The notes under the pieces were generated by a model that was not told where the DNA came from, did not search any database, and worked only from the letters and a program-made list of their open reading frames with translations. From Lactiplantibacillus plantarum (GTDB taxonomy: Bacteria; Bacillota; Bacilli; Lactobacillales; Lactobacillaceae): 64,000 nucleotides of DNA. Positions 1 through 64,000 of the stretch are shown here, in pieces (the first letter of the stretch is position 1; each line of letters starts with the position of its first letter). Made by a program: the position numbers and the translations under genes. The DNA is taken from assembly GCF_014131735.1 (NCBI RefSeq), contig NZ_CP039121.1, positions 3,178,937-3,242,936 of the forward strand, given 5' to 3'.

Positions 1-288
1 ATAACTACGTTCATGATGAAAACACGTGTACTGAATCGAAATCAACCCGATATCTGCCGAGCACGTTAAATTCAGGCTGCGAGCAATCTTATTCATCGCA
101 TCACGAACCCGCCACGCTCCCGTCCCACACGACAACATTAAAATGCCAACTCGACCAACAATTGATGTTCGCTCTTGTAAGCTAGCATGCTTAGCGGGAA
201 CATCTTCATTACGGATAAAGTCCTTCCATGGAATTGTCATATGATGTCGTTGTGATAGCGGCATCACCGACTTACGCTCTTTATTCAT
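1..288 (-). CDS. Threonine/serine exporter (ThrE) family protein, N-terminal part, cut by window edge
   Basis: Reading the minus strand from an ATG at 286-288 gives 96 uninterrupted codons that run off the left edge. A strong Shine-Dalgarno (GGAGGAAG, complement of 291-298) precedes the ATG. Residues about 45-90 contain GRVGILMLSCGTGAWRVRD followed by a region like the start of the DUF1212/ThrE domain, a family of membrane exporters of threonine and serine. Only the soluble N-terminal stretch is visible; the membrane segments would lie outside the window. The 5' leader carries a long hairpin (316-354). Family call is from recognition of the GTGAWRVRDAM-type motif; the substrate is not shown by the sequence. 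Confidence 0.72.
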   Translation of the reverse strand, partial: MNKERKSVMPLSQRHHMTIPWKDFIRNEDVPAKHASLQERTSIVGRVGILMLSCGTGAWRVRDAMNKIARSLNLTCSADIGLISIQYTCFHHERSY

Positions 289-315
289 TTCTTCCTCCGT
301 CTTAGATCGTTCATT

Positions 316-354
316 ATGTTAGTAGCTTTCCCCCTTATTTTAGGCTACTAACAT
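316..354 (-). promoter_or_regulatory. Hairpin in the leader of the ThrE-family gene
   Basis: ATGTTAGTAGC (316-326) and GCTACTAACAT (344-354) are perfectly complementary 11-base arms around a 17-base loop. The element ends 28 bases before the ATG of the ThrE-family gene. No T-run follows in either direction, so it does not look like a simple terminator. It may be a leader structure or an operator for the divergent promoters; which one is not decided by the sequence. Confidence 0.5.
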
Positions 355-391
355 CATTTATGATAGCGATTTTGTCATTTTAAAAGCATAA

Positions 392-407
392 TGTTTCACG
401 TGAAACA
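392..407. other. parS site (ParB/Spo0J binding), perfect 16-bp match
   Basis: The sequence TGTTTCACGTGAAACA matches the Firmicutes parS consensus TGTTNCACGTGAAACA at every position. It is intergenic, between the ThrE-family gene and the divergent choloylglycine hydrolase family gene. parS sites cluster around oriC and load ParB and SMC. This one is about 64 kb from the origin side of the window. Confidence 0.9.
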
Positions 408-561
408 TTAGCCTCATGATGAGTTTCCCCAGCTTGTTAATTGAACTACCCCCTCAAAAGTAAACTTGATTACCATTCGTTAATTTAAGCGTCACAATTT
501 TCGCCGCTATCCGCAATCATATGATAAGTTACCGATATCATCTAATAAAGGAGCGATTTGT

Positions 562-1578
562 ATGTGCACTAGTCTAACTTATACAAATAGTCATGGAGGC
601 CACTTCTTAGCTCGTACAATGGATTTTAACGTTGACTTTGAGACCCGTATTATGTTCATGCCTCGACATTACCGCGTGACGGGTGACCTTGGTGATTTCA
701 CCACGACTTATGGCTTTATTGGCGCGGGTCGCCAACTGAACCATGAAATTTTCACGGACGGCGTTAACGAATGTGGTGTCAGCATCGCAGCACTCTACTT
801 TCCGAATCATGCAATTTACCAGCCTCACAGTAACCAAGACAAAATCGATCTCGCACCCCACGATTTCGTCGCCTGGGTACTCGGAAAAATCACTAGTGTT
901 GCTGACCTACGTGAGCGCGTCAAAGACGTTCAATTGATTAGTAGCACGGCAGAATTAATTAACGAAATTCCACCACTTCACTTTATCATTAGTGACCAAA
1001 CCGGTGAAACCGCCGTCTTGGAACCAACTAGTGGCGAGCTTCGCCTGATTAATAACCCAGTCGGCGTCCTGACCAATTCACCGAACCTCAAATGGCAGCT
1101 ACAAAACTTAAGTAAGTATGGCACCCTGACTAACACCGAGCGGCCACTAAATAAATTCATTAACTACCAACCTGGTTCACAGGGACCTGGTACGGGCGCA
1201 TTAGGTCTACCTGGTGACTATACTTCGATGTCTCGCTTTGCACGGACCGTCTTCTTGAAACACTATGCGCTAGTGCCAGCGACAACAACAGATACAGTCA
1301 ACTTACTTCAACACATCTTGAATGCTGTGACTATTCCCAAGGGCGCCAAAGTAGCCGCCAACGGCCAAGCAACCTATACTGAGTACCGTAGCTACATGGA
1401 CTTGAATCATCAAACGTACGCACTAGATCTGTACGAAAATCCGGGAGTGATTCAGCAAGTTAACTTAACGGATCATTTATTAGAAAAACAGACCGTTCCG
1501 TTAGAATACGTCCTTAGTCGCACCCCACACGTCCAGTTACTAACTCCCGATGTTGCCACCTTGCCAGCGGCCCATTAA
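562..1578 (+). CDS. Choloylglycine hydrolase / penicillin V acylase family protein (Ntn hydrolase)
   Basis: The 338-residue protein has the N-terminal nucleophile arrangement of the family. Cys2 directly follows the initiator Met, which is removed to expose it. Arg18 and Asp21 lie in ARTMDF, Asn172 in GVLTNSPN, and SRFAR at 224-228 carries the conserved arginine. These enzymes hydrolyse amide bonds in bile salts or penicillin V. At the position where bile salt hydrolases usually have Asn (about 79-82) this protein has Tyr79 (ALYFP), which favours acylase rather than bile-salt specificity. The start is fixed by an AAAGGAG at 547-553 and by the need for Cys2. No signal peptide is seen, so it is probably cytoplasmic. 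It is monocistronic. L. plantarum carries several paralogues of this family; this resembles the one called bsh2, known mainly as an acylase. Confidence 0.88.
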   Translation: MCTSLTYTNSHGGHFLARTMDFNVDFETRIMFMPRHYRVTGDLGDFTTTYGFIGAGRQLNHEIFTDGVNECGVSIAALYFPNHAIYQPHSNQDKIDLAPHDFVAWVLGKITSVADLRERVKDVQLISSTAELINEIPPLHFIISDQTGETAVLEPTSGELRLINNPVGVLTNSPNLKWQLQNLSKYGTLTNTERPLNKFINYQPGSQGPGTGALGLPGDYTSMSRFARTVFLKHYALVPATTTDTVNLLQHILNAVTIPKGAKVAANGQATYTEYRSYMDLNHQTYALDLYENPGVIQQVNLTDHLLEKQTVPLEYVLSRTPHVQLLTPDVATLPAAH

Positions 1579-1663
1579 GACTTTCAGAAAAGCAGTAACT
1601 CAAAAAAGCTTGCATCACAAATCTAGTTGACTTTGTGAAGTAAGCTTTTCGTATTATTTAAAC

Positions 1664-2335
1664 TTAGGCTAACGCGGCTTTTAGATTAGCTAAGGTTAAT
1701 TCGCTCGTTGAAGTGAAGTTAACATCCGCACCCGTCAAAATGGCAGGATCACCAATCCCAATCGACGTTTCACCAGCACCATTAATTGACTGAATACCGA
1801 CCTTAGCATCTTCAACGCCCGCACATTCTTCAGGCTTCAAGCCAAGCACTTCCGCGCCACGTGCGAAGATCTCTGGATCTGGCTTACCGTGTTTCAAGGT
1901 TGCGGGATCCACCCGGGCTTCAAAGTAATGCGCCAAGCCTAACTGTTCCAGAACCAATGGTGAATTCTTAGAAGCTGAGGCCAAGGATAAACGATACCCA
2001 TGCTTGGCGAGATCGGCTAAGAAGTCTTCGATACCAGGTAAAATTGCAGTTTTATCCATTCCCTTCAACAGGTTCAGATAATTAGTATTTTTCTTGGCTG
2101 CGTAAGCCACTTTTTCAGCTTCCGTATAGTCGTTTTCCTTACCACCCGTTTTTAAGATTAAGTTCAACGAGTCCATTCGACTAACACCCTTTAAATTATC
2201 GGCAAGTTCTTCACTCCAGGCAACGCCCAACTCGTCAGCTAATTGATGCCAAGCTTGTGAGTGATAAACGGACGTATCCGCAATCACGCCATCTAAATCA
2301 AATACAAACCCTTTAATATCTGCAAATTTACTCAT
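1664..2335 (-). CDS. pgmB: Beta-phosphoglucomutase (orphan paralogue)
   Basis: HAD-superfamily beta-phosphoglucomutase, 223 residues, interconverting beta-glucose-1-phosphate and glucose-6-phosphate. The nucleophile and acid/base aspartates are Asp13 and Asp15 in FVFDLDGV. The cap domain follows, then SLASASKN (motif 2), HGKPDPEIF (motif 3 lysine) and GVEDAKVGIQ (motif 4). The start used is the ATG at 2335, preceded by GAGGAGG; an upstream in-frame start at 2416 has no ribosome binding site. It is clearly homologous to the gene at 32661-33332, which is beside a maltose phosphorylase, but here no phosphorylase is adjacent. A cre-like box and a 16-bp palindrome lie upstream, consistent with sugar control. 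Confidence 0.9.
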   Translation of the reverse strand: MSKFADIKGFVFDLDGVIADTSVYHSQAWHQLADELGVAWSEELADNLKGVSRMDSLNLILKTGGKENDYTEAEKVAYAAKKNTNYLNLLKGMDKTAILPGIEDFLADLAKHGYRLSLASASKNSPLVLEQLGLAHYFEARVDPATLKHGKPDPEIFARGAEVLGLKPEECAGVEDAKVGIQSINGAGETSIGIGDPAILTGADVNFTSTSELTLANLKAALA

Positions 2336-2664
2336 TAATGGTTCCTCCTCGTTAATTACCAGCACAATTGATTGCTGGGTACCGGACAACTGCGCAATCA
2401 TCAATAGATGCGCCAAGAGTGACGGCTACCCGTCTTGTTTTGAAGCACACCGTTAATGTTCACTTAACATTATAAAACGCTTTCAGTTTCAATGCAACCG
2501 GTTGCATAACAATTTTAATGACGACTGTTGCTAATCACATGCCTGCCCGCCGATCAAATCGCAATGGCGGCCCCATTATTGCCGTCCATCCTGAATTTAC
2601 GGATTTACTAATAATGACTGATCCAACCATTTTTCCACAAACGGTTGCACGCTTTTATGCCCAC
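2336..2664. promoter_or_regulatory. Upstream region of orphan pgmB with cre-like box and LacI-type palindrome
   Basis: There is no convincing gene in this 329-base stretch. Reading on the minus strand, 2472-2485 is TGAAAGCGTTTTAT, one mismatch from the CcpA cre pattern WGNAANCGNWNNCW. At 2492-2507 ATGCAACCGGTTGCAT is a perfect 16-bp palindrome with a central CG, the form of LacI/GalR (for example MalR) operators. Both lie 135-175 bases upstream of the pgmB ATG. Regulator identity is inference. Confidence 0.5.
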
Positions 2665-4200
2665 TTAATCTTGGGTCGGAATTGGAATATCCGGTCGATA
2701 CTGGTACTGATGCTGGGTTAAAAATTGCCGTAATTTAAAACTAGCAGCCAATTTAAAGCACGTTTCCGCATCCCGTAAATCGCATCCGGTCAGTGTTGTG
2801 ATATGGTGCAGTCGATTACGCAGTGTATTTGGATGAACGTATAATTGCTTAGCCGTGCGGGTCAAATTACAAGTCGCCCGTAAGTAGACATCTAATGTTG
2901 GTACCAGTTCTGTATGGTTTTGCTGATCATAGGCTAACAACAAACGTAGGGCTGGATTAATAAAGAACGGTAAGATCTCAAGATGATTAACTCGTGCCAA
3001 CGCAAGATTATAGAATTGGTCTTCACAAAAAATCACCCGACCACGGCCAGTCTTCAGTTGCGCCGTTCGTTCACAAACTGTATACGCGGCAAAGGTATCT
3101 TCCGGATTAACGTAGTGCTGAGACACGATCAAGCGGCAATCCGCTTGCTTCGTAATTTGCTGCAACGTTAGTTTAAATTGATTCTGATTATATGCGACCA
3201 GACTAATTGGGATCAGTGCCACACATTGTTGCTGATAAGTCGAAACCAACACTTGTTTGAATCGTGGCATCATCAAGTACTGTAGTCGCTGCTGTAAAAT
3301 CATCGGTGCTTGATCAGCTAGTGGTTCGCAGCGGATTAACACCATGGCTGTCGGTAATTGCACGTGTTGTTCAGCAAACTGATCAGCAAACGTTCCCCCT
3401 TGATGTTCCGTCAATAATAAGTTTAATAACCGGTCCCGTTGCGATTCAGCTGTTGGCATAATCTGATTTTTAACTAACGAGCCAGCGATAACCTGACCAA
3501 TCGAATTGATCAGTAGTGCTTGTCGATCATTCAGTGGTTTATTGAGTGCTGGCATCACCAAATAACCGATCGGCTCGGTGCCATTTGCTAACGGCGTAAT
3601 TAGCATGGGCCCCGCCGACAACTGATCTTCCGCCACATAGACTTGCGTTAAAAAATCCGGCGTATCCGGTGCAAATCCGTGGTCTAACAGCCAGCGTCCG
3701 ACTCGATTCGTCTCAACTGCAGCGTGAATACTAGTCCCATTGAGTTGCGTCGTATGCGACCGTGTCAGAATCTCCCCGTTCAGATCAATAATCGCCAGCG
3801 GATTCTCTAATAAGTGTACTGCTTGGGCCAGTGTGGTATCAAAATCCGCCGTGATTGCTTGGATAGCGAGCTGATTGATGGCTGCTTGAATTTGAACATC
3901 GTGGTGTAAGCACTGACCAAGCGTCATTAATAATTTCAATAACTGATTTTGTGCCGCAATGATCGTAGTCAGACCGGTTCCCAGATTTACTAGTCCGACC
4001 GACTGACGATGGCCGTGCCAACTATAAGCAAGTTGAACTAGCTGACCCGAGTCGGGGGACAAATATAACCGGTGGCTTGCTAACACTTCCGTCGGATCAA
4101 CAAATTGGACGTGAGTAACTTCGGGATTATGTGTAAATGTTGGATCGACAGTCACCTCAAACGTTGTGGCTAACTGCCGCAATAACGGCTTTAATTGCAT
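2665..4200 (-). CDS. PucR/CdaR family transcriptional regulator
   Basis: The protein is about 511 residues. The C-terminal 60-70 residues (LDVYLRATCNLTRTAKQL, then YVHPNTLRNRLHHI) are the PucR-type helix-turn-helix found in CdaR and PucR regulators. The central part (about 230-420) is compatible with the degenerate GGDEF-like domain of this family, and the N-terminal part with a ligand-binding region. AAGGAGG lies 10 bases before the ATG at 4200 and 4 bases before an in-frame TTG at 4206; the ATG was chosen. It is transcribed alone, separated from the fatty-acid operon by a terminator. Its target genes and ligand cannot be read from the sequence. A cre-like sequence (4248-4261) lies upstream. 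Confidence 0.8.
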   Translation of the reverse strand: MQLKPLLRQLATTFEVTVDPTFTHNPEVTHVQFVDPTEVLASHRLYLSPDSGQLVQLAYSWHGHRQSVGLVNLGTGLTTIIAAQNQLLKLLMTLGQCLHHDVQIQAAINQLAIQAITADFDTTLAQAVHLLENPLAIIDLNGEILTRSHTTQLNGTSIHAAVETNRVGRWLLDHGFAPDTPDFLTQVYVAEDQLSAGPMLITPLANGTEPIGYLVMPALNKPLNDRQALLINSIGQVIAGSLVKNQIMPTAESQRDRLLNLLLTEHQGGTFADQFAEQHVQLPTAMVLIRCEPLADQAPMILQQRLQYLMMPRFKQVLVSTYQQQCVALIPISLVAYNQNQFKLTLQQITKQADCRLIVSQHYVNPEDTFAAYTVCERTAQLKTGRGRVIFCEDQFYNLALARVNHLEILPFFINPALRLLLAYDQQNHTELVPTLDVYLRATCNLTRTAKQLYVHPNTLRNRLHHITTLTGCDLRDAETCFKLAASFKLRQFLTQHQYQYRPDIPIPTQD

Positions 4201-4247
4201 ACTCAAGTAACCTCCTTATTCACGCTTGTCGCCTTCATCATAAATAA

Positions 4248-4261
4248 TGTAAGCGCTTTTG
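4248..4261. promoter_or_regulatory. Possible cre box upstream of the PucR-type regulator
   Basis: The sequence around ATGTAAGCGCTTTTG keeps the cre core (TGTAAGCGCTTT) and is nearly palindromic, with two mismatches to the consensus at the right end. It lies about 50 bases upstream of the regulator start, where CcpA would overlap the promoter. Not proven. Confidence 0.35.
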
Positions 4262-4333
4262 TAAAGAGGCCTACTGACAACCCACCACCCCACTCGAAAG
4301 GCCCTCAGCTTTCTTAGGCCCGTATTCGGACAA

Positions 4334-4358
4334 AAAAGAGCGGGAATCCCGCTCTTTT
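4334..4358 (-). terminator. Rho-independent terminator after the cla operon
   Basis: AAAAGAGCGGG and CCCGCTCTTTT form an 11-bp stem around AAT, ten bases past the cla-er stop codon, with A/T runs on both sides so it may act in both directions. Confidence 0.85.
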
Positions 4359-4368
4359 CATAAACCTA

Positions 4369-5022
4369 TTAGGCTAAGAAATCAGTCTGTGTTTTGGCAT
4401 CGTACCGAGTCGTATGGAGCGGTTCTTGCGCTGCTTTCCCGATTGCGATCCCCATTACTGGCACGTATCGTTTAGGATCAAGACCCAGCGTCGGAATCAT
4501 CTTTTCAAAGTCAATTCCGGAGAACGCATTGGCATCATACCCATGAGCCCGTGCCACTAGCAGCAACTGCATCCCGACAACGGAACAATCAATCGTCGCA
4601 TCGAATTTCAAGAAATCTGGTGTGGCATTTTCATATAATGGTAAGAAGGTTCCCAGAATCTGATCCAAGCGTTCCTTCGTAATATTCCCATCCTCATAAA
4701 CTTTGTTCCAGACATCGCGATAAACATAATGCGACTGGGTGTCACCGGCAATAAAGACGATGGCCGATGCACTGTCGACCTGTGGGTAGTTGAATTTCAT
4801 CACGGCTTGTTTGAACTTAGCCTTTGCCTCGGGGGTATCCACGACGACAAAGTGCCATGACTGTAAATTACATGCCGATGGCGCGGTGGCTGCTTCCGCA
4901 ATCATCTTTTGTAACTCATCACGTCCAATTTTAACGTTCGGGTCAAACTGCCGAACTGAATGGCGGTTAAACATCACGTCTGCTAAATCATTGTTCACCA
5001 AATTTTTCACTGCTTCTGACAT
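4369..5022 (-). CDS. cla-er: Enone reductase of polyunsaturated fatty acid saturation (nitroreductase family)
   Basis: FMN-dependent nitroreductase-fold protein, 217 residues, with the typical N-terminal NRHSVRQFD and PSACNLQSWHFVVV FMN/NAD(P)H-binding segments. In L. plantarum the protein of this length and context is CLA-ER, which reduces the double bond of 10-oxo-trans-11-octadecenoate during linoleic acid saturation. It is the last gene of a three-gene minus-strand operon after cla-dh and cla-dc (27 bases after cla-dc) and is followed by a terminator. The nitroreductase fold is directly supported; the enone reductase role rests on the operon context and on published work with the L. plantarum enzymes. 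Confidence 0.85.
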   Translation of the reverse strand: MSEAVKNLVNNDLADVMFNRHSVRQFDPNVKIGRDELQKMIAEAATAPSACNLQSWHFVVVDTPEAKAKFKQAVMKFNYPQVDSASAIVFIAGDTQSHYVYRDVWNKVYEDGNITKERLDQILGTFLPLYENATPDFLKFDATIDCSVVGMQLLLVARAHGYDANAFSGIDFEKMIPTLGLDPKRYVPVMGIAIGKAAQEPLHTTRYDAKTQTDFLA

Positions 5023-5049
5023 CAGCTATTCCTCGCTTTCGTAATCGGC

Positions 5050-5895
5050 CTAAATAATGTAAGTCGCTGCCTTGGGATTGAAGAAACTCCGGTCATACCG
5101 ACCCGTTAAGAGCTTTGGCATTGTTGTCGCAGCATCAACTTCGTCCAACTTCAGTGTGTTGAACATAACTGACGTGTCGAAGTGGAACCAAGCGGCACCG
5201 AGTGGCTTCAAGACCTTCAATTCGCCAAATGGATCATCATCGGTTGACTCCAACTGAATACTTAGGTTCCCAGGTTCAACTTGATCAGCTAAGGACCGTA
5301 ATTGAGTCGCAACTAATTGGACATTACTGAAATGGTTCGTCCCATCTTCATGTTGATCAATGTCATATTTATAGAAGAAACTATTCATTTCGGCTTCCTT
5401 ACCTAACGCGAGCTGCCCCGCAAATTGTTTCATAATTGACGGATCATTCAGTTCACCGGCCGTCCACGAAACGTTCAGTAATGTCTTGCCATGGCGTTCG
5501 ACCGTGGCTGTCGCACTGTTGTCATTCCGGCGCAATTCGATGTCATCCGCTAATTTCTTAGGAATCCCAGCACCTTCCCGACCTGCAATCACACCACTCT
5601 CCGCCCCGGGACCGTGGAGTAAGAGGTTAATCGGGTAAGCGCCCATCATTTTATCCTTGTAGCTAACTAACGCAAATAGGCTTTCTTCAAGGTATGGGGC
5701 ACTAAAAGTCGGTTTTCCCATATGAACGACATAACCGCAAACCACCGGTGCCATTAATTTTAATGGTGCTGGAATTAAAGCCTTAAGCACCGCTTCGTCA
5801 GTGGCATAAGCAAACCCAATACCTTCCTGGTCATTCATGCTTGGTGCTGTCAAAAAGTTCTTAACATCCTGATCACTTGCAATAAAACTTGCCAT
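5050..5895 (-). CDS. cla-dc: Acetoacetate decarboxylase-family double-bond isomerase of fatty acid saturation
   Basis: The 281-residue protein is of the acetoacetate decarboxylase family. The AGREGAGIPKKLAD motif contains Lys113-Lys114, equivalent to the Schiff-base lysine pair of the clostridial decarboxylase. Despite the fold, the L. plantarum protein in this operon (CLA-DC) is described as isomerising 10-oxo-cis-12 to 10-oxo-trans-11-octadecenoate. The ATG at 5895 is preceded by AAGGAGTG; an upstream in-frame start at 5967 would overlap cla-dh and lacks a ribosome binding site. It lies 31 bases after cla-dh and 27 before cla-er. Confidence 0.87.
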   Translation of the reverse strand: MASFIASDQDVKNFLTAPSMNDQEGIGFAYATDEAVLKALIPAPLKLMAPVVCGYVVHMGKPTFSAPYLEESLFALVSYKDKMMGAYPINLLLHGPGAESGVIAGREGAGIPKKLADDIELRRNDNSATATVERHGKTLLNVSWTAGELNDPSIMKQFAGQLALGKEAEMNSFFYKYDIDQHEDGTNHFSNVQLVATQLRSLADQVEPGNLSIQLESTDDDPFGELKVLKPLGAAWFHFDTSVMFNTLKLDEVDAATTMPKLLTGRYDRSFFNPKAATYII

Positions 5896-5926
5896 GGTAA
5901 AACACTCCTTTGTTTGCGTGATTAGC

Positions 5927-6787
5927 TTACATGATACCGTCCATGATGTGCACGTCTGGTGCGCCATCCGTCACGATCCGTTTAACTCGGTCTTCAATCA
6001 GTGGATTATATTCTGGATGGGTCAAAATGTAGAAACGGTTATCCTCTAAGGCTTTAAAGACGGTATCGGCAATCGTATCAATTGGTTTCCCGTTGGTAAT
6101 GACATACTTCGCAAATTGTTGTCCCTTTAAGTACGCTTCACTTTGATAATACGGGTCCGTTGGGTCGCTGTATTGCGCTGGCCGGTGATTTTCAGTGTGA
6201 TAGAGATCCGTCTGAACAAAGCCAGGGCACATCACGTGCATGTCGATATCAATATTAGCCCGTTGTAAGTCATAGGCGGTCGCTTCAGTCATCCCAACAG
6301 AAGCGAACTTGCTAGCATGATAAGAAGGCATTCCGGGCGTATCAACTAAGCCGGCAATCGAAGCCACGTTAAGAATATCCGCATGGGTCTTCTGTTGAAT
6401 CATAATTGGGATAACGCGCTTCATCGCATAAACTTGACTCATTAAGTTGATATGCATGATCCATTCCCAATCACGAGTCGGCAATTCCCAAATTCGGCCA
6501 GGTAGCGCGATCCCGGCATTATTAATCAGTAGGTCGATCCGCCCAAACTTTTCCATGGCCTGCTCAACCGCATCGTCGACACTAGCTTCCTTTGTAACGT
6601 CAGCGGTAACCATCAACACCTCGGCACCCTTGTCGAGAATATGTTGGTACGTTTTCTTCAAAGCTGGTTCGTCGATATCAACAATCGTGAGCTTCATACC
6701 CCGATCCGCGGCGCCTTCAGCAATAACTTGACCAAATCCGTGGGCCGCACCCGTGATAAACATAACTTTATCTTTAAAATCTTTCAT
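5927..6787 (-). CDS. cla-dh: Short-chain dehydrogenase of hydroxy fatty acid oxidation
   Basis: The protein is a 286-residue SDR. The nucleotide-binding TGAAHGFG is at about 13-20, the NNAG motif follows, and the catalytic serine and YHASK tetrad lie near 140-165. It matches CLA-DH of L. plantarum, which interconverts 10-hydroxy and 10-oxo fatty acids with NAD(H). The start has GAGGAGG nearby. It heads the operon cla-dh, cla-dc, cla-er; the hydratase that supplies hydroxy fatty acids (CLA-HY) is not in this window. Upstream is a 319-base region with possible operators. Confidence 0.88.
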   Translation of the reverse strand: MKDFKDKVMFITGAAHGFGQVIAEGAADRGMKLTIVDIDEPALKKTYQHILDKGAEVLMVTADVTKEASVDDAVEQAMEKFGRIDLLINNAGIALPGRIWELPTRDWEWIMHINLMSQVYAMKRVIPIMIQQKTHADILNVASIAGLVDTPGMPSYHASKFASVGMTEATAYDLQRANIDIDMHVMCPGFVQTDLYHTENHRPAQYSDPTDPYYQSEAYLKGQQFAKYVITNGKPIDTIADTVFKALEDNRFYILTHPEYNPLIEDRVKRIVTDGAPDVHIMDGIM

Positions 6788-7106
6788 GATGTTTTGCGTC
6801 CTCCTCGATGAAATTGTGATTTTATTAACTTATCAGTAAACATTAACCTGATGACCGGTCATTTATCTTGACTACGCTTTCATATTAACCCACTAAATTT
6901 GTTTGAGTAATGGATAAAAGTACTAGTCTTACGACGATTAAACTGTAGCTTTTATACATGTGTGTTGGTTCACAATTATAACTAACTAAAGTGTGGTTCC
7001 AACTTTAATTAGCTAATAAAAACGCATGCCAGCCCTTCTTAGCTTACATGCGCATCATTATAATTGGATTTATTTTCTTAATACTGCAACCGTTCATTGT
7101 GCACGG
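6788..7106. promoter_or_regulatory. Upstream region of the cla operon: inverted repeats and arsC terminator
   Basis: No gene is present. ATGACCGGTCAT at 6851-6862 is a perfect 12-bp palindrome about 65 bases upstream of the cla-dh ATG. A longer imperfect dyad has arms at 6979-6992 and 7002-7015 (12 of 14 bases pair). Either could bind the fatty-acid-responsive regulator of the operon; neither is assigned to a known regulator. The right end holds the arsC terminator. Confidence 0.4.
7018..7052 (-). terminator. Probable terminator after arsC
   Basis: On the minus strand CGCATG ... CATGCG, with further inner pairing, is followed by TTTTTA, 55 bases past the arsC stop. Confidence 0.6.
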
Positions 7107-7532
7107 CTACGTTGCCGAAACATTCAAGGTCCGTGCCAGATCAATCACTCGTGCTTTGATCTGATCTCGGACCTGTCGAAATACTAGCAATTGGTCACTA
7201 ACACTGCCAGTCGTGCGAGCCGGATCAGGCAATGGCCAGTGTAGCCTGGTCACCGTTGCCGGAGTGACGGGGCAGCGATCCCGTGCATCACCACACAACG
7301 TCACCACGACTGCACACTGATTAAGATAGGTCAGGTCGATTAATTTAGAAACCTGGTCACTGATATCAATACCCACCTCGCTCATTACTTGAACAGCTAG
7401 TGGGTTCAGGCCATGTGTCTCCACCCCAGCACTAGCAACTTGCCAGTTTGGTCCCAATAATTGCTGTGCAAAGCCTTCTGCCATCTGACTGCGACAGGCA
7501 TTGCCCGTACATAAAAAATATATTTTTGGCAT
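7107..7532 (-). CDS. arsC: Thioredoxin-coupled arsenate reductase ArsC / low-molecular-weight phosphatase fold
   Basis: The 141-residue protein has the P-loop [13 protein letters not shown] with catalytic Cys8 and Arg14. It also has the two redox cysteines Cys80 and Cys87 in [11 protein letters not shown], the same triple-cysteine layout as the pI258-type enzyme. It therefore reduces arsenate to arsenite through a disulfide relay and thioredoxin, rather than being a plain tyrosine phosphatase. The start has AGGAGG 8 bases upstream. No arsenite exporter or ArsR regulator is adjacent, so this looks like an isolated resistance gene or a remnant of a larger ars locus. Confidence 0.88.
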
Positions 7533-7867
7533 TTCGCCGTCCTCCTAAATTACTGACGATAACGACACTAATCGCGTATCATCACCAATATTATGCCCGC
7601 AAGAATCCCGCTTGCTCCGCTAATAACCATTAAGATACAACATCGTCATGCGCGTAACCGCGATAGATTGCTGTGACTATTCCAGCAATCGAATAAGCTA
7701 GCCTTAACCCTCAAGAATGCGCTCACTATATTTTTGTAATCGATTTCAAAACGATTTATACTAGAATTGATATTACAATATTATTCTAAACTTATAACCA
7801 GTCCCCCTGAGCAGTTACTCATCGCGAGAACGGTCTTATTTCAACTAATTTATCGGAGGTCTTTTCC
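7533..7867. other. Intergenic region between arsC and flavodoxin, with a possible decayed membrane-protein ORF
   Basis: On the minus strand an ORF of 20 codons (7568-7630) reads MVISGASGILAGIILVMIRD and ends just before arsC. Its ATG overlaps the stop of an upstream frame that reads LRLAYSIAGIVTAIYRGY. The two look like adjacent pieces of one small hydrophobic protein separated by a frameshift, with no clear start. The right part of the region must hold the flavodoxin promoter; the flavodoxin ribosome binding site is CGGAGGTC. Confidence 0.35.
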
Positions 7868-8293
7868 ATGACAGTAGCAATTCGTTATCAAACTCGCAAT
7901 GGCAATACACAAGCATTTGCCGAACAAATCGCTAGCGTGGCAGGTGTTCCAGCACAATCCATCGATACACCTGTCGAACAAGCTGACACACTCTTTTTTG
8001 GCGGCGGTACTTATTTTATGAAACCCGACAAAACCGCATCTGCTTTTATGAAGAACCTTGATCCGACTAAGATCAAACAAATCGCCCTATTCACAACTTC
8101 TGGCGGACCAGAAATGGTTTCAGACAAAGCCCTGACAAAGATTGCCACCGAAAAGGGCATTCCCGTCATCGGCCACTTCCACCAAGTCATGGGTGGCAAA
8201 GGAATGAAAATCATCGGCAGTACTGGCGGCAAGCTCAAAGATGAGCAGATTGAACTCGTTAAGGAATTCGCTCAAAAAATGTTAGCTCAATAA
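7868..8293 (+). CDS. Flavodoxin-family protein
   Basis: The 141-residue protein has the flavodoxin fold. An N-terminal phosphate-binding loop YQTRNGNTQAFAE binds the FMN phosphate, and the 50s loop FGGGTYFMK and the later TTSGGPEM segment fit FMN ring contacts. It is probably a cytoplasmic one- or two-electron carrier or a quinone-reductase-like protein. It is monocistronic, with a good ribosome binding site and a strong terminator 11 bases after the stop. Specific partner unknown. Confidence 0.75.
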   Translation: MTVAIRYQTRNGNTQAFAEQIASVAGVPAQSIDTPVEQADTLFFGGGTYFMKPDKTASAFMKNLDPTKIKQIALFTTSGGPEMVSDKALTKIATEKGIPVIGHFHQVMGGKGMKIIGSTGGKLKDEQIELVKEFAQKMLAQ

Positions 8294-8303
8294 TGATTTG
8301 ACG

Positions 8304-8346
8304 GCGCTCGCGTTGACTGAAAAAGTCAATGCGAGCGCTATTTTTG
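8304..8346 (+). terminator. Terminator after the flavodoxin gene
   Basis: A 15-base stem (8304-8318 with 8324-8338, one G-U pair) around GAAAA is followed by TATTTTT. Confidence 0.9.
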
Positions 8347-8362
8347 GATTAGTGCTGAAGAC

Positions 8363-9250
8363 CTAATTAGCCCGTCTAATTTGACGTAGGACGTCAATGC
8401 ACCGCTGCTGATTAGCGTTAGGCAAAAAGGACTTCCGCACCGCCAGTTGCATGTAACAGTGTAATTGCTCTTGGGCAGCTAGTGGAATCCCTACAACCTG
8501 ATCACTTAGCACTACGGAATCTGCAATGACCACCCCAACACCAACGTTTTGAGCAACTAGACCTTCGACTAACGCGTTGGTAGCTGCCTCGTAGACGATT
8601 TTAGGCTGTATGTGGCCGCGCTGACAATATTGTTCTAATGCTAACCGTGGTAATGCGTGTTTAGGACGAGCGATGATAGGCACTCCTTGTAAGTCAGTTG
8701 CTCGAATCGTTTTTAAGTGACTTAATGGACTATTGACATTGGCCAAGACCTGCATCTGATGTTCCTCTAAGATGCTCACCCGTAAATCCGTGGCACGTTC
8801 TGGGACCAAAGTTGAAAAAACCGCTGCGTCTAACTTGCCTTGCCGCAAGTCAACTAACAATTGTTCTGAATCAGCAACGGTCGTTGTGACCTGGTCTAAT
8901 AAATCAACTGAGATAAATTTTTTTATCACCCGGGGAAGCCAAATACCACCCGCAACATTGGAAAATCCGAGCCGAACTTGCTGCTCATTAGCGTGATGAA
9001 CTTCCAGTGCCATCTGCGCAACGTCTTTTAAGAGTTGCTTAGACTTAATATACAAGGTCCGCCCCGCTGCCGTCGTTACTAGTTGGGCCCGATGGTTGGC
9101 CTGCGTTAGTAATACTGCTTGGTATTCTTCTTCCAATCGTCGTAAAGCTGCAGAAATAGCCGGTTGTGTGACGTGAAACTTGGTCGCCGTGGCCGTGTAA
9201 TTTCCCGTTTCAACTAATGAACAGAAGTACTTTAAATCGCGTTCATTCAC
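8363..9250 (-). CDS. LysR-family transcriptional regulator
   Basis: The protein is about 295 residues. The N-terminal winged helix-turn-helix (DLKYFCSLVETGNYTATA, then KFHVTQPAISAALRRLE) is characteristic, followed by the LysR co-inducer-binding domain. The GTG at 9250 is preferred because GGGGG lies 7 bases upstream; the in-frame ATG at 9268 has no ribosome binding site. It is encoded next to the DASS transporter in the same direction and close to the divergent flavoprotein reductase, so it is the likely regulator of that pair, perhaps through the dyads in 10776-11240. Its ligand is probably the organic acid handled by the module (inference). Confidence 0.8.
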   Translation of the reverse strand: MNERDLKYFCSLVETGNYTATATKFHVTQPAISAALRRLEEEYQAVLLTQANHRAQLVTTAAGRTLYIKSKQLLKDVAQMALEVHHANEQQVRLGFSNVAGGIWLPRVIKKFISVDLLDQVTTTVADSEQLLVDLRQGKLDAAVFSTLVPERATDLRVSILEEHQMQVLANVNSPLSHLKTIRATDLQGVPIIARPKHALPRLALEQYCQRGHIQPKIVYEAATNALVEGLVAQNVGVGVVIADSVVLSDQVVGIPLAAQEQLHCYMQLAVRKSFLPNANQQRCIDVLRQIRRAN

Positions 9251-9297
9251 GTCAACGCCCCCATTCAATCTATTTAATACCTAATTTTAACACGAAA

Positions 9298-9341
9298 GAT
9301 GCGGCAAATCGTGGTCAGGATCAATCACGACTTACCGCATC
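9298..9341 (-). terminator. Imperfect stem-loop between the transporter and the LysR gene
   Basis: GATGCGG ... CCGCATC with 18 positions pairing apart from wobble positions; only a short T-run follows. It lies 19 bases beyond the transporter stop codon. Confidence 0.55.
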
Positions 9342-9359
9342 TATATTGCTCAGTTAGTC

Positions 9360-10775
9360 TTACCAAAAGCCTAATAACTTGGTCCACAGCAAGCCCCCAC
9401 CTAACCAGATGACGTTAAAAATAACCCCAATAATTGCACTCAATCGCCACCACTCCGCACTAGTCACATAGCCTGTACTTGACAATAATGCCGCGGGCCC
9501 GGCCGAGTACGGCGTCGTTGACAAGTTGATTGAACCAGCAAATGCCAATAGTAACGCCGCTAAAACATGGGGAACACCGGCACCAATGGCGATGGATAAA
9601 AAGCCAGCATATAACGCCGAAATCTGTGTTGAAACACTCGGAAACATGTAATGTAAGTAAAAATAAGCTAAAAACAGGATAATGAGCACGCTAATCCAGT
9701 TCATACCATTCAGTAAATGACCTAACGTTTTGGAAAACCATGGGAAAAAGCCTAGTGTCATTAGCTTCTTAGACATCATCATGATGATCGATAACCAGAC
9801 TAAAATATTCCAAGCAAAATGTTCATTGAGCAAATCGTTAGTCGTTAACACGCCCGTAATCAGCAAAATAACAACTGCAATAAAACTTACTTCGGTCGCA
9901 TCGATGCCAATTTTAGTCCCGATCAACCATAAAACAATCGCTAAAATAAAGGTAATTGACATAATTTTTTCACTAGCTGTCATTTTTCCAAGTGCGGCCA
10001 AACGCGTCGTTGCCCAGCGGTGCGCGTCTGGCGTTTGTTTCACCTCAGGGGGATAGACTTTATATAGTACCCATGGAATAATTAGTAGCGATAAAATACC
10101 TGGGACACAAGCAGCCATAAACCATTGCATCCAAGTTACCGTGATTCCCTGCATCTTAGCTAAACCAATAGCCACCATGTTGCCAGCTAAACCGGTCAAA
10201 AACAAGCCTGATGTAATATTATTAACTTCATATTCATTAAAAACTAGAAATGAGCCTAATTTTCGCTGTGTGCCCTGTTTCGGATCAGATCCCATTTCAC
10301 GAGAAAGATTATCAATAATGGGATACATAATCCCGTTGACCCGCGCATTATTGCTAGGAATACCAATCGCCAATACGGCATCAACAAAGGATAAGGCGTA
10401 TGCTAAGCTCAGCGTGCGCTTGCCAAATAAACTGACAAACAGATAGGCGATCCGCTTGCCAAGTCCTGATTTAATAAAACCAGCAGCCATGAACATGCAC
10501 ATGGCAACCATCCACGCCGTCGAATTACCAAAACCAGTAGCGACTTCGTCCATCGTAAAAACACCCGTTAACGTCGCAACAACAATCCCAATCAGCGTGA
10601 CGGCCATCATCGGTAATGGCTTGGTAATACAAGCAATAATCGTTGCCACAAAAATTGCAAATAAGTGCCACGCCATAATACTAATTGCTACTGGTCGTAG
10701 TGGCGTAACTAGCCATAACCCAATTCCAAAAATTAGCGGTAACAGAAAGCCCTTCCATTTTATTTCACTCAACAT
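9360..10775 (-). CDS. DASS/CitT-family organic anion transporter
   Basis: A polytopic membrane protein of about 471 residues with around a dozen hydrophobic segments. It carries the two asparagine/serine/threonine-rich substrate loops of the divalent anion:sodium symporter family, seen here as NEYEVNNITSG in the first half and INLSTTPYSAGPAALLSS in the second. Members move citrate, succinate, 2-oxoglutarate, malate or tartrate, often by exchange. The ATG at 10775 is 8 bases after AGGAGG; the upstream GTG at 10781 is too close. It is divergent from a fumarate reductase-like flavoprotein, so an electron-acceptor/product antiport role is plausible. Substrate not determined by the sequence. Confidence 0.82.
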   Translation of the reverse strand: MLSEIKWKGFLLPLIFGIGLWLVTPLRPVAISIMAWHLFAIFVATIIACITKPLPMMAVTLIGIVVATLTGVFTMDEVATGFGNSTAWMVAMCMFMAAGFIKSGLGKRIAYLFVSLFGKRTLSLAYALSFVDAVLAIGIPSNNARVNGIMYPIIDNLSREMGSDPKQGTQRKLGSFLVFNEYEVNNITSGLFLTGLAGNMVAIGLAKMQGITVTWMQWFMAACVPGILSLLIIPWVLYKVYPPEVKQTPDAHRWATTRLAALGKMTASEKIMSITFILAIVLWLIGTKIGIDATEVSFIAVVILLITGVLTTNDLLNEHFAWNILVWLSIIMMMSKKLMTLGFFPWFSKTLGHLLNGMNWISVLIILFLAYFYLHYMFPSVSTQISALYAGFLSIAIGAGVPHVLAALLLAFAGSINLSTTPYSAGPAALLSSTGYVTSAEWWRLSAIIGVIFNVIWLGGGLLWTKLLGFW

Positions 10776-11240
10776 CTGCACTTCCTCCTAATCTTCATAT
10801 AATTGTTAAGATTTTCACATATCTTGCCATTAACGGTTGTTTGCCGTTTTTCAATATCACCATAACTTAATTTATAAGTCTGTCAATTTAAATTTAGTTG
10901 TAGTTGCTTGAGGTGTCGCAATAAAACCCGTTATATACAGCCTACAGGGACCTGTTTGCGATTAAAAATACCTGAAATTATCATAGCGACTAGTGCCTTT
11001 TATCGGACACTTTTATAAATAGAATTTATAAAAAGCTAAAATAAAGTTTGCCACTTGCTTAATTCTCACTAAAGTTTCGACAACCCGTCAAATTAATCAC
11101 AGCTTGTTATCCTTGTCACAATAGCATTCTGTTGGCTTCGTTAAAATTAACGGTTGTTTTTTCTAGGTAACTATTTATATTGAAAGCGTAAACAATCCGT
11201 GTACTTATCCAACTAAAAAACTAATAAAGGAATGTTAATT
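10776..11240. promoter_or_regulatory. Divergent promoter region of the transporter and flavoprotein reductase
   Basis: A 465-base gene-free region. ATTAACGGTTGTTT occurs twice in direct orientation, at 10829-10842 and 11146-11159, one copy near each gene. TTTATAAA occurs twice (11012-11019 and 11025-11032), forming a dyad of the size LysR regulators recognise. A CcpA-type cre matching WGNAANCGNWNNCW is at 11181-11194. Together they suggest LysR-type activation plus carbon catabolite control. Confidence 0.5.
11181..11194 (+). promoter_or_regulatory. cre box (CcpA operator)
   Basis: TGAAAGCGTAAACA satisfies the degenerate cre consensus at all 14 positions and lies 47-60 bases upstream of the reductase ATG, a position expected to block transcription in the presence of preferred sugars. 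Confidence 0.65.
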
Positions 11241-13610
11241 ATGAAATATATTGCCTTGATTGGTACGGCGGCACAACAGTCTTACAACCGTGAATTATTA
11301 CAATTTATGAAGCATCATTTTAGTCAACGGGCTACCATTGACGTTAATGAAATTACAGGGATTCCCCTTTTTAATGAACCAACTCAAAATCATATCCCGG
11401 CGACCGTTCAAGCCTTAAATGATAAAATTAGCCAGGCCGATGGGGTGATCATCGGGGTACCCGAATACGATCATGCCATTCCGGCCGCACTCAAGAACGT
11501 TATTGAATGGCTTTCTTACCAGCTCCACCCCTTTGCTAATAAACCGGTCATGTTAGTTGGTACTTCCCTTGGCGTACAGGGGACGTGCCGTGCTCAAGGT
11601 GACTTACGCAATATTCTCAATGCGCCCGGAGTTGATGCTCAGGTACTCCCTGGCAATGAATACATGTTAAGCTACGCTGCTAAAGCCTTTGATCAGAATG
11701 GTCAAATGACCGATGCCCCTTCTATCAAGTTCTTGGAACGGTGCTTCGATAACTTTGAAAAATACGTTAAGGCACTCAACGGCACGCCCGCGCTCAATGT
11801 GAACTGGCACGGTAACTACGACGTTATCGTTTTAGGCTTTGGTGGTGCCGGTGCTTCAGCGGCTCGTTTTGCTGCTGATAATGGTGCCCACGTACTAGTA
11901 GTTGATGCGGCACCATTTGGCCGTGAAGGTGGCAACACCCGCTACTCCGCCCAACACGTCGTTACGGGTGAAAGCTTAGATAAACTAACCGCTTATTATC
12001 AAGCACTGGGCGCGCCATTCAGTACCCCTACTAAGACACTCAACGCCTATTTAAGCGGTATGAGTAAAATTCCAGCATATTTTGAAAAATATCTGGGGAT
12101 TAAAGCCGTTAGTTGGAAACATGATATTAAACCCGGTGATGCCGTTGCCATCAAGAAAACCATGGCGGAATACCCAGAACTAGCCGGAAGTGATACGATT
12201 GACTTTGCCCTCGTTCACAAACGTGATAAAGACGCTGCATTATGGAAACTACTCCGGCAAAAAGTCCTTGAACGAGCTGACAATATTGACGTTTGGTTGG
12301 ACTCACGGGCACAACATTTGATCCAAGATCCTAATACTAAAGTGATCCAAGGGGTCCAAATCAAACGGGGCGAACGACTGCTTAATATCCATGCCAATAA
12401 TGGCGTCGTTTTAGCTATGGGTGGTTTTGAAAACAATCCTGAGTTAAAGCAAACCTACTTGCACAGTGATAATCTGACACCACTTGGGACGCTCTATAAC
12501 CGCGGTGATGGTATCAAAATGGCTCAAGAAGTTGATGCCAAAATGTGGCACATGACCAATTATGAATCTCACGGTATCTTACCTGGAATCACCTTCAAAG
12601 AAGACGCCAATGAACGGGGCCGTCAAATTGAACACTGGCCTTTATTAAAGAACGGTAGTATTTTCGTTATCGCTGATGATGGGACACGCTACTTCCAAGA
12701 AGACGCTAAGCACCGTCACGGACACGTTTACACACATGGCTCTTGGCTAATCCCAATGAATAATCAGCACCCCTACTTAATTTTTGATCAAACCCAGTAC
12801 GATGCCTTCAAACAAGAAGAAAGTCAGGCTGGTCAGTTACCGTATCCGAAATTCATGACCAAACTCGTTTCCGCGCCAACGATTGCACAATTGGCCGCCA
12901 AATTGGGAGTTCCTGCTAATAATCTACAACAGACGGTAACTGACTTTAATCACTACACAGAAGTGGGACGTGATTTTGAATTTGATCGTGATCCGCAAAC
13001 GATGCGTCAACTGGACGATGGCCCTTACTATGCCATTGCTACGACCAATGACGTCCTCAACACGCAAGGGGGGCCACAACGCAATGAAAATGCCCAAATT
13101 CTCAACGTCAATGACGAACCTATTCCACACTTGTTCGGCGCTGGTGAATTAGGCGGTATCGTTGCAAACTGCTATCAAGGTGGTGGTAATTTAGCCGAAT
13201 GTTTGATCTTTGGTAAGTTAGCCGGTGAAAACGCTGCTCGTCCAAAGGTAGATAGTGAATCTGTCACCGCCAACGAAGCCAACGGAATTAATGACCTTGT
13301 TGATGGCGAAACAGCATCTAATGTTAAACTGGCCGCTGATCAATATCTCGGCAGTTCTAATGCCGGGCTAGGTGGCAAAGTTATTGTGCGTGTGACTTAC
13401 AACGACCATAAAATTCAAGCAGTCGATGTTATTCAACACCATGAAAGTGAAGATGTTGGTTTAACCGCTATCGATCAAATTCCACAAGAAATTGTGGCAG
13501 CCAACTCCACTAGCGTTGACGCCGTTTCAGGTGCCTCTGCATCTAGCCGAGCTATTAAAGAAGCGGTCCAAAATGCGCTGAAACAAGTCAAAGATTCAGT
13601 CACGAATTAA
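11241..13610 (+). CDS. Three-domain flavoprotein reductase (FMN reductase + fumarate reductase-like FAD domain + covalent FMN-binding domain)
   Basis: About 789 residues. Residues 1-175 are an NAD(P)H:FMN reductase domain (PEYDHAIPAALKN at 74-86). About 195-670 is a fumarate reductase/KsdD-like FAD domain with the Rossmann GFGGAGAS at 199-206. The C-terminal 90 residues are an FMN_bind domain with DAVSGASASS (760-769), the motif to which ApbE attaches FMN. No signal peptide or haem motif is seen, so it is a soluble cytoplasmic NAD(P)H-to-enoate reductase. The architecture resembles L. plantarum hydroxycinnamate reductase. The usual fumarate-binding HTxGG and arginine motifs are replaced (NTQGG; CYQGGGN), so the substrate is probably not fumarate. 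The ATG at 11241 is chosen because AAAGGA would overlap the in-frame ATG at 11232. Confidence 0.85.
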   Translation: MKYIALIGTAAQQSYNRELLQFMKHHFSQRATIDVNEITGIPLFNEPTQNHIPATVQALNDKISQADGVIIGVPEYDHAIPAALKNVIEWLSYQLHPFANKPVMLVGTSLGVQGTCRAQGDLRNILNAPGVDAQVLPGNEYMLSYAAKAFDQNGQMTDAPSIKFLERCFDNFEKYVKALNGTPALNVNWHGNYDVIVLGFGGAGASAARFAADNGAHVLVVDAAPFGREGGNTRYSAQHVVTGESLDKLTAYYQALGAPFSTPTKTLNAYLSGMSKIPAYFEKYLGIKAVSWKHDIKPGDAVAIKKTMAEYPELAGSDTIDFALVHKRDKDAALWKLLRQKVLERADNIDVWLDSRAQHLIQDPNTKVIQGVQIKRGERLLNIHANNGVVLAMGGFENNPELKQTYLHSDNLTPLGTLYNRGDGIKMAQEVDAKMWHMTNYESHGILPGITFKEDANERGRQIEHWPLLKNGSIFVIADDGTRYFQEDAKHRHGHVYTHGSWLIPMNNQHPYLIFDQTQYDAFKQEESQAGQLPYPKFMTKLVSAPTIAQLAAKLGVPANNLQQTVTDFNHYTEVGRDFEFDRDPQTMRQLDDGPYYAIATTNDVLNTQGGPQRNENAQILNVNDEPIPHLFGAGELGGIVANCYQGGGNLAECLIFGKLAGENAARPKVDSESVTANEANGINDLVDGETASNVKLAADQYLGSSNAGLGGKVIVRVTYNDHKIQAVDVIQHHESEDVGLTAIDQIPQEIVAANSTSVDAVSGASASSRAIKEAVQNALKQVKDSVTN

Positions 13611-13640
13611 GCACAATTCAAAGCGAATATGTATTTGAGA

Positions 13641-13673
13641 ACATCACGTAACTCACGAGTTGCGTGATGTTTT
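13641..13673 (+). terminator. Terminator after the flavoprotein reductase gene
   Basis: A 13-base stem with one G-U pair (13641-13653 with 13658-13670) around CACG, followed by TTT. Confidence 0.8.
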
Positions 13674-13689
13674 AGTGTCCCGTGGCGAA

Positions 13690-13705
13690 AGTTTCACGTG
13701 AAACA
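13690..13705. other. parS-like site, one mismatch
   Basis: AGTTTCACGTGAAACA differs from the parS consensus only at the first base. It is intergenic, just past the terminator of the flavoprotein reductase and before the FusB-family promoter. Confidence 0.8.
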
Positions 13706-13776
13706 TTTTAGGACTTACGGTATTTGATTTCCAAATATAAGTTATGCAAGGTGCCTATCAAAACAGACACCATCTA

Positions 13777-13805
13777 TTGCCAAAATCAACAACATCCGTT
13801 ATACT
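13777..13805 (+). promoter_or_regulatory. Sigma-A type promoter of the FusB-family gene
   Basis: TTGCCA (13777-13782), a 17-base spacer and TATACT (13800-13805). Transcription would start near 13812, about 40 bases before the leader ORF. Confidence 0.75.
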
Positions 13806-13850
13806 GTTTATCGCTGTGGCTATAATCGGCCACAAATAAGGAGATGATTA

Positions 13851-13895
13851 ATGATGATGGCATCATTATCTGTACGCAAAAGTGCTGCTCGTTAG
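13851..13895 (+). CDS. Leader peptide of the FusB-family attenuator
   Basis: A 14-codon ORF, MMMASLSVRKSAAR, begins 7 bases after AAGGAG (13838-13843) and ends at TAG 13893-13895. It is followed within two bases by the competing stems that bury the ribosome binding site of the downstream gene. Its position, size and ribosome binding site fit a regulatory leader whose translation, or stalling, controls the downstream gene. A longer in-frame reading of the main gene from 13844 starts directly against the same AAGGAG and is unlikely. Confidence 0.7.
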   Translation: MMMASLSVRKSAAR

Positions 13896-13950
13896 CGACA
13901 CTTTTCGACAGAACCTTTCAGAGAAGTGTCTGGTTTGAATCTGAAAGGAA
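13878..13950 (+). promoter_or_regulatory. Translational attenuator: mutually exclusive stems upstream of the FusB-family gene
   Basis: Four segments can pair in two ways. Segment 1 (AAAAGTG, 13878-13884, inside the leader ORF) pairs with CACTTTT (13899-13905). GACACTTTTC (13897-13906) instead pairs with GAGAAGTGTC (13921-13930). CCTTTCAGA (13914-13922) pairs with TCTGAAAGG (13940-13948), which contains the Shine-Dalgarno AAAGGAA (13944-13950). The second and third pairings share 13921-13922 and interleave, so they exclude each other. In the 1:2 plus 3:4 state the ribosome binding site is hidden; a ribosome held on the leader would free it. This is the classic erm-type layout, read directly from complementarity. 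Confidence 0.72.
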
Positions 13951-13957
13951 TTATATT

Positions 13958-14605
13958 ATGCAACCGACAATTACCACCTATCAATACAGTTATATTACTC
14001 AGCAAGTCAATCAGTTAATTAGCGCCGAGCTCGCCGTAAACGATCTTCAAATTAGAGCCGTCGTACGGGCACAAGCTATCGAGCGGATTACACCACTGCT
14101 TCCTAGTGACGATCCAATCACCGCTAATTTCTTGTCCCATTTGCAAACGGACCGGCTAACCCGTGCCAAGGCCCCTCAACTACTAGAAACGCTAATTCCG
14201 CTAATTATTCCGTTTCCATCCTTGACGACAAAGCAACTAAGCAAGTTGTTTCGCAAGGTCAAAAAGTTGAAGCAGCCTGTATGGTCACAATTAGCATTAC
14301 ACGAATTGACTTACCTAGGTTGGAATGATGGTGGTAACCAGAAAAAGTATTTAGTAATCCCGGATCATGATCGTCTCATTGGTATCCAGGGAGATCTAGC
14401 ACCACAAACAGTCAAGGGCGTCTGTGCCATTTGCCAAACAATTGGCAACGTCGCACTCTTTATGTCGACAACCAAGTCATCTGGTCTCGGACCTTACACG
14501 CGTAACGGCAATTACATTTGTCGTGACAGTAATCAGTGTAATCGACAATTGACCGACCCGCAGGCTTTAGCTGACTTTTTAGCAGTTGTCCGTCCAAAAC
14601 GATAA
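13958..14605 (+). CDS. FusB/FusC-family EF-G-binding protein
   Basis: The 215-residue protein has an N-terminal helical domain. Its C-terminal treble-clef zinc-finger domain has cysteines at 156, 159, 188 and 194 (VCAICQ and YICRDSNQCNRQL), the hallmark of FusB-type proteins. These bind elongation factor G and rescue it from the ribosome stalled by fusidic acid. The ATG at 13958 has AAAGGAA 7 bases upstream. It is transcribed alone behind its own promoter and an apparent leader-peptide attenuator, which supports a drug- or stall-induced ribosome protection function. Whether it confers fusidic acid resistance here is not shown by sequence. Confidence 0.85.
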   Translation: MQPTITTYQYSYITQQVNQLISAELAVNDLQIRAVVRAQAIERITPLLPSDDPITANFLSHLQTDRLTRAKAPQLLETLIPLIIPFPSLTTKQLSKLFRKVKKLKQPVWSQLALHELTYLGWNDGGNQKKYLVIPDHDRLIGIQGDLAPQTVKGVCAICQTIGNVALFMSTTKSSGLGPYTRNGNYICRDSNQCNRQLTDPQALADFLAVVRPKR

Positions 14606-14619
14606 TTAAATAAAAATCA

Positions 14620-14660
14620 GGGCCACCAAGAACAGCTGCAACTGTCGTTCTTGGTGGCCC
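14620..14660. terminator. Bidirectional terminator between the FusB-family gene and queD
   Basis: A perfect 14-bp stem (14620-14633 with 14647-14660). The T-run is on the minus strand side (ATTTTTATTTA), so it chiefly serves the queD-like gene, and may also stop the convergent gene. Confidence 0.85.
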
Positions 14661-14671
14661 CTTCATTAATC

Positions 14672-15040
14672 TTATTCGGTGACACTAATACAATAAGCGC
14701 GTGTTGGCGAATCACTAACTTCAATTCGCAACAGTTGCGCCCCGTTGTCTCGCAATGTCTTATCAATCTTGGTAAACAAATACTCCGTGACATTTTCCAC
14801 AGTTGGATTAACGGTTTTAAATTCAGGTAAGTCGTTCAAAAATTTACCTGACAATTCATCCAACGCTTGATGCAAATTTTTTTCAATATCATAAAAAGCA
14901 ACCATCGCATCAACCGTGTGCAATTCACAAACAATTTCCCACGTGTGCGTGTGCTTTTTTCCGGAGCCAGTTGCCCACCGCACCGCATGGCTAGCGTTGA
15001 CATAGGACTTAATTTTGTACGTTCGTTGTTTAGTCGTCAT
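14672..15040 (-). CDS. 6-pyruvoyl-tetrahydropterin synthase / QueD family protein, catalytic Cys absent
   Basis: The 122-residue protein has the T-fold. Zinc ligand histidines are His18 (NASHAV) and His30/His32 (KHTHTWE). In 6-carboxytetrahydropterin synthases a catalytic cysteine lies four residues before the HxH motif; here that position is Ser26 (ATGSGKK). No queC, queE or queF gene is adjacent. It may therefore be a divergent paralogue rather than a working queuosine enzyme. The start has GGGGAGG 7 bases upstream. Single-gene unit, convergent with the FusB-family gene. Confidence 0.75.
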   Translation of the reverse strand: MTTKQRTYKIKSYVNASHAVRWATGSGKKHTHTWEIVCELHTVDAMVAFYDIEKNLHQALDELSGKFLNDLPEFKTVNPTVENVTEYLFTKIDKTLRDNGAQLLRIEVSDSPTRAYCISVTE

Positions 15041-15154
15041 TGCCCAGCCTCCCCTATCAGGTTCAAGTTACCCTCCATCTTAGATGAAACGGTGTCAGTT
15101 GGCAATAGTGTCTGCTGGTAAACAGCTGGTTTCTGCTGCAAAAGTGAGTCTAAA

Positions 15155-15805
15155 TTAGTTGATGATGTGCAAGACTTGCGGCGTAGCAACTCGGTCAGTT
15201 CGAAATTGATTTAACGGTTTTTCAGGTTTCTCATAGCCTAAAGCAATCCCCATCGCCACTACTTTATCTGCAGGCATCCCGAGTGCGTTTCGTACAATGG
15301 CCGGATATTTAACCAGTTCATAAGATGGTACTGACTGTACTCCGCGAGCAGTTGCGGCTAACATTAACGTCTGCGAAAAAGCGCCTAAATCATAGATTGA
15401 CCAACTATTAGGGTTAGCGTCGAGCACGAGATAGGCAATCGCCGGTGCGCGATAAAGATTAGCACGACTATCCCAATAAGTGGTCGGGTCTGAGTCGATC
15501 ACGGGCCGAAAAGTTCCGACCCAGTGCCCCATATTTTGGCTAGAAAACGCCGAAAAATCACCCCGGTGTACTTTGGCGAGATCAGCGTCTTCCGTAATCC
15601 CTTGCTCAGCGGCAGTAGCATAGTGTTGCTTAATATTAGTTAGTGCGTGCCCCGTTGCAATATAGACTTGCCATGGTTGTGAATTACCCCACGAGGGGGT
15701 TTGCTGAGCATCTGTAACAATCGTTGTTAATAACTGTGGCTCAATAGGGTCGTCTTTAAAAGCCCGGACTGAATGCCGGGTGTGAATCGCTTTAATTGTT
15801 TCCAT
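15155..15805 (-). CDS. Nitroreductase family protein
   Basis: The 216-residue FMN nitroreductase-fold protein has the N-terminal TRHSVRAFKDDPI phosphate-binding region and NSQPWQVYIATG, the typical FMN contact segment. The C-terminal VVAMGIALGYEKPEKPLN is also characteristic. These are dimeric NAD(P)H-dependent enzymes acting on quinones, nitroaromatics or enones. It is only distantly like the cla-er protein at 4369. It has its own ribosome binding site (AGGAGC) and no operon partners. The physiological substrate cannot be told. Confidence 0.8.
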   Translation of the reverse strand: METIKAIHTRHSVRAFKDDPIEPQLLTTIVTDAQQTPSWGNSQPWQVYIATGHALTNIKQHYATAAEQGITEDADLAKVHRGDFSAFSSQNMGHWVGTFRPVIDSDPTTYWDSRANLYRAPAIAYLVLDANPNSWSIYDLGAFSQTLMLAATARGVQSVPSYELVKYPAIVRNALGMPADKVVAMGIALGYEKPEKPLNQFRTDRVATPQVLHIIN

Positions 15806-15933
15806 GAATTTTTAGCTCCTATATTTTAAATAGTGATGAACAAAGAGAATAAATATCATTATAAAAGATAGAACTATCTTTTTCAAGTGAGAAAGCTTGG
15901 CTAGCTAAGCGCATCGTCATAAACCAGTAAACT

Positions 15934-15982
15934 AAAAACGTGGTAATACCGAGCCATTCATGCTCAGTATTACCACGTTTTT
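15934..15982 (-). terminator. Strong terminator after the UDG-like gene
   Basis: AAAAACGTGGTAATAC (15934-15949) pairs with GTATTACCACGTTTTT (15967-15982), with an inner GAGC/GCTC stem. T-runs occur on both strands. Confidence 0.9.
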
Positions 15983-16054
15983 AACCAAATCAGGCCCTTA
16001 AAAGTTACAGTCAACAAGCTATGAACACTGGCCTTAACAAGGCTGTCGTAGACC

Positions 16055-16687
16055 TTATTTTAATGCAATCTGTACCCTTCGTTGAAGCTCTGGCACCACG
16101 GTCGCTTGGAACCATGGATTCTTCTTTTGCCAGCCATAATTTAGGGGCGATGGATGCACTAATGGGAAATAATCAGGCAAGTAATCCTGATAATTTTGAA
16201 CCGTTGCAGTCAACGTCTTTTGCCGTGAACGTCCTAAATAAGCCTTAATTGCATATTGGCCCACAAGTAACGTCAGTTGAACGTTAGGCATCATTGCTAG
16301 CAGCGGTTCATGCCATTTATCCATGAAGCCCTTGCGCGGTGGCAAGTCACCGCTTTTGCCCTTACCAGGATAGTAGAAATCTAGTGGCATAACTGCAATG
16401 CGGTCACTTTGATAGAATTGCTCCCGCGTCACGCCCATCCAATCCCGAAGTCGGTCCCCGCTCGCATCATTGAAATACGTCTTGGTATTTTGGGCAATAC
16501 GTCCCGGTGCCTGACTAATCACTAAAATAGTGGCTGTCGGTAACACATGAAATAATGGGTCCCACCCCTTCGCCGTATATTCAGCGTTATCGGGATCAGC
16601 CTTGATAGCTTCAGTAATTTCTTTGATTGTTGTGATATAGATGCACCTGCGATTCGTTTTTAGTTTTAGTGACGATACTTTTCCCAT
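16055..16687 (-). CDS. Uracil-DNA glycosylase superfamily protein
   Basis: Up to 210 residues. ILVISQAPGRIAQNTKTYF resembles the GxAPG uracil-binding motif of family 4/5-type glycosylases, PLDFYYPGKG fits the middle motif, and LVHPSPLN matches the HPSP active-site motif near the C terminus. It may excise uracil or related bases from DNA. The start is uncertain: the ATG at 16687 lacks a clear ribosome binding site and overlaps an apparent gene remnant in another frame. Single-gene unit ending in a strong terminator. Confidence 0.75.
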   Translation of the reverse strand: MGKVSSLKLKTNRRCIYITTIKEITEAIKADPDNAEYTAKGWDPLFHVLPTATILVISQAPGRIAQNTKTYFNDASGDRLRDWMGVTREQFYQSDRIAVMPLDFYYPGKGKSGDLPPRKGFMDKWHEPLLAMMPNVQLTLLVGQYAIKAYLGRSRQKTLTATVQNYQDYLPDYFPLVHPSPLNYGWQKKNPWFQATVVPELQRRVQIALK

Positions 16688-16776
16688 GCCTGTTTGATTA
16701 AGCTCAGAATATATTCAATCTGAGTATCATCTTTTATAATTACTTCATAATCTCCAATGACCAGTGCTACTTTGTC
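16666..16776 (-). pseudogene. Possible C-terminal remnant of an unidentified gene
   Basis: Between two stop codons a minus-strand frame reads DKVALVIGDYEVIIKDDTQ then IEYILSLIKQAWEKYRH. The composition (alternating charged and hydrophobic residues) is protein-like, but there is no start codon or ribosome binding site. It overlaps the beginning of the UDG-like gene in another frame. It may be the tail of a lost gene; it could also be chance. Confidence 0.3.
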
Positions 16777-16894
16777 TTATTCAATTTATAAAAATCCATA
16801 TTAATGTTCATACTTATACTAGTATTTTACATCAATTAGTCATAGACACGAAGAAAAGTCCTAACCATGTTATTGCCCTAGATTAAACACGACT

Positions 16895-18325
16895 TCATAG
16901 TCCCAACATTCGCTTCAGCAGCTTTTCATTACGTTTATTATGGATCGGTACCATTAAGCGCGTGGTATATTTTGCCAAAACACCTTGCTTATACACAGAT
17001 TTTTGATTACTAAACGTCTCAAAGCCTGTCTTACCGCCTTTATAGCGTCCCATTCCAGAATAACCCACACCACCGAAACCCATTGAATGCGAACCCGCAT
17101 GCAAGGATAACTCATTAATATCTACTCCGCCAGATGATGTCTGCGAAATAATTTGATTCAAATGCCTTGAACTCCTACCAAATAAGTACATGGCTAACGG
17201 CTTTTCATGAGAGTTAATAAAAGCGATGGCTTCATCAAGTGAATCATACGTAAAGATCGATAAAATAGGTCCAAAAATTTCATTTCTGGCAATCTGTAAA
17301 TCTCGATCAGGATTAATCGCCAACGTTAATGGAATTAGCCGTCTTTTCACGTCCGGAACCAATTCATTATTTGGATTAATCGTTATCAGCCTAGTTCCCC
17401 GTTGCCGAGCTTCAGTAAGCATTCCCAAAATCCGATCGTAAGAACGATCGTTGATAATGGCAGAATATTCAGAATTATTAATGTAAGTTGGAAATGCTTG
17501 CGCAAGTTGTGCAGTGATTAAGCGCACGTATTCATCCAACTGGTCAGTGGGAAGTAACACATAATCGGTGTCCAAACAAATCTGACCACTATTACCAGAA
17601 CGACTACGCGCAATCTTGGCAGCTGTCATTTGCTTGTTAGCATCTGGTAAAACAACGGCTGGATTTTTACCACCCAGTTCTAAAACAACCGGTGTTAAAT
17701 TAGGAGCCGCCGCCGATAATACCTTCTTACCAGTTTCAGAGCCACCTGTAAAAACTAGTTTGTCCCAATCCAGTGCTGAAAACTGAGCCGCAATATCAGC
17801 TTCTCCTGTCACTACTGCAAAGTTCTTTTCATTTAAATACTGTTGTGACAATTTCTGGACCAGTGCCGCTGTCTTAGGGGTATACTCAGAGATCTTTACC
17901 ATCACTCGATTCCCCGCTGCAATCGCTTCTACCGCTGGATCTAGCGCAAGATCGATTGGTGCATTAAACGGCGACATGATACCAACTACACCTAATGGTT
18001 CATTATAAACATACTGTTTAGTTCCAGTTAATGCCATCAAACCCGACCGTTGCTTAGCTGGTAGTATCCATTTACGAAGATGCTTCTTAATATATGCAAT
18101 CGTCGCTAGTGGTCCGGTTAAATCAGCACTTACAATTTGTAGCGGATCACGCTGCCCAAAATCTGCTTGAAGTGCCGTGATTAATTCTGAAATATTATCC
18201 CGAATCAATGCCTCAATCTGATTTAAAACAGTCACACGCTCTTCATAGGTCATTGGTTGCGCACGGTCATACTGTGTCTTTTGCAAGTTAAAAATTTGGT
18301 GCATCTCATTAATTGTAGTCATCAT
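16895..18325 (-). CDS. Aldehyde dehydrogenase family protein (coniferyl aldehyde dehydrogenase-like)
   Basis: NAD(P)-dependent aldehyde dehydrogenase, 476 residues. The general base glutamate is in ELGGKNPAVV, preceded by FTGGSETGKKV. The catalytic cysteine is in SGQICLDTDYVLLP. NEIFGPILSIFTYD is also conserved. The C-terminal SMGFGGVGYSGMGRY is typical of the class 3/coniferyl type that oxidises aromatic or fatty aldehydes. The ribosome binding site AAGGAG lies just before two in-frame ATGs (18325 and 18322). It is 63 bases downstream of the tetR-type gene in the same direction. Both carry TAATCGA-type operators upstream, so they are probably co-controlled. Confidence 0.85.
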   Translation of the reverse strand: MMTTINEMHQIFNLQKTQYDRAQPMTYEERVTVLNQIEALIRDNISELITALQADFGQRDPLQIVSADLTGPLATIAYIKKHLRKWILPAKQRSGLMALTGTKQYVYNEPLGVVGIMSPFNAPIDLALDPAVEAIAAGNRVMVKISEYTPKTAALVQKLSQQYLNEKNFAVVTGEADIAAQFSALDWDKLVFTGGSETGKKVLSAAAPNLTPVVLELGGKNPAVVLPDANKQMTAAKIARSRSGNSGQICLDTDYVLLPTDQLDEYVRLITAQLAQAFPTYINNSEYSAIINDRSYDRILGMLTEARQRGTRLITINPNNELVPDVKRRLIPLTLAINPDRDLQIARNEIFGPILSIFTYDSLDEAIAFINSHEKPLAMYLFGRSSRHLNQIISQTSSGGVDINELSLHAGSHSMGFGGVGYSGMGRYKGGKTGFETFSNQKSVYKQGVLAKYTTRLMVPIHNKRNEKLLKRMLGL

Positions 18326-18336
18326 AGCTCTCCTTT

Positions 18337-18356
18337 TTAATCGAACAATCGTTTAA
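18337..18356. promoter_or_regulatory. Operator-like dyad before the aldehyde dehydrogenase gene
   Basis: TTAATCGAACAATCGTTTAA contains the TAATCGA element also found upstream of the TetR gene; the dyad lies directly before the ribosome binding site. Confidence 0.45.
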
Positions 18357-18388
18357 TTATAGACAAAAAAATATCATGTTCTGATATT

Positions 18389-18964
18389 TTATTTTTTCAA
18401 TAGTGCATTCATACACATCACAACCACTTGATCGATCATAATTGTCTTATTATCAATTTGACGTGTTTTTAAGGCTTTAACAAACAAAACAATTGGTGCG
18501 TAAACAAAACCTAAAATAACTGCCGGTGAAGAAATGACAAATTCAGGTGTATGTTTGACTGCTTCAAAAAGTTGCTCGAAACCTTGATAGGATTCCTCCT
18601 TTTTGATTTTTAAGCTATCAAGAATGGGCGAATTATTGAATTGTTCAATAATCATTAATGCTTCGTAATATTGCATGCCGAAATCGTATAACGCATACAT
18701 AAACTGTTGGACAAACTTAACTGAGTTATTGGGTTTGGTATTGATATTTTGACTTAAAAATGCTGCTAACTGTCGCTTTTTAGCAAGGTAGACCTGCTTT
18801 AGAAGATCCTCTTTATCTGAAAAATAAACGTAAATAGTTGACGAAGAAATACCACTCGCTTTGGCAATTTTGGACATCGAAACATCCGCAATTCCCTCTT
18901 TTAGAATAATACGACTTACTTCATCGATAATACTCTTCTCTTTGTCTAAATCTTTTTCCCGCAT
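18389..18964 (-). CDS. TetR/AcrR-family transcriptional regulator
   Basis: The protein is about 191 residues. The N-terminal helix-turn-helix (ADVSMSKIAKASGISSSTIY, then VYFSDKEDLL) is diagnostic; the rest is an all-helical ligand domain. The ATG at 18964 is preferred, 8 bases after GAGGG; the upstream GTG at 18973 abuts it. It precedes the aldehyde dehydrogenase in the same direction. Its own upstream region has the inverted repeat TAATCGA-N8-TCGATTA (18981-19002), and half of this motif is repeated before the aldehyde dehydrogenase. This suggests autorepression and control of an aldehyde-detoxifying pair. Confidence 0.85.
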   Translation of the reverse strand: MREKDLDKEKSIIDEVSRIILKEGIADVSMSKIAKASGISSSTIYVYFSDKEDLLKQVYLAKKRQLAAFLSQNINTKPNNSVKFVQQFMYALYDFGMQYYEALMIIEQFNNSPILDSLKIKKEESYQGFEQLFEAVKHTPEFVISSPAVILGFVYAPIVLFVKALKTRQIDNKTIMIDQVVVMCMNALLKK

Positions 18965-18980
18965 ATTTGGCACCCTCTTT

Positions 18981-19002
18981 TAATCGATTGAACGTTCGAT
19001 TA
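18981..19002. promoter_or_regulatory. Operator-like inverted repeat of the TetR gene
   Basis: TAATCGA and TCGATTA, 7-bp arms separated by 8 bases, 17 bases before the TetR start codon. Confidence 0.55.
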
Positions 19003-19446
19003 ATAATATAAAACTATCCCTAATAAATGTCAATTAAAATTATTAGAAATTTTATGGATGTGGCACCTGTACGCAAAAAATCACTAGCTATATATACCTG
19101 AGAATCTACAATCAGCATCTTGAGGATTGGGTATACTCAAAAACGGCAAGCCTTTTTGAGGAGCACCTGCCGCTTACTTTGCTATTATCAATCAATTGAG
19201 TATAGTGATAACCAGGCTATTTCAATCTAGCCTTAATATCAGCATCTGAAAAATCATTGCTACCGTCCTTTTTTATTTCGCCATTATTTAATGGTAATTG
19301 CATATCTATATACTGCTTACACTTTAGTAAGGTAACTGTAATTCTTTGCAGCCTTATCTAAACTGTTATAAATACGACCATCAAAAACAGATTAGAATTC
19401 CTATTCACCTAATAAATCCGTAACTATTGAAAAACAAATTTTAGCA
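19003..19446. other. Gene-free region with decayed coding sequence and stem-loops
   Basis: There is no intact gene. The right part (19217-19391) holds a broken reading frame (described separately). On the minus strand beyond it, a stem-loop with TGCCG and a TTTTT run (about 19141-19172) looks like the former terminator. TATACTCAA (19132-19140) and TTGAGTATA (19196-19204) bracket this as a 9-bp inverted repeat. The region is visibly AT-richer than its neighbours. Confidence 0.45.
19217..19391 (-). pseudogene. Frameshifted C-terminal gene remnant
   Basis: Two adjacent minus-strand frames look like one protein. The upstream part reads VFDGRIYNSLDKAAKNYSYL and ends at a stop at 19317. The downstream part, in another frame, reads KQYIDMQLPLNNGEIKKDG then SNDFSDADIKARLK and ends at 19217. 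Neither has a start with a ribosome binding site. The hydrophilic, lysine-rich tail and the following terminator-like stem suggest a truncated and frameshifted gene. The family is not recognised. Confidence 0.45.
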
Positions 19447-19926
19447 TCACTTATGGTACGGACTTCCCACATTAATCATAAACGCCCGATAAACCTGCTC
19501 CGACAGCACTAACCGCATTAATTGGTGAGGTAACGTGAAACGCCCAAACGAAATCTGAGTATCCGCGCGCTTCAGCACTTCCGGTGATAATCCCAGCGAA
19601 CCACCGATTACGAAATCAATATCACTGTGACCATACGTCGTTAGTTTATCAATTTCCGCCGCAAATTCTTCACTCGAGCGTTCTTTGCCCAAAATTGCTA
19701 GCGCGTATACGTAATCGCGATCCTTGATCTTTTCTAGGATCCGTTGGCCCTCTTTGGCCTTCACATTTTCCATCTCTGCGTTACTTAATGACTCTGGAGC
19801 CTTTTCATCTGGCACTTCAACAATCTGGAATTTTGCAAATTTACTCATTCTTTTCGCATATTCCGCAATCCCCTGTTTGAAGTATTTCTCTTTTAATTTC
19901 CCGACACAGATAATTTTGATGTTCAT
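19447..19926 (-). CDS. rlmH: 23S rRNA pseudouridine-1915 N3-methyltransferase RlmH
   Basis: A 159-residue SPOUT methyltransferase. It begins [16 protein letters not shown]. The SAM-binding knot is formed by FVIGGSLGL and the following helix, and it ends [11 protein letters not shown], all diagnostic of RlmH. It methylates pseudouridine 1915 in helix 69 of 23S rRNA on the assembled ribosome. It has its usual Firmicutes place downstream of htrA near the origin. The ribosome binding site is AAAGGCGG. Full length and apparently intact. Confidence 0.96.
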
Positions 19927-20423
19927 AATTGACCGCCTTTACACAAGTTATTAACATAGTTATCCACAGGTGCATAACTCAATAATCAATATATTGTGTT
20001 GAACACCAGTTCGCCACAATATTTATTTAGCCTCGTTTTGTCAAGACCTTTCCGACTTATCCACAGTTTTGCACAGCAACACTTGTTCGTGGATTCCGGT
20101 TACAAATCCTATTATATCAAGAACCGAGGCCTATTAAAATAACTTTTTAAAATTAAATCCACAGGCCAGTCCGGCGCCTGTGGATAACTTTTAAACAAGC
20201 TTCAACCCCGTGGTTCCGGCTGTTCATAAATTTCGACTAACGCGACTAAAATTTATCACCAAAGTTGTCCACACTTTTGCACACCATCAAATTCGACAAT
20301 AAATGCTTTCTGCTATTTCAACCAGTTTGTTCGGCTTTTGTCGCAACCATTGCCAGCTTTCGCAAATTTAGTCGATTATTGAAAATCGATTCTTCGTTTT
20401 TTCATAATTTCGGCTACTAACCT
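19927..20423. other. DnaA-box cluster between htrA and rlmH
   Basis: There is no gene in this stretch. Three perfect DnaA boxes (TTATCCACA) lie at 19960-19968 (+), 20057-20065 (+) and 20179-20187 (-). A fourth with one mismatch (TTGTCCACA) is at 20265-20273 (+). Spacing is 97, 122 and 86 bases. Such clusters outside oriC titrate DnaA or act in replication control. The surrounding DNA is AT-rich. The sites also lie in the 5' region of rlmH, so DnaA might regulate it. Confidence 0.75.
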
Positions 20424-20463
20424 AAAAAAACGCCCCCGACTGCTTTATCCAGTCAGGGACGTT
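20424..20463 (-). terminator. Terminator after htrA
   Basis: CGTCCCTGACTG pairs imperfectly with CAGTCGGGGGCG, followed by TTTTTTT on the minus strand. Confidence 0.9.
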
Positions 20464-20480
20464 TATGAAATTCTCATTTA

Positions 20481-21743
20481 TTAGTTACTTTGTTTAGTTA
20501 ACGTTTTGGTAGTTTCCGTCAACTTCATGTTGGCTGTCTTGAGTTTTCCGTTATGGTAGTATTTCACCGTCACGGTATCATTAACCGAATGGGCATACAG
20601 GGCACTCCGTAACGTGGCTAAGCTGGTCACTTTCTTGCCACCTAGCTCCGTAATCACATCGTACTTCGTTAACCCAGCAGCTTTAGCCGGTGAACCTGAG
20701 TACGTCTTCATGATGACGACACCCTTCGTCACACTGGTTGGTAACTTAAGAACAGACTTCTGATCACTAGAAGAAATATTGGATAGGTCATAGGTTGCAA
20801 CCCCTAAAGCCGGCCGAACGACTTCACCCTTTTGAACCAATTCATTGATGATCTTCACAACTTCATTACTTGGAATTGCAAAGCCCATCCCTTCGACACT
20901 AGTCCCAGAATTATCTGAGGCCAACTTCATCGAGTTGATCCCGATAACTTGTCCAGCAATGTTGAACAACGGACCACCAGAGTTTCCAGAGTTAATTGCC
21001 GTATCTGTTTGGATAACCGTCGCGTACCCCGTCGTTTGACCAGATGTATTCGTCGTCGCCACGGTCCGCTTCTTCGCTGAAATGATTCCTTGCGTCAAGG
21101 TCGTTGCGTAATTAGAGCCCATCGGTGACCCAATGGCTAAGGCCGTTTCACCAACCTTGATATTATCTGAGTTACCAAAGCTAGCCGTCTTCGTTACTTT
21201 AGAAGAATTGATTTTCAGAACGGCCAAGTCAGTCACAGAATCGGTTCCGACAATTTTAGCTGACAACTTAGTCCCATCACTCATAATCACTCGAATGGCA
21301 CTTGAACCACTCACCACGTGATTATTCGTTACAATATAAGCCGCGTCACCGCTCTTCTTATAGATCAACCCAGAACCTTCACTGTACTCTTCCAGCTTAC
21401 TAGAGCTAGAATCTGAACTGGATGAACTATCACTGCCAGACGAGTCATCGCCACCCAAAATACCACTCCAACTGCTTGAAGAGCTCTTCTTTTGGAGATT
21501 AATGACCGATACAACGGCCGCCTTGTTATTTTCAAACACCTTGGTCGCCTGTGAACTGACATTGACCTTAACGTTCGTCGTTGACGTTGACCCCGATTTA
21601 TTAGAACCAGTTGGTACACTGGTCGATGACGTTGCGATGTTATTGTTTTGGAAATAATTAATACCGCCGTAAGCAACACCACCACCGATTAAACCAGCTA
21701 CTAGTGCGGTTACTGCGACTTTGATTAATGATTTATTAGCCAT
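20481..21743 (-). CDS. htrA: HtrA/DegP-like serine protease
   Basis: A 420-residue membrane-anchored quality-control protease. A hydrophobic segment at about 7-29 anchors it, followed by a Ser/Thr-rich linker (about 85-120). The trypsin-like domain has the triad His in TNNHVVSG, Asp in TDLAVLKI and Ser in NSGNSGGPLFN. A PDZ domain follows from about 310. It degrades misfolded exported proteins. The start codon is not preceded by an obvious close ribosome binding site (AGGGAGGG is about 20 bases upstream). In many Firmicutes htrA lies at the end of the walRK cluster, as here. Confidence 0.95.
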   Translation of the reverse strand: MANKSLIKVAVTALVAGLIGGGVAYGGINYFQNNNIATSSTSVPTGSNKSGSTSTTNVKVNVSSQATKVFENNKAAVVSVINLQKKSSSSSWSGILGGDDSSGSDSSSSSDSSSSKLEEYSEGSGLIYKKSGDAAYIVTNNHVVSGSSAIRVIMSDGTKLSAKIVGTDSVTDLAVLKINSSKVTKTASFGNSDNIKVGETALAIGSPMGSNYATTLTQGIISAKKRTVATTNTSGQTTGYATVIQTDTAINSGNSGGPLFNIAGQVIGINSMKLASDNSGTSVEGMGFAIPSNEVVKIINELVQKGEVVRPALGVATYDLSNISSSDQKSVLKLPTSVTKGVVIMKTYSGSPAKAAGLTKYDVITELGGKKVTSLATLRSALYAHSVNDTVTVKYYHNGKLKTANMKLTETTKTLTKQSN

Positions 21744-21853
21744 AATTGCGCGTCGAAACGCGATCCCTCCCTACTAATGCTTATTTTAAGTTTATTTTAG
21801 CGAAAAAGTGTGATTTTTTTATGACTGAAGCGTTGTGAAACATTAAAGCTAAC

Positions 21854-22669
21854 CTATAACGTGATTAACTTAGTCGCTTGTTCTGGCTCCGTATCGTACA
21901 ATTGAAAATCATGCTCAACACCAAAATCTCGTTCCGTCATCATGGAAGCAACCGTTAAATGCGCCAAGGACTTCAAGTTATTATCCTGACTACGATGCCC
22001 TAAGTAAATCCGCTTGGTATGCCGGCCAATCACATCCATCAAGGCGTTCGCACCATCTTCATTCGATAAATGGCCCTCATCACCAATAATTCGCTGCTTT
22101 AATGGCCATGGATACCGACCCATCCGCAACATTTCTAAGTCATGATTACATTCAAATAAATAGCCGTCAGCGTCTTTGATTACACCTTCAACGTGCTCTG
22201 AAACGTAGCCCGTATCCGTAATGATGACAAACGATTTTCCGGCATGATGTAGCTCATAAAATTGTGGCTCGGCCGCATCATGTGACACACTAAATGATTC
22301 CACGTCGAGATCACCTAGTCCAAGCGTCGTGTTCGGGTCAAAGACATGACATAATTCGGCAGGAACGTTGCCGATTTTATGCGCCATTGCGTCCCAGGTC
22401 CCCTGATTAGCATAAACATCCATACCATACTTCCGCGCTAAAATCCCCGCAGAATGGCAGTGATCAGTGTGTTCATGGCTAATAAATAAACTATCGACTT
22501 CATTAATATCACGATCGATCGACGCCATTAAATTAGCAATTTTTTTGCCACTTAGCCCCGCATCAACCAATACTTTGTGCTCTGGCGTTTCGATGTACGT
22601 CACGTTACCCGTACTACCCGATGCCAGAATGCTTACTTTCATATCATCCGTTGCTAATTTTAATACCAT
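21854..22669 (-). CDS. walJ: Metallo-beta-lactamase fold exonuclease-like protein YycJ/WalJ
   Basis: The 271-residue protein has the metal-binding motif SHEHTDHCHSAG (HxHxDH) near residues 70-80 and later histidines in FSVSHDAAEP and LGHRSQDN. It belongs to the YycJ (VicX) family encoded with WalRK, thought to be a DNA exonuclease linked to cell-division coordination or mismatch repair. The start at 22669 has GGAAGAG 8 bases upstream; an internal ATG at 22642 (MKVSILASGS) matches the usual start of the family and remains possible. Here it is separated from yycI by 361 bases and a terminator. Confidence 0.9.
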   Translation of the reverse strand: MVLKLATDDMKVSILASGSTGNVTYIETPEHKVLVDAGLSGKKIANLMASIDRDINEVDSLFISHEHTDHCHSAGILARKYGMDVYANQGTWDAMAHKIGNVPAELCHVFDPNTTLGLGDLDVESFSVSHDAAEPQFYELHHAGKSFVIITDTGYVSEHVEGVIKDADGYLFECNHDLEMLRMGRYPWPLKQRIIGDEGHLSNEDGANALMDVIGRHTKRIYLGHRSQDNNLKSLAHLTVASMMTERDFGVEHDFQLYDTEPEQATKLITL

Positions 22670-23030
22670 TATTTAGGCTCTTCCTATCTCTGAAATCCAT
22701 TACTATCTTCATATGATACACGCTTTTAGCGGGGTTGAAAAGCAAGCCACCTGCAAGTGCTCAAACTTAACGTCCACGACTATCGCCATCACGCGGTTAG
22801 TCTAGTTTACTGTCGTGTATGCGCGCACTAGTTTACCGACCATTATAAACTCACACGAAACCGCGAACATCAACGCTGAGCAATCCACGCTACGTCCATG
22901 GCACCTCAACATTGGCGTATCAAAACTAGTCAAAAATCTAGTCACCAAAAAACGGGCCTGTTAAGAAAAACACCCTTCTTCACAGCACCCGTTATTCGAC
23001 AACGACACCTAGTCGTTAAATTGGTTTTCA
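22670..23030. other. Gap between yycI and walJ
   Basis: No gene. It holds the walRKHI terminator (22945-22993) and, nearer walJ, a possible minus-strand promoter (TTTTCA, 17 bases, TATCAT at about 22715-22743). This suggests walJ has its own transcription start here. Confidence 0.4.
22945..22993 (-). terminator. Terminator after the walRK-yycHI operon
   Basis: AACGGG...CTGT...AAGAA pairs with its complement around an A-rich loop (22951-22993), and a TTTTTT run follows on the minus strand. Confidence 0.8.
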
Positions 23031-23885
23031 CTAATCAATTGCATTCCACATCATTCCGACCGTCGCATCTAAACTACTCGTATCACTAGCCGTACTACCG
23101 TTCTTCATTGAAGAACCAGTAAAGGCATTGATACGGTGCAGTGTAACGTTAGAACTATTCTTACCCCGGACCGCAAAGATCCACGTTGGGACGTAAACAC
23201 TACTATCCTTCAATTTCAATAACCGAGAATACCCAAGCTTTGCCCAAACGACCCGGGAGCTACTTGCCACCTGATTATATTGATACAACGCAACCAGGGC
23301 CTTTTTTTCACTGATCGTAACAGCCTTTTCGCGTAAAGTTTTGACGTGATTGACGTACGTCTGAGTATAACTTGTCAGCTGCTTGTTTTTATTAACAAAT
23401 AGGTGGACTTGCCCAGCGCCAGTCATGATCTCGCCATCCGCAACCTTTTGAACAAAAACGTAATCGCCGTTAGACGACAAATCCGCATCATAGACGTACT
23501 CGGTTCCATGGATTACATTGGTCCGCTGACTCATAAACGTCGTCAAGTCCGCTTTAGGATTGCGGGTATCGATAGTGGTGGTTGCCCGTAGTGTGCTCAC
23601 GAGCTTACCGCCACTTTGCACCCGGGCTGTCTGTTCAGTTAACTGACTCAACAATTGTTTGAGACCACTCTCGTTACTGCCCGCAATATAGTAACCCGTC
23701 CCTTCGCTCGTGTCCGGGTTTTTAAAGCTAATATTATCTGCGCGCATTTCACGAATTATCGTGGTCGCCGTATCACCAGTCGTTTGTGTCGACTTAGAGC
23801 TCGTTTGCACGAACATAAAACCCAAGAAGATATCTAGAACAACAAATGCTAGTAGGAAAATCCACTCAATTCTCCGAAAATTCAT
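23031..23885 (-). CDS. yycI: Two-component system regulatory protein YycI (WalI)
   Basis: The 284-residue protein has a short cytoplasmic start, one transmembrane helix (IFLLAFVVLDIFLGFMF, about 9-26) and an extracellular YycI/YycH fold. With YycH it forms a membrane complex that modulates the sensor kinase WalK. The start at 23885 (MNFRRIEW) has AGGAGGTGG upstream; an in-frame start at 23933 would lie inside yycH. It is 11 bases after yycH. Confidence 0.92.
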   Translation of the reverse strand: MNFRRIEWIFLLAFVVLDIFLGFMFVQTSSKSTQTTGDTATTIIREMRADNISFKNPDTSEGTGYYIAGSNESGLKQLLSQLTEQTARVQSGGKLVSTLRATTTIDTRNPKADLTTFMSQRTNVIHGTEYVYDADLSSNGDYVFVQKVADGEIMTGAGQVHLFVNKNKQLTSYTQTYVNHVKTLREKAVTISEKKALVALYQYNQVASSSRVVWAKLGYSRLLKLKDSSVYVPTWIFAVRGKNSSNVTLHRINAFTGSSMKNGSTASDTSSLDATVGMMWNAID

Positions 23886-23896
23886 GCGGCCACCTC

Positions 23897-25222
23897 CTAA
23901 GATCCACTTAACATCGACGTATATGTCCGCCAAGTGCCATTATAGTAGACATAATACGTCGGCGTCAGGTCGATCACGAGTTTGGACGACTTGTTCTGTG
24001 ACCATTCGTAGCCAAGTTCAATACTGCCAATTTTACTGTCTTTATAACCAGCGGCCTTCAGACGTTTTAACACACTTGTCGAACTCGGTAAGGTCACCGC
24101 TTGCTTCTGACCAGTAGTTGGTACTGGCACCTGCAAACTGTACAGTGAGAAGTAGTAACGGTCTAACCCGTTAGAAGTGAGCTGAATCCGGACATCGCCA
24201 TTTTCGGTCTGATTAAAGATCGGGAACCCTTCAACATAGCTCCGGTAAATGACACTATTACTCGTTGCATCAAAACCGTAGTAGCGGATATTATCCATTG
24301 GGACACCGAGACTAGTTAACAAATTGAAGCTCTTCTTTAGCTGATTAGTCAGTGATAGGTTCCGCGTGGTTCCTGAATCACTATAATCTTCGAAATACAC
24401 TGTTCCTAGCTTAGAATCCACCGTCATGCGCTTGTAACTACCCGTTGTATACTCCTGCTTACCACTGCGATTATGCACTGAAACGGTCGAATTACCATCC
24501 GCATCTAGTAATCGGTTGGCAATCTCACTCGCAGCCGCTTTACTCATCAAGTAGCTATAATGTTGCATCGTAACTTGCTTTGGATAATCAATATACGTTG
24601 TATTATCCTCATAGGTCATCTTGACAGCAATCCGTTTGACCTTGTCGACTGCCAAAACTTTTTTCAACGACGACAGAGATTTTTTCTTCAACCGAACACT
24701 ATAAATCTCATGATGGTCATCATTCAAAAAGTAGATGTGATTCGTATCATTGATTGGAATCACGATCCGACTAAATTCCGAGGAGCGAAAATTACTGAGA
24801 TGTTGCTTGAAGACCGTATTAAACATACTGACAGTAATACTGTCAGGAAAGTTCAATACGTACGAATCAGTTCCATTTAAGAGCGCACGGTAGCTTTTTG
24901 CCGACGTAATGCGAACTTTAGAGATACTCCGCGCATCCCATTTGCGTAACTGCTCACTAAATTGACTGACTAAGCTGACATTTTTATTAATCAGCAGGGA
25001 TTGGCCACCCTGACTGTTAGTGTGAATTAATTGTGTCGGTAAATAAATATCATCGATTGTCCGAGTTGTCAACGAAGAGTTCGATGACGTCGTACTAACC
25101 TTGCTTTCATGCTCATAGCGTGACGGATTCAACCAGATATACATGGATAAAACCACGCTCAATAAGATCAGAATCGTCAATAAAATGGGTAAGATAAAGC
25201 GTCTAAGCTTGTGAGTCGTCAT
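23897..25222 (-). CDS. yycH: Two-component system regulatory protein YycH (WalH)
   Basis: A 441-residue single-pass membrane protein. The helix LPILLTILILLSVVLSMYIW lies at about 11-31, followed by a large extracellular domain. It binds WalK and WalI and tunes WalK activity. The start used, ATG at 25222 (MTTHKLRR), has GAGGAGG upstream and overlaps the end of walK by 20 bases, implying translational coupling. A longer in-frame ORF up to 25411 is entirely within walK and is rejected. Confidence 0.92.
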   Translation of the reverse strand: MTTHKLRRFILPILLTILILLSVVLSMYIWLNPSRYEHESKVSTTSSNSSLTTRTIDDIYLPTQLIHTNSQGGQSLLINKNVSLVSQFSEQLRKWDARSISKVRITSAKSYRALLNGTDSYVLNFPDSITVSMFNTVFKQHLSNFRSSEFSRIVIPINDTNHIYFLNDDHHEIYSVRLKKKSLSSLKKVLAVDKVKRIAVKMTYEDNTTYIDYPKQVTMQHYSYLMSKAAASEIANRLLDADGNSTVSVHNRSGKQEYTTGSYKRMTVDSKLGTVYFEDYSDSGTTRNLSLTNQLKKSFNLLTSLGVPMDNIRYYGFDATSNSVIYRSYVEGFPIFNQTENGDVRIQLTSNGLDRYYFSLYSLQVPVPTTGQKQAVTLPSSTSVLKRLKAAGYKDSKIGSIELGYEWSQNKSSKLVIDLTPTYYVYYNGTWRTYTSMLSGS

Positions 25223-27077
25223 CCCAAAGGTCCTCCTCCTCATAAGGTTCGTATGGCAAGGAGATATAGAACGTAGACCCCTTACCTTCAACACTATCAA
25301 CCCAAATACGACCGCCGAGCATCTGAACAACTTCTTTTGAAATTGCCAAACCGAGGCCCGTCCCACCTTGGGCCCGTGACCGCGCCTTGTCGACTCGGAA
25401 GAATCGGTCAAAGACGTGTCCTAAGTCGGCCCGTGGGATACCCAAGCCCTGATCACTAATACTAATGATCACTTGGTTATGCGTCTCTAACAGCCGACAA
25501 GTCACGACACCGCCATCAGGTGAATACTTGATCGCATTATTCATAATGTTATCCAATACTTGAGTGAATTTATCGGTATCAATTTCAACCCACAGATCAC
25601 GCTTGGTAAACTCGCGCTTAATAGTGTAATACTTAGCTGGATTATCATCCTTCTTTAAGATCATATCAAACCGATCAAGCACGTAATTGAACATCTCATT
25701 AATATTGACCAATTCCATATCGACCCGGGTGGTCCCTGAGTCCATCCGTGATAGACTTAAGAGTTCATTGATCATTCGAATCATACGATCGGTTTCTTCT
25801 TGAGTGACCTTCAAAAATCCTGGGGCCACTTCAGGATCCTTCCACGCACCATCACTCAGTGCTTCAATATAACTCCGCAAACTAGTCAGTGGTGTCCGTA
25901 ATTCATGAGACACGTTCGAAACAAATTGTTTCCGGTCATTATCAATCTTTTGTTGTTCCGTGACATCGTGGAGCACACAGACTAACCCACTAATAAACCC
26001 AGACTCCCGTTGAATTAACGAGAAGTAGGCATTCAAGATTAGGTCACGCTCGTTCGAAGAAAAATCAAGCATCAATTCATCTTGATTTTCAATCAAATCA
26101 CGCAATGAATAATCATCACGGATTTTTAAAATATCTAAAATCGAGTTACCGATTGCCTTTTCGGCCGTAACGTCCATAAAGTCCGAGGCTGTTTCATTGA
26201 TGATGGTAATATTACCCCGGCGATCCGTGGCAATCACGCCATCACTCATGTGTGAGAGCACACTATCCAACCGGCGTCGCTCAGCTTCTGTCGACTCTTG
26301 CGATTCTTCCACTCGAATCGACAAGTTATTAATGGCTTTAGCCAACTGGCCCAACTCATCATCGCTATAAACTCGGACTTGCCCCGCATAATCACCACGG
26401 GCAATTCGTTGCGTCTGCTGCTTCATTTCTTCGATTGGACGAGTTATTGCCCGGGCAATAATGATTGCAATTCCCAGTCCCAAGACCATCGCAGCAAGTG
26501 ACGCAATCACAAAGATTCCCATAATGTTGTTAATCGTACTGTAGACAGACTTCATATTTGCCCGTACATACAGTACCCCAACTAACTGACTGCTATTACC
26601 CGCTGAATTGGAGCTATATAGCGGCACGATTGAAACGTAGTAGCGTCCATTATTCTGAGTGTCATAGGTACTTTTAGTGTAAGTTCGATTATTATAGATT
26701 GCATTCTTGACGTTTCGATCGGTCGTTTTTTGTCCAACTACTGACTGATCATTAACATCACTCGTCCCACGAATTGTTCCTTTGCTGTCAACAACTTGGA
26801 TTTCATCAACATTCGTATTGTTGTAGTTCGACAAAATCGTCTTGATTTGGCCGTTGGCCTTGCGCGTACTGCTGACGGTCAATTGTTCGGACAACGAATT
26901 ATCAATATAAGTTGGAATTTGCACCGACTGTTTAAAATCCTGGATGTTCTTTGATTCCAACTGTTTCACAAAGATTGCACCCACGATTTCCAACGTAATC
27001 AATAATAGAAGGGCAAACACGAGCGCAATTTTGAAATTAATTGTTTTAAAAAAATTTTTCCGTTTAAATCTCAACAC
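25203..27077 (-). CDS. walK: Essential sensor histidine kinase WalK (YycG/VicK)
   Basis: A 624-residue kinase. TM1 is at 17-36, an extracellular sensor follows, TM2 is at 184-207, HAMP about 208-260 and PAS about 265-375. The HisKA domain has the phosphoacceptor His391 in NVSHELRTPLTSL. The HATPase domain has the N box (DNIMNNAIKYS) and G boxes (GLGIPR, GGTGLGLAI). It phosphorylates WalR to control autolysins and peptidoglycan turnover. The extracytoplasmic domain of about 145 residues is the large form seen in bacilli and lactobacilli rather than streptococci. GTG start with AGAGG 10 bases upstream; 13 bases after walR. Confidence 0.96.
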   Translation of the reverse strand: MLRFKRKNFFKTINFKIALVFALLLLITLEIVGAIFVKQLESKNIQDFKQSVQIPTYIDNSLSEQLTVSSTRKANGQIKTILSNYNNTNVDEIQVVDSKGTIRGTSDVNDQSVVGQKTTDRNVKNAIYNNRTYTKSTYDTQNNGRYYVSIVPLYSSNSAGNSSQLVGVLYVRANMKSVYSTINNIMGIFVIASLAAMVLGLGIAIIIARAITRPIEEMKQQTQRIARGDYAGQVRVYSDDELGQLAKAINNLSIRVEESQESTEAERRRLDSVLSHMSDGVIATDRRGNITIINETASDFMDVTAEKAIGNSILDILKIRDDYSLRDLIENQDELMLDFSSNERDLILNAYFSLIQRESGFISGLVCVLHDVTEQQKIDNDRKQFVSNVSHELRTPLTSLRSYIEALSDGAWKDPEVAPGFLKVTQEETDRMIRMINELLSLSRMDSGTTRVDMELVNINEMFNYVLDRFDMILKKDDNPAKYYTIKREFTKRDLWVEIDTDKFTQVLDNIMNNAIKYSPDGGVVTCRLLETHNQVIISISDQGLGIPRADLGHVFDRFFRVDKARSRAQGGTGLGLAISKEVVQMLGGRIWVDSVEGKGSTFYISLPYEPYEEEDLWDDDSQA

Positions 27078-27090
27078 GGTTTAGCAACCT

Positions 27091-27798
27091 CTACTCATTT
27101 TCAGGATTGCGGAGATAGTAACCCACGCCCCGCCGCGTCACCAGCCATTTTGGATGACTCGGGTTATCTTCAACTTTTTCACGTAACCGCCGCACGGTCA
27201 CATCAACTGTCCGGACATCACCAAAGTAATCATAGCCCCAGACCGTCTGCAACAAGTGTTCCCGCGTCATGACTTGGCCGATATGTTGGGCTAAGTAATG
27301 TAACAGTTCAAATTCACGGTGCGTTAATTCGATGTTTTCACCGCGTTTGGAAACCATATAAGCTTCTGGATGAATCACCAGATCGCCAATTTCAATGTCT
27401 GAATTTTCTTCAACTTCAGCTGGTTGAGCACTTGGTGCACCTTGCCGCCGTAGATTTGCTTTGACTCGAGCCACGAGTTCCCGGTTTGAGAACGGTTTGG
27501 TCACATAGTCGTCCGCGCCCAGTTCCAAGCCCAACACCTTGTCTAATTCAGAGTCCTTTGCCGTTACCATGATAATTGGCATATCATAGTTCTTCCGTAC
27601 TTGTCGAGCAACTTCCAAGCCATCCATCTTAGGCAACATCAAATCTAACAAAATCAAATCAGGGTGGACTTCATCCACTTTTTGTAAGGCTTCCTCTCCG
27701 TCAGCTGCAACGTGAACTTCATAGCCTTCTTTGGTCAGATTAAATTTCATGATATCAGAGATGGGCTTTTCATCATCAACTACTAAGATTTTTTTCAT
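27091..27798 (-). CDS. walR: Essential response regulator WalR (YycF/VicR)
   Basis: The 235-residue OmpR-type regulator has the receiver domain [12 protein letters not shown] with phosphoacceptor Asp52 in LILLDLMLP and Lys in VTKPFSNRE. It ends in a winged helix ([20 protein letters not shown]). It heads the operon walR-walK-yycH-yycI. The ribosome binding site is GGAGGAAG. The region upstream carries an extended -10 promoter candidate (27927-27935) and a Noc-type site. Confidence 0.97.
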
Positions 27799-28075
27799 AA
27801 CGATTCTTCCTCCTTAGGGGAAAACAGGTTTACATTTCAATTTTTAGGGTGATTCGCGATATATTACGAGAAAACAGGTCCTTTCTCGTGTCAGGGTTGG
27901 TTGAAACTAAATTCAACACTGGTTTTAGTATATCACAAATGTAGTTGGCTTTCTTTGATTGCTAATCCGCGTGGCCGTAGTATTTCCCGGGAAATCATTT
28001 GCCAGTTCAAGCAATCGTTTTCACCAATTAATTACTCAAAAAATCACTTTTTTTGAAAAAACTTTCGAAATAGTG
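27799..28075. promoter_or_regulatory. walR upstream region with extended -10 candidate
   Basis: On the minus strand TGATATACT (27927-27935) fits an extended -10 (TGnTATAAT type), about 130 bases before the walR ATG, leaving a long leader. No ORF of note lies here. The Noc-type palindrome at 27982-27995 is upstream of this promoter. Confidence 0.45.
27982..27995. other. Noc-binding-type palindrome (nucleoid occlusion)
   Basis: ATTTCCCGGGAAAT is identical to the 14-bp Noc-binding sequence defined in Bacillus subtilis. It is intergenic, between walR and tRNA-Lys. A second perfect copy lies at 55910-55923. Confidence 0.75.
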
Positions 28076-28104
28076 TTGTCAGAACTCAAAATTCATGATA
28101 TTAT
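28076..28104 (+). promoter_or_regulatory. Promoter of tRNA-Lys
   Basis: TTGTCA (28076-28081), 17-base spacer, TATTAT (28099-28104); the mature tRNA starts 18 bases later. Confidence 0.8.
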
Positions 28105-28121
28105 ATTTTTTGTTGAGTTAT

Positions 28122-28194
28122 GGGCAGTTAGCTCAGCTGGCAGAGCAACGGACTCTTAATCCGTGGGTCCAGGGTTCGATCCCCTGACTGCCCA
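28122..28194 (+). tRNA. trnK: tRNA-Lys (anticodon CUU)
   Basis: A 73-base cloverleaf. The acceptor stem is GGGCAGT/ACTGCCC and the D arm GCTC...GAGC. The anticodon stem ACGGA/TCCGT has loop CTCTTAA, giving anticodon CUU. The variable loop is GGGTC and the T arm CAGGG-TTCGATC-CCCTG, with discriminator A. The 3' CCA is not encoded. It is transcribed from its own promoter and followed by a terminator. Confidence 0.97.
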
Positions 28195-28209
28195 TCATAT
28201 AACCACACT

Positions 28210-28257
28210 AATCAGTTTTCACGCCGTGATAATCCACCGTGAAAGCTGATTTTTTTA
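28210..28257 (+). terminator. Terminator after tRNA-Lys
   Basis: AATCAGTTTTCACG (28210-28223) pairs with CGTGAAAGCTGATT (28238-28251, one wobble), then TTTTT. Confidence 0.9.
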
Positions 28258-28263
28258 TTCCTA

Positions 28264-28319
28264 CAAAAAAGCCTCAGGAAGCACAACGCAAAGTGCGTGT
28301 GACGTCCCTGAGGCTTTTT
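28264..28319. terminator. Second, long stem-loop terminator
   Basis: AAAAAGCCTCAGG ... CCTGAGGCTTTTT with an inner CAC..CGCA/TGCG.GTG stem. The arms carry an A-run and a T-run, so it can serve the 77-residue ORF on the minus strand and back up the tRNA terminator. Confidence 0.85.
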
Positions 28320-28371
28320 CTAACGATCTAATGTTTACCATCAGCGTAGCTAAGTAACTCAATTGCTAGGG

Positions 28372-28605
28372 TTATTCTTGATCAATATGGAAATAACCTT
28401 CAGGAGCTGCACTCGGCTGTGCTTGATGCCAATGTTGGCTACTACTTCCATATTTAGTTGGTTGTGGATCCGGTCCCATTGCAACAAAGCGCCGGCCCAA
28501 TGCGTCCATAAAAATAACGACCCGCTGATATTCACGCGCAGGTGCAACTAACGTACAATTCTCATGCTTAATGCCGTAAACATCTACAAAATCCATTCCG
28601 ACCAC
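28372..28605 (-). CDS. Hypothetical protein, 77 residues
   Basis: A small hydrophilic protein with a compact N-terminal part (YGIKHENCTLVAPAREYQRV) and a C-terminal tail rich in Pro, Gln and His. No family is recognised and no membrane segment is seen. Start is uncertain: GTG at 28605 or ATG at 28596, neither with a strong ribosome binding site. Support for it being real comes from the frame length and from the terminator 53 bases past its stop. It lies downstream of the cold-shock gene but beyond that gene's terminator. Confidence 0.5.
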   Translation of the reverse strand: MVGMDFVDVYGIKHENCTLVAPAREYQRVVIFMDALGRRFVAMGPDPQPTKYGSSSQHWHQAQPSAAPEGYFHIDQE

Positions 28606-28643
28606 TTAGCTTTCTTGTTTAGCTGACAACCCGTCACTTCAAA

Positions 28644-28676
28644 TAAAAACCGAACCAGTTAATGATAATGGTTCGG
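28644..28676 (-). terminator. Terminator after the cold-shock gene
   Basis: CCGAACC/GGTTCGG stem (28650-28656 with 28670-28676), followed by TTTTTATTT on the minus strand. Confidence 0.85.
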
Positions 28677-28687
28677 CCCAACAGTTA

Positions 28688-28888
28688 CTATTGTGGTTGA
28701 ACGTTCGTTGCTTGGGGGCCACGATCGCCCTGTTCTTCATCATAAGTTACTTTTTGACCTTCATCTAAGGTTTTAAAGCCATCAGTTTGAATCGCTGAAA
28801 AATGAACAAAGACATCGGTACCGTCTTCACCCGTAATAAAACCAAACCCTTTATCCGCATTGAACCATTTTACTGTACCATTCTTCAT
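28688..28888 (-). CDS. cspL: Cold-shock protein (CspA family)
   Basis: A single cold-shock domain protein, 66 residues, with both RNA-binding motifs KGFGFI (RNP1) and VFVHFSAI (RNP2). It is a nucleic-acid chaperone that melts mRNA structure. The ATG at 28888 is the canonical start (MKNGTVKWF) with GAGAGGA upstream; an upstream in-frame start at 28954 would add 22 residues within the leader. The symbol cspL is from recollection of the L. plantarum locus; the family is certain, the paralogue less so. Monocistronic. Confidence 0.93.
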
Positions 28889-29085
28889 TATTAGATAAGT
28901 CCTCTCAGAACTGACTGCAGTAACAACATCGTTAACCTTGGGAGCGCCAATCAATCATAACGTTCCACGCGTTAAGTGGCTTAAGTATATCACATCCCTA
29001 GTTTTTAATCGCTGAAAACGGTGTGCATAACGTATGACTTTCCCCCATGATTCCTGCATACTGAGGTGTAAAGGGGTGACTAAGT

Positions 29086-29535
29086 ATGCAACACACGACT
29101 CGTCAGGCAGCCCTACATATGATCCAAACCGCCCCCGTCTTCACGTTAGCAACTGTTGATGCGGACGGCTTTCCGACCATGGTAGCGCTCAGTCCCTTAC
29201 CTATCAAACGGAGCCTAGAAGAACTTTACTTCTATACTAGTCGTCAAACTTCAACAACGCAGAACATTCAAAACTGGCGTCAAGCGAGTTTATTCTATTA
29301 CCAACTGTCAGACTATGCGTCAATTATGCTTCGGGGAAAACTCTCATTAGTCGGTACCAACGTTTTTGAACAAGATTGGCGGGCTGAACTAACGGACTTT
29401 CAGCAGCAACTAAATTACAAAGACCCCGTCATTCTCAGGTTTCAGACAAGTTCAATCAAGATTCGCCAGATGATGACGATCGACCATCTCGAACTCGTTG
29501 ATCAGCCCACTGACGGCCCCGCTCACTTAGATTAG
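29086..29535 (+). CDS. Pyridoxamine 5'-phosphate oxidase-family (FMN-binding split barrel) protein
   Basis: A 149-residue split-barrel protein. APVFTLATVDADGFPTMVAL followed by YFYTSRQTSTTQNIQ is the typical FMN-binding core of the general stress protein 26/PPOX-like group. It is probably a flavin- or cofactor-binding redox protein rather than a true PdxH, which is longer. ATG 29086 has AAAGGGGTG upstream. Divergent from cspL. Function not further defined. Confidence 0.78.
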   Translation: MQHTTRQAALHMIQTAPVFTLATVDADGFPTMVALSPLPIKRSLEELYFYTSRQTSTTQNIQNWRQASLFYYQLSDYASIMLRGKLSLVGTNVFEQDWRAELTDFQQQLNYKDPVILRFQTSSIKIRQMMTIDHLELVDQPTDGPAHLD

Positions 29536-29922
29536 CCGTTACAAATTAGGCCTTCTCAGAAAGACACAACCGAAGCGCCACGACTAGATTCTACGCAAAT
29601 TCTAGTTGTGGCGCTTCGTGCTTTGGTCACCCAACAACTAGCATGGCTCGAAGCGTGATATCACTTTCAAACCAGTTATTAATGCAAGCACGTCCGACTA
29701 TTCCGGACGTGCTTCAAAGACCAAGTATCATCAGCACAAGCCAGAACACTTTGTTCATTCACCTTCGAAAACAACGCCACTTTCAACCTCGTCAGCCCCT
29801 ACTTTCATCACCAATATTTGCGAGTCTTGTAAAAAGAGACTAGGCTGTAGTTATGGTTAATATTTTTATATTTAGGATTACTTATTGCAATTTTTAATGA
29901 CCGAACTAAGGAGTGTGGACTT
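29536..29922. other. Gap with two tandem long hairpins before maltose phosphorylase
   Basis: No gene. An 18-bp hairpin (29571-29588 with 29601-29618, one G-U pair, 12-base loop) and an 11-bp perfect hairpin (29686-29696 with 29704-29714) follow the PPOX-family gene. Neither has a classic T-run, though the first may still terminate. The last 60 bases are AT-rich and must hold the maltose phosphorylase promoter; no clear cre was found. Confidence 0.55.
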
Positions 29923-32643
29923 ATGAAACTTATTAGATTGCGAATTGAAAATGACGCGATGGATATCGCTTATCATCCAGTATCGGGGCAAGCCGCAACG
30001 GCCCATTACCTGATTGCCTATAATTCTGACCAAACAATTGGTGAAAATCTAGAGAACATCAAGGTTCGCTTAGCCGGACTTCAATTCGATGCTGCTATTC
30101 TTGAAAACGGACTGTCCTATCCATTCTCAGACACAATCGTCGGTGTCAACTATGATCGCATTGATGTCGGGCTAGCTTTGACTAATTTGCTTAATATCCC
30201 AGTCGTTAGCCAAGCTGCCGTTGATCAACTTGGACTAGTAGCCGCAGTTAAAGCTAAAAGTGCCTATTTAAAATGGCATTTGGATTACTACGGCCAATAC
30301 CACGGTGTCCGTAATAATGGTCAAGAAGCCATGTTGACCATTGGTAACGGTTATTTTGGTCTACGGGGCGCCTTTTTGGAAAGTCACGCCGACAAGGACA
30401 ATTATCCTGGGACATACGTTGCCGGGGTCTATGATCAAACCACCACGACTGTTCATGACCACCAAGTGAAGAATGAAGATTTAGTCAATTTACCGAACGC
30501 TCAGTTCATGACTTTCGGTATTGATCATCAGACTCCCTTTACACTCAACGAACATGATTTACAAGATGCTTATCGGAGCCTTGATTTGAAAACGGGACTC
30601 TTGACGACCACTAAATTGATTCAGCTCGCTTCCGGACATCAACTCAGAATCCGGTCGCAGAAAGTCGCCAACATGCGTGATTGGCACCGTTACAGCATTC
30701 GTTACCAAGTCACCCCACTCAACTTTGCGGGTAGTCTACAAATCTATACCGAAATCGACGGTAGCGTCGTGAATAGCAACGTTAGCCGCTATAACGTCTT
30801 CGATCAGCATCATCTGAAGACTATGGGCATCGAAACGGCTGCTAATACCGTCTACCTTTCTGGTCAGACCAAATCATCACATATCAATTACACGATTGGG
30901 GCCAAACTAACTAGCCCAGACGTTCCTGCAATTGAGAACTTTAATAGCACGCAACAACCTCAGGGCGTTCAGCAAACCGTTTCACTGGCGGTAGAAGCTG
31001 GTAAAACGTATACCTTCGATAAGAACGTCGTCATTGCAACTAGTAATGACCATAGTGATCCCCAGTTGACCCACGTCCAAGCCGAGCTCGACCAGTCCAG
31101 TTTTGACAATACGGTAACCACTAGCAAGGACTATTGGGAAGCGACTTGGCGCGCCACAGATATTAAGATCCGTGGCGATATTACAAGCCAACGCTTACTG
31201 CGCGTCAATATTTACCACAGTTTCGTTTCCGCTGCCGCAATTGAAAGCGGCCAATTAGACGCTTCCGTTGGTGCTCGGGGGCTCCACGGAGAAGCTTACC
31301 GGGGACACGTCTTTTGGGACGAAATGTTCATTTTACCATTCTACACGTTGCACCGACCGGAACTAGCCAAACAACTCTTAGCTTATCGTTACCGGCGACT
31401 ACCAATGGCGCGTAAAAATGCCGAAGCAGAAGGCTATGCGGGAGCCATGTACCCCTGGCAATCAGCATCCAAGGGTGATGAACAATCTCAATTCACTCAC
31501 TTAAATCCCATTACTAAAACCTGGGATCCAGATAATAGCCGGCTCCAGCGACACGTCTCGTTAGATATTGCCTACAACGTCTGGTTTTACTACCACGTTA
31601 CTCAGGACCGTGATTTCTTAACTCATTATGGTATGGAAATGTTGCTATCGATCGCAGCCTTTTGGATCAGTAAAGCAGATTATGACCAAGCTAATGGCCG
31701 TTATAACATTAGTGGGGTCATGGGACCAGATGAATTCCATGAAAACTATCCAAACAGCACGACCGCTGGATTGAAGAATAACGCCTATACCAATATCATG
31801 GTTGCGTGGCTCTTTGACACGATTACCACGCTTCGGGCGCAGATGCCCCAAGCTGCTTTTCAAGCGGCAGCTCAGGCCGCACAATTTGACTCAACGGCTG
31901 AGCAAGCGTTAACGACGATCAGTCATCAATTAACACTTGAAATCAACCGTCGGGGAATCATTGCTCAATTTGAGGGGTACTTCAACCTACCGACGCTTGA
32001 CTTTCAAGCTTACCGGCAAAAGTACGGTGACATCGCCCGGATGGACCGGATCTTGAAAGCAGAGTCTAAGACACCCGATGCTTACCAAGTGGCCAAACAA
32101 GCAGACGCCTTGATGGCCTTTTATAACTTCGATGTCACAACTGTTCAGAAGATTATTGAAAAAATGGGATATCAACTTCCTAAAGAGTATCTGACCCATA
32201 ACATTCAATACTATTTAGCGCGCACAACGCATGGTTCCACTCTCTCGCGGATCGTTTACGCCGTTTTGAATCAGCTTGACGATAATGACGATGACGCCTG
32301 GAAGCTTTTCTCAGAGGCCCTCGCATCCGACTATTACGACATTCAAGGTGGGACGACCGCTGAAGGGATTCACCTCGGCGTCATGTGTGCGACCTTAAAC
32401 CTGACGACACGGAACTTTGGCGGGGTCAATCCACTAGGTGCCCACTTACAGGTGAGCCCACGGCTACCTGAACACTGGCAAACATTGAAATTCAAGCATC
32501 TCTTTCGGGGTGTTCACTATGTTTTCGTTATCGATCATCAACGGGTAACCGTCACTGCGGACCAACCCAGCACGATTATGATTGGAAAACAGCATTGCCA
32601 ATTACAAGCTAAGAAACCACTTTCCGTCACTTATACCGATTAA
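29923..32643 (+). CDS. map: Maltose phosphorylase (GH65) with N-terminal extension
   Basis: A 906-residue GH65 enzyme that splits maltose with phosphate into glucose and beta-glucose-1-phosphate. The core starts near residue 112 (KSAYLKWHLDYYGQYHG) and has the IGNGYFGLRG N-terminal signature. The catalytic acid Glu is in VMGPDEFHENYPNS. TTHGSTLS is the phosphate-binding segment, and the C-terminal beta domain follows. Maltose phosphorylases are usually about 750 residues, so roughly the first 110 residues are an extra domain of unknown role. It forms an operon with the beta-phosphoglucomutase 17 bases downstream, which converts the product to glucose-6-phosphate. Ribosome binding site AAGGAG. 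Confidence 0.9.
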   Translation: MKLIRLRIENDAMDIAYHPVSGQAATAHYLIAYNSDQTIGENLENIKVRLAGLQFDAAILENGLSYPFSDTIVGVNYDRIDVGLALTNLLNIPVVSQAAVDQLGLVAAVKAKSAYLKWHLDYYGQYHGVRNNGQEAMLTIGNGYFGLRGAFLESHADKDNYPGTYVAGVYDQTTTTVHDHQVKNEDLVNLPNAQFMTFGIDHQTPFTLNEHDLQDAYRSLDLKTGLLTTTKLIQLASGHQLRIRSQKVANMRDWHRYSIRYQVTPLNFAGSLQIYTEIDGSVVNSNVSRYNVFDQHHLKTMGIETAANTVYLSGQTKSSHINYTIGAKLTSPDVPAIENFNSTQQPQGVQQTVSLAVEAGKTYTFDKNVVIATSNDHSDPQLTHVQAELDQSSFDNTVTTSKDYWEATWRATDIKIRGDITSQRLLRVNIYHSFVSAAAIESGQLDASVGARGLHGEAYRGHVFWDEMFILPFYTLHRPELAKQLLAYRYRRLPMARKNAEAEGYAGAMYPWQSASKGDEQSQFTHLNPITKTWDPDNSRLQRHVSLDIAYNVWFYYHVTQDRDFLTHYGMEMLLSIAAFWISKADYDQANGRYNISGVMGPDEFHENYPNSTTAGLKNNAYTNIMVAWLFDTITTLRAQMPQAAFQAAAQAAQFDSTAEQALTTISHQLTLEINRRGIIAQFEGYFNLPTLDFQAYRQKYGDIARMDRILKAESKTPDAYQVAKQADALMAFYNFDVTTVQKIIEKMGYQLPKEYLTHNIQYYLARTTHGSTLSRIVYAVLNQLDDNDDDAWKLFSEALASDYYDIQGGTTAEGIHLGVMCATLNLTTRNFGGVNPLGAHLQVSPRLPEHWQTLKFKHLFRGVHYVFVIDHQRVTVTADQPSTIMIGKQHCQLQAKKPLSVTYTD

Positions 32644-32660
32644 TCTAGGAGGCAATCAAC

Positions 32661-33332
32661 ATGGTTAAATTTGCAGCAATCAAGGGGTTTGTCTTTGACC
32701 TCGATGGCGTTATCACGGACACATCTACTTTTCATAGCCAAGCTTGGCACCAGATCGCCGATAAAGTCGGGGTCAGTTGGAATGATCAATTAGCTGACGC
32801 GCTCAAAGGTATCAGTCGGATGGATTCACTCAACCTCATTCTAGCTCAAGGGCACCGAGAAAATGACTTCACACCGGCCCAAAAACAAGCGCTAGCTACG
32901 GAAAAGAACACCAATTATTTGCAGCTCGTTAACCAAATGACCCCAGCCAACATTCTACCAGGCATCACCGCCTTTTTGACTGAATTAACAACGGCTGGCT
33001 ACGCATTGTCACTCGCTTCAGCATCAAAAAATGCTCCGCTTGTGCTACGTAAACTCGGTCTTAGTGACTACTTTACGAAGGCCGTCGACCCCGCTAGTCT
33101 CAAACACGGTAAACCTGATCCCGAGATTTTTCGGCGCGGTGCTGAGATTTTAGGCCTTAATCCAGCTGACTGTATTGGTGTCGAGGACGCGGCGGCTGGC
33201 GTACAATCGATCAAAGGCGCTGGCGAAACTGCCATCGGTATTGGTGACCCGACCGTTTTAGCGGCGGCAGATATCAATTTTACCGATACGACTCAGCTCA
33301 CACTCGCCAATATTAAGGCACAACTAAACTAA
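32661..33332 (+). CDS. pgmB: Beta-phosphoglucomutase
   Basis: A 223-residue HAD enzyme with Asp13 and Asp15 in FVFDLDGV, SLASASKN, HGKPDPEIF and GVEDAAAGVQ. It completes maltose phosphorolysis by turning beta-glucose-1-phosphate into glucose-6-phosphate. It follows maltose phosphorylase by 17 bases with AGGAGG. It is paralogous to the orphan at 1664-2335. The operon ends at a very strong terminator. Confidence 0.95.
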   Translation: MVKFAAIKGFVFDLDGVITDTSTFHSQAWHQIADKVGVSWNDQLADALKGISRMDSLNLILAQGHRENDFTPAQKQALATEKNTNYLQLVNQMTPANILPGITAFLTELTTAGYALSLASASKNAPLVLRKLGLSDYFTKAVDPASLKHGKPDPEIFRRGAEILGLNPADCIGVEDAAAGVQSIKGAGETAIGIGDPTVLAAADINFTDTTQLTLANIKAQLN

Positions 33333-33355
33333 CGTATTTCCATTAAACTCATCAC

Positions 33356-33412
33356 AAAACAAACCGGATTTGGCGACCACGTCATGGTTACCAAATCCGG
33401 TTTGTTTTGTTT
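33356..33412. terminator. Strong bidirectional terminator after pgmB
   Basis: An 18-bp perfect stem (33356-33373 with 33391-33408) with an inner loop; A- and T-runs in the arms serve both pgmB and the convergent HAD gene. Confidence 0.92.
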
Positions 33413-33483
33413 AAGCCAGTCGCTAATCTCACCAGTTGGACTGCTCACTGGAAGCTTATAATTATCAGACTAGCTGTCAATTC

Positions 33484-34251
33484 TCAAATCAAATCAAAAT
33501 GTTGCAATCCTTGGGCAATCCCGCCGTGCATGTTGTCAGCGGTCACGTACCGCGCGAGTTGTTTGACCTGCGGATGACCATTGCCCATTGCAATCGGTGT
33601 CTGGATCATTCGGAACATCTCAATATCATTTAATTGATCACCAAACGCATAGGTCGGTACCTTAGTTAAATGCGCCTTGGTTAAGATATCCTGAATTCCA
33701 ACCGCCTTGGAGACGCCCCATTGCATAGTGTCCAGCGCACGCGGATTATTACGAACAAAATGTAGTCGGCCTCGATATCGCTGCCGATATTGCGCCGCAT
33801 TCAACGGATCAAACGTCAGTAAGAAATTAATATGTTGATGTTCATAAAAGTGCGGTGCGACCCGGGCCGTCTGTCTGAGTGCCCGATAATTACTGGTTGT
33901 CAATGCATCACGATGGCTTAACGCAAAACCGGCGTTATTATAATAAGCTAGCGCATTCTGTTGGCGATTGGCAAAATGAGTAATATCGGTCAAAAGCTCC
34001 TTATCCAGTTCGTGCGCACTCAAAAACTGCCCTTGATACGCGACGTAACTCCCATTCGCACTGACGATTGAATCGATCCCCGTCGTTGTCATCACATCTT
34101 GAACTTCGAATACATTGCGACCCGTGGCAATGACGGGTAGGACGTGGTTAGCTCGTAATTGCTGGATTGCCCGCACACTGCTGGCCGCAACCGTCTTATC
34201 GTCCTGCATTAACGTTCCATCCAAATCAAAAAACACTACTGCTTGATACAA
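33484..34251 (-). CDS. HAD-IIB (Cof-type) hydrolase
   Basis: The 255-residue sugar-phosphatase-like HAD protein has FFDLDGTLM (catalytic aspartates), VIATGRNVFEV (motif 2), a C2 cap and YAFGDQLNDIEMF (motif 4). Proteins of this group dephosphorylate sugar phosphates or flavin/PLP intermediates. TTG start with AGGGGGT upstream. It lies between the maltose and glycogen operons; substrate unknown. Confidence 0.88.
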   Translation of the reverse strand: MYQAVVFFDLDGTLMQDDKTVAASSVRAIQQLRANHVLPVIATGRNVFEVQDVMTTTGIDSIVSANGSYVAYQGQFLSAHELDKELLTDITHFANRQQNALAYYNNAGFALSHRDALTTSNYRALRQTARVAPHFYEHQHINFLLTFDPLNAAQYRQRYRGRLHFVRNNPRALDTMQWGVSKAVGIQDILTKAHLTKVPTYAFGDQLNDIEMFRMIQTPIAMGNGHPQVKQLARYVTADNMHGGIAQGLQHFDLI

Positions 34252-34583
34252 CCAATTACCCCCTAATTAATCAGTCACTGGCCAATAACCAGCGCCACCA
34301 ATACACTAATTACCTTCGTGATGACGTCTATTTAAAACCATCCGAAAAGGTGCTTTAGTGTTTACCTTTATTATAAGCACCTCGTCTGAACAACGCAGAC
34401 ATTCTGCTTATAAGCGCACAAAAATGCGTGGCCAATCAAGGAAAGCCACGCACTAATGTGCCTACGTCTCATTAAGGATCGATGAGTACTTCGTAATACA
34501 TAATCAATAGCGGGGTGCTATTAAAAAGTACAATTATACTATACGGCTGAACCGTACTAACAATCATCAAGTTCCTGTAAAAT
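34252..34583. other. Gap between glycogen operon and HAD gene
   Basis: No gene seen. It contains the terminator of the glycogen operon (34420-34452) and, on the left, the HAD gene's upstream region. TACGG/CCGTA (about 34540-34555) forms a small dyad just past the GH13 stop. Confidence 0.5.
34420..34452 (-). terminator. Terminator of the glycogen operon
   Basis: TGCGTGGC/GCCACGCA stem, with TTTTTG following on the minus strand. Confidence 0.75.
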
Positions 34584-36401
34584 TTAGGTAAAGTTTTCAA
34601 TAAGGCGCAACTGTTCACCACCCAGCGTCTGCGTCACAAGGCAGCGTTGAATCGCTTGTGCTAATTTTATGGGCACACCACTCAACTTTAAATCGTGACT
34701 CGTCATGGTTCGCGGCTCAGTAGTCACATTGACAATCACCATCACGGTCTGATCAGCCTGCCAATAAAGGTAGCCAATGCCATAATCTGCCAAGTAAAAC
34801 GGCACAAAGTGGGCTGTGTTTAACCACGGGTGCCGTTGACGCCAATTCGCCCAGTCAGCGACAAACTGAACTTGCGCCTGATCTGCGTCCTGCCACGGAT
34901 AAAACGCACGGTTATCAGGGTCTTTCCCCCCCATCATCAACGCCTCATCACCGTAATACAGGCACGGTACACCTGGAAGCGTCAAGAGTAGTTGGACGGC
35001 CAAACGTAGGCGTTGGCGATCTTCGGCTAACATAGTCAGGATTCTGGGCGTATCATGGCTACCGATGTTATTGAAGTTAAAGCGAAACGTCGTAGCGGGA
35101 TAATTTTCCTTGAGGGTCATTAGTTCACGCCACCATTCGGCCGGTGTTAGCGTGCCGTTTAAAACGTGAATAATCAAGCGGCGGAGCGGATAATTCATGA
35201 CAGCCTGTAAGCCGCCGCCCTCTAAGTAGTGCCGGCGCATCCCATACGCTAATTTATGAGAGGCATCCTCCCAAACTTCACCGATCAAAACCTTATCCGG
35301 ATAACGGTCAAGGGTCCGTCGAATTTCAGCAATGAAATCGTCTGGCAACTCATCCGCGACATCTAGGCGCCAGCCATCCACACCGCGTTGCGTCCAATAA
35401 TCAATGACCGAATCGGGTTTACCAAAGATAAAATCGCGGTATGTTGGATCGTCTTTATCAACTGTCGGCAGATCACGGATGCCCCACCAGCTATCGTAAT
35501 CGTGGGGATAATGAATGAATGTGAACCACGGGTAGTACGGACTCGTGGTCGACTGAGTTGCCCCAACCGTCGGGTAATGGCCCGCCTGATTGAAATACTT
35601 AGAATCCACACCAACATGGTTAAAAACACCGTCTAAGATCAGTCGCATACCGGCCCGGTGTACGGCCGCGACCAGGTTATCAAAGTCCGTCAAATCGCCG
35701 ACGACCGGATCAATCTTCAGATAGTCACCCGTATCATACCGATGATTACTGCTGGCCTCAAAGATCGGCGTCAGATAAATAATTGTCACACCGAGTCGCT
35801 GTAAATATGGAATCTTAGCACTAATACCGCGCAAATTACCACCGTAAAAATCCCAGCGTAAAATCGCCCGGTGTTCATCACGCACGTATAGTGGGCGATC
35901 CGTTAGTTGACCATAAATAAAGCTATTTGGCTTGGGCGCATTAACGTGGCCATCCGCGTTGCCATTATTGAAGCGGTCAACAAAGATCTGATAAGCAACC
36001 CCTTCACGATACCATTGTGGCAATGTTTCTACTGCTTTCAAGATTGTCAATTGATACATTTGAACATGCTCGCGCAAGACGTATTGAACGCCCGGGCCAC
36101 CATAACCACCATCAACGCAACCATAATAAGCGGTCATGGTCGCCGTTTCAATCCGAAAATAGTAGAAGTACAGGCCAACCTGGGTCGGTATAAACGTGGC
36201 CGTATACATTGTGGGACTGATTGGATGTAACGGTAAGGCCTGTTCATCATCCCACTGACCATCATGAGCCACGCATAAATCAATCTGCTTAACCGGCGTT
36301 ACTGTCTGAACACTGATTGTGAATTGAACGGGTGTCTGGCGGGTCACGGCACCAAAGGGCGTCTTATACGTGGGTAAAAATGAGTTATACGTTACCTGCA
36401 T
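34584..36401 (-). CDS. GH13 neopullulanase/maltogenic amylase/cyclomaltodextrinase-type enzyme
   Basis: The 605-residue protein has an N-terminal beta domain (about 1-120) followed by a GH13_20-type barrel. Conserved sites are DGVFNHVG (region I), GWRLDVADELP (nucleophile Asp), LIGEVWEDA (acid/base Glu) and FNNIGSHDTPR (transition-state Asp). It has no signal peptide, so it is intracellular and would hydrolyse maltodextrins or alpha-1,6 branches released by GlgP. It has been annotated as amylopullulanase in L. plantarum. Last gene of the glg operon, 17 bases after glgP, with a GGAAGGG ribosome binding site. Confidence 0.88.
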   Translation of the reverse strand: MQVTYNSFLPTYKTPFGAVTRQTPVQFTISVQTVTPVKQIDLCVAHDGQWDDEQALPLHPISPTMYTATFIPTQVGLYFYYFRIETATMTAYYGCVDGGYGGPGVQYVLREHVQMYQLTILKAVETLPQWYREGVAYQIFVDRFNNGNADGHVNAPKPNSFIYGQLTDRPLYVRDEHRAILRWDFYGGNLRGISAKIPYLQRLGVTIIYLTPIFEASSNHRYDTGDYLKIDPVVGDLTDFDNLVAAVHRAGMRLILDGVFNHVGVDSKYFNQAGHYPTVGATQSTTSPYYPWFTFIHYPHDYDSWWGIRDLPTVDKDDPTYRDFIFGKPDSVIDYWTQRGVDGWRLDVADELPDDFIAEIRRTLDRYPDKVLIGEVWEDASHKLAYGMRRHYLEGGGLQAVMNYPLRRLIIHVLNGTLTPAEWWRELMTLKENYPATTFRFNFNNIGSHDTPRILTMLAEDRQRLRLAVQLLLTLPGVPCLYYGDEALMMGGKDPDNRAFYPWQDADQAQVQFVADWANWRQRHPWLNTAHFVPFYLADYGIGYLYWQADQTVMVIVNVTTEPRTMTSHDLKLSGVPIKLAQAIQRCLVTQTLGGEQLRLIENFT

Positions 36402-36418
36402 CCGTCACCCTTCCTTTC

Positions 36419-38821
36419 TTAATTCAGTCGTTCGTGGGGCACTTGCCAAATATCGTCAGCATACCGCGCCACTGCTAAGTCCGCGGCAAAGTGTCCCGAA
36501 GCGGCAATATTGGCTAACGAGCGTTGTTGCCAAGTGGGTTGATTTTGAAAATCACGACTGATCTGCTGTTGTTGGGTGACATAAGCCCGGTAATCGGCTA
36601 AGACAAAGAATTCATCATTATACCGCAGTAATGAATCATAGATTTCCCGACCAACCGTTGGAATTCCCGGAATCGTGCCATCAATCAAACTATCTAAGAG
36701 CCGTTTTAATTCAGGATCAGCATCGTAAAAGTCAGCGGCGTGATAGTTGCCGCGATGGTAATAGTCGTACACTTCATTGACCTTAAGCCCAAACGGATAT
36801 TCATTTTCAGCACCCGCCGCTTGCATAATGTCGATATTCGCGCCGTCATACGTTGCCAATGATAATGCACCGTTGGCCATCAGTTTCATGTTACTAGTCC
36901 CCGACGCTTCTTTGGAGGCCGTTGAAATCTGCTCGCTAACGTCGGCGGCGGGAATGATCAGTTCGGCAATGGAGACCCCGTAGTTCGGAATAAAGACGAT
37001 CTTTAACCGATCACCAATCGCCGGGTCCTGATTCACCATGTCAGCGACGACATTAATGAGTTTGATAATCGCCTTGGCATAGTGATAACTAGGAGCCGCC
37101 TTGGCACCGAAAATGTGTACTCGCGGCACGACTGGCTGTTGCGGATGATCCTTAATGGCAAAATACTCGCGCAAGATTTCAAAGACGTGTAGGAGTTGCC
37201 GCTTATAAGCATGCAACCGTTTGATTTGAACATCGTAAATCGCGTCGGTGCGAATCTTGATCCCCATAGTACGCTGAACGTACGCGGCTAAAGCTTGCTT
37301 GTTAGTCAGTTTAACTTGACCTAACTGGTACAAAAAGTGGTCATCTTGTTGATACGGCAGTAGCGTCTGTAATAAATCTGGTTGCCGCCGCCAGTCCGAA
37401 CCAATCGTCTGATCAATCAATTGCGCTAGTGGTTGGTTCGCCAATTGAACCCACCGCCGGGTTGCAATGCCATTCGTCTTATTATTAAACCGCTCCGGAT
37501 AAACTTGATACAGGCCCCGTAACACATCCGTTTTCAGTAATTCCGTATGCAGTGGCGCGACACCGTTCACACTGTGACTCCCAATCACAGCTAGGTAGGC
37601 CATCCGTACTTGTCCGTTGCCTAAAGGCGCCGTCTGATCAACGAGCGCTTTGCCAAAAATCGGCGTTTGTTGTTCCCGGTAGCGCCGGTCGATTTCCGCA
37701 ATAATCTGATAAATCCGAGGTAGCAGGTTTTTAAACATATCGATTGGCCAAGTCTCGAGGGCCTCTTGTAAAATCGTATGGTTCGTGTAACTCATGACTT
37801 GCGTCGTTAACGTCCACGCAACTTCCCATGAACAGTGATGTTCATCCATTAATAGCCGCATCATCTCAGGGATCACCAGCGTCGGGTGCGTATCGTTAAT
37901 GTGAATCGCGACCTTTTTGCCTAACAATTTGATGCCATGGTGCGTCGCACAAAAATCACGCACGATACTTTGAACACCCGCAGAAGAGAAAAAGTATTCT
38001 TGGCGTAAACGCAGTTGTTGCCCGGCCGAGTTAGAATCGTCAGGATACAAGACCTTGGTAATCTCACTGATTCGATCACGCTGATCCTGCGAAGAATAGG
38101 TCGCACTGGGTGGTAACTCCGCGGACCACAAACGCAAGGTGTTCGTAATATCGTTGTGATACCCGACGATACCAACGTCGTAAGGAACCGCTAGCACGTC
38201 TTCCGTATTTTCAGATTGCGGTTGTAAACTACCATCCGCTTGCGGTTGTAACCACACATTGCCGCCGAACTGGACAATGCAGCTCTTGTTATCGCGCCGG
38301 GTCTCCCACACGTTGCCATGATGGAGCCAATCATCGGGTAATTCTACTTGATAGCCATCCATGAAAACTTGTTTGAACAAGCCGTAACGATAGCGGATGC
38401 CGTTACCGTTGCCGGCAATTTTCAAACTAGCCATCGCGTCCATATAACAGGCTGCCAACCGACCTAATCCTCCGTTACCAAGCGCCGGATCAGGTTCAGC
38501 CTGACTGATTGTCTCAAAGTCTAAGCCTAATTCCGTTAGCCCTTTTTTTACCGTCGTCAATAAGTTGAGATTCAACAAATTAGAAGCGAGTAAGCGTCCC
38601 GGCAAGAACTCGATGGAAAAATAATAGACTTGTTTCTGATGATGATCGCGGTAAAATTTAGCTGTTCGTGTCCAACTCTGACTGTTATAGCGCCGAACTA
38701 GCTGTCCCAGTGCAATAAATTGCCCAATCGTCGAGGTGTCACTCAGCGATGTTGAATACAAGGTCTCAATTTCACTTAGAAAGTCCTTTTTAAATTGCGC
38801 ACACGTTAATTTCAAATTCAC
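36419..38821 (-). CDS. glgP: Glycogen/maltodextrin phosphorylase
   Basis: An 800-residue GT35 enzyme that releases alpha-glucose-1-phosphate from glycogen ends. The pyridoxal-phosphate lysine is in KEASGTSNMKLMANG, and EPDPALGNGGLGRLAACY and the following segments match the family. Start: GTG at 38821 is almost overlapped by its GGGGGTG ribosome binding site; the TTG two codons later (38815) is better spaced and may be used. It is 13 bases after glgA. Confidence 0.95.
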   Translation of the reverse strand: MNLKLTCAQFKKDFLSEIETLYSTSLSDTSTIGQFIALGQLVRRYNSQSWTRTAKFYRDHHQKQVYYFSIEFLPGRLLASNLLNLNLLTTVKKGLTELGLDFETISQAEPDPALGNGGLGRLAACYMDAMASLKIAGNGNGIRYRYGLFKQVFMDGYQVELPDDWLHHGNVWETRRDNKSCIVQFGGNVWLQPQADGSLQPQSENTEDVLAVPYDVGIVGYHNDITNTLRLWSAELPPSATYSSQDQRDRISEITKVLYPDDSNSAGQQLRLRQEYFFSSAGVQSIVRDFCATHHGIKLLGKKVAIHINDTHPTLVIPEMMRLLMDEHHCSWEVAWTLTTQVMSYTNHTILQEALETWPIDMFKNLLPRIYQIIAEIDRRYREQQTPIFGKALVDQTAPLGNGQVRMAYLAVIGSHSVNGVAPLHTELLKTDVLRGLYQVYPERFNNKTNGIATRRWVQLANQPLAQLIDQTIGSDWRRQPDLLQTLLPYQQDDHFLYQLGQVKLTNKQALAAYVQRTMGIKIRTDAIYDVQIKRLHAYKRQLLHVFEILREYFAIKDHPQQPVVPRVHIFGAKAAPSYHYAKAIIKLINVVADMVNQDPAIGDRLKIVFIPNYGVSIAELIIPAADVSEQISTASKEASGTSNMKLMANGALSLATYDGANIDIMQAAGAENEYPFGLKVNEVYDYYHRGNYHAADFYDADPELKRLLDSLIDGTIPGIPTVGREIYDSLLRYNDEFFVLADYRAYVTQQQQISRDFQNQPTWQQRSLANIAASGHFAADLAVARYADDIWQVPHERLN

Positions 38822-38834
38822 ACCCCCATCAAAC

Positions 38835-40274
38835 CTAACGCATTAGCTTCTGATAAGTCGCACGGTACTGCTGTGCAGAATGTTCCCAGCCAAAATCACA
38901 AGTCATTGCTTGGTGCTGCAGCTGCCGCCAAACCAGTGGATGCTGCCGATATAAGGTCACGGCTAGAACCATAATTTTACGTAGAACCGCTGGCTGGTAG
39001 TCGTCAAAGCTAAAGCCGGTTCCCTGATCGGTATAGCGATTGTACGGAATGACCGTGTCCCGCAACCCACCGACCGCGTGCACGATCGGTAACGTCCCGT
39101 AATGCATCGCCATCATCTGCGACAAGCCACACGGTTCAAAGGCAGAAGGCATAAGAAAGATATCACTGGCCGCATAGATTTGCTGAGCTAGCTGCGTATC
39201 AAATTGAATCGCGGCGACCACCTTTTGCGGATACGCCGACTGATAGGTGCGTAACGCGCGTTCCAATGCTGGGTCACCCGTTCCCAAAACAATGAGTTGC
39301 ACATCTTGTTGCTGCAAGAATGGATTCAATGCATCCAGCAAGAGGTCGATACCCTTTTGCTTCGTTAACCGAGAAACGACTGCCAATACCGGCACGTTTT
39401 TGACAGGCAACCCTAATCGGCGCTGTAAAGCACGTTTATTCTGACGTTTAGGTTTCAAATTCTTAGCCGAATAATTCGCCGTTAGTGCCAGGTCGGTTGC
39501 GGGATCGTATAATTGCATATCAATGCCATTAAGAATCCCACTCAGTTTGTACCGATTGGCCCGCAGTACCCCGTCGAGACGTTCCCCAAAAGCTGGTGTT
39601 TGAATCTCTTGTGCGTAGGTCGGTGACACCGTATTAACGGCATCTGCAAAGTTAATACCGCCCTTCAGCCAGTTCACTTGATCGTAAAACGCCACGCCGG
39701 CTTCGGTGTAAGTCTCAGTTCCGATTCGAAAGAGACTATCCAAAATAATCGGATCGTAGACACCTTGAAACTGTAAGTTATGAATCGTCAGCACCGTTTT
39801 AATATCACGATACGCTTCGATCCAATAGTACTTTTCAGCTAGCAAGACAGGAATAAACGCCGTATGCCAATCATTGAGTTGTAAAATATCAGGGATATAA
39901 TCGATCTGCTCCATCATTTCACAAACCGCCATCTGAAAGAAGGCAAAGCGTGCACCATCATCCCAATAACCATATAATCCTTCACGACCAAAATAATCTA
40001 AATTATCAATTAGATAATACTGAACGTGCGCGACTGTCAGAGTTTTAATACCGCAATACATCGCATGTTCACCCACTTGAACAGTAAAATGCGTCACTGG
40101 CACTAACTGCTGCTGATATTCGGTCGGCATCTGGTGAGGGTAATACGGAATCACTACACGCGTCTCGATTCCTTCCGCTTGCAAGGCGCGCGGTAACGCC
40201 ATACTAACATCGCCTAAGCCACCAGTCTTATAAAAAGGGGCCGCTTCTGCCGCCGCGAATAATACCCTAGTCAT
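38835..40274 (-). CDS. glgA: Glycogen synthase
   Basis: The 479-residue GT5 synthase transfers glucose from ADP-glucose to the glycogen chain. The KTGGLGDVSMALP motif near the N terminus binds ADP-glucose. The C-terminal half has VVSRLTKQKG and MPSAFEPCGLSQMMAM, containing the conserved glutamate region. It overlaps the end of glgD by 8 bases. Ribosome binding site GGAGGTGG. Confidence 0.96.
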   Translation of the reverse strand: MTRVLFAAAEAAPFYKTGGLGDVSMALPRALQAEGIETRVVIPYYPHQMPTEYQQQLVPVTHFTVQVGEHAMYCGIKTLTVAHVQYYLIDNLDYFGREGLYGYWDDGARFAFFQMAVCEMMEQIDYIPDILQLNDWHTAFIPVLLAEKYYWIEAYRDIKTVLTIHNLQFQGVYDPIILDSLFRIGTETYTEAGVAFYDQVNWLKGGINFADAVNTVSPTYAQEIQTPAFGERLDGVLRANRYKLSGILNGIDMQLYDPATDLALTANYSAKNLKPKRQNKRALQRRLGLPVKNVPVLAVVSRLTKQKGIDLLLDALNPFLQQQDVQLIVLGTGDPALERALRTYQSAYPQKVVAAIQFDTQLAQQIYAASDIFLMPSAFEPCGLSQMMAMHYGTLPIVHAVGGLRDTVIPYNRYTDQGTGFSFDDYQPAVLRKIMVLAVTLYRQHPLVWRQLQHQAMTCDFGWEHSAQQYRATYQKLMR

Positions 40275-41439
40275 GCACAGCCACCTCCGCTTGTTGAAAG
40301 ACGTGCTGCCCTTTGCTGATGACTAACGGTGTCGTTGAAGTTCCTTTAAGCACTAGGTTGGGCCCGATTACGGCGTCTTTATCGATAATGACGTTTTCTA
40401 ACTTACAACCGGCACCGATCCGGGCCCCCTGCATAATGATGGCATTTTTAACTTGGCTATCACGATTAATCAGTACATCCCGAAAGATGACGGAGTGGTC
40501 AAGTTGCCCTTCAATATAGCCCCCAGTACCACATAAACTATCACGACACTGTGAACCAGTCGCAAAGAACGTCGGGATTTCATTTTTGACCTTGGTGTAA
40601 ATACGGCGCGAACTGTAGAATAACGCTCGGAAATTAGCTTCATCCAAAACGGCCATATTGGCCGCAAAGTAGCTGTTGATATCATGAATATTCGCCTGAA
40701 AGCCCGTATATTCAAAAGCATTAGCGTTATGTTGGATGACTGCTTGCCGCATCAATTCCTCTAGGCTGATCATGTCACCCCGTTGATTGGCCGACTGCAA
40801 TAATTCGATTAAATCGACCGTACTCATCAAGTAAATAGCCATGCTCTTGGCAACTTGTTTCGTCTTCGGGCTAATCTTGGCCTTGCTCATCGGAACGACC
40901 GCCGTTGCTTCTCCCTTAGCAGTCAATTGTAAGATTGTATTTTCGGGAATCAAACTAGCTGGATCAACGCGCTTATAAACCGCCGTCACGGGACTGTTAC
41001 GTTCCTCGTGATACCGTAGTAGCGCCTTTAAATCAATATTACCAACATTGCGAGTACTCATCACTACCGAGTACTCACTCTGGCTGCATTTCAGAAACTG
41101 AATCGAATTATCATAGTAATGGTGCAGTAATGCGGCCTTCTTTTCTGGCGCCACTAATTTCAAGTCATTGTATGGGGACAAGAATAGGCCGCCGCGAATT
41201 GTGTTCAGGCTCCAGTCACGCCCGCTACGCAAATGGTCAGCCACGGAACGCCCTGACCGCGGGACCGTCACCATCACATTTTGAATCCCCGCATTGATGA
41301 CACTCGATAATTGAAAATCAACCAACCGATAACGACCACCAAAGGGTAACATTCCAACTGGCCGAACTGCAGTCAATGGTTGTAACGCGTCACTTGGTTC
41401 CAGTAAATTAATAATGGCACTCACTTGTTCACGTCTCAT
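40267..41439 (-). CDS. glgD: Glucose-1-phosphate adenylyltransferase regulatory subunit
   Basis: The 390-residue protein has a nucleotidyltransferase-like N-terminal half with a degraded catalytic loop ([12 protein letters not shown] in place of the canonical GGxGTRL), and a C-terminal left-handed beta-helix. These are the features of GlgD, which forms a hetero-oligomer with GlgC. It overlaps glgC by 4 bases and glgA by 8 bases, implying coupled translation. Ribosome binding site GGGGGTGG. Confidence 0.94.
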
Positions 41440-42575
41440 GGTTGTTCCACCCCCATCGTTTCGTGATACCCAACAACTGCAATCTTATCAGTCGTACCAA
41501 TAATCTGGGCATCATCACCAATCACTGCATCTTCGCCAATCAATGCGTGGTCAATCACCACATTTTTTCCAATCGTTGCACCGGGCATAATCATACTGTC
41601 AACCACGCGACTACCCATCCCAACTGACACGCGTTGCGATAAGATTGAATGATCAATTTCGCCCGCAACGTAACAACTATCAACGACCATGGCATTATTG
41701 ACCTGGCTCGTTTCCGTCAAAAACATCGGTGGTAGCACCTCTGCTTTAGAGTAAATCCGCCAGTAACGATCGCCGATATTTAACCGGTTATGGGGCGATA
41801 GGAATTCCATATTGGCTTGCCACAGACTCTTAATCGTTCCAACATCTCGCCAGTAACCCTTAAAAGCATAAGCGTAAACGGATTCATTATTGGCTAAGTA
41901 TGATGGAATGACATTTTTACCAAAGTCTTCAAGTGACTTATCGGTAGCATAACTCTTAACTAAGTAATCCCGCAAAGTCGGCCAATTGAAGATATAAATA
42001 CCCATCGAGGCTTTATCACTCTTAGGATGTTCCGGTTTTTCCTCAAACTCAATGATTCGATCCGTCGCATCCGTATTCATCATGCCAAAGCGTTTGGCTT
42101 CTTCGTTAGTCACGTGGATCACCCCAACGGTCAACGAAGCCTTCTTCTCCTGATGATATTTCAGCATAGCGTCATAATCCATCTTATAAATATGATCGCC
42201 AGATAAGACGAGCAGGTACTTGGGGTCTTGTTGATCAATATATTCGATATTTTGATAAATGGCGTGCGCCGTCCCTTGAAAGAACTTCTCACCTTCACTA
42301 GACGAGTATGGTTGTAAAACCGTCACCCCACCATTTAAGCTATCAAAGCCCCAGCTCGCACCGCTACCAATATGTGCATTCAGTTCTAGGGGTTGATATT
42401 GCGTGATAACCCCAACAGTATTCACACCCGAGTTAGCACAGTTGCTGAGTGTAAAATCAATAATTCGGTAACGACCGCCGAATGGCACGGCGGGCTTAGC
42501 CGTATCCTTTGTCAACTTACCAAGCCGGGTGCCCTGACCGCCCGCTAAAATAATCCCTAACATTTCATCTTGCAT
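41436..42575 (-). CDS. glgC: Glucose-1-phosphate adenylyltransferase
   Basis: The 379-residue ADP-glucose pyrophosphorylase has [11 protein letters not shown] and [15 protein letters not shown] (the nucleotide and activator sites), [11 protein letters not shown] (metal-binding Asp), EKP and the beta-helix domain. It makes ADP-glucose from glucose-1-phosphate and ATP. Start ATG with AGGGGGAG. It overlaps glgB by 11 bases. Confidence 0.96.
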
Positions 42576-44469
42576 GCTTAACTCCCCCTATCACTTTAAC
42601 TGGTCGAATCAACAATGCACCCATCGCCGGCAAGGTCACGGTAAAACTAGCTGGTTGCCCCCGATACGGCTTATCGACCGCCGTAAACGTTGTTTCTAGC
42701 TTTGTCCACGTGCCGCCAAAAGCCTGCGCTTCAGTATTGAGTAACAACTCATAACGGCCACGATACGGTACGCCAATCCGGTAATCTTGACGTTCAACAG
42801 GAACAAAATTGAAAGCAGCGACCACAAAACTGTATTTTCGTTTGGCCTGCCGGATAAACCCCATGGTCGAACTGTCAGGATCATCGGTATGTGTATAAAT
42901 AATCCCCGCAGGATCATGGTCTTGTTCCCACAACGGCCGATTGTGCCGATAGACCGCGTTCAGTTGCGTTGTGAACTGTTGCATCCGATGGTTGAGATCA
43001 TCCTTTAAGTCGACCCATTCCAACGCACTCCAGTCCCGCCACTCTAGAAACTGCCCCCACTCTGAACCCATAAAATTCAGTTGTTTTCCTGGAAAGGCAG
43101 CCATATAAGTTAGCATCGTCCGCAAATTTGCAAACTGATTATAGCGGTCCCCCGGCATTTTATGCATTAATGATTTCTTGCCGTGCACGACTTCATCATG
43201 TGAAAACGGTAGAATAAACCGTTCATCGAACATGTACACGAATGCAAATGTCAGTAGATTAAAGTGATCGTGCCGATATAACGGATCCATCATAAAGAAA
43301 TCCAGGGTATCGTGCATCCACCCCATGTTCCACTTATAGTTAAATCCCAATCCGCCATTGGCCACCGAACCCGTAACCTGCGGATAGGCGGACGACTCTT
43401 CCGCAATCATCAAGATATCGGGATGGTGGGTTAAGACCGTGGTGTTCAACTTTTGTAAAAAGGCGATGCCTTCTAAATTACGATTATCCCCATACTGATT
43501 AACCTGCCCTTCGCGCCCTTCATCATAGTCGCAATACAACATGTTAGAGACAGCATCCACTCGCAAGCCATCTAGATGACACTGGTCGAGCCAATATTCG
43601 GCGCTTGAAATCAGAAAACTCTGAACCTGTGTTTTACCGAGATCAAAATTCCACGCCCCCCAACGACGGTTATTCGCGCGCTCAGGATCAGCGTATTCAA
43701 ATGTCGGCGTACCATCATACTGGTACAACGCATCATAATTGCGAATAAAGTGACCCGGTACCCAATCAACGAATACCCCGATATTCGCTTGGTGACACTG
43801 GTCAACAAAGCTGAGAAAACTGTCACGCTTGCCAAAACGACTGGTTGGCGCAAAATACCCTAATTGCTGATAACCCCAAGACGCATCTAATAAATGTTCC
43901 ATCACGGGCATTAATTCAATGTGGGTATAGCCCCGTTGTTTTACATAGGGAATCAGTTCAGCGGCTAATTCCGCATAAGTGTAGTAGCTACCATCAAGAT
44001 GACGGCGCCACGAACCTAAGTGCACCTCATAAATGTTAATTGGCCGATTGGCAGCGCGCGACTTCTTCCGGCGAGCTAGCCACAAACTATCGTGCCAACG
44101 CATCGTCATCGGCTCAACAACTACGGCCGCATCCCCCGGTTTTCGTTCGAACTGTTGTGCAAACGGGTCAATCTTTAGTTGCACTTGGCCAGTTGGTGTT
44201 GTGATCTGAAACTTGTATAACTGACCCGCATGAACGTTCGGAACTTGTCCTTGCCAAATCCCAGTCGCCCCTAATAACTTTAGTGCGCTTGGTTGCCAGT
44301 CATTAAAATCGCCAACAACCCCGACCGCCTTAGCATGCGGCGCCCAGACGCGAAATACCGCCCGACCAGATGCGGCCAAATGACAGCCTAAGTAATCCTG
44401 ACTATTAAATCCTGCGCCGGTATTAAATAAGTAACTTGCATCATTCATTTCCGTAGTTTGTTTAACCAA
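42565..44469 (-). CDS. glgB: 1,4-alpha-glucan branching enzyme
   Basis: The 634-residue GH13_9 branching enzyme has an N-terminal CBM48 domain (about 25-110) and a barrel. The nucleophile Asp is in [14 protein letters not shown], the acid/base Glu in [11 protein letters not shown], and the third carboxylate in [12 protein letters not shown]. It introduces alpha-1,6 branches in glycogen. It heads the operon glgB-C-D-A-P-GH13. TTG start with AGGGGGTG 7 bases upstream; an internal ATG at 44448 lacks a ribosome binding site. Confidence 0.95.
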
Positions 44470-44799
44470 AGCATCACACCCCCTATGTGATTAACTGAGC
44501 AGTTTATAAAATTAATCTTATTATAAGAAGGTGACAGGGTGTTTGCCTATCCTTGATAAGGTCGCCTTACTTAGTGGTCAAACAGGGCACAAACCCCTAA
44601 AAGATAACGATTATTATGACTGGTCACCCAGAACACTGCAAACTGATTCAGGACAACTATTCACAGTTAAGCCCGTGGTTATCCGTTTTATTGCGCCGTT
44701 TGCCAAAACATCAAAAAAAGCCCGAAAAAACGCGTTTTTTCGGGCTAGTTGATTTATTCAATTACATTTCTATCAAATTAATAATATTTATCTGACTGA
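44470..44799. other. Gap upstream of the glycogen operon
   Basis: No gene. The glg promoter should lie here; on the minus strand TATAAT within CTTATAATAAG (about 44515-44526) is a good -10 but lacks a good -35. No clear cre box was found. The right end holds the oppA terminator. Confidence 0.45.
44712..44746 (-). terminator. Terminator after oppA
   Basis: A perfect 28-base palindrome (44719-44746, AGCCCGAAAAAACG and its complement), followed by TTTTTTT on the minus strand. Confidence 0.9.
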
Positions 44800-54451: not shown

Positions 54452-54482
54452 AAAAACCACAGAGCCGAAGTCTGTGGTTTTT
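54452..54482 (-). terminator. Terminator after rpsF-ssb-rpsR
   Basis: AAAAACCACAGA (54452-54463) and TCTGTGGTTTTT (54471-54482) around GCCGAAG. Confidence 0.92.
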
Positions 54483-54495
54483 GAATGACTAAAAA

Positions 54496-54732
54496 TTAGT
54501 CTTCAGATACAAAGGCTAATAAGCCCATGATCCGTGCACGCTTGATGGCGATAGTTAAAGAACGTTGGTTCTTAGCACTAGTCCCCGTTACACGACGTGG
54601 CAAAATCTTCCCACGTTCTGAAATAAAGCGACGTAATAAGTCAGTATCTTTATAATCGATGTATTCGATATGGTTTGCGGCGATGAAGTCGACTTTACGA
54701 CGACGACGGCCACCTCTTCTTTGTTGTGCCAT
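54496..54732 (-). CDS. rpsR: 30S ribosomal protein S18
   Basis: A 78-residue protein starting [36 protein letters not shown] is the S18 signature. The ATG at 54732 follows GGAGG; an upstream in-frame start is rejected. Third gene of the rpsF-ssb-rpsR operon. Confidence 0.97.
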
Positions 54733-54770
54733 TGATATTTCCCTCCTCGTTATCTGTCTAAGCAATTAGA

Positions 54771-55373
54771 CTAGAATGGTAAATCATCATCCGAGATATC
54801 AATTTGATCGCCATTATTAGCGAATGGGTCAGCCTGATTATTGTTGTTAGCACTGCTTGATGGTGCCGCACTGCTAGCATTACCAGTATTACCATTACCA
54901 AATGGGTTATTGTTATTCGCTGATGATTGTTGAGGAGCCGCATTTTGGCCTTGATTACTATACCCATTATTATTGTTGTTGTAATTCGAATTACCATTGT
55001 TGTAATTGTTATTACCACTACCACCATTGGCAGACTGATGACGTTCAGACTCTGCCCGTGATTCTAATAATGAGAAGTTTTCAACGACAACTTCTGTAAC
55101 GTAAACACGTACCCCTTGTTGGTTTTCGTAGTTCCGGGTTTGAATCCGGCCATCGATACCAACAAGTGAACCTTTATGAGTAAAGTTCGCAAAATTTTCA
55201 GCAGCTTTACGCCAAATGACGCAACTAATGAAATCTGCTTCACGTTCCCCATTTTGATTCGTGAATTGACGGTTTACGGCAATAGTGAACGTCGCGACGG
55301 CGGCACCACCATTCGTGTAACGTAATTCCGGATCTCTTGTCAGTCGGCCAACAAGAATTGTACGGTTAATCAT
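54771..55373 (-). CDS. ssb: Single-stranded DNA-binding protein
   Basis: The 200-residue protein has an N-terminal OB fold (about 1-108, [19 protein letters not shown]), a flexible Asn/Gly/Ser-rich linker (about 115-190) and the acidic tip DISDDDLPF that docks replication and repair proteins. In the conserved position between rpsF and rpsR. Ribosome binding site GAGAGGAG. Confidence 0.97.
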
Positions 55374-55409
55374 GCAGAAGCGCTCCTCTCTTAAAATTAA
55401 TTTTGTCTA

Positions 55410-55709
55410 TTAGTCTTCGCGTTTAACGATCATGTGACGTAAAATGTCATCATTGATCTTTGAAAGACGGTCGAATTCGTTTAAAGCAGCATCGTCAGTT
55501 GCTGTTAAGTTAACGATATGGTAAGTACCTTCGTTAAAGCCACCGATTTCGTATGCGAAACGACGCTTTGACCAGTCTTTTGAATCAATTACTTGCGCAC
55601 CGTTATCAGTTAAGATTTTGTCGAAACGATCAACTAAAGCTGTCTTGGCAGCATCGTCGATGTCGGGACGTACGATGTAAGTAATTTCATATTTCTTTGA
55701 TTCACTCAT
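55410..55709 (-). CDS. rpsF: 30S ribosomal protein S6
   Basis: The 99-residue protein has [14 protein letters not shown] and [17 protein letters not shown], both S6 signatures. It heads the rpsF-ssb-rpsR operon and binds S18. Ribosome binding site AAGGAGGTG. Confidence 0.98.
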
Positions 55710-55909
55710 GAAATTTGCACCTCCTTATGGACTTCAGGCCCTTCTTTTTGAAGAGCAAGGAAAGTAATCTAGCTAATGCTAGATACTCACGAATTTAAAG
55801 TATAGCATCTAAATCAGTTTGTTGCAAGGGTTGAAGCGGCCGACTGTTACAAAAAGATCCTGAATCCGTTACACCAATCAATTACGTCAATTGAGCGATA
55901 TTTCATTTT

Positions 55910-55923
55910 ATTTCCCGGGAAAT
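55910..55923. other. Noc-binding-type palindrome
   Basis: ATTTCCCGGGAAAT, identical to the 14-bp Bacillus Noc site, in the gap between rpsF and gyrA. Confidence 0.75.
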
Positions 55924-56278
55924 ATTTCTTTTTTCTGAAATTCTCCCCTTCGCTTACATTTTCCCACACCCACACAGCATTAATTTAAACCAAGTCGACG
56001 TCAGAATAACACGCACTGCTGTAATCCTCTCAATCGCACAAGCCAGTTTTGACCGCGTAAATCTAAAATTGCTTACTTCATGTTGTCCTCTCCCAATTTA
56101 TCGGCATTTCTGCCAATCACTGGAAGATGGCAAGACTAAGTGATGAGCCTCCAGCAGTCAAATTATTCTTCGCAGGAAGATTGTTTCTACCGGTTCAAAA
56201 CAAGACTTTGGAGGCCAGAATAGGACCGATGACCGGTAAATCACACACGACCCGTTGCCAAAATAATTCTTGACTCGC

Positions 56279-56325
56279 ATAAAAAAACAAGCGTGGTCGA
56301 CAAGATTGTCGACCACGCTTGTTTT
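56279..56325 (-). terminator. Terminator after gyrA
   Basis: Complementary arms (56284-56303 and 56306-56325) with a TTTTTTT run on the minus strand, seven bases beyond the gyrA stop. Confidence 0.93.
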
Positions 56326-56331
56326 ATCAAT

Positions 56332-58893
56332 TTATTCGTTTGAATCGTTTGAATCAGTTGTTGGTTCTGTCGTAGTGGCATCGGCGTTGACGGTTTGATC
56401 GTCAACTGGTGCCTCAGTCGTTGCATCCGTTGCGACAGTCTCATCAACTTCTGGCTCTGGATCAACCTTGGCCATCGTTGCGACTTGACCATCATCGCCT
56501 AGCCGCATGAGACGAACACCTAAGGTTGCCCGACCAGTCTGAGAAACGGTTGCGATATTGAAGCGAATCATGACTCCTTGGTTCGTCATTACCATGATAT
56601 CTTCTTGACCATCAACCGTCGTCAAACCAGCTAAATGACCATTCTTCTCAGTCACGTTAGCGGTCTTGATTCCTTTGCCACCACGCCCCTTAATTGGGTA
56701 ATCGGCAGCTGGCGTTTGTTTCCCATAACCCTTTTCCGTGATGATGAAGACGTTGCTGTCGGGCTTCAAAACGTCAAAGCCAATCACAAAGTCATCATCG
56801 CGTAAGCGAATCCCGCGAACCCCAGAAGCCGTCCGGCCCATGGACCGCACTGTGGTTTCGTCGAAACTGACGGCATAACCGTCGTGCGTCCCGATGATTA
56901 CATTTTGGTGACCATCCGTGATTGTAACCCCGATTAATTCATCATCATCCTTAAGCGTAATGGCCTTCAAACCATTGCTACGGATATTGGCAAATTCTTG
57001 AACTGGTGTCCGTTTGACAACCCCTTTAACAGTTGTAAAGAACAGGTAGTTATCAGAAGCGCTCGCATCGCCCGTGACATTAACGACCGCCTGAATTTTT
57101 TCACCAGAATTGACTCCCAGTAAATTGATGACCGGGATTCCTTTGGCCGTACGACCGTATTCAGGAATCTCGTAAGCCTTCATCCGGTAAACTTTACCCG
57201 CATTAGTGAAAAAGAGTAGGACATCATGGGTCGACGTCGTCAGTAGATGTTCAATAAAGTCATCATCATGGACGTCCATCCCTTGAATCCCACGACCACC
57301 ACGGTGTTGCGACTTAAATTCAGTCGTTGGTAACCGTTTGATGTAGCCATTGTGAGTTAAGGTAACAGCCACTTCTTCTTCTTCGATCAAGTCTTCATCT
57401 TCAATACTGAGGACTTCACCGACCATCAATTCGGTCCGACGCTTATCACCAAACTTACGTTGAATTTCCATTAATTCTTCGTAAATAATTTGGTTGATAC
57501 GATCCTTGCTAGCTAAGATTTCTTTGTAGTCAGCAATGGCTTTCAATAAGTCCTGGTATTCACTCTCGATCTTTTCACGTTCCAAACCAGTTAACCGGAC
57601 TAACCGCATATCAAGAATGGCTTGTGCCTGCTTATCAGACAAGCCGTAATTATCCATCAATTGGTTCTTCGCAATTTCACTCGTTTGTGATTGACGAATA
57701 ATCGCAATGATTTCATCAATGTGATCAAGGGCAATCCGTAAGCCTTCAAGAATATGGGCCCGTGCTTGGGCTTTCTTCAAGTCAAACTCAGTCCGACGCC
57801 GAATCACGTCTTCTTGGTGTTCCAGGTAATAGATTAAGATTTGCTTTAAGCTTAAGACTTTTGGAGCACCCTTAACGATGGCTAACATGTTAAAGCCAAA
57901 ATTAGTCTGCATCAATGTCATCTTGTAAAGGTTATTCAAGATAACCGAGGCGCTGGCATCCCGCCGAACATCAATGACGATCCGCATCCCTTCACGGTCA
58001 CTTTCATCATTGATATCAGTGATACCTTCAATTTCCTTGTCTCGAGCTAAACCAGCAATCCGTTCGATCAATTTAGCTTTATTGACCATATATGGTAATT
58101 CAGTCACGATAATTCGTTGCTTACCATTCTTTTGGTCTTGAATATCGACCTTCGCACGAACAATAATGTTCCCACGACCAGTCTGGTAAGCCTTACGAAT
58201 ACCGGACTTTCCCATTACGATCCCGCCAGTTGGAAAATCTGGTCCAGGTAAGACTTCCATCAAGTCAGCAACTGTTGCATCAGGATTATCCATCAACAGG
58301 TGGATTGCTGAAATGACTTCCGCTAAGTTATGTGGCGGAATGTTTGTTGTCATCCCAACAGCAATCCCAGTGGCACCGTTAACGAGTAAGTTCGGGAAAC
58401 GTGCTGGTAAGACTGCTGGTTCCCGTTCTGTATCATCATAGTTTGGTTGCCAATCAACGGTATCCTTGTTAATATCGCGGAGCATTTCAACCGCAATCTT
58501 ACTCATCCGGGCTTCGGTATACCGCATCGCGGCAGCCCCGTCACCATCGACAGAACCGAAGTTCCCGTGACCATCCACTAACATGTAGCGATAGCTAAAG
58601 TCTTGGGCCATCCGCACCATTGACTCATAAATTGCGGAGTCACCATGGGGATGATACTTCCCCATAACATCCCCAACAATCCGGGCCGACTTCTTATACG
58701 GCTTATCCGGCGTCACACCTAATTCACTCATACCGTAAAGAATCCGCCGGTGCACTGGCTTTAACCCATCACGTACGTCCGGCAGTGCCCGTGCCACGAT
58801 AACACTCATGGCATAGCTTAAGAATGACGTTCGCATGGTCTTCGAAAGGTTCACATCCGAAATACGATTGTTCGATAAATCTGAATCAGCCAA
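56332..58893 (-). CDS. gyrA: DNA gyrase subunit A
   Basis: The 853-residue GyrA has its catalytic tyrosine in [11 protein letters not shown], and [15 protein letters not shown] is the quinolone region with wild-type Ser and Glu at the two hotspot positions. The C-terminal pinwheel is the GyrA box type ([10 protein letters not shown]). It breaks and rejoins DNA during supercoiling. Acidic, Thr-rich C-terminal tail. TTG start after GGAGG. A 164-base gap separates it from gyrB, with AAAGCTT/AAGCTTT arms. Confidence 0.97.
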
Positions 58894-59057
58894 AATATTC
58901 GTCCTCCTTCATCCGTTTTGCCGCTATTAAAGCTTGATTAAGCTTTACATGTCTCAAGTAAAAGTCGCCATTAAGACAACCGTCGTGCCATTACGACCCT
59001 AAGTCTGATTAACAGCTTGCGCCTCAGTTCTTAGGTCAAAATGACTAAACTGACACA

Positions 59058-62125
<3,068 letters not shown>

Positions 62126-62359
62126 CTAATCAGTCGTTTCTTGATTTGAGCGAATAAAAAATGACCCGTTGTCTTCAACTTCAATCGTATCGCCTGGATA
62201 AAGTTTCCGACCCCGCCGATCATCTGGTTCACCATTAACTAACACGGTTGTTTCTTTTAAGAACCACTTCGCCTGACCACCCGATCCAATGATGGCCGTT
62301 TCTTTTAAGAGTTGCCCCAACGTCATATATGGGGTTTTAATATCTATTGGCTGTTTCAC
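62126..62359 (-). CDS. yaaA: S4 domain protein YaaA/RlbA
   Basis: The 77-residue RNA-binding S4 domain protein has TLGQLLKETAIIGSGGQAK and VLVNGEPDDRRGRKLYPGD, the family signature. It is linked to ribosome assembly. GTG start with AGGCAGGTGA upstream. First gene of the yaaA-recF-gyrBA unit. Confidence 0.94.
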   Translation of the reverse strand: MKQPIDIKTPYMTLGQLLKETAIIGSGGQAKWFLKETTVLVNGEPDDRRGRKLYPGDTIEVEDNGSFFIRSNQETTD

Positions 62360-62883
62360 AATGTCACCTGCCTATCTGATTACAAGCTATTAAACGACTG
62401 TCTGGCGTGCTACACACACTCCTAACAGGTTATATTATACTTGTTTTTTGATGAAAATTCAATTTATAACCGCACTCAGAGCCATTTTAAGACGATTTAG
62501 GGCTTTTTAATATCGGGATACTAGCCTAGGGGTAAATTTGCTGAAATTCCCTAATTTTGCGGATTTTAATAAAATATCTTGTTTTTTACCTATAAAAATT
62601 GGCTAAAGCCAGCATTCATTATCTGAAAGCGAGCGTTTGTAGCGAACGAGTGCAAGGACTGGGGTTCATCAGATGGTGGGATTTTAGTAGGGCAACATCG
62701 ATAGTTAGCGTGACAATTCACCAGCAGCTAATATAATATGCATAAGTTAAAACTTCAAAAGTTACATCATCGCTATTGCCTATTCATTGCCCCATCTTTA
62801 GCTAGTTTTAGCCGTCATAAAAGGCCCGCATTTCACGGTGAAATGCGGGCCTTTTATTTAGAATTGTATATTTATTCAGCTAA
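62360..62883. other. Gap between dnaN and yaaA
   Basis: A 524-base region without a supported gene. It holds the dnaN terminator (62819-62855) and a promoter for yaaA-recF-gyrBA. GCGAGCGTTTG...AACGAGTGC is a partial inverted repeat about 62630-62660. No DnaA box was seen here. Confidence 0.5.
62819..62855 (-). terminator. Terminator after dnaN
   Basis: An 18-bp perfect stem (62819-62836 with 62838-62855), T-run on the minus strand. It separates dnaN from the yaaA transcript. Confidence 0.92.
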
Positions 62884-64000
62884 TTAAAACGTTCGAACTG
62901 GTGTAATCAACTGAATAAAGTTTTCGCCTTCTTCAGTTGGCACTAAAGTGAATGGGCGCAATGCCATCGTGAATGAGATTTTGATCATAGCTTGCCCAAA
63001 CGAACGTAACGCTTCTTTCATGTAGTCTGGGTTAAATGAAATTTCAAGTTCGTCACCTGACAAATCAGTGGGCTGTAGTTGTTCCGTTACTTCCCCGACA
63101 TCTGGTGAGTTACCGAAAATCGTAATCGTTTTGTCCGTTGGGTTAACGGAGAAGCGAACCACATTATTGCGACTTTCGTGGGATAACAGGGATGCCCGTT
63201 CAATTGCTGCTGAAAGTGCGGGTGCTGAAATTTCAACAGTCGTATTAGATTCTTTAGGAATCAGCCGTGACGTGTCGGGATAATTTCCTTCGAGTAAGCG
63301 AGAATAGAAGGACGTATTCCCCAGCACAAATAGGACTTGGTTTTCTGATAACCGCATCTGCACGTCAGGATTATTGTCGCCGATCATCCGAGATAATTCT
63401 GTCAAACTTTTACCAGGAATGATTACATCATAATTGGCATTATTGGCTTCTGGCAACTTGATCCGGCGTTGACTTAGGCGGTGTGAATCGGTTGCGACCG
63501 CTAAGAACTCACCGTTAGCTAAGATAAAATGAACCCCGGTCAGAATTGGTCGACTTTCCTGATTGGAAACGGCAATAACGGTCTGACCAATCAACTCTTT
63601 GAGTACATCCCCAGCTAACGTGATGGTATTAGTCGTATCAATTTCAGGTAAGTGTGGGTAGTTTTCAGGGTCTAAGCCGTTGATTGTAAAGGAAGCGGCC
63701 CCTGAAGTAATTTGTGTTTGAAAACCGTCGACCACGTTAACAGTCATGGTGTCTTCTGGTAATTTTTTTACGATTTCACTAAAGAAACGGGCAGGTAAAA
63801 CGATTGAACCGGCATCTTCAACGACTAACGTATTGTTGTCATCACTTGCTGGAATGGTGGTTTCAATAGAAATATCAGCATCACTACCAGTTAAGGTAAT
63901 AGCGTCAGTATTAACGTCAAGTTTAAGACCAGTCAAAATTGGAATGGTCGTTTTTGAAGAAATGGCCCGTTGGACGTTATTTAATTCTTTGATGAAGGCA
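62884..64000 (-). CDS. dnaN: DNA polymerase III beta subunit (sliding clamp), 5' end outside the window
   Basis: The frame stays open from the right edge to the stop at 62884. The first visible residues are AFIKELNNVQRAISSKTTIP, the usual N-terminal part of DnaN, so only the first few codons are missing. The three clamp domains and the conserved C-terminal ITPVRTF (the peptide motif of clamp proteins is usually M-P-M/V-R) are present. It is the processivity clamp. A TTG at 63936 that could be mistaken for a start is internal. dnaA is expected just beyond 64000. Confidence 0.97.
   Translation of the reverse strand, partial: AFIKELNNVQRAISSKTTIPILTGLKLDVNTDAITLTGSDADISIETTIPASDDNNTLVVEDAGSIVLPARFFSEIVKKLPEDTMTVNVVDGFQTQITSGAASFTINGLDPENYPHLPEIDTTNTITLAGDVLKELIGQTVIAVSNQESRPILTGVHFILANGEFLAVATDSHRLSQRRIKLPEANNANYDVIIPGKSLTELSRMIGDNNPDVQMRLSENQVLFVLGNTSFYSRLLEGNYPDTSRLIPKESNTTVEISAPALSAAIERASLLSHESRNNVVRFSVNPTDKTITIFGNSPDVGEVTEQLQPTDLSGDELEISFNPDYMKEALRSFGQAMIKISFTMALRPFTLVPTEEGENFIQLITPVRTF

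Follow-up and report, generated by a model that had tools for sequence, protein, structure and literature searches.

The analysed window, a stretch of 64,000 nucleotides, belongs to a genome of the genus Lactiplantibacillus (3.25 Mb in two contigs, referred to as G000) and carries a gene for an EF-G-binding protein of the FusB type. FusB itself releases EF-G that has become stuck on ribosomes. The protein encoded in the window possesses both an N-terminal EF-G-binding domain and a C-terminal C4 treble-clef zinc finger, scores above the cut-offs of the two corresponding Pfam families (PF07299, 88.3 bits; PF16571, 35.8 bits), and its C-x2-C motif and later cysteine pair align with those of FusB and Far1. 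Its closest solved relatives by sequence are 2yb5, a fusidic acid resistance protein, and Far1/FusB (E ~1e-36), in agreement with the family assignment made in the initial annotation of this DNA. It stays far under the NCBIfam cut-offs for FusF (159.2 of 435 bits), FusD (138.8 of 450), FusC (123.1 of 400) and FusB (121.5 of 375), and we therefore refer to it as a homologue rather than as FusB, FusC, FusD or FusF proper. A passage of PMC3352095 counts a protein from L. plantarum, CCC77620.1, which we do not equate with the one studied here, among the homologues that either have resistance evidence or come from inherently resistant species. In the neighbourhood of the gene, positions 11232-13610 encode a 792-residue protein that combines FMN reductase, FAD-binding and FMN-binding domains.

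Between a sigma-A-type promoter and this gene lies a leader with a short open reading frame of its own (Table 1). The promoter, the 14-codon frame and the ribosome binding site in front of it had all been proposed in the initial annotation and were found at the same positions. The promoter is the better of two promoter-like sites on the + strand within 13600-14700, and its layout recurs in relatives: by eye, all 30 scored lactobacillus leaders have a TTG ahead of TATACT or TACACT at a -35 spacing of 17 or 18 nt. Between the promoter and the leader Shine-Dalgarno sequence, the mRNA is predicted to form a 5' hairpin, which in 27 of these 30 leaders exceeds 95% or more of shuffled sequences in stability; lactobacilli preserve this fold despite wide differences in its sequence, and we would guess at a role in mRNA stability. 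The leader frame opens with three consecutive ATGs, of which most relatives retain the last two only, so that translation may start at the second of them. Terminator-like sites are absent between leader and gene, the sole one within 13600-14700 being located upstream of the promoter (13653-13667), which argues for translational rather than transcriptional control. A search of the window with Rfam at gathering scores returned no family for the leader and a single match elsewhere, a tRNA at 28122-28194.

Table 1. Features of the leader and the EF-G-binding gene (positions in the window)
Feature	Position	Strand	Basis or remark
Sigma-A-type promoter: TTGCCA (13777-13782), 17-nt spacer, TATACT (13800-13805)	13777-13805	+	10 of 12 consensus matches
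5' hairpin of the mRNA (13815-13821/13828-13834), 5' of the leader Shine-Dalgarno	13815-13834	+	centroid fold
Leader Shine-Dalgarno, TAAGGAG	13837-13843	+	sequence
Start-codon hairpin (13849-13856/13861-13868)	13849-13868	+	folding
Leader frame, MMMASLSVRKSAAR and stop, 14 codons	13851-13895	+	start 13851, possibly 13854
Segment 1, within the leader frame; partner 13899-13905	13878-13884	+	folding, alignment
Segment 2; partner segment 1 or segment 3	13897-13906	+	folding, alignment
Segment 3; 13914-13922 with segment 4, overlapping 13921-13930 with segment 2	13914-13930	+	folding, alignment
Segment 4; overlaps and buries the gene Shine-Dalgarno	13940-13948	+	folding
Gene Shine-Dalgarno, AAAGGAA	13944-13950	+	sequence
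EF-G-binding protein gene, FusB-type (EF-G-binding_N and FBP_C zinc finger), 215 aa	13958-14605	+	profile searches

According to the folding predictions, four segments of the leader can pair in two mutually exclusive ways: either segment 1 pairs with segment 2 and segment 3 with segment 4, which closes the ribosome binding site of the gene, or segment 2 pairs with segment 3, which opens it. The free 159-nt RNA is predicted to adopt the closed form, consisting of the 5' hairpin, the start-codon hairpin and the stems 1:2 and 3:4, with the Shine-Dalgarno sequence of the gene hidden. At -48.4 kcal/mol it is considerably more stable than its shuffled counterparts (-33.4 kcal/mol on average, sd 3.45), none of 200 being as stable. 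When the RNA is removed up to 13884, mimicking a ribosome on the leader, 2:3 forms instead; the shortened RNA (13885-13970) is by itself of ordinary stability (z -0.89; 36 of 200 shuffles). Folding of full-length and 5'-trimmed RNA thus recovers the three stems that had been drawn from inspection, namely 1:2, its alternative 2:3, and the stem 3:4 that buries the Shine-Dalgarno sequence.

To follow this switch with a moving ribosome, we folded the RNA beyond the leading edge, set at 16 nt past the P-site base, codon by codon, counting the start codon as index 0. Our first measure, the mean unpaired probability over the Shine-Dalgarno core, was replaced by the energy needed to open the ribosome binding site of the gene after it had shown no window for either ermC or the fusB gene of pUB101; both measures are reported here. 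On the energy measure, opening the site of the window leader is predicted to cost 5.9-6.1 kcal/mol in the free RNA and 1.9-2.4 kcal/mol once the P site has reached codon index 4-10, before the cost climbs from 3.6 to 5.9 kcal/mol toward the stop codon; the predicted fold passes from 3:4 to 2:3 and back to 3:4 as the ribosome advances. The resulting gain of 4.0 kcal/mol compares with 0.0 (sd 1.4) in shuffles, about 2% of 60 being as high. On the first measure, the switch score of 0.30 (shuffles -0.10, sd 0.12) was matched by none of 60 shuffles, with the Shine-Dalgarno sequence just ~50-56% unpaired inside the opening window. Of the known attenuators, fusB of pUB101 shows a dip at index 4-9 on the energy measure (2% of shuffles as high), and for ermC of pE194 opening falls at index 7-15; the ermC gain score, which is taken at index 5, 7 and 9, is reached by 10% of shuffles. 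These calculations, with their shuffle controls, point the same way as the earlier proposal, in which a ribosome halted on the leader would break 1:2, let 2:3 form and thereby free segment 4.

Within the genus, leader and gene occur together. A protein search finds the gene in 13 of 21 genomes, and a covariance model of the leader (R1) matches the same 13 genomes, once in each and adjoining the gene. In the wider family, the model matches 9 of 151 genomes under stricter filters that lose weak matches; since it was built on the lactobacillus type alone, it will miss leaders of other types there. The persistence of the short frame in related species had been set in advance as a test that could refute the proposal, and the frame proved intact in all 23 distinct lactobacillus leaders of the window type, with lengths of 12-15 codons. 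Changes at codon positions 1, 2 and 3 of these frames number 5, 10 and 15, so that third positions are slightly overrepresented.

Covarying stems were the other feature expected of relatives. Across 32 aligned lactobacillus leaders, 12 cells show two-sided changes, compared with 4.9 in shuffles, but all of them lie outside 3:4, 2:3 and the seven-pair core of 1:2. These stems show almost no variation, except for two end pairs of 2:3. In this alignment (A1), the start hairpin is incorrectly aligned in four leaders (L022, L024, L029 and L043). Support from covariation for the stems within lactobacilli is weak, because the core stems hardly vary.

Looking beyond the lactobacillus type, we collected 252 loci, of which 249 had a gene start (L145, L148 and L156 were dropped) and 205 a distinct sequence over the last 140 nt upstream; these upstream regions were drawn by similarity and hence are not independent. 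As a leader we accepted any frame of 10-24 codons that begins with ATG or GTG within 145 nt and follows a Shine-Dalgarno sequence of at least five matching bases. By this rule, 113 of 132 distinct Lactobacillales upstream regions have a leader, where shuffles predict 7.8, so that the device, which had been noted to match the attenuators of fusB and erm genes, turns out to be more widespread than initially stated. It is found in 47 of 51 regions from Lactobacillaceae, 43 of 48 from family f3 (Enterococcaceae, with which the Vagococcus locus L053 was grouped), 12 of 13 from f9 and 11 of 20 from f8 (Listeriaceae), as well as in front of fusB of pUB101; the names for f3 and f8 come from identified loci whose sequences are identical or almost so. 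The same fixed rule returns leaders in 4 of 60 regions from other Bacilli and in none of the 12 from family f17. Outside Lactobacillales, the EF-G-binding genes of L213-L224 and of the 60 regions from other Bacilli are thus mostly without a leader and may be regulated otherwise, and L236 (MKKSSLSTAKVLKVTF) seems to be a real exception. Two gene neighbourhoods in the collection deserve mention in their own right: on a Priestia megaterium plasmid (L095), the EF-G-binding gene lies directly 3' of a macrolide family glycosyltransferase gene, and in Enterococcus faecalis (L096) it adjoins efp, the gene for elongation factor P, on the opposite strand.

The encoded peptides differ. They include MMASLFVRKSAAS, MQNVSYLKESGIFR, MIRLVSSSDAVNIC, MILSSLSRVQGFNIN, MTISSYIVRPKN (start only) and MQTKLHCSRLSNNGFRIV, with MLKDITYLKLLDLEYKMLCS in fusB of pUB101, and outside the type shared by Lactiplantibacillus, Levilactobacillus and Secundilactobacillus they bear no obvious likeness to that of the window. 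Dropping one leader without a Shine-Dalgarno sequence for the gene left 117, and the energy profile was scored for 113 of these, a set that excludes the four from other Bacilli and includes fusB of pUB101. A two-sided dip of at least 2.5 kcal/mol is predicted for 83 of these 113 leaders, as opposed to 39 of 565 shuffles: 30 of 47 in Lactobacillaceae, 30 of 43 in Enterococcaceae, 11 of 11 in each of f8 and f9, and the one of fusB. The more demanding pattern of opening at index 2-5 and closing at 8-12 is seen in 64 of the 113 leaders and in 4 of the 565 shuffles. The remaining 30 have no dip; two of them, L040 and L042, belong to the same type as the window leader, and L096, L154 and L158 are further examples. 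Among 42 hand-picked representatives, at most 5% of shuffles are as good for 29, and L049, L096, L154 and L158 lack a dip.

A second recurrent element is a hairpin that encloses the start codon of the leader. Over the 117 leaders, the AUG is paired with a mean probability of 0.82, compared with 0.43 over 128 ordinary gene starts, taken from the window and from loci L014-L062 (Mann-Whitney p 2e-23, relatedness ignored), and with 0.55 in shuffles of the leader set; a pairing probability of at least 0.9 is reached by 57% of leaders and 5.5% of ordinary starts. Taken alone, the window leader is matched by 12% of 40 shuffles, and even the start region of ermCL reaches 0.68 (-3.4 kcal/mol, against a mean of -9.4 in the FusB-type leaders), so the evidence for this hairpin is collective. 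Of 86 distinct leaders, 66 offer the U of the AUG a confidently predicted partner further downstream, and 51 of these 66 place it in one common codon register (offsets 8, 11, 14, 17 and higher); loops that mostly differ by whole codons are what one would expect of a translated frame. The leader of fusB of pUB101 (L093) has a start-codon hairpin in a different register (offset 12). From these predictions, the hairpin is probably a gate that holds leader initiation low. We also considered a possible arrest-peptide motif, as (A/V/T/S)-S-(L/Y/S) recurs among the peptides, but it lies within the 3' arm of the start-codon hairpin, where RNA pairing may explain it.

Given the anatomy of the leader, the family of the gene and the predicted ribosome-dependent switching, which agree with the reading put forward initially, we consider it likely, with a probability of roughly 85%, that this leader is a fusB/erm-type translational attenuator, controlling a chromosomal EF-G-binding gene by way of a leader peptide. 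In untroubled cells, the leader frame would be translated fast or rarely, and the start-codon hairpin would probably limit initiation such that ordinary traffic leaves the switch shut; stems 1:2 and 3:4 would form and the Shine-Dalgarno sequence of the gene would stay buried. A ribosome that lingers around codon index 4-10 (P-site position) would cover segment 1 and leave segment 2 free, 2:3 would form, 3:4 would open and the EF-G-binding protein would be made, which, by analogy with FusB, may free EF-G stuck on ribosomes. A ribosome that reaches the stop codon would cover segment 2 as well, so that 3:4 would reclose and only slow elongation early in the leader would induce the gene. Stalling of ribosomes on the leader by fusidic acid or another EF-G-locking agent would be the presumed trigger, and a change in expression its consequence.

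The simplest alternative is a passive translational brake or a thermometer, in which the ribosome binding site of the gene is merely occluded and translation of the leader is irrelevant. The strong occlusion predicted for the free RNA would suit it, as would a start-codon hairpin that holds leader translation low, but we regard it as improbable: the frame is intact in every distinct lactobacillus sequence, several families have their opening window at matching leader codons, well beyond the level of shuffles, and the predicted profile hardly shifts between 25 and 37 °C (6.5 and 5.9 kcal/mol in the free RNA). There is a still slighter chance that the EF-G-binding protein represses its own synthesis via its leader RNA and that the small frame is incidental. 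Regulation of its own synthesis is one role that a passage of PMC3352095 raises for the nucleic-acid binding of FusB, yet no common leader RNA sequence is seen across genera; sequences and peptides differ, while the ribosome-dependent geometry recurs. Finally, it is hardly credible that there is no separate leader and that translation from an in-frame ATG at 13844 extends the protein at its N-terminus: the frame 13844-14605 is open over 253 aa without a stop, and 19 of the 23 distinct lactobacillus leaders have one of their two other frames open along the full leader, which makes openness by itself poor evidence, but that ATG abuts GGAG, the gene has its own Shine-Dalgarno sequence and ATG (13944-13960), and in 11 of the 13 gene-carrying genomes of the genus the gene frame, at 220-240 aa, does not extend that far upstream, longer ones occurring only in G000 (259) and G011 (288).

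The attenuator reading can be taken a step further. There is no common arrest peptide, yet the opening window (index ~3-10) and the putative start-codon gate recur. It is conceivable, if doubtful, that the leaders of Lactobacillales sense EF-G turnover itself rather than one drug, so that any agent or stress slowing translocation early in the frame would switch the gene on, that the system first served lactic acid bacteria associated with plants and fungi to rescue EF-G and ribosomes, and that plasmid-borne fusB is a captured gene together with its sensor. With the Lactobacillales sequences, one can ask if an attenuator is able to respond to slow translocation in the absence of an arrest peptide, what role the start-codon hairpin plays, and whether plasmid fusB brought its switch from chromosomal genes.

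A 2025 review calls the regulation of FusB homologues unknown in one of its passages (PMC12493156), and a literature search that covered few subscription papers found no paper on the leaders of chromosomal EF-G-binding or FusB-type genes. Here, the Lactobacillales sequences offer a testable answer: leader attenuation with one geometry and many peptides. The mechanism as such is already known from fusB and erm genes; what we add is its spread over the FusB-type genes of Lactobacillales, an early opening window common to unrelated peptides, and the start-codon hairpin. The latter two, together with the 5' hairpin, also go beyond the initial annotation.

The leaders of Levilactobacillus, Enterococcus, Listeria, Vagococcus and related genera resemble that of the window in having a leader frame, mostly a start-codon hairpin and, in the proportion given above, an opening window. 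Among characterized systems, the closest is fusB of pUB101 from Staphylococcus aureus, where fusidic-acid-stalled ribosomes reportedly induce the gene through a leader attenuator (O'Neill and Chopra 2006, as cited in passages of PMC3352095 and PMC12493156). It belongs to the same gene family and shares a leader frame with its own Shine-Dalgarno sequence, the start-codon hairpin and opening at about index 4-9, whereas its leader peptide and segment sequences differ from those of the window. It is also a plasmid-borne resistance gene, while the window gene is chromosomal and from a food lactobacillus, and its attenuation is experimentally supported according to the same passages, while the switch in the window is a prediction from sequence. 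In ermC of pE194, macrolides induce via stalling on the leader, as described in a passage of PMC6685928. Like the window leader, it combines a leader frame with a position-dependent opening of the downstream ribosome binding site; it differs in its later opening (index 7-15), its weaker start fold and its target gene.
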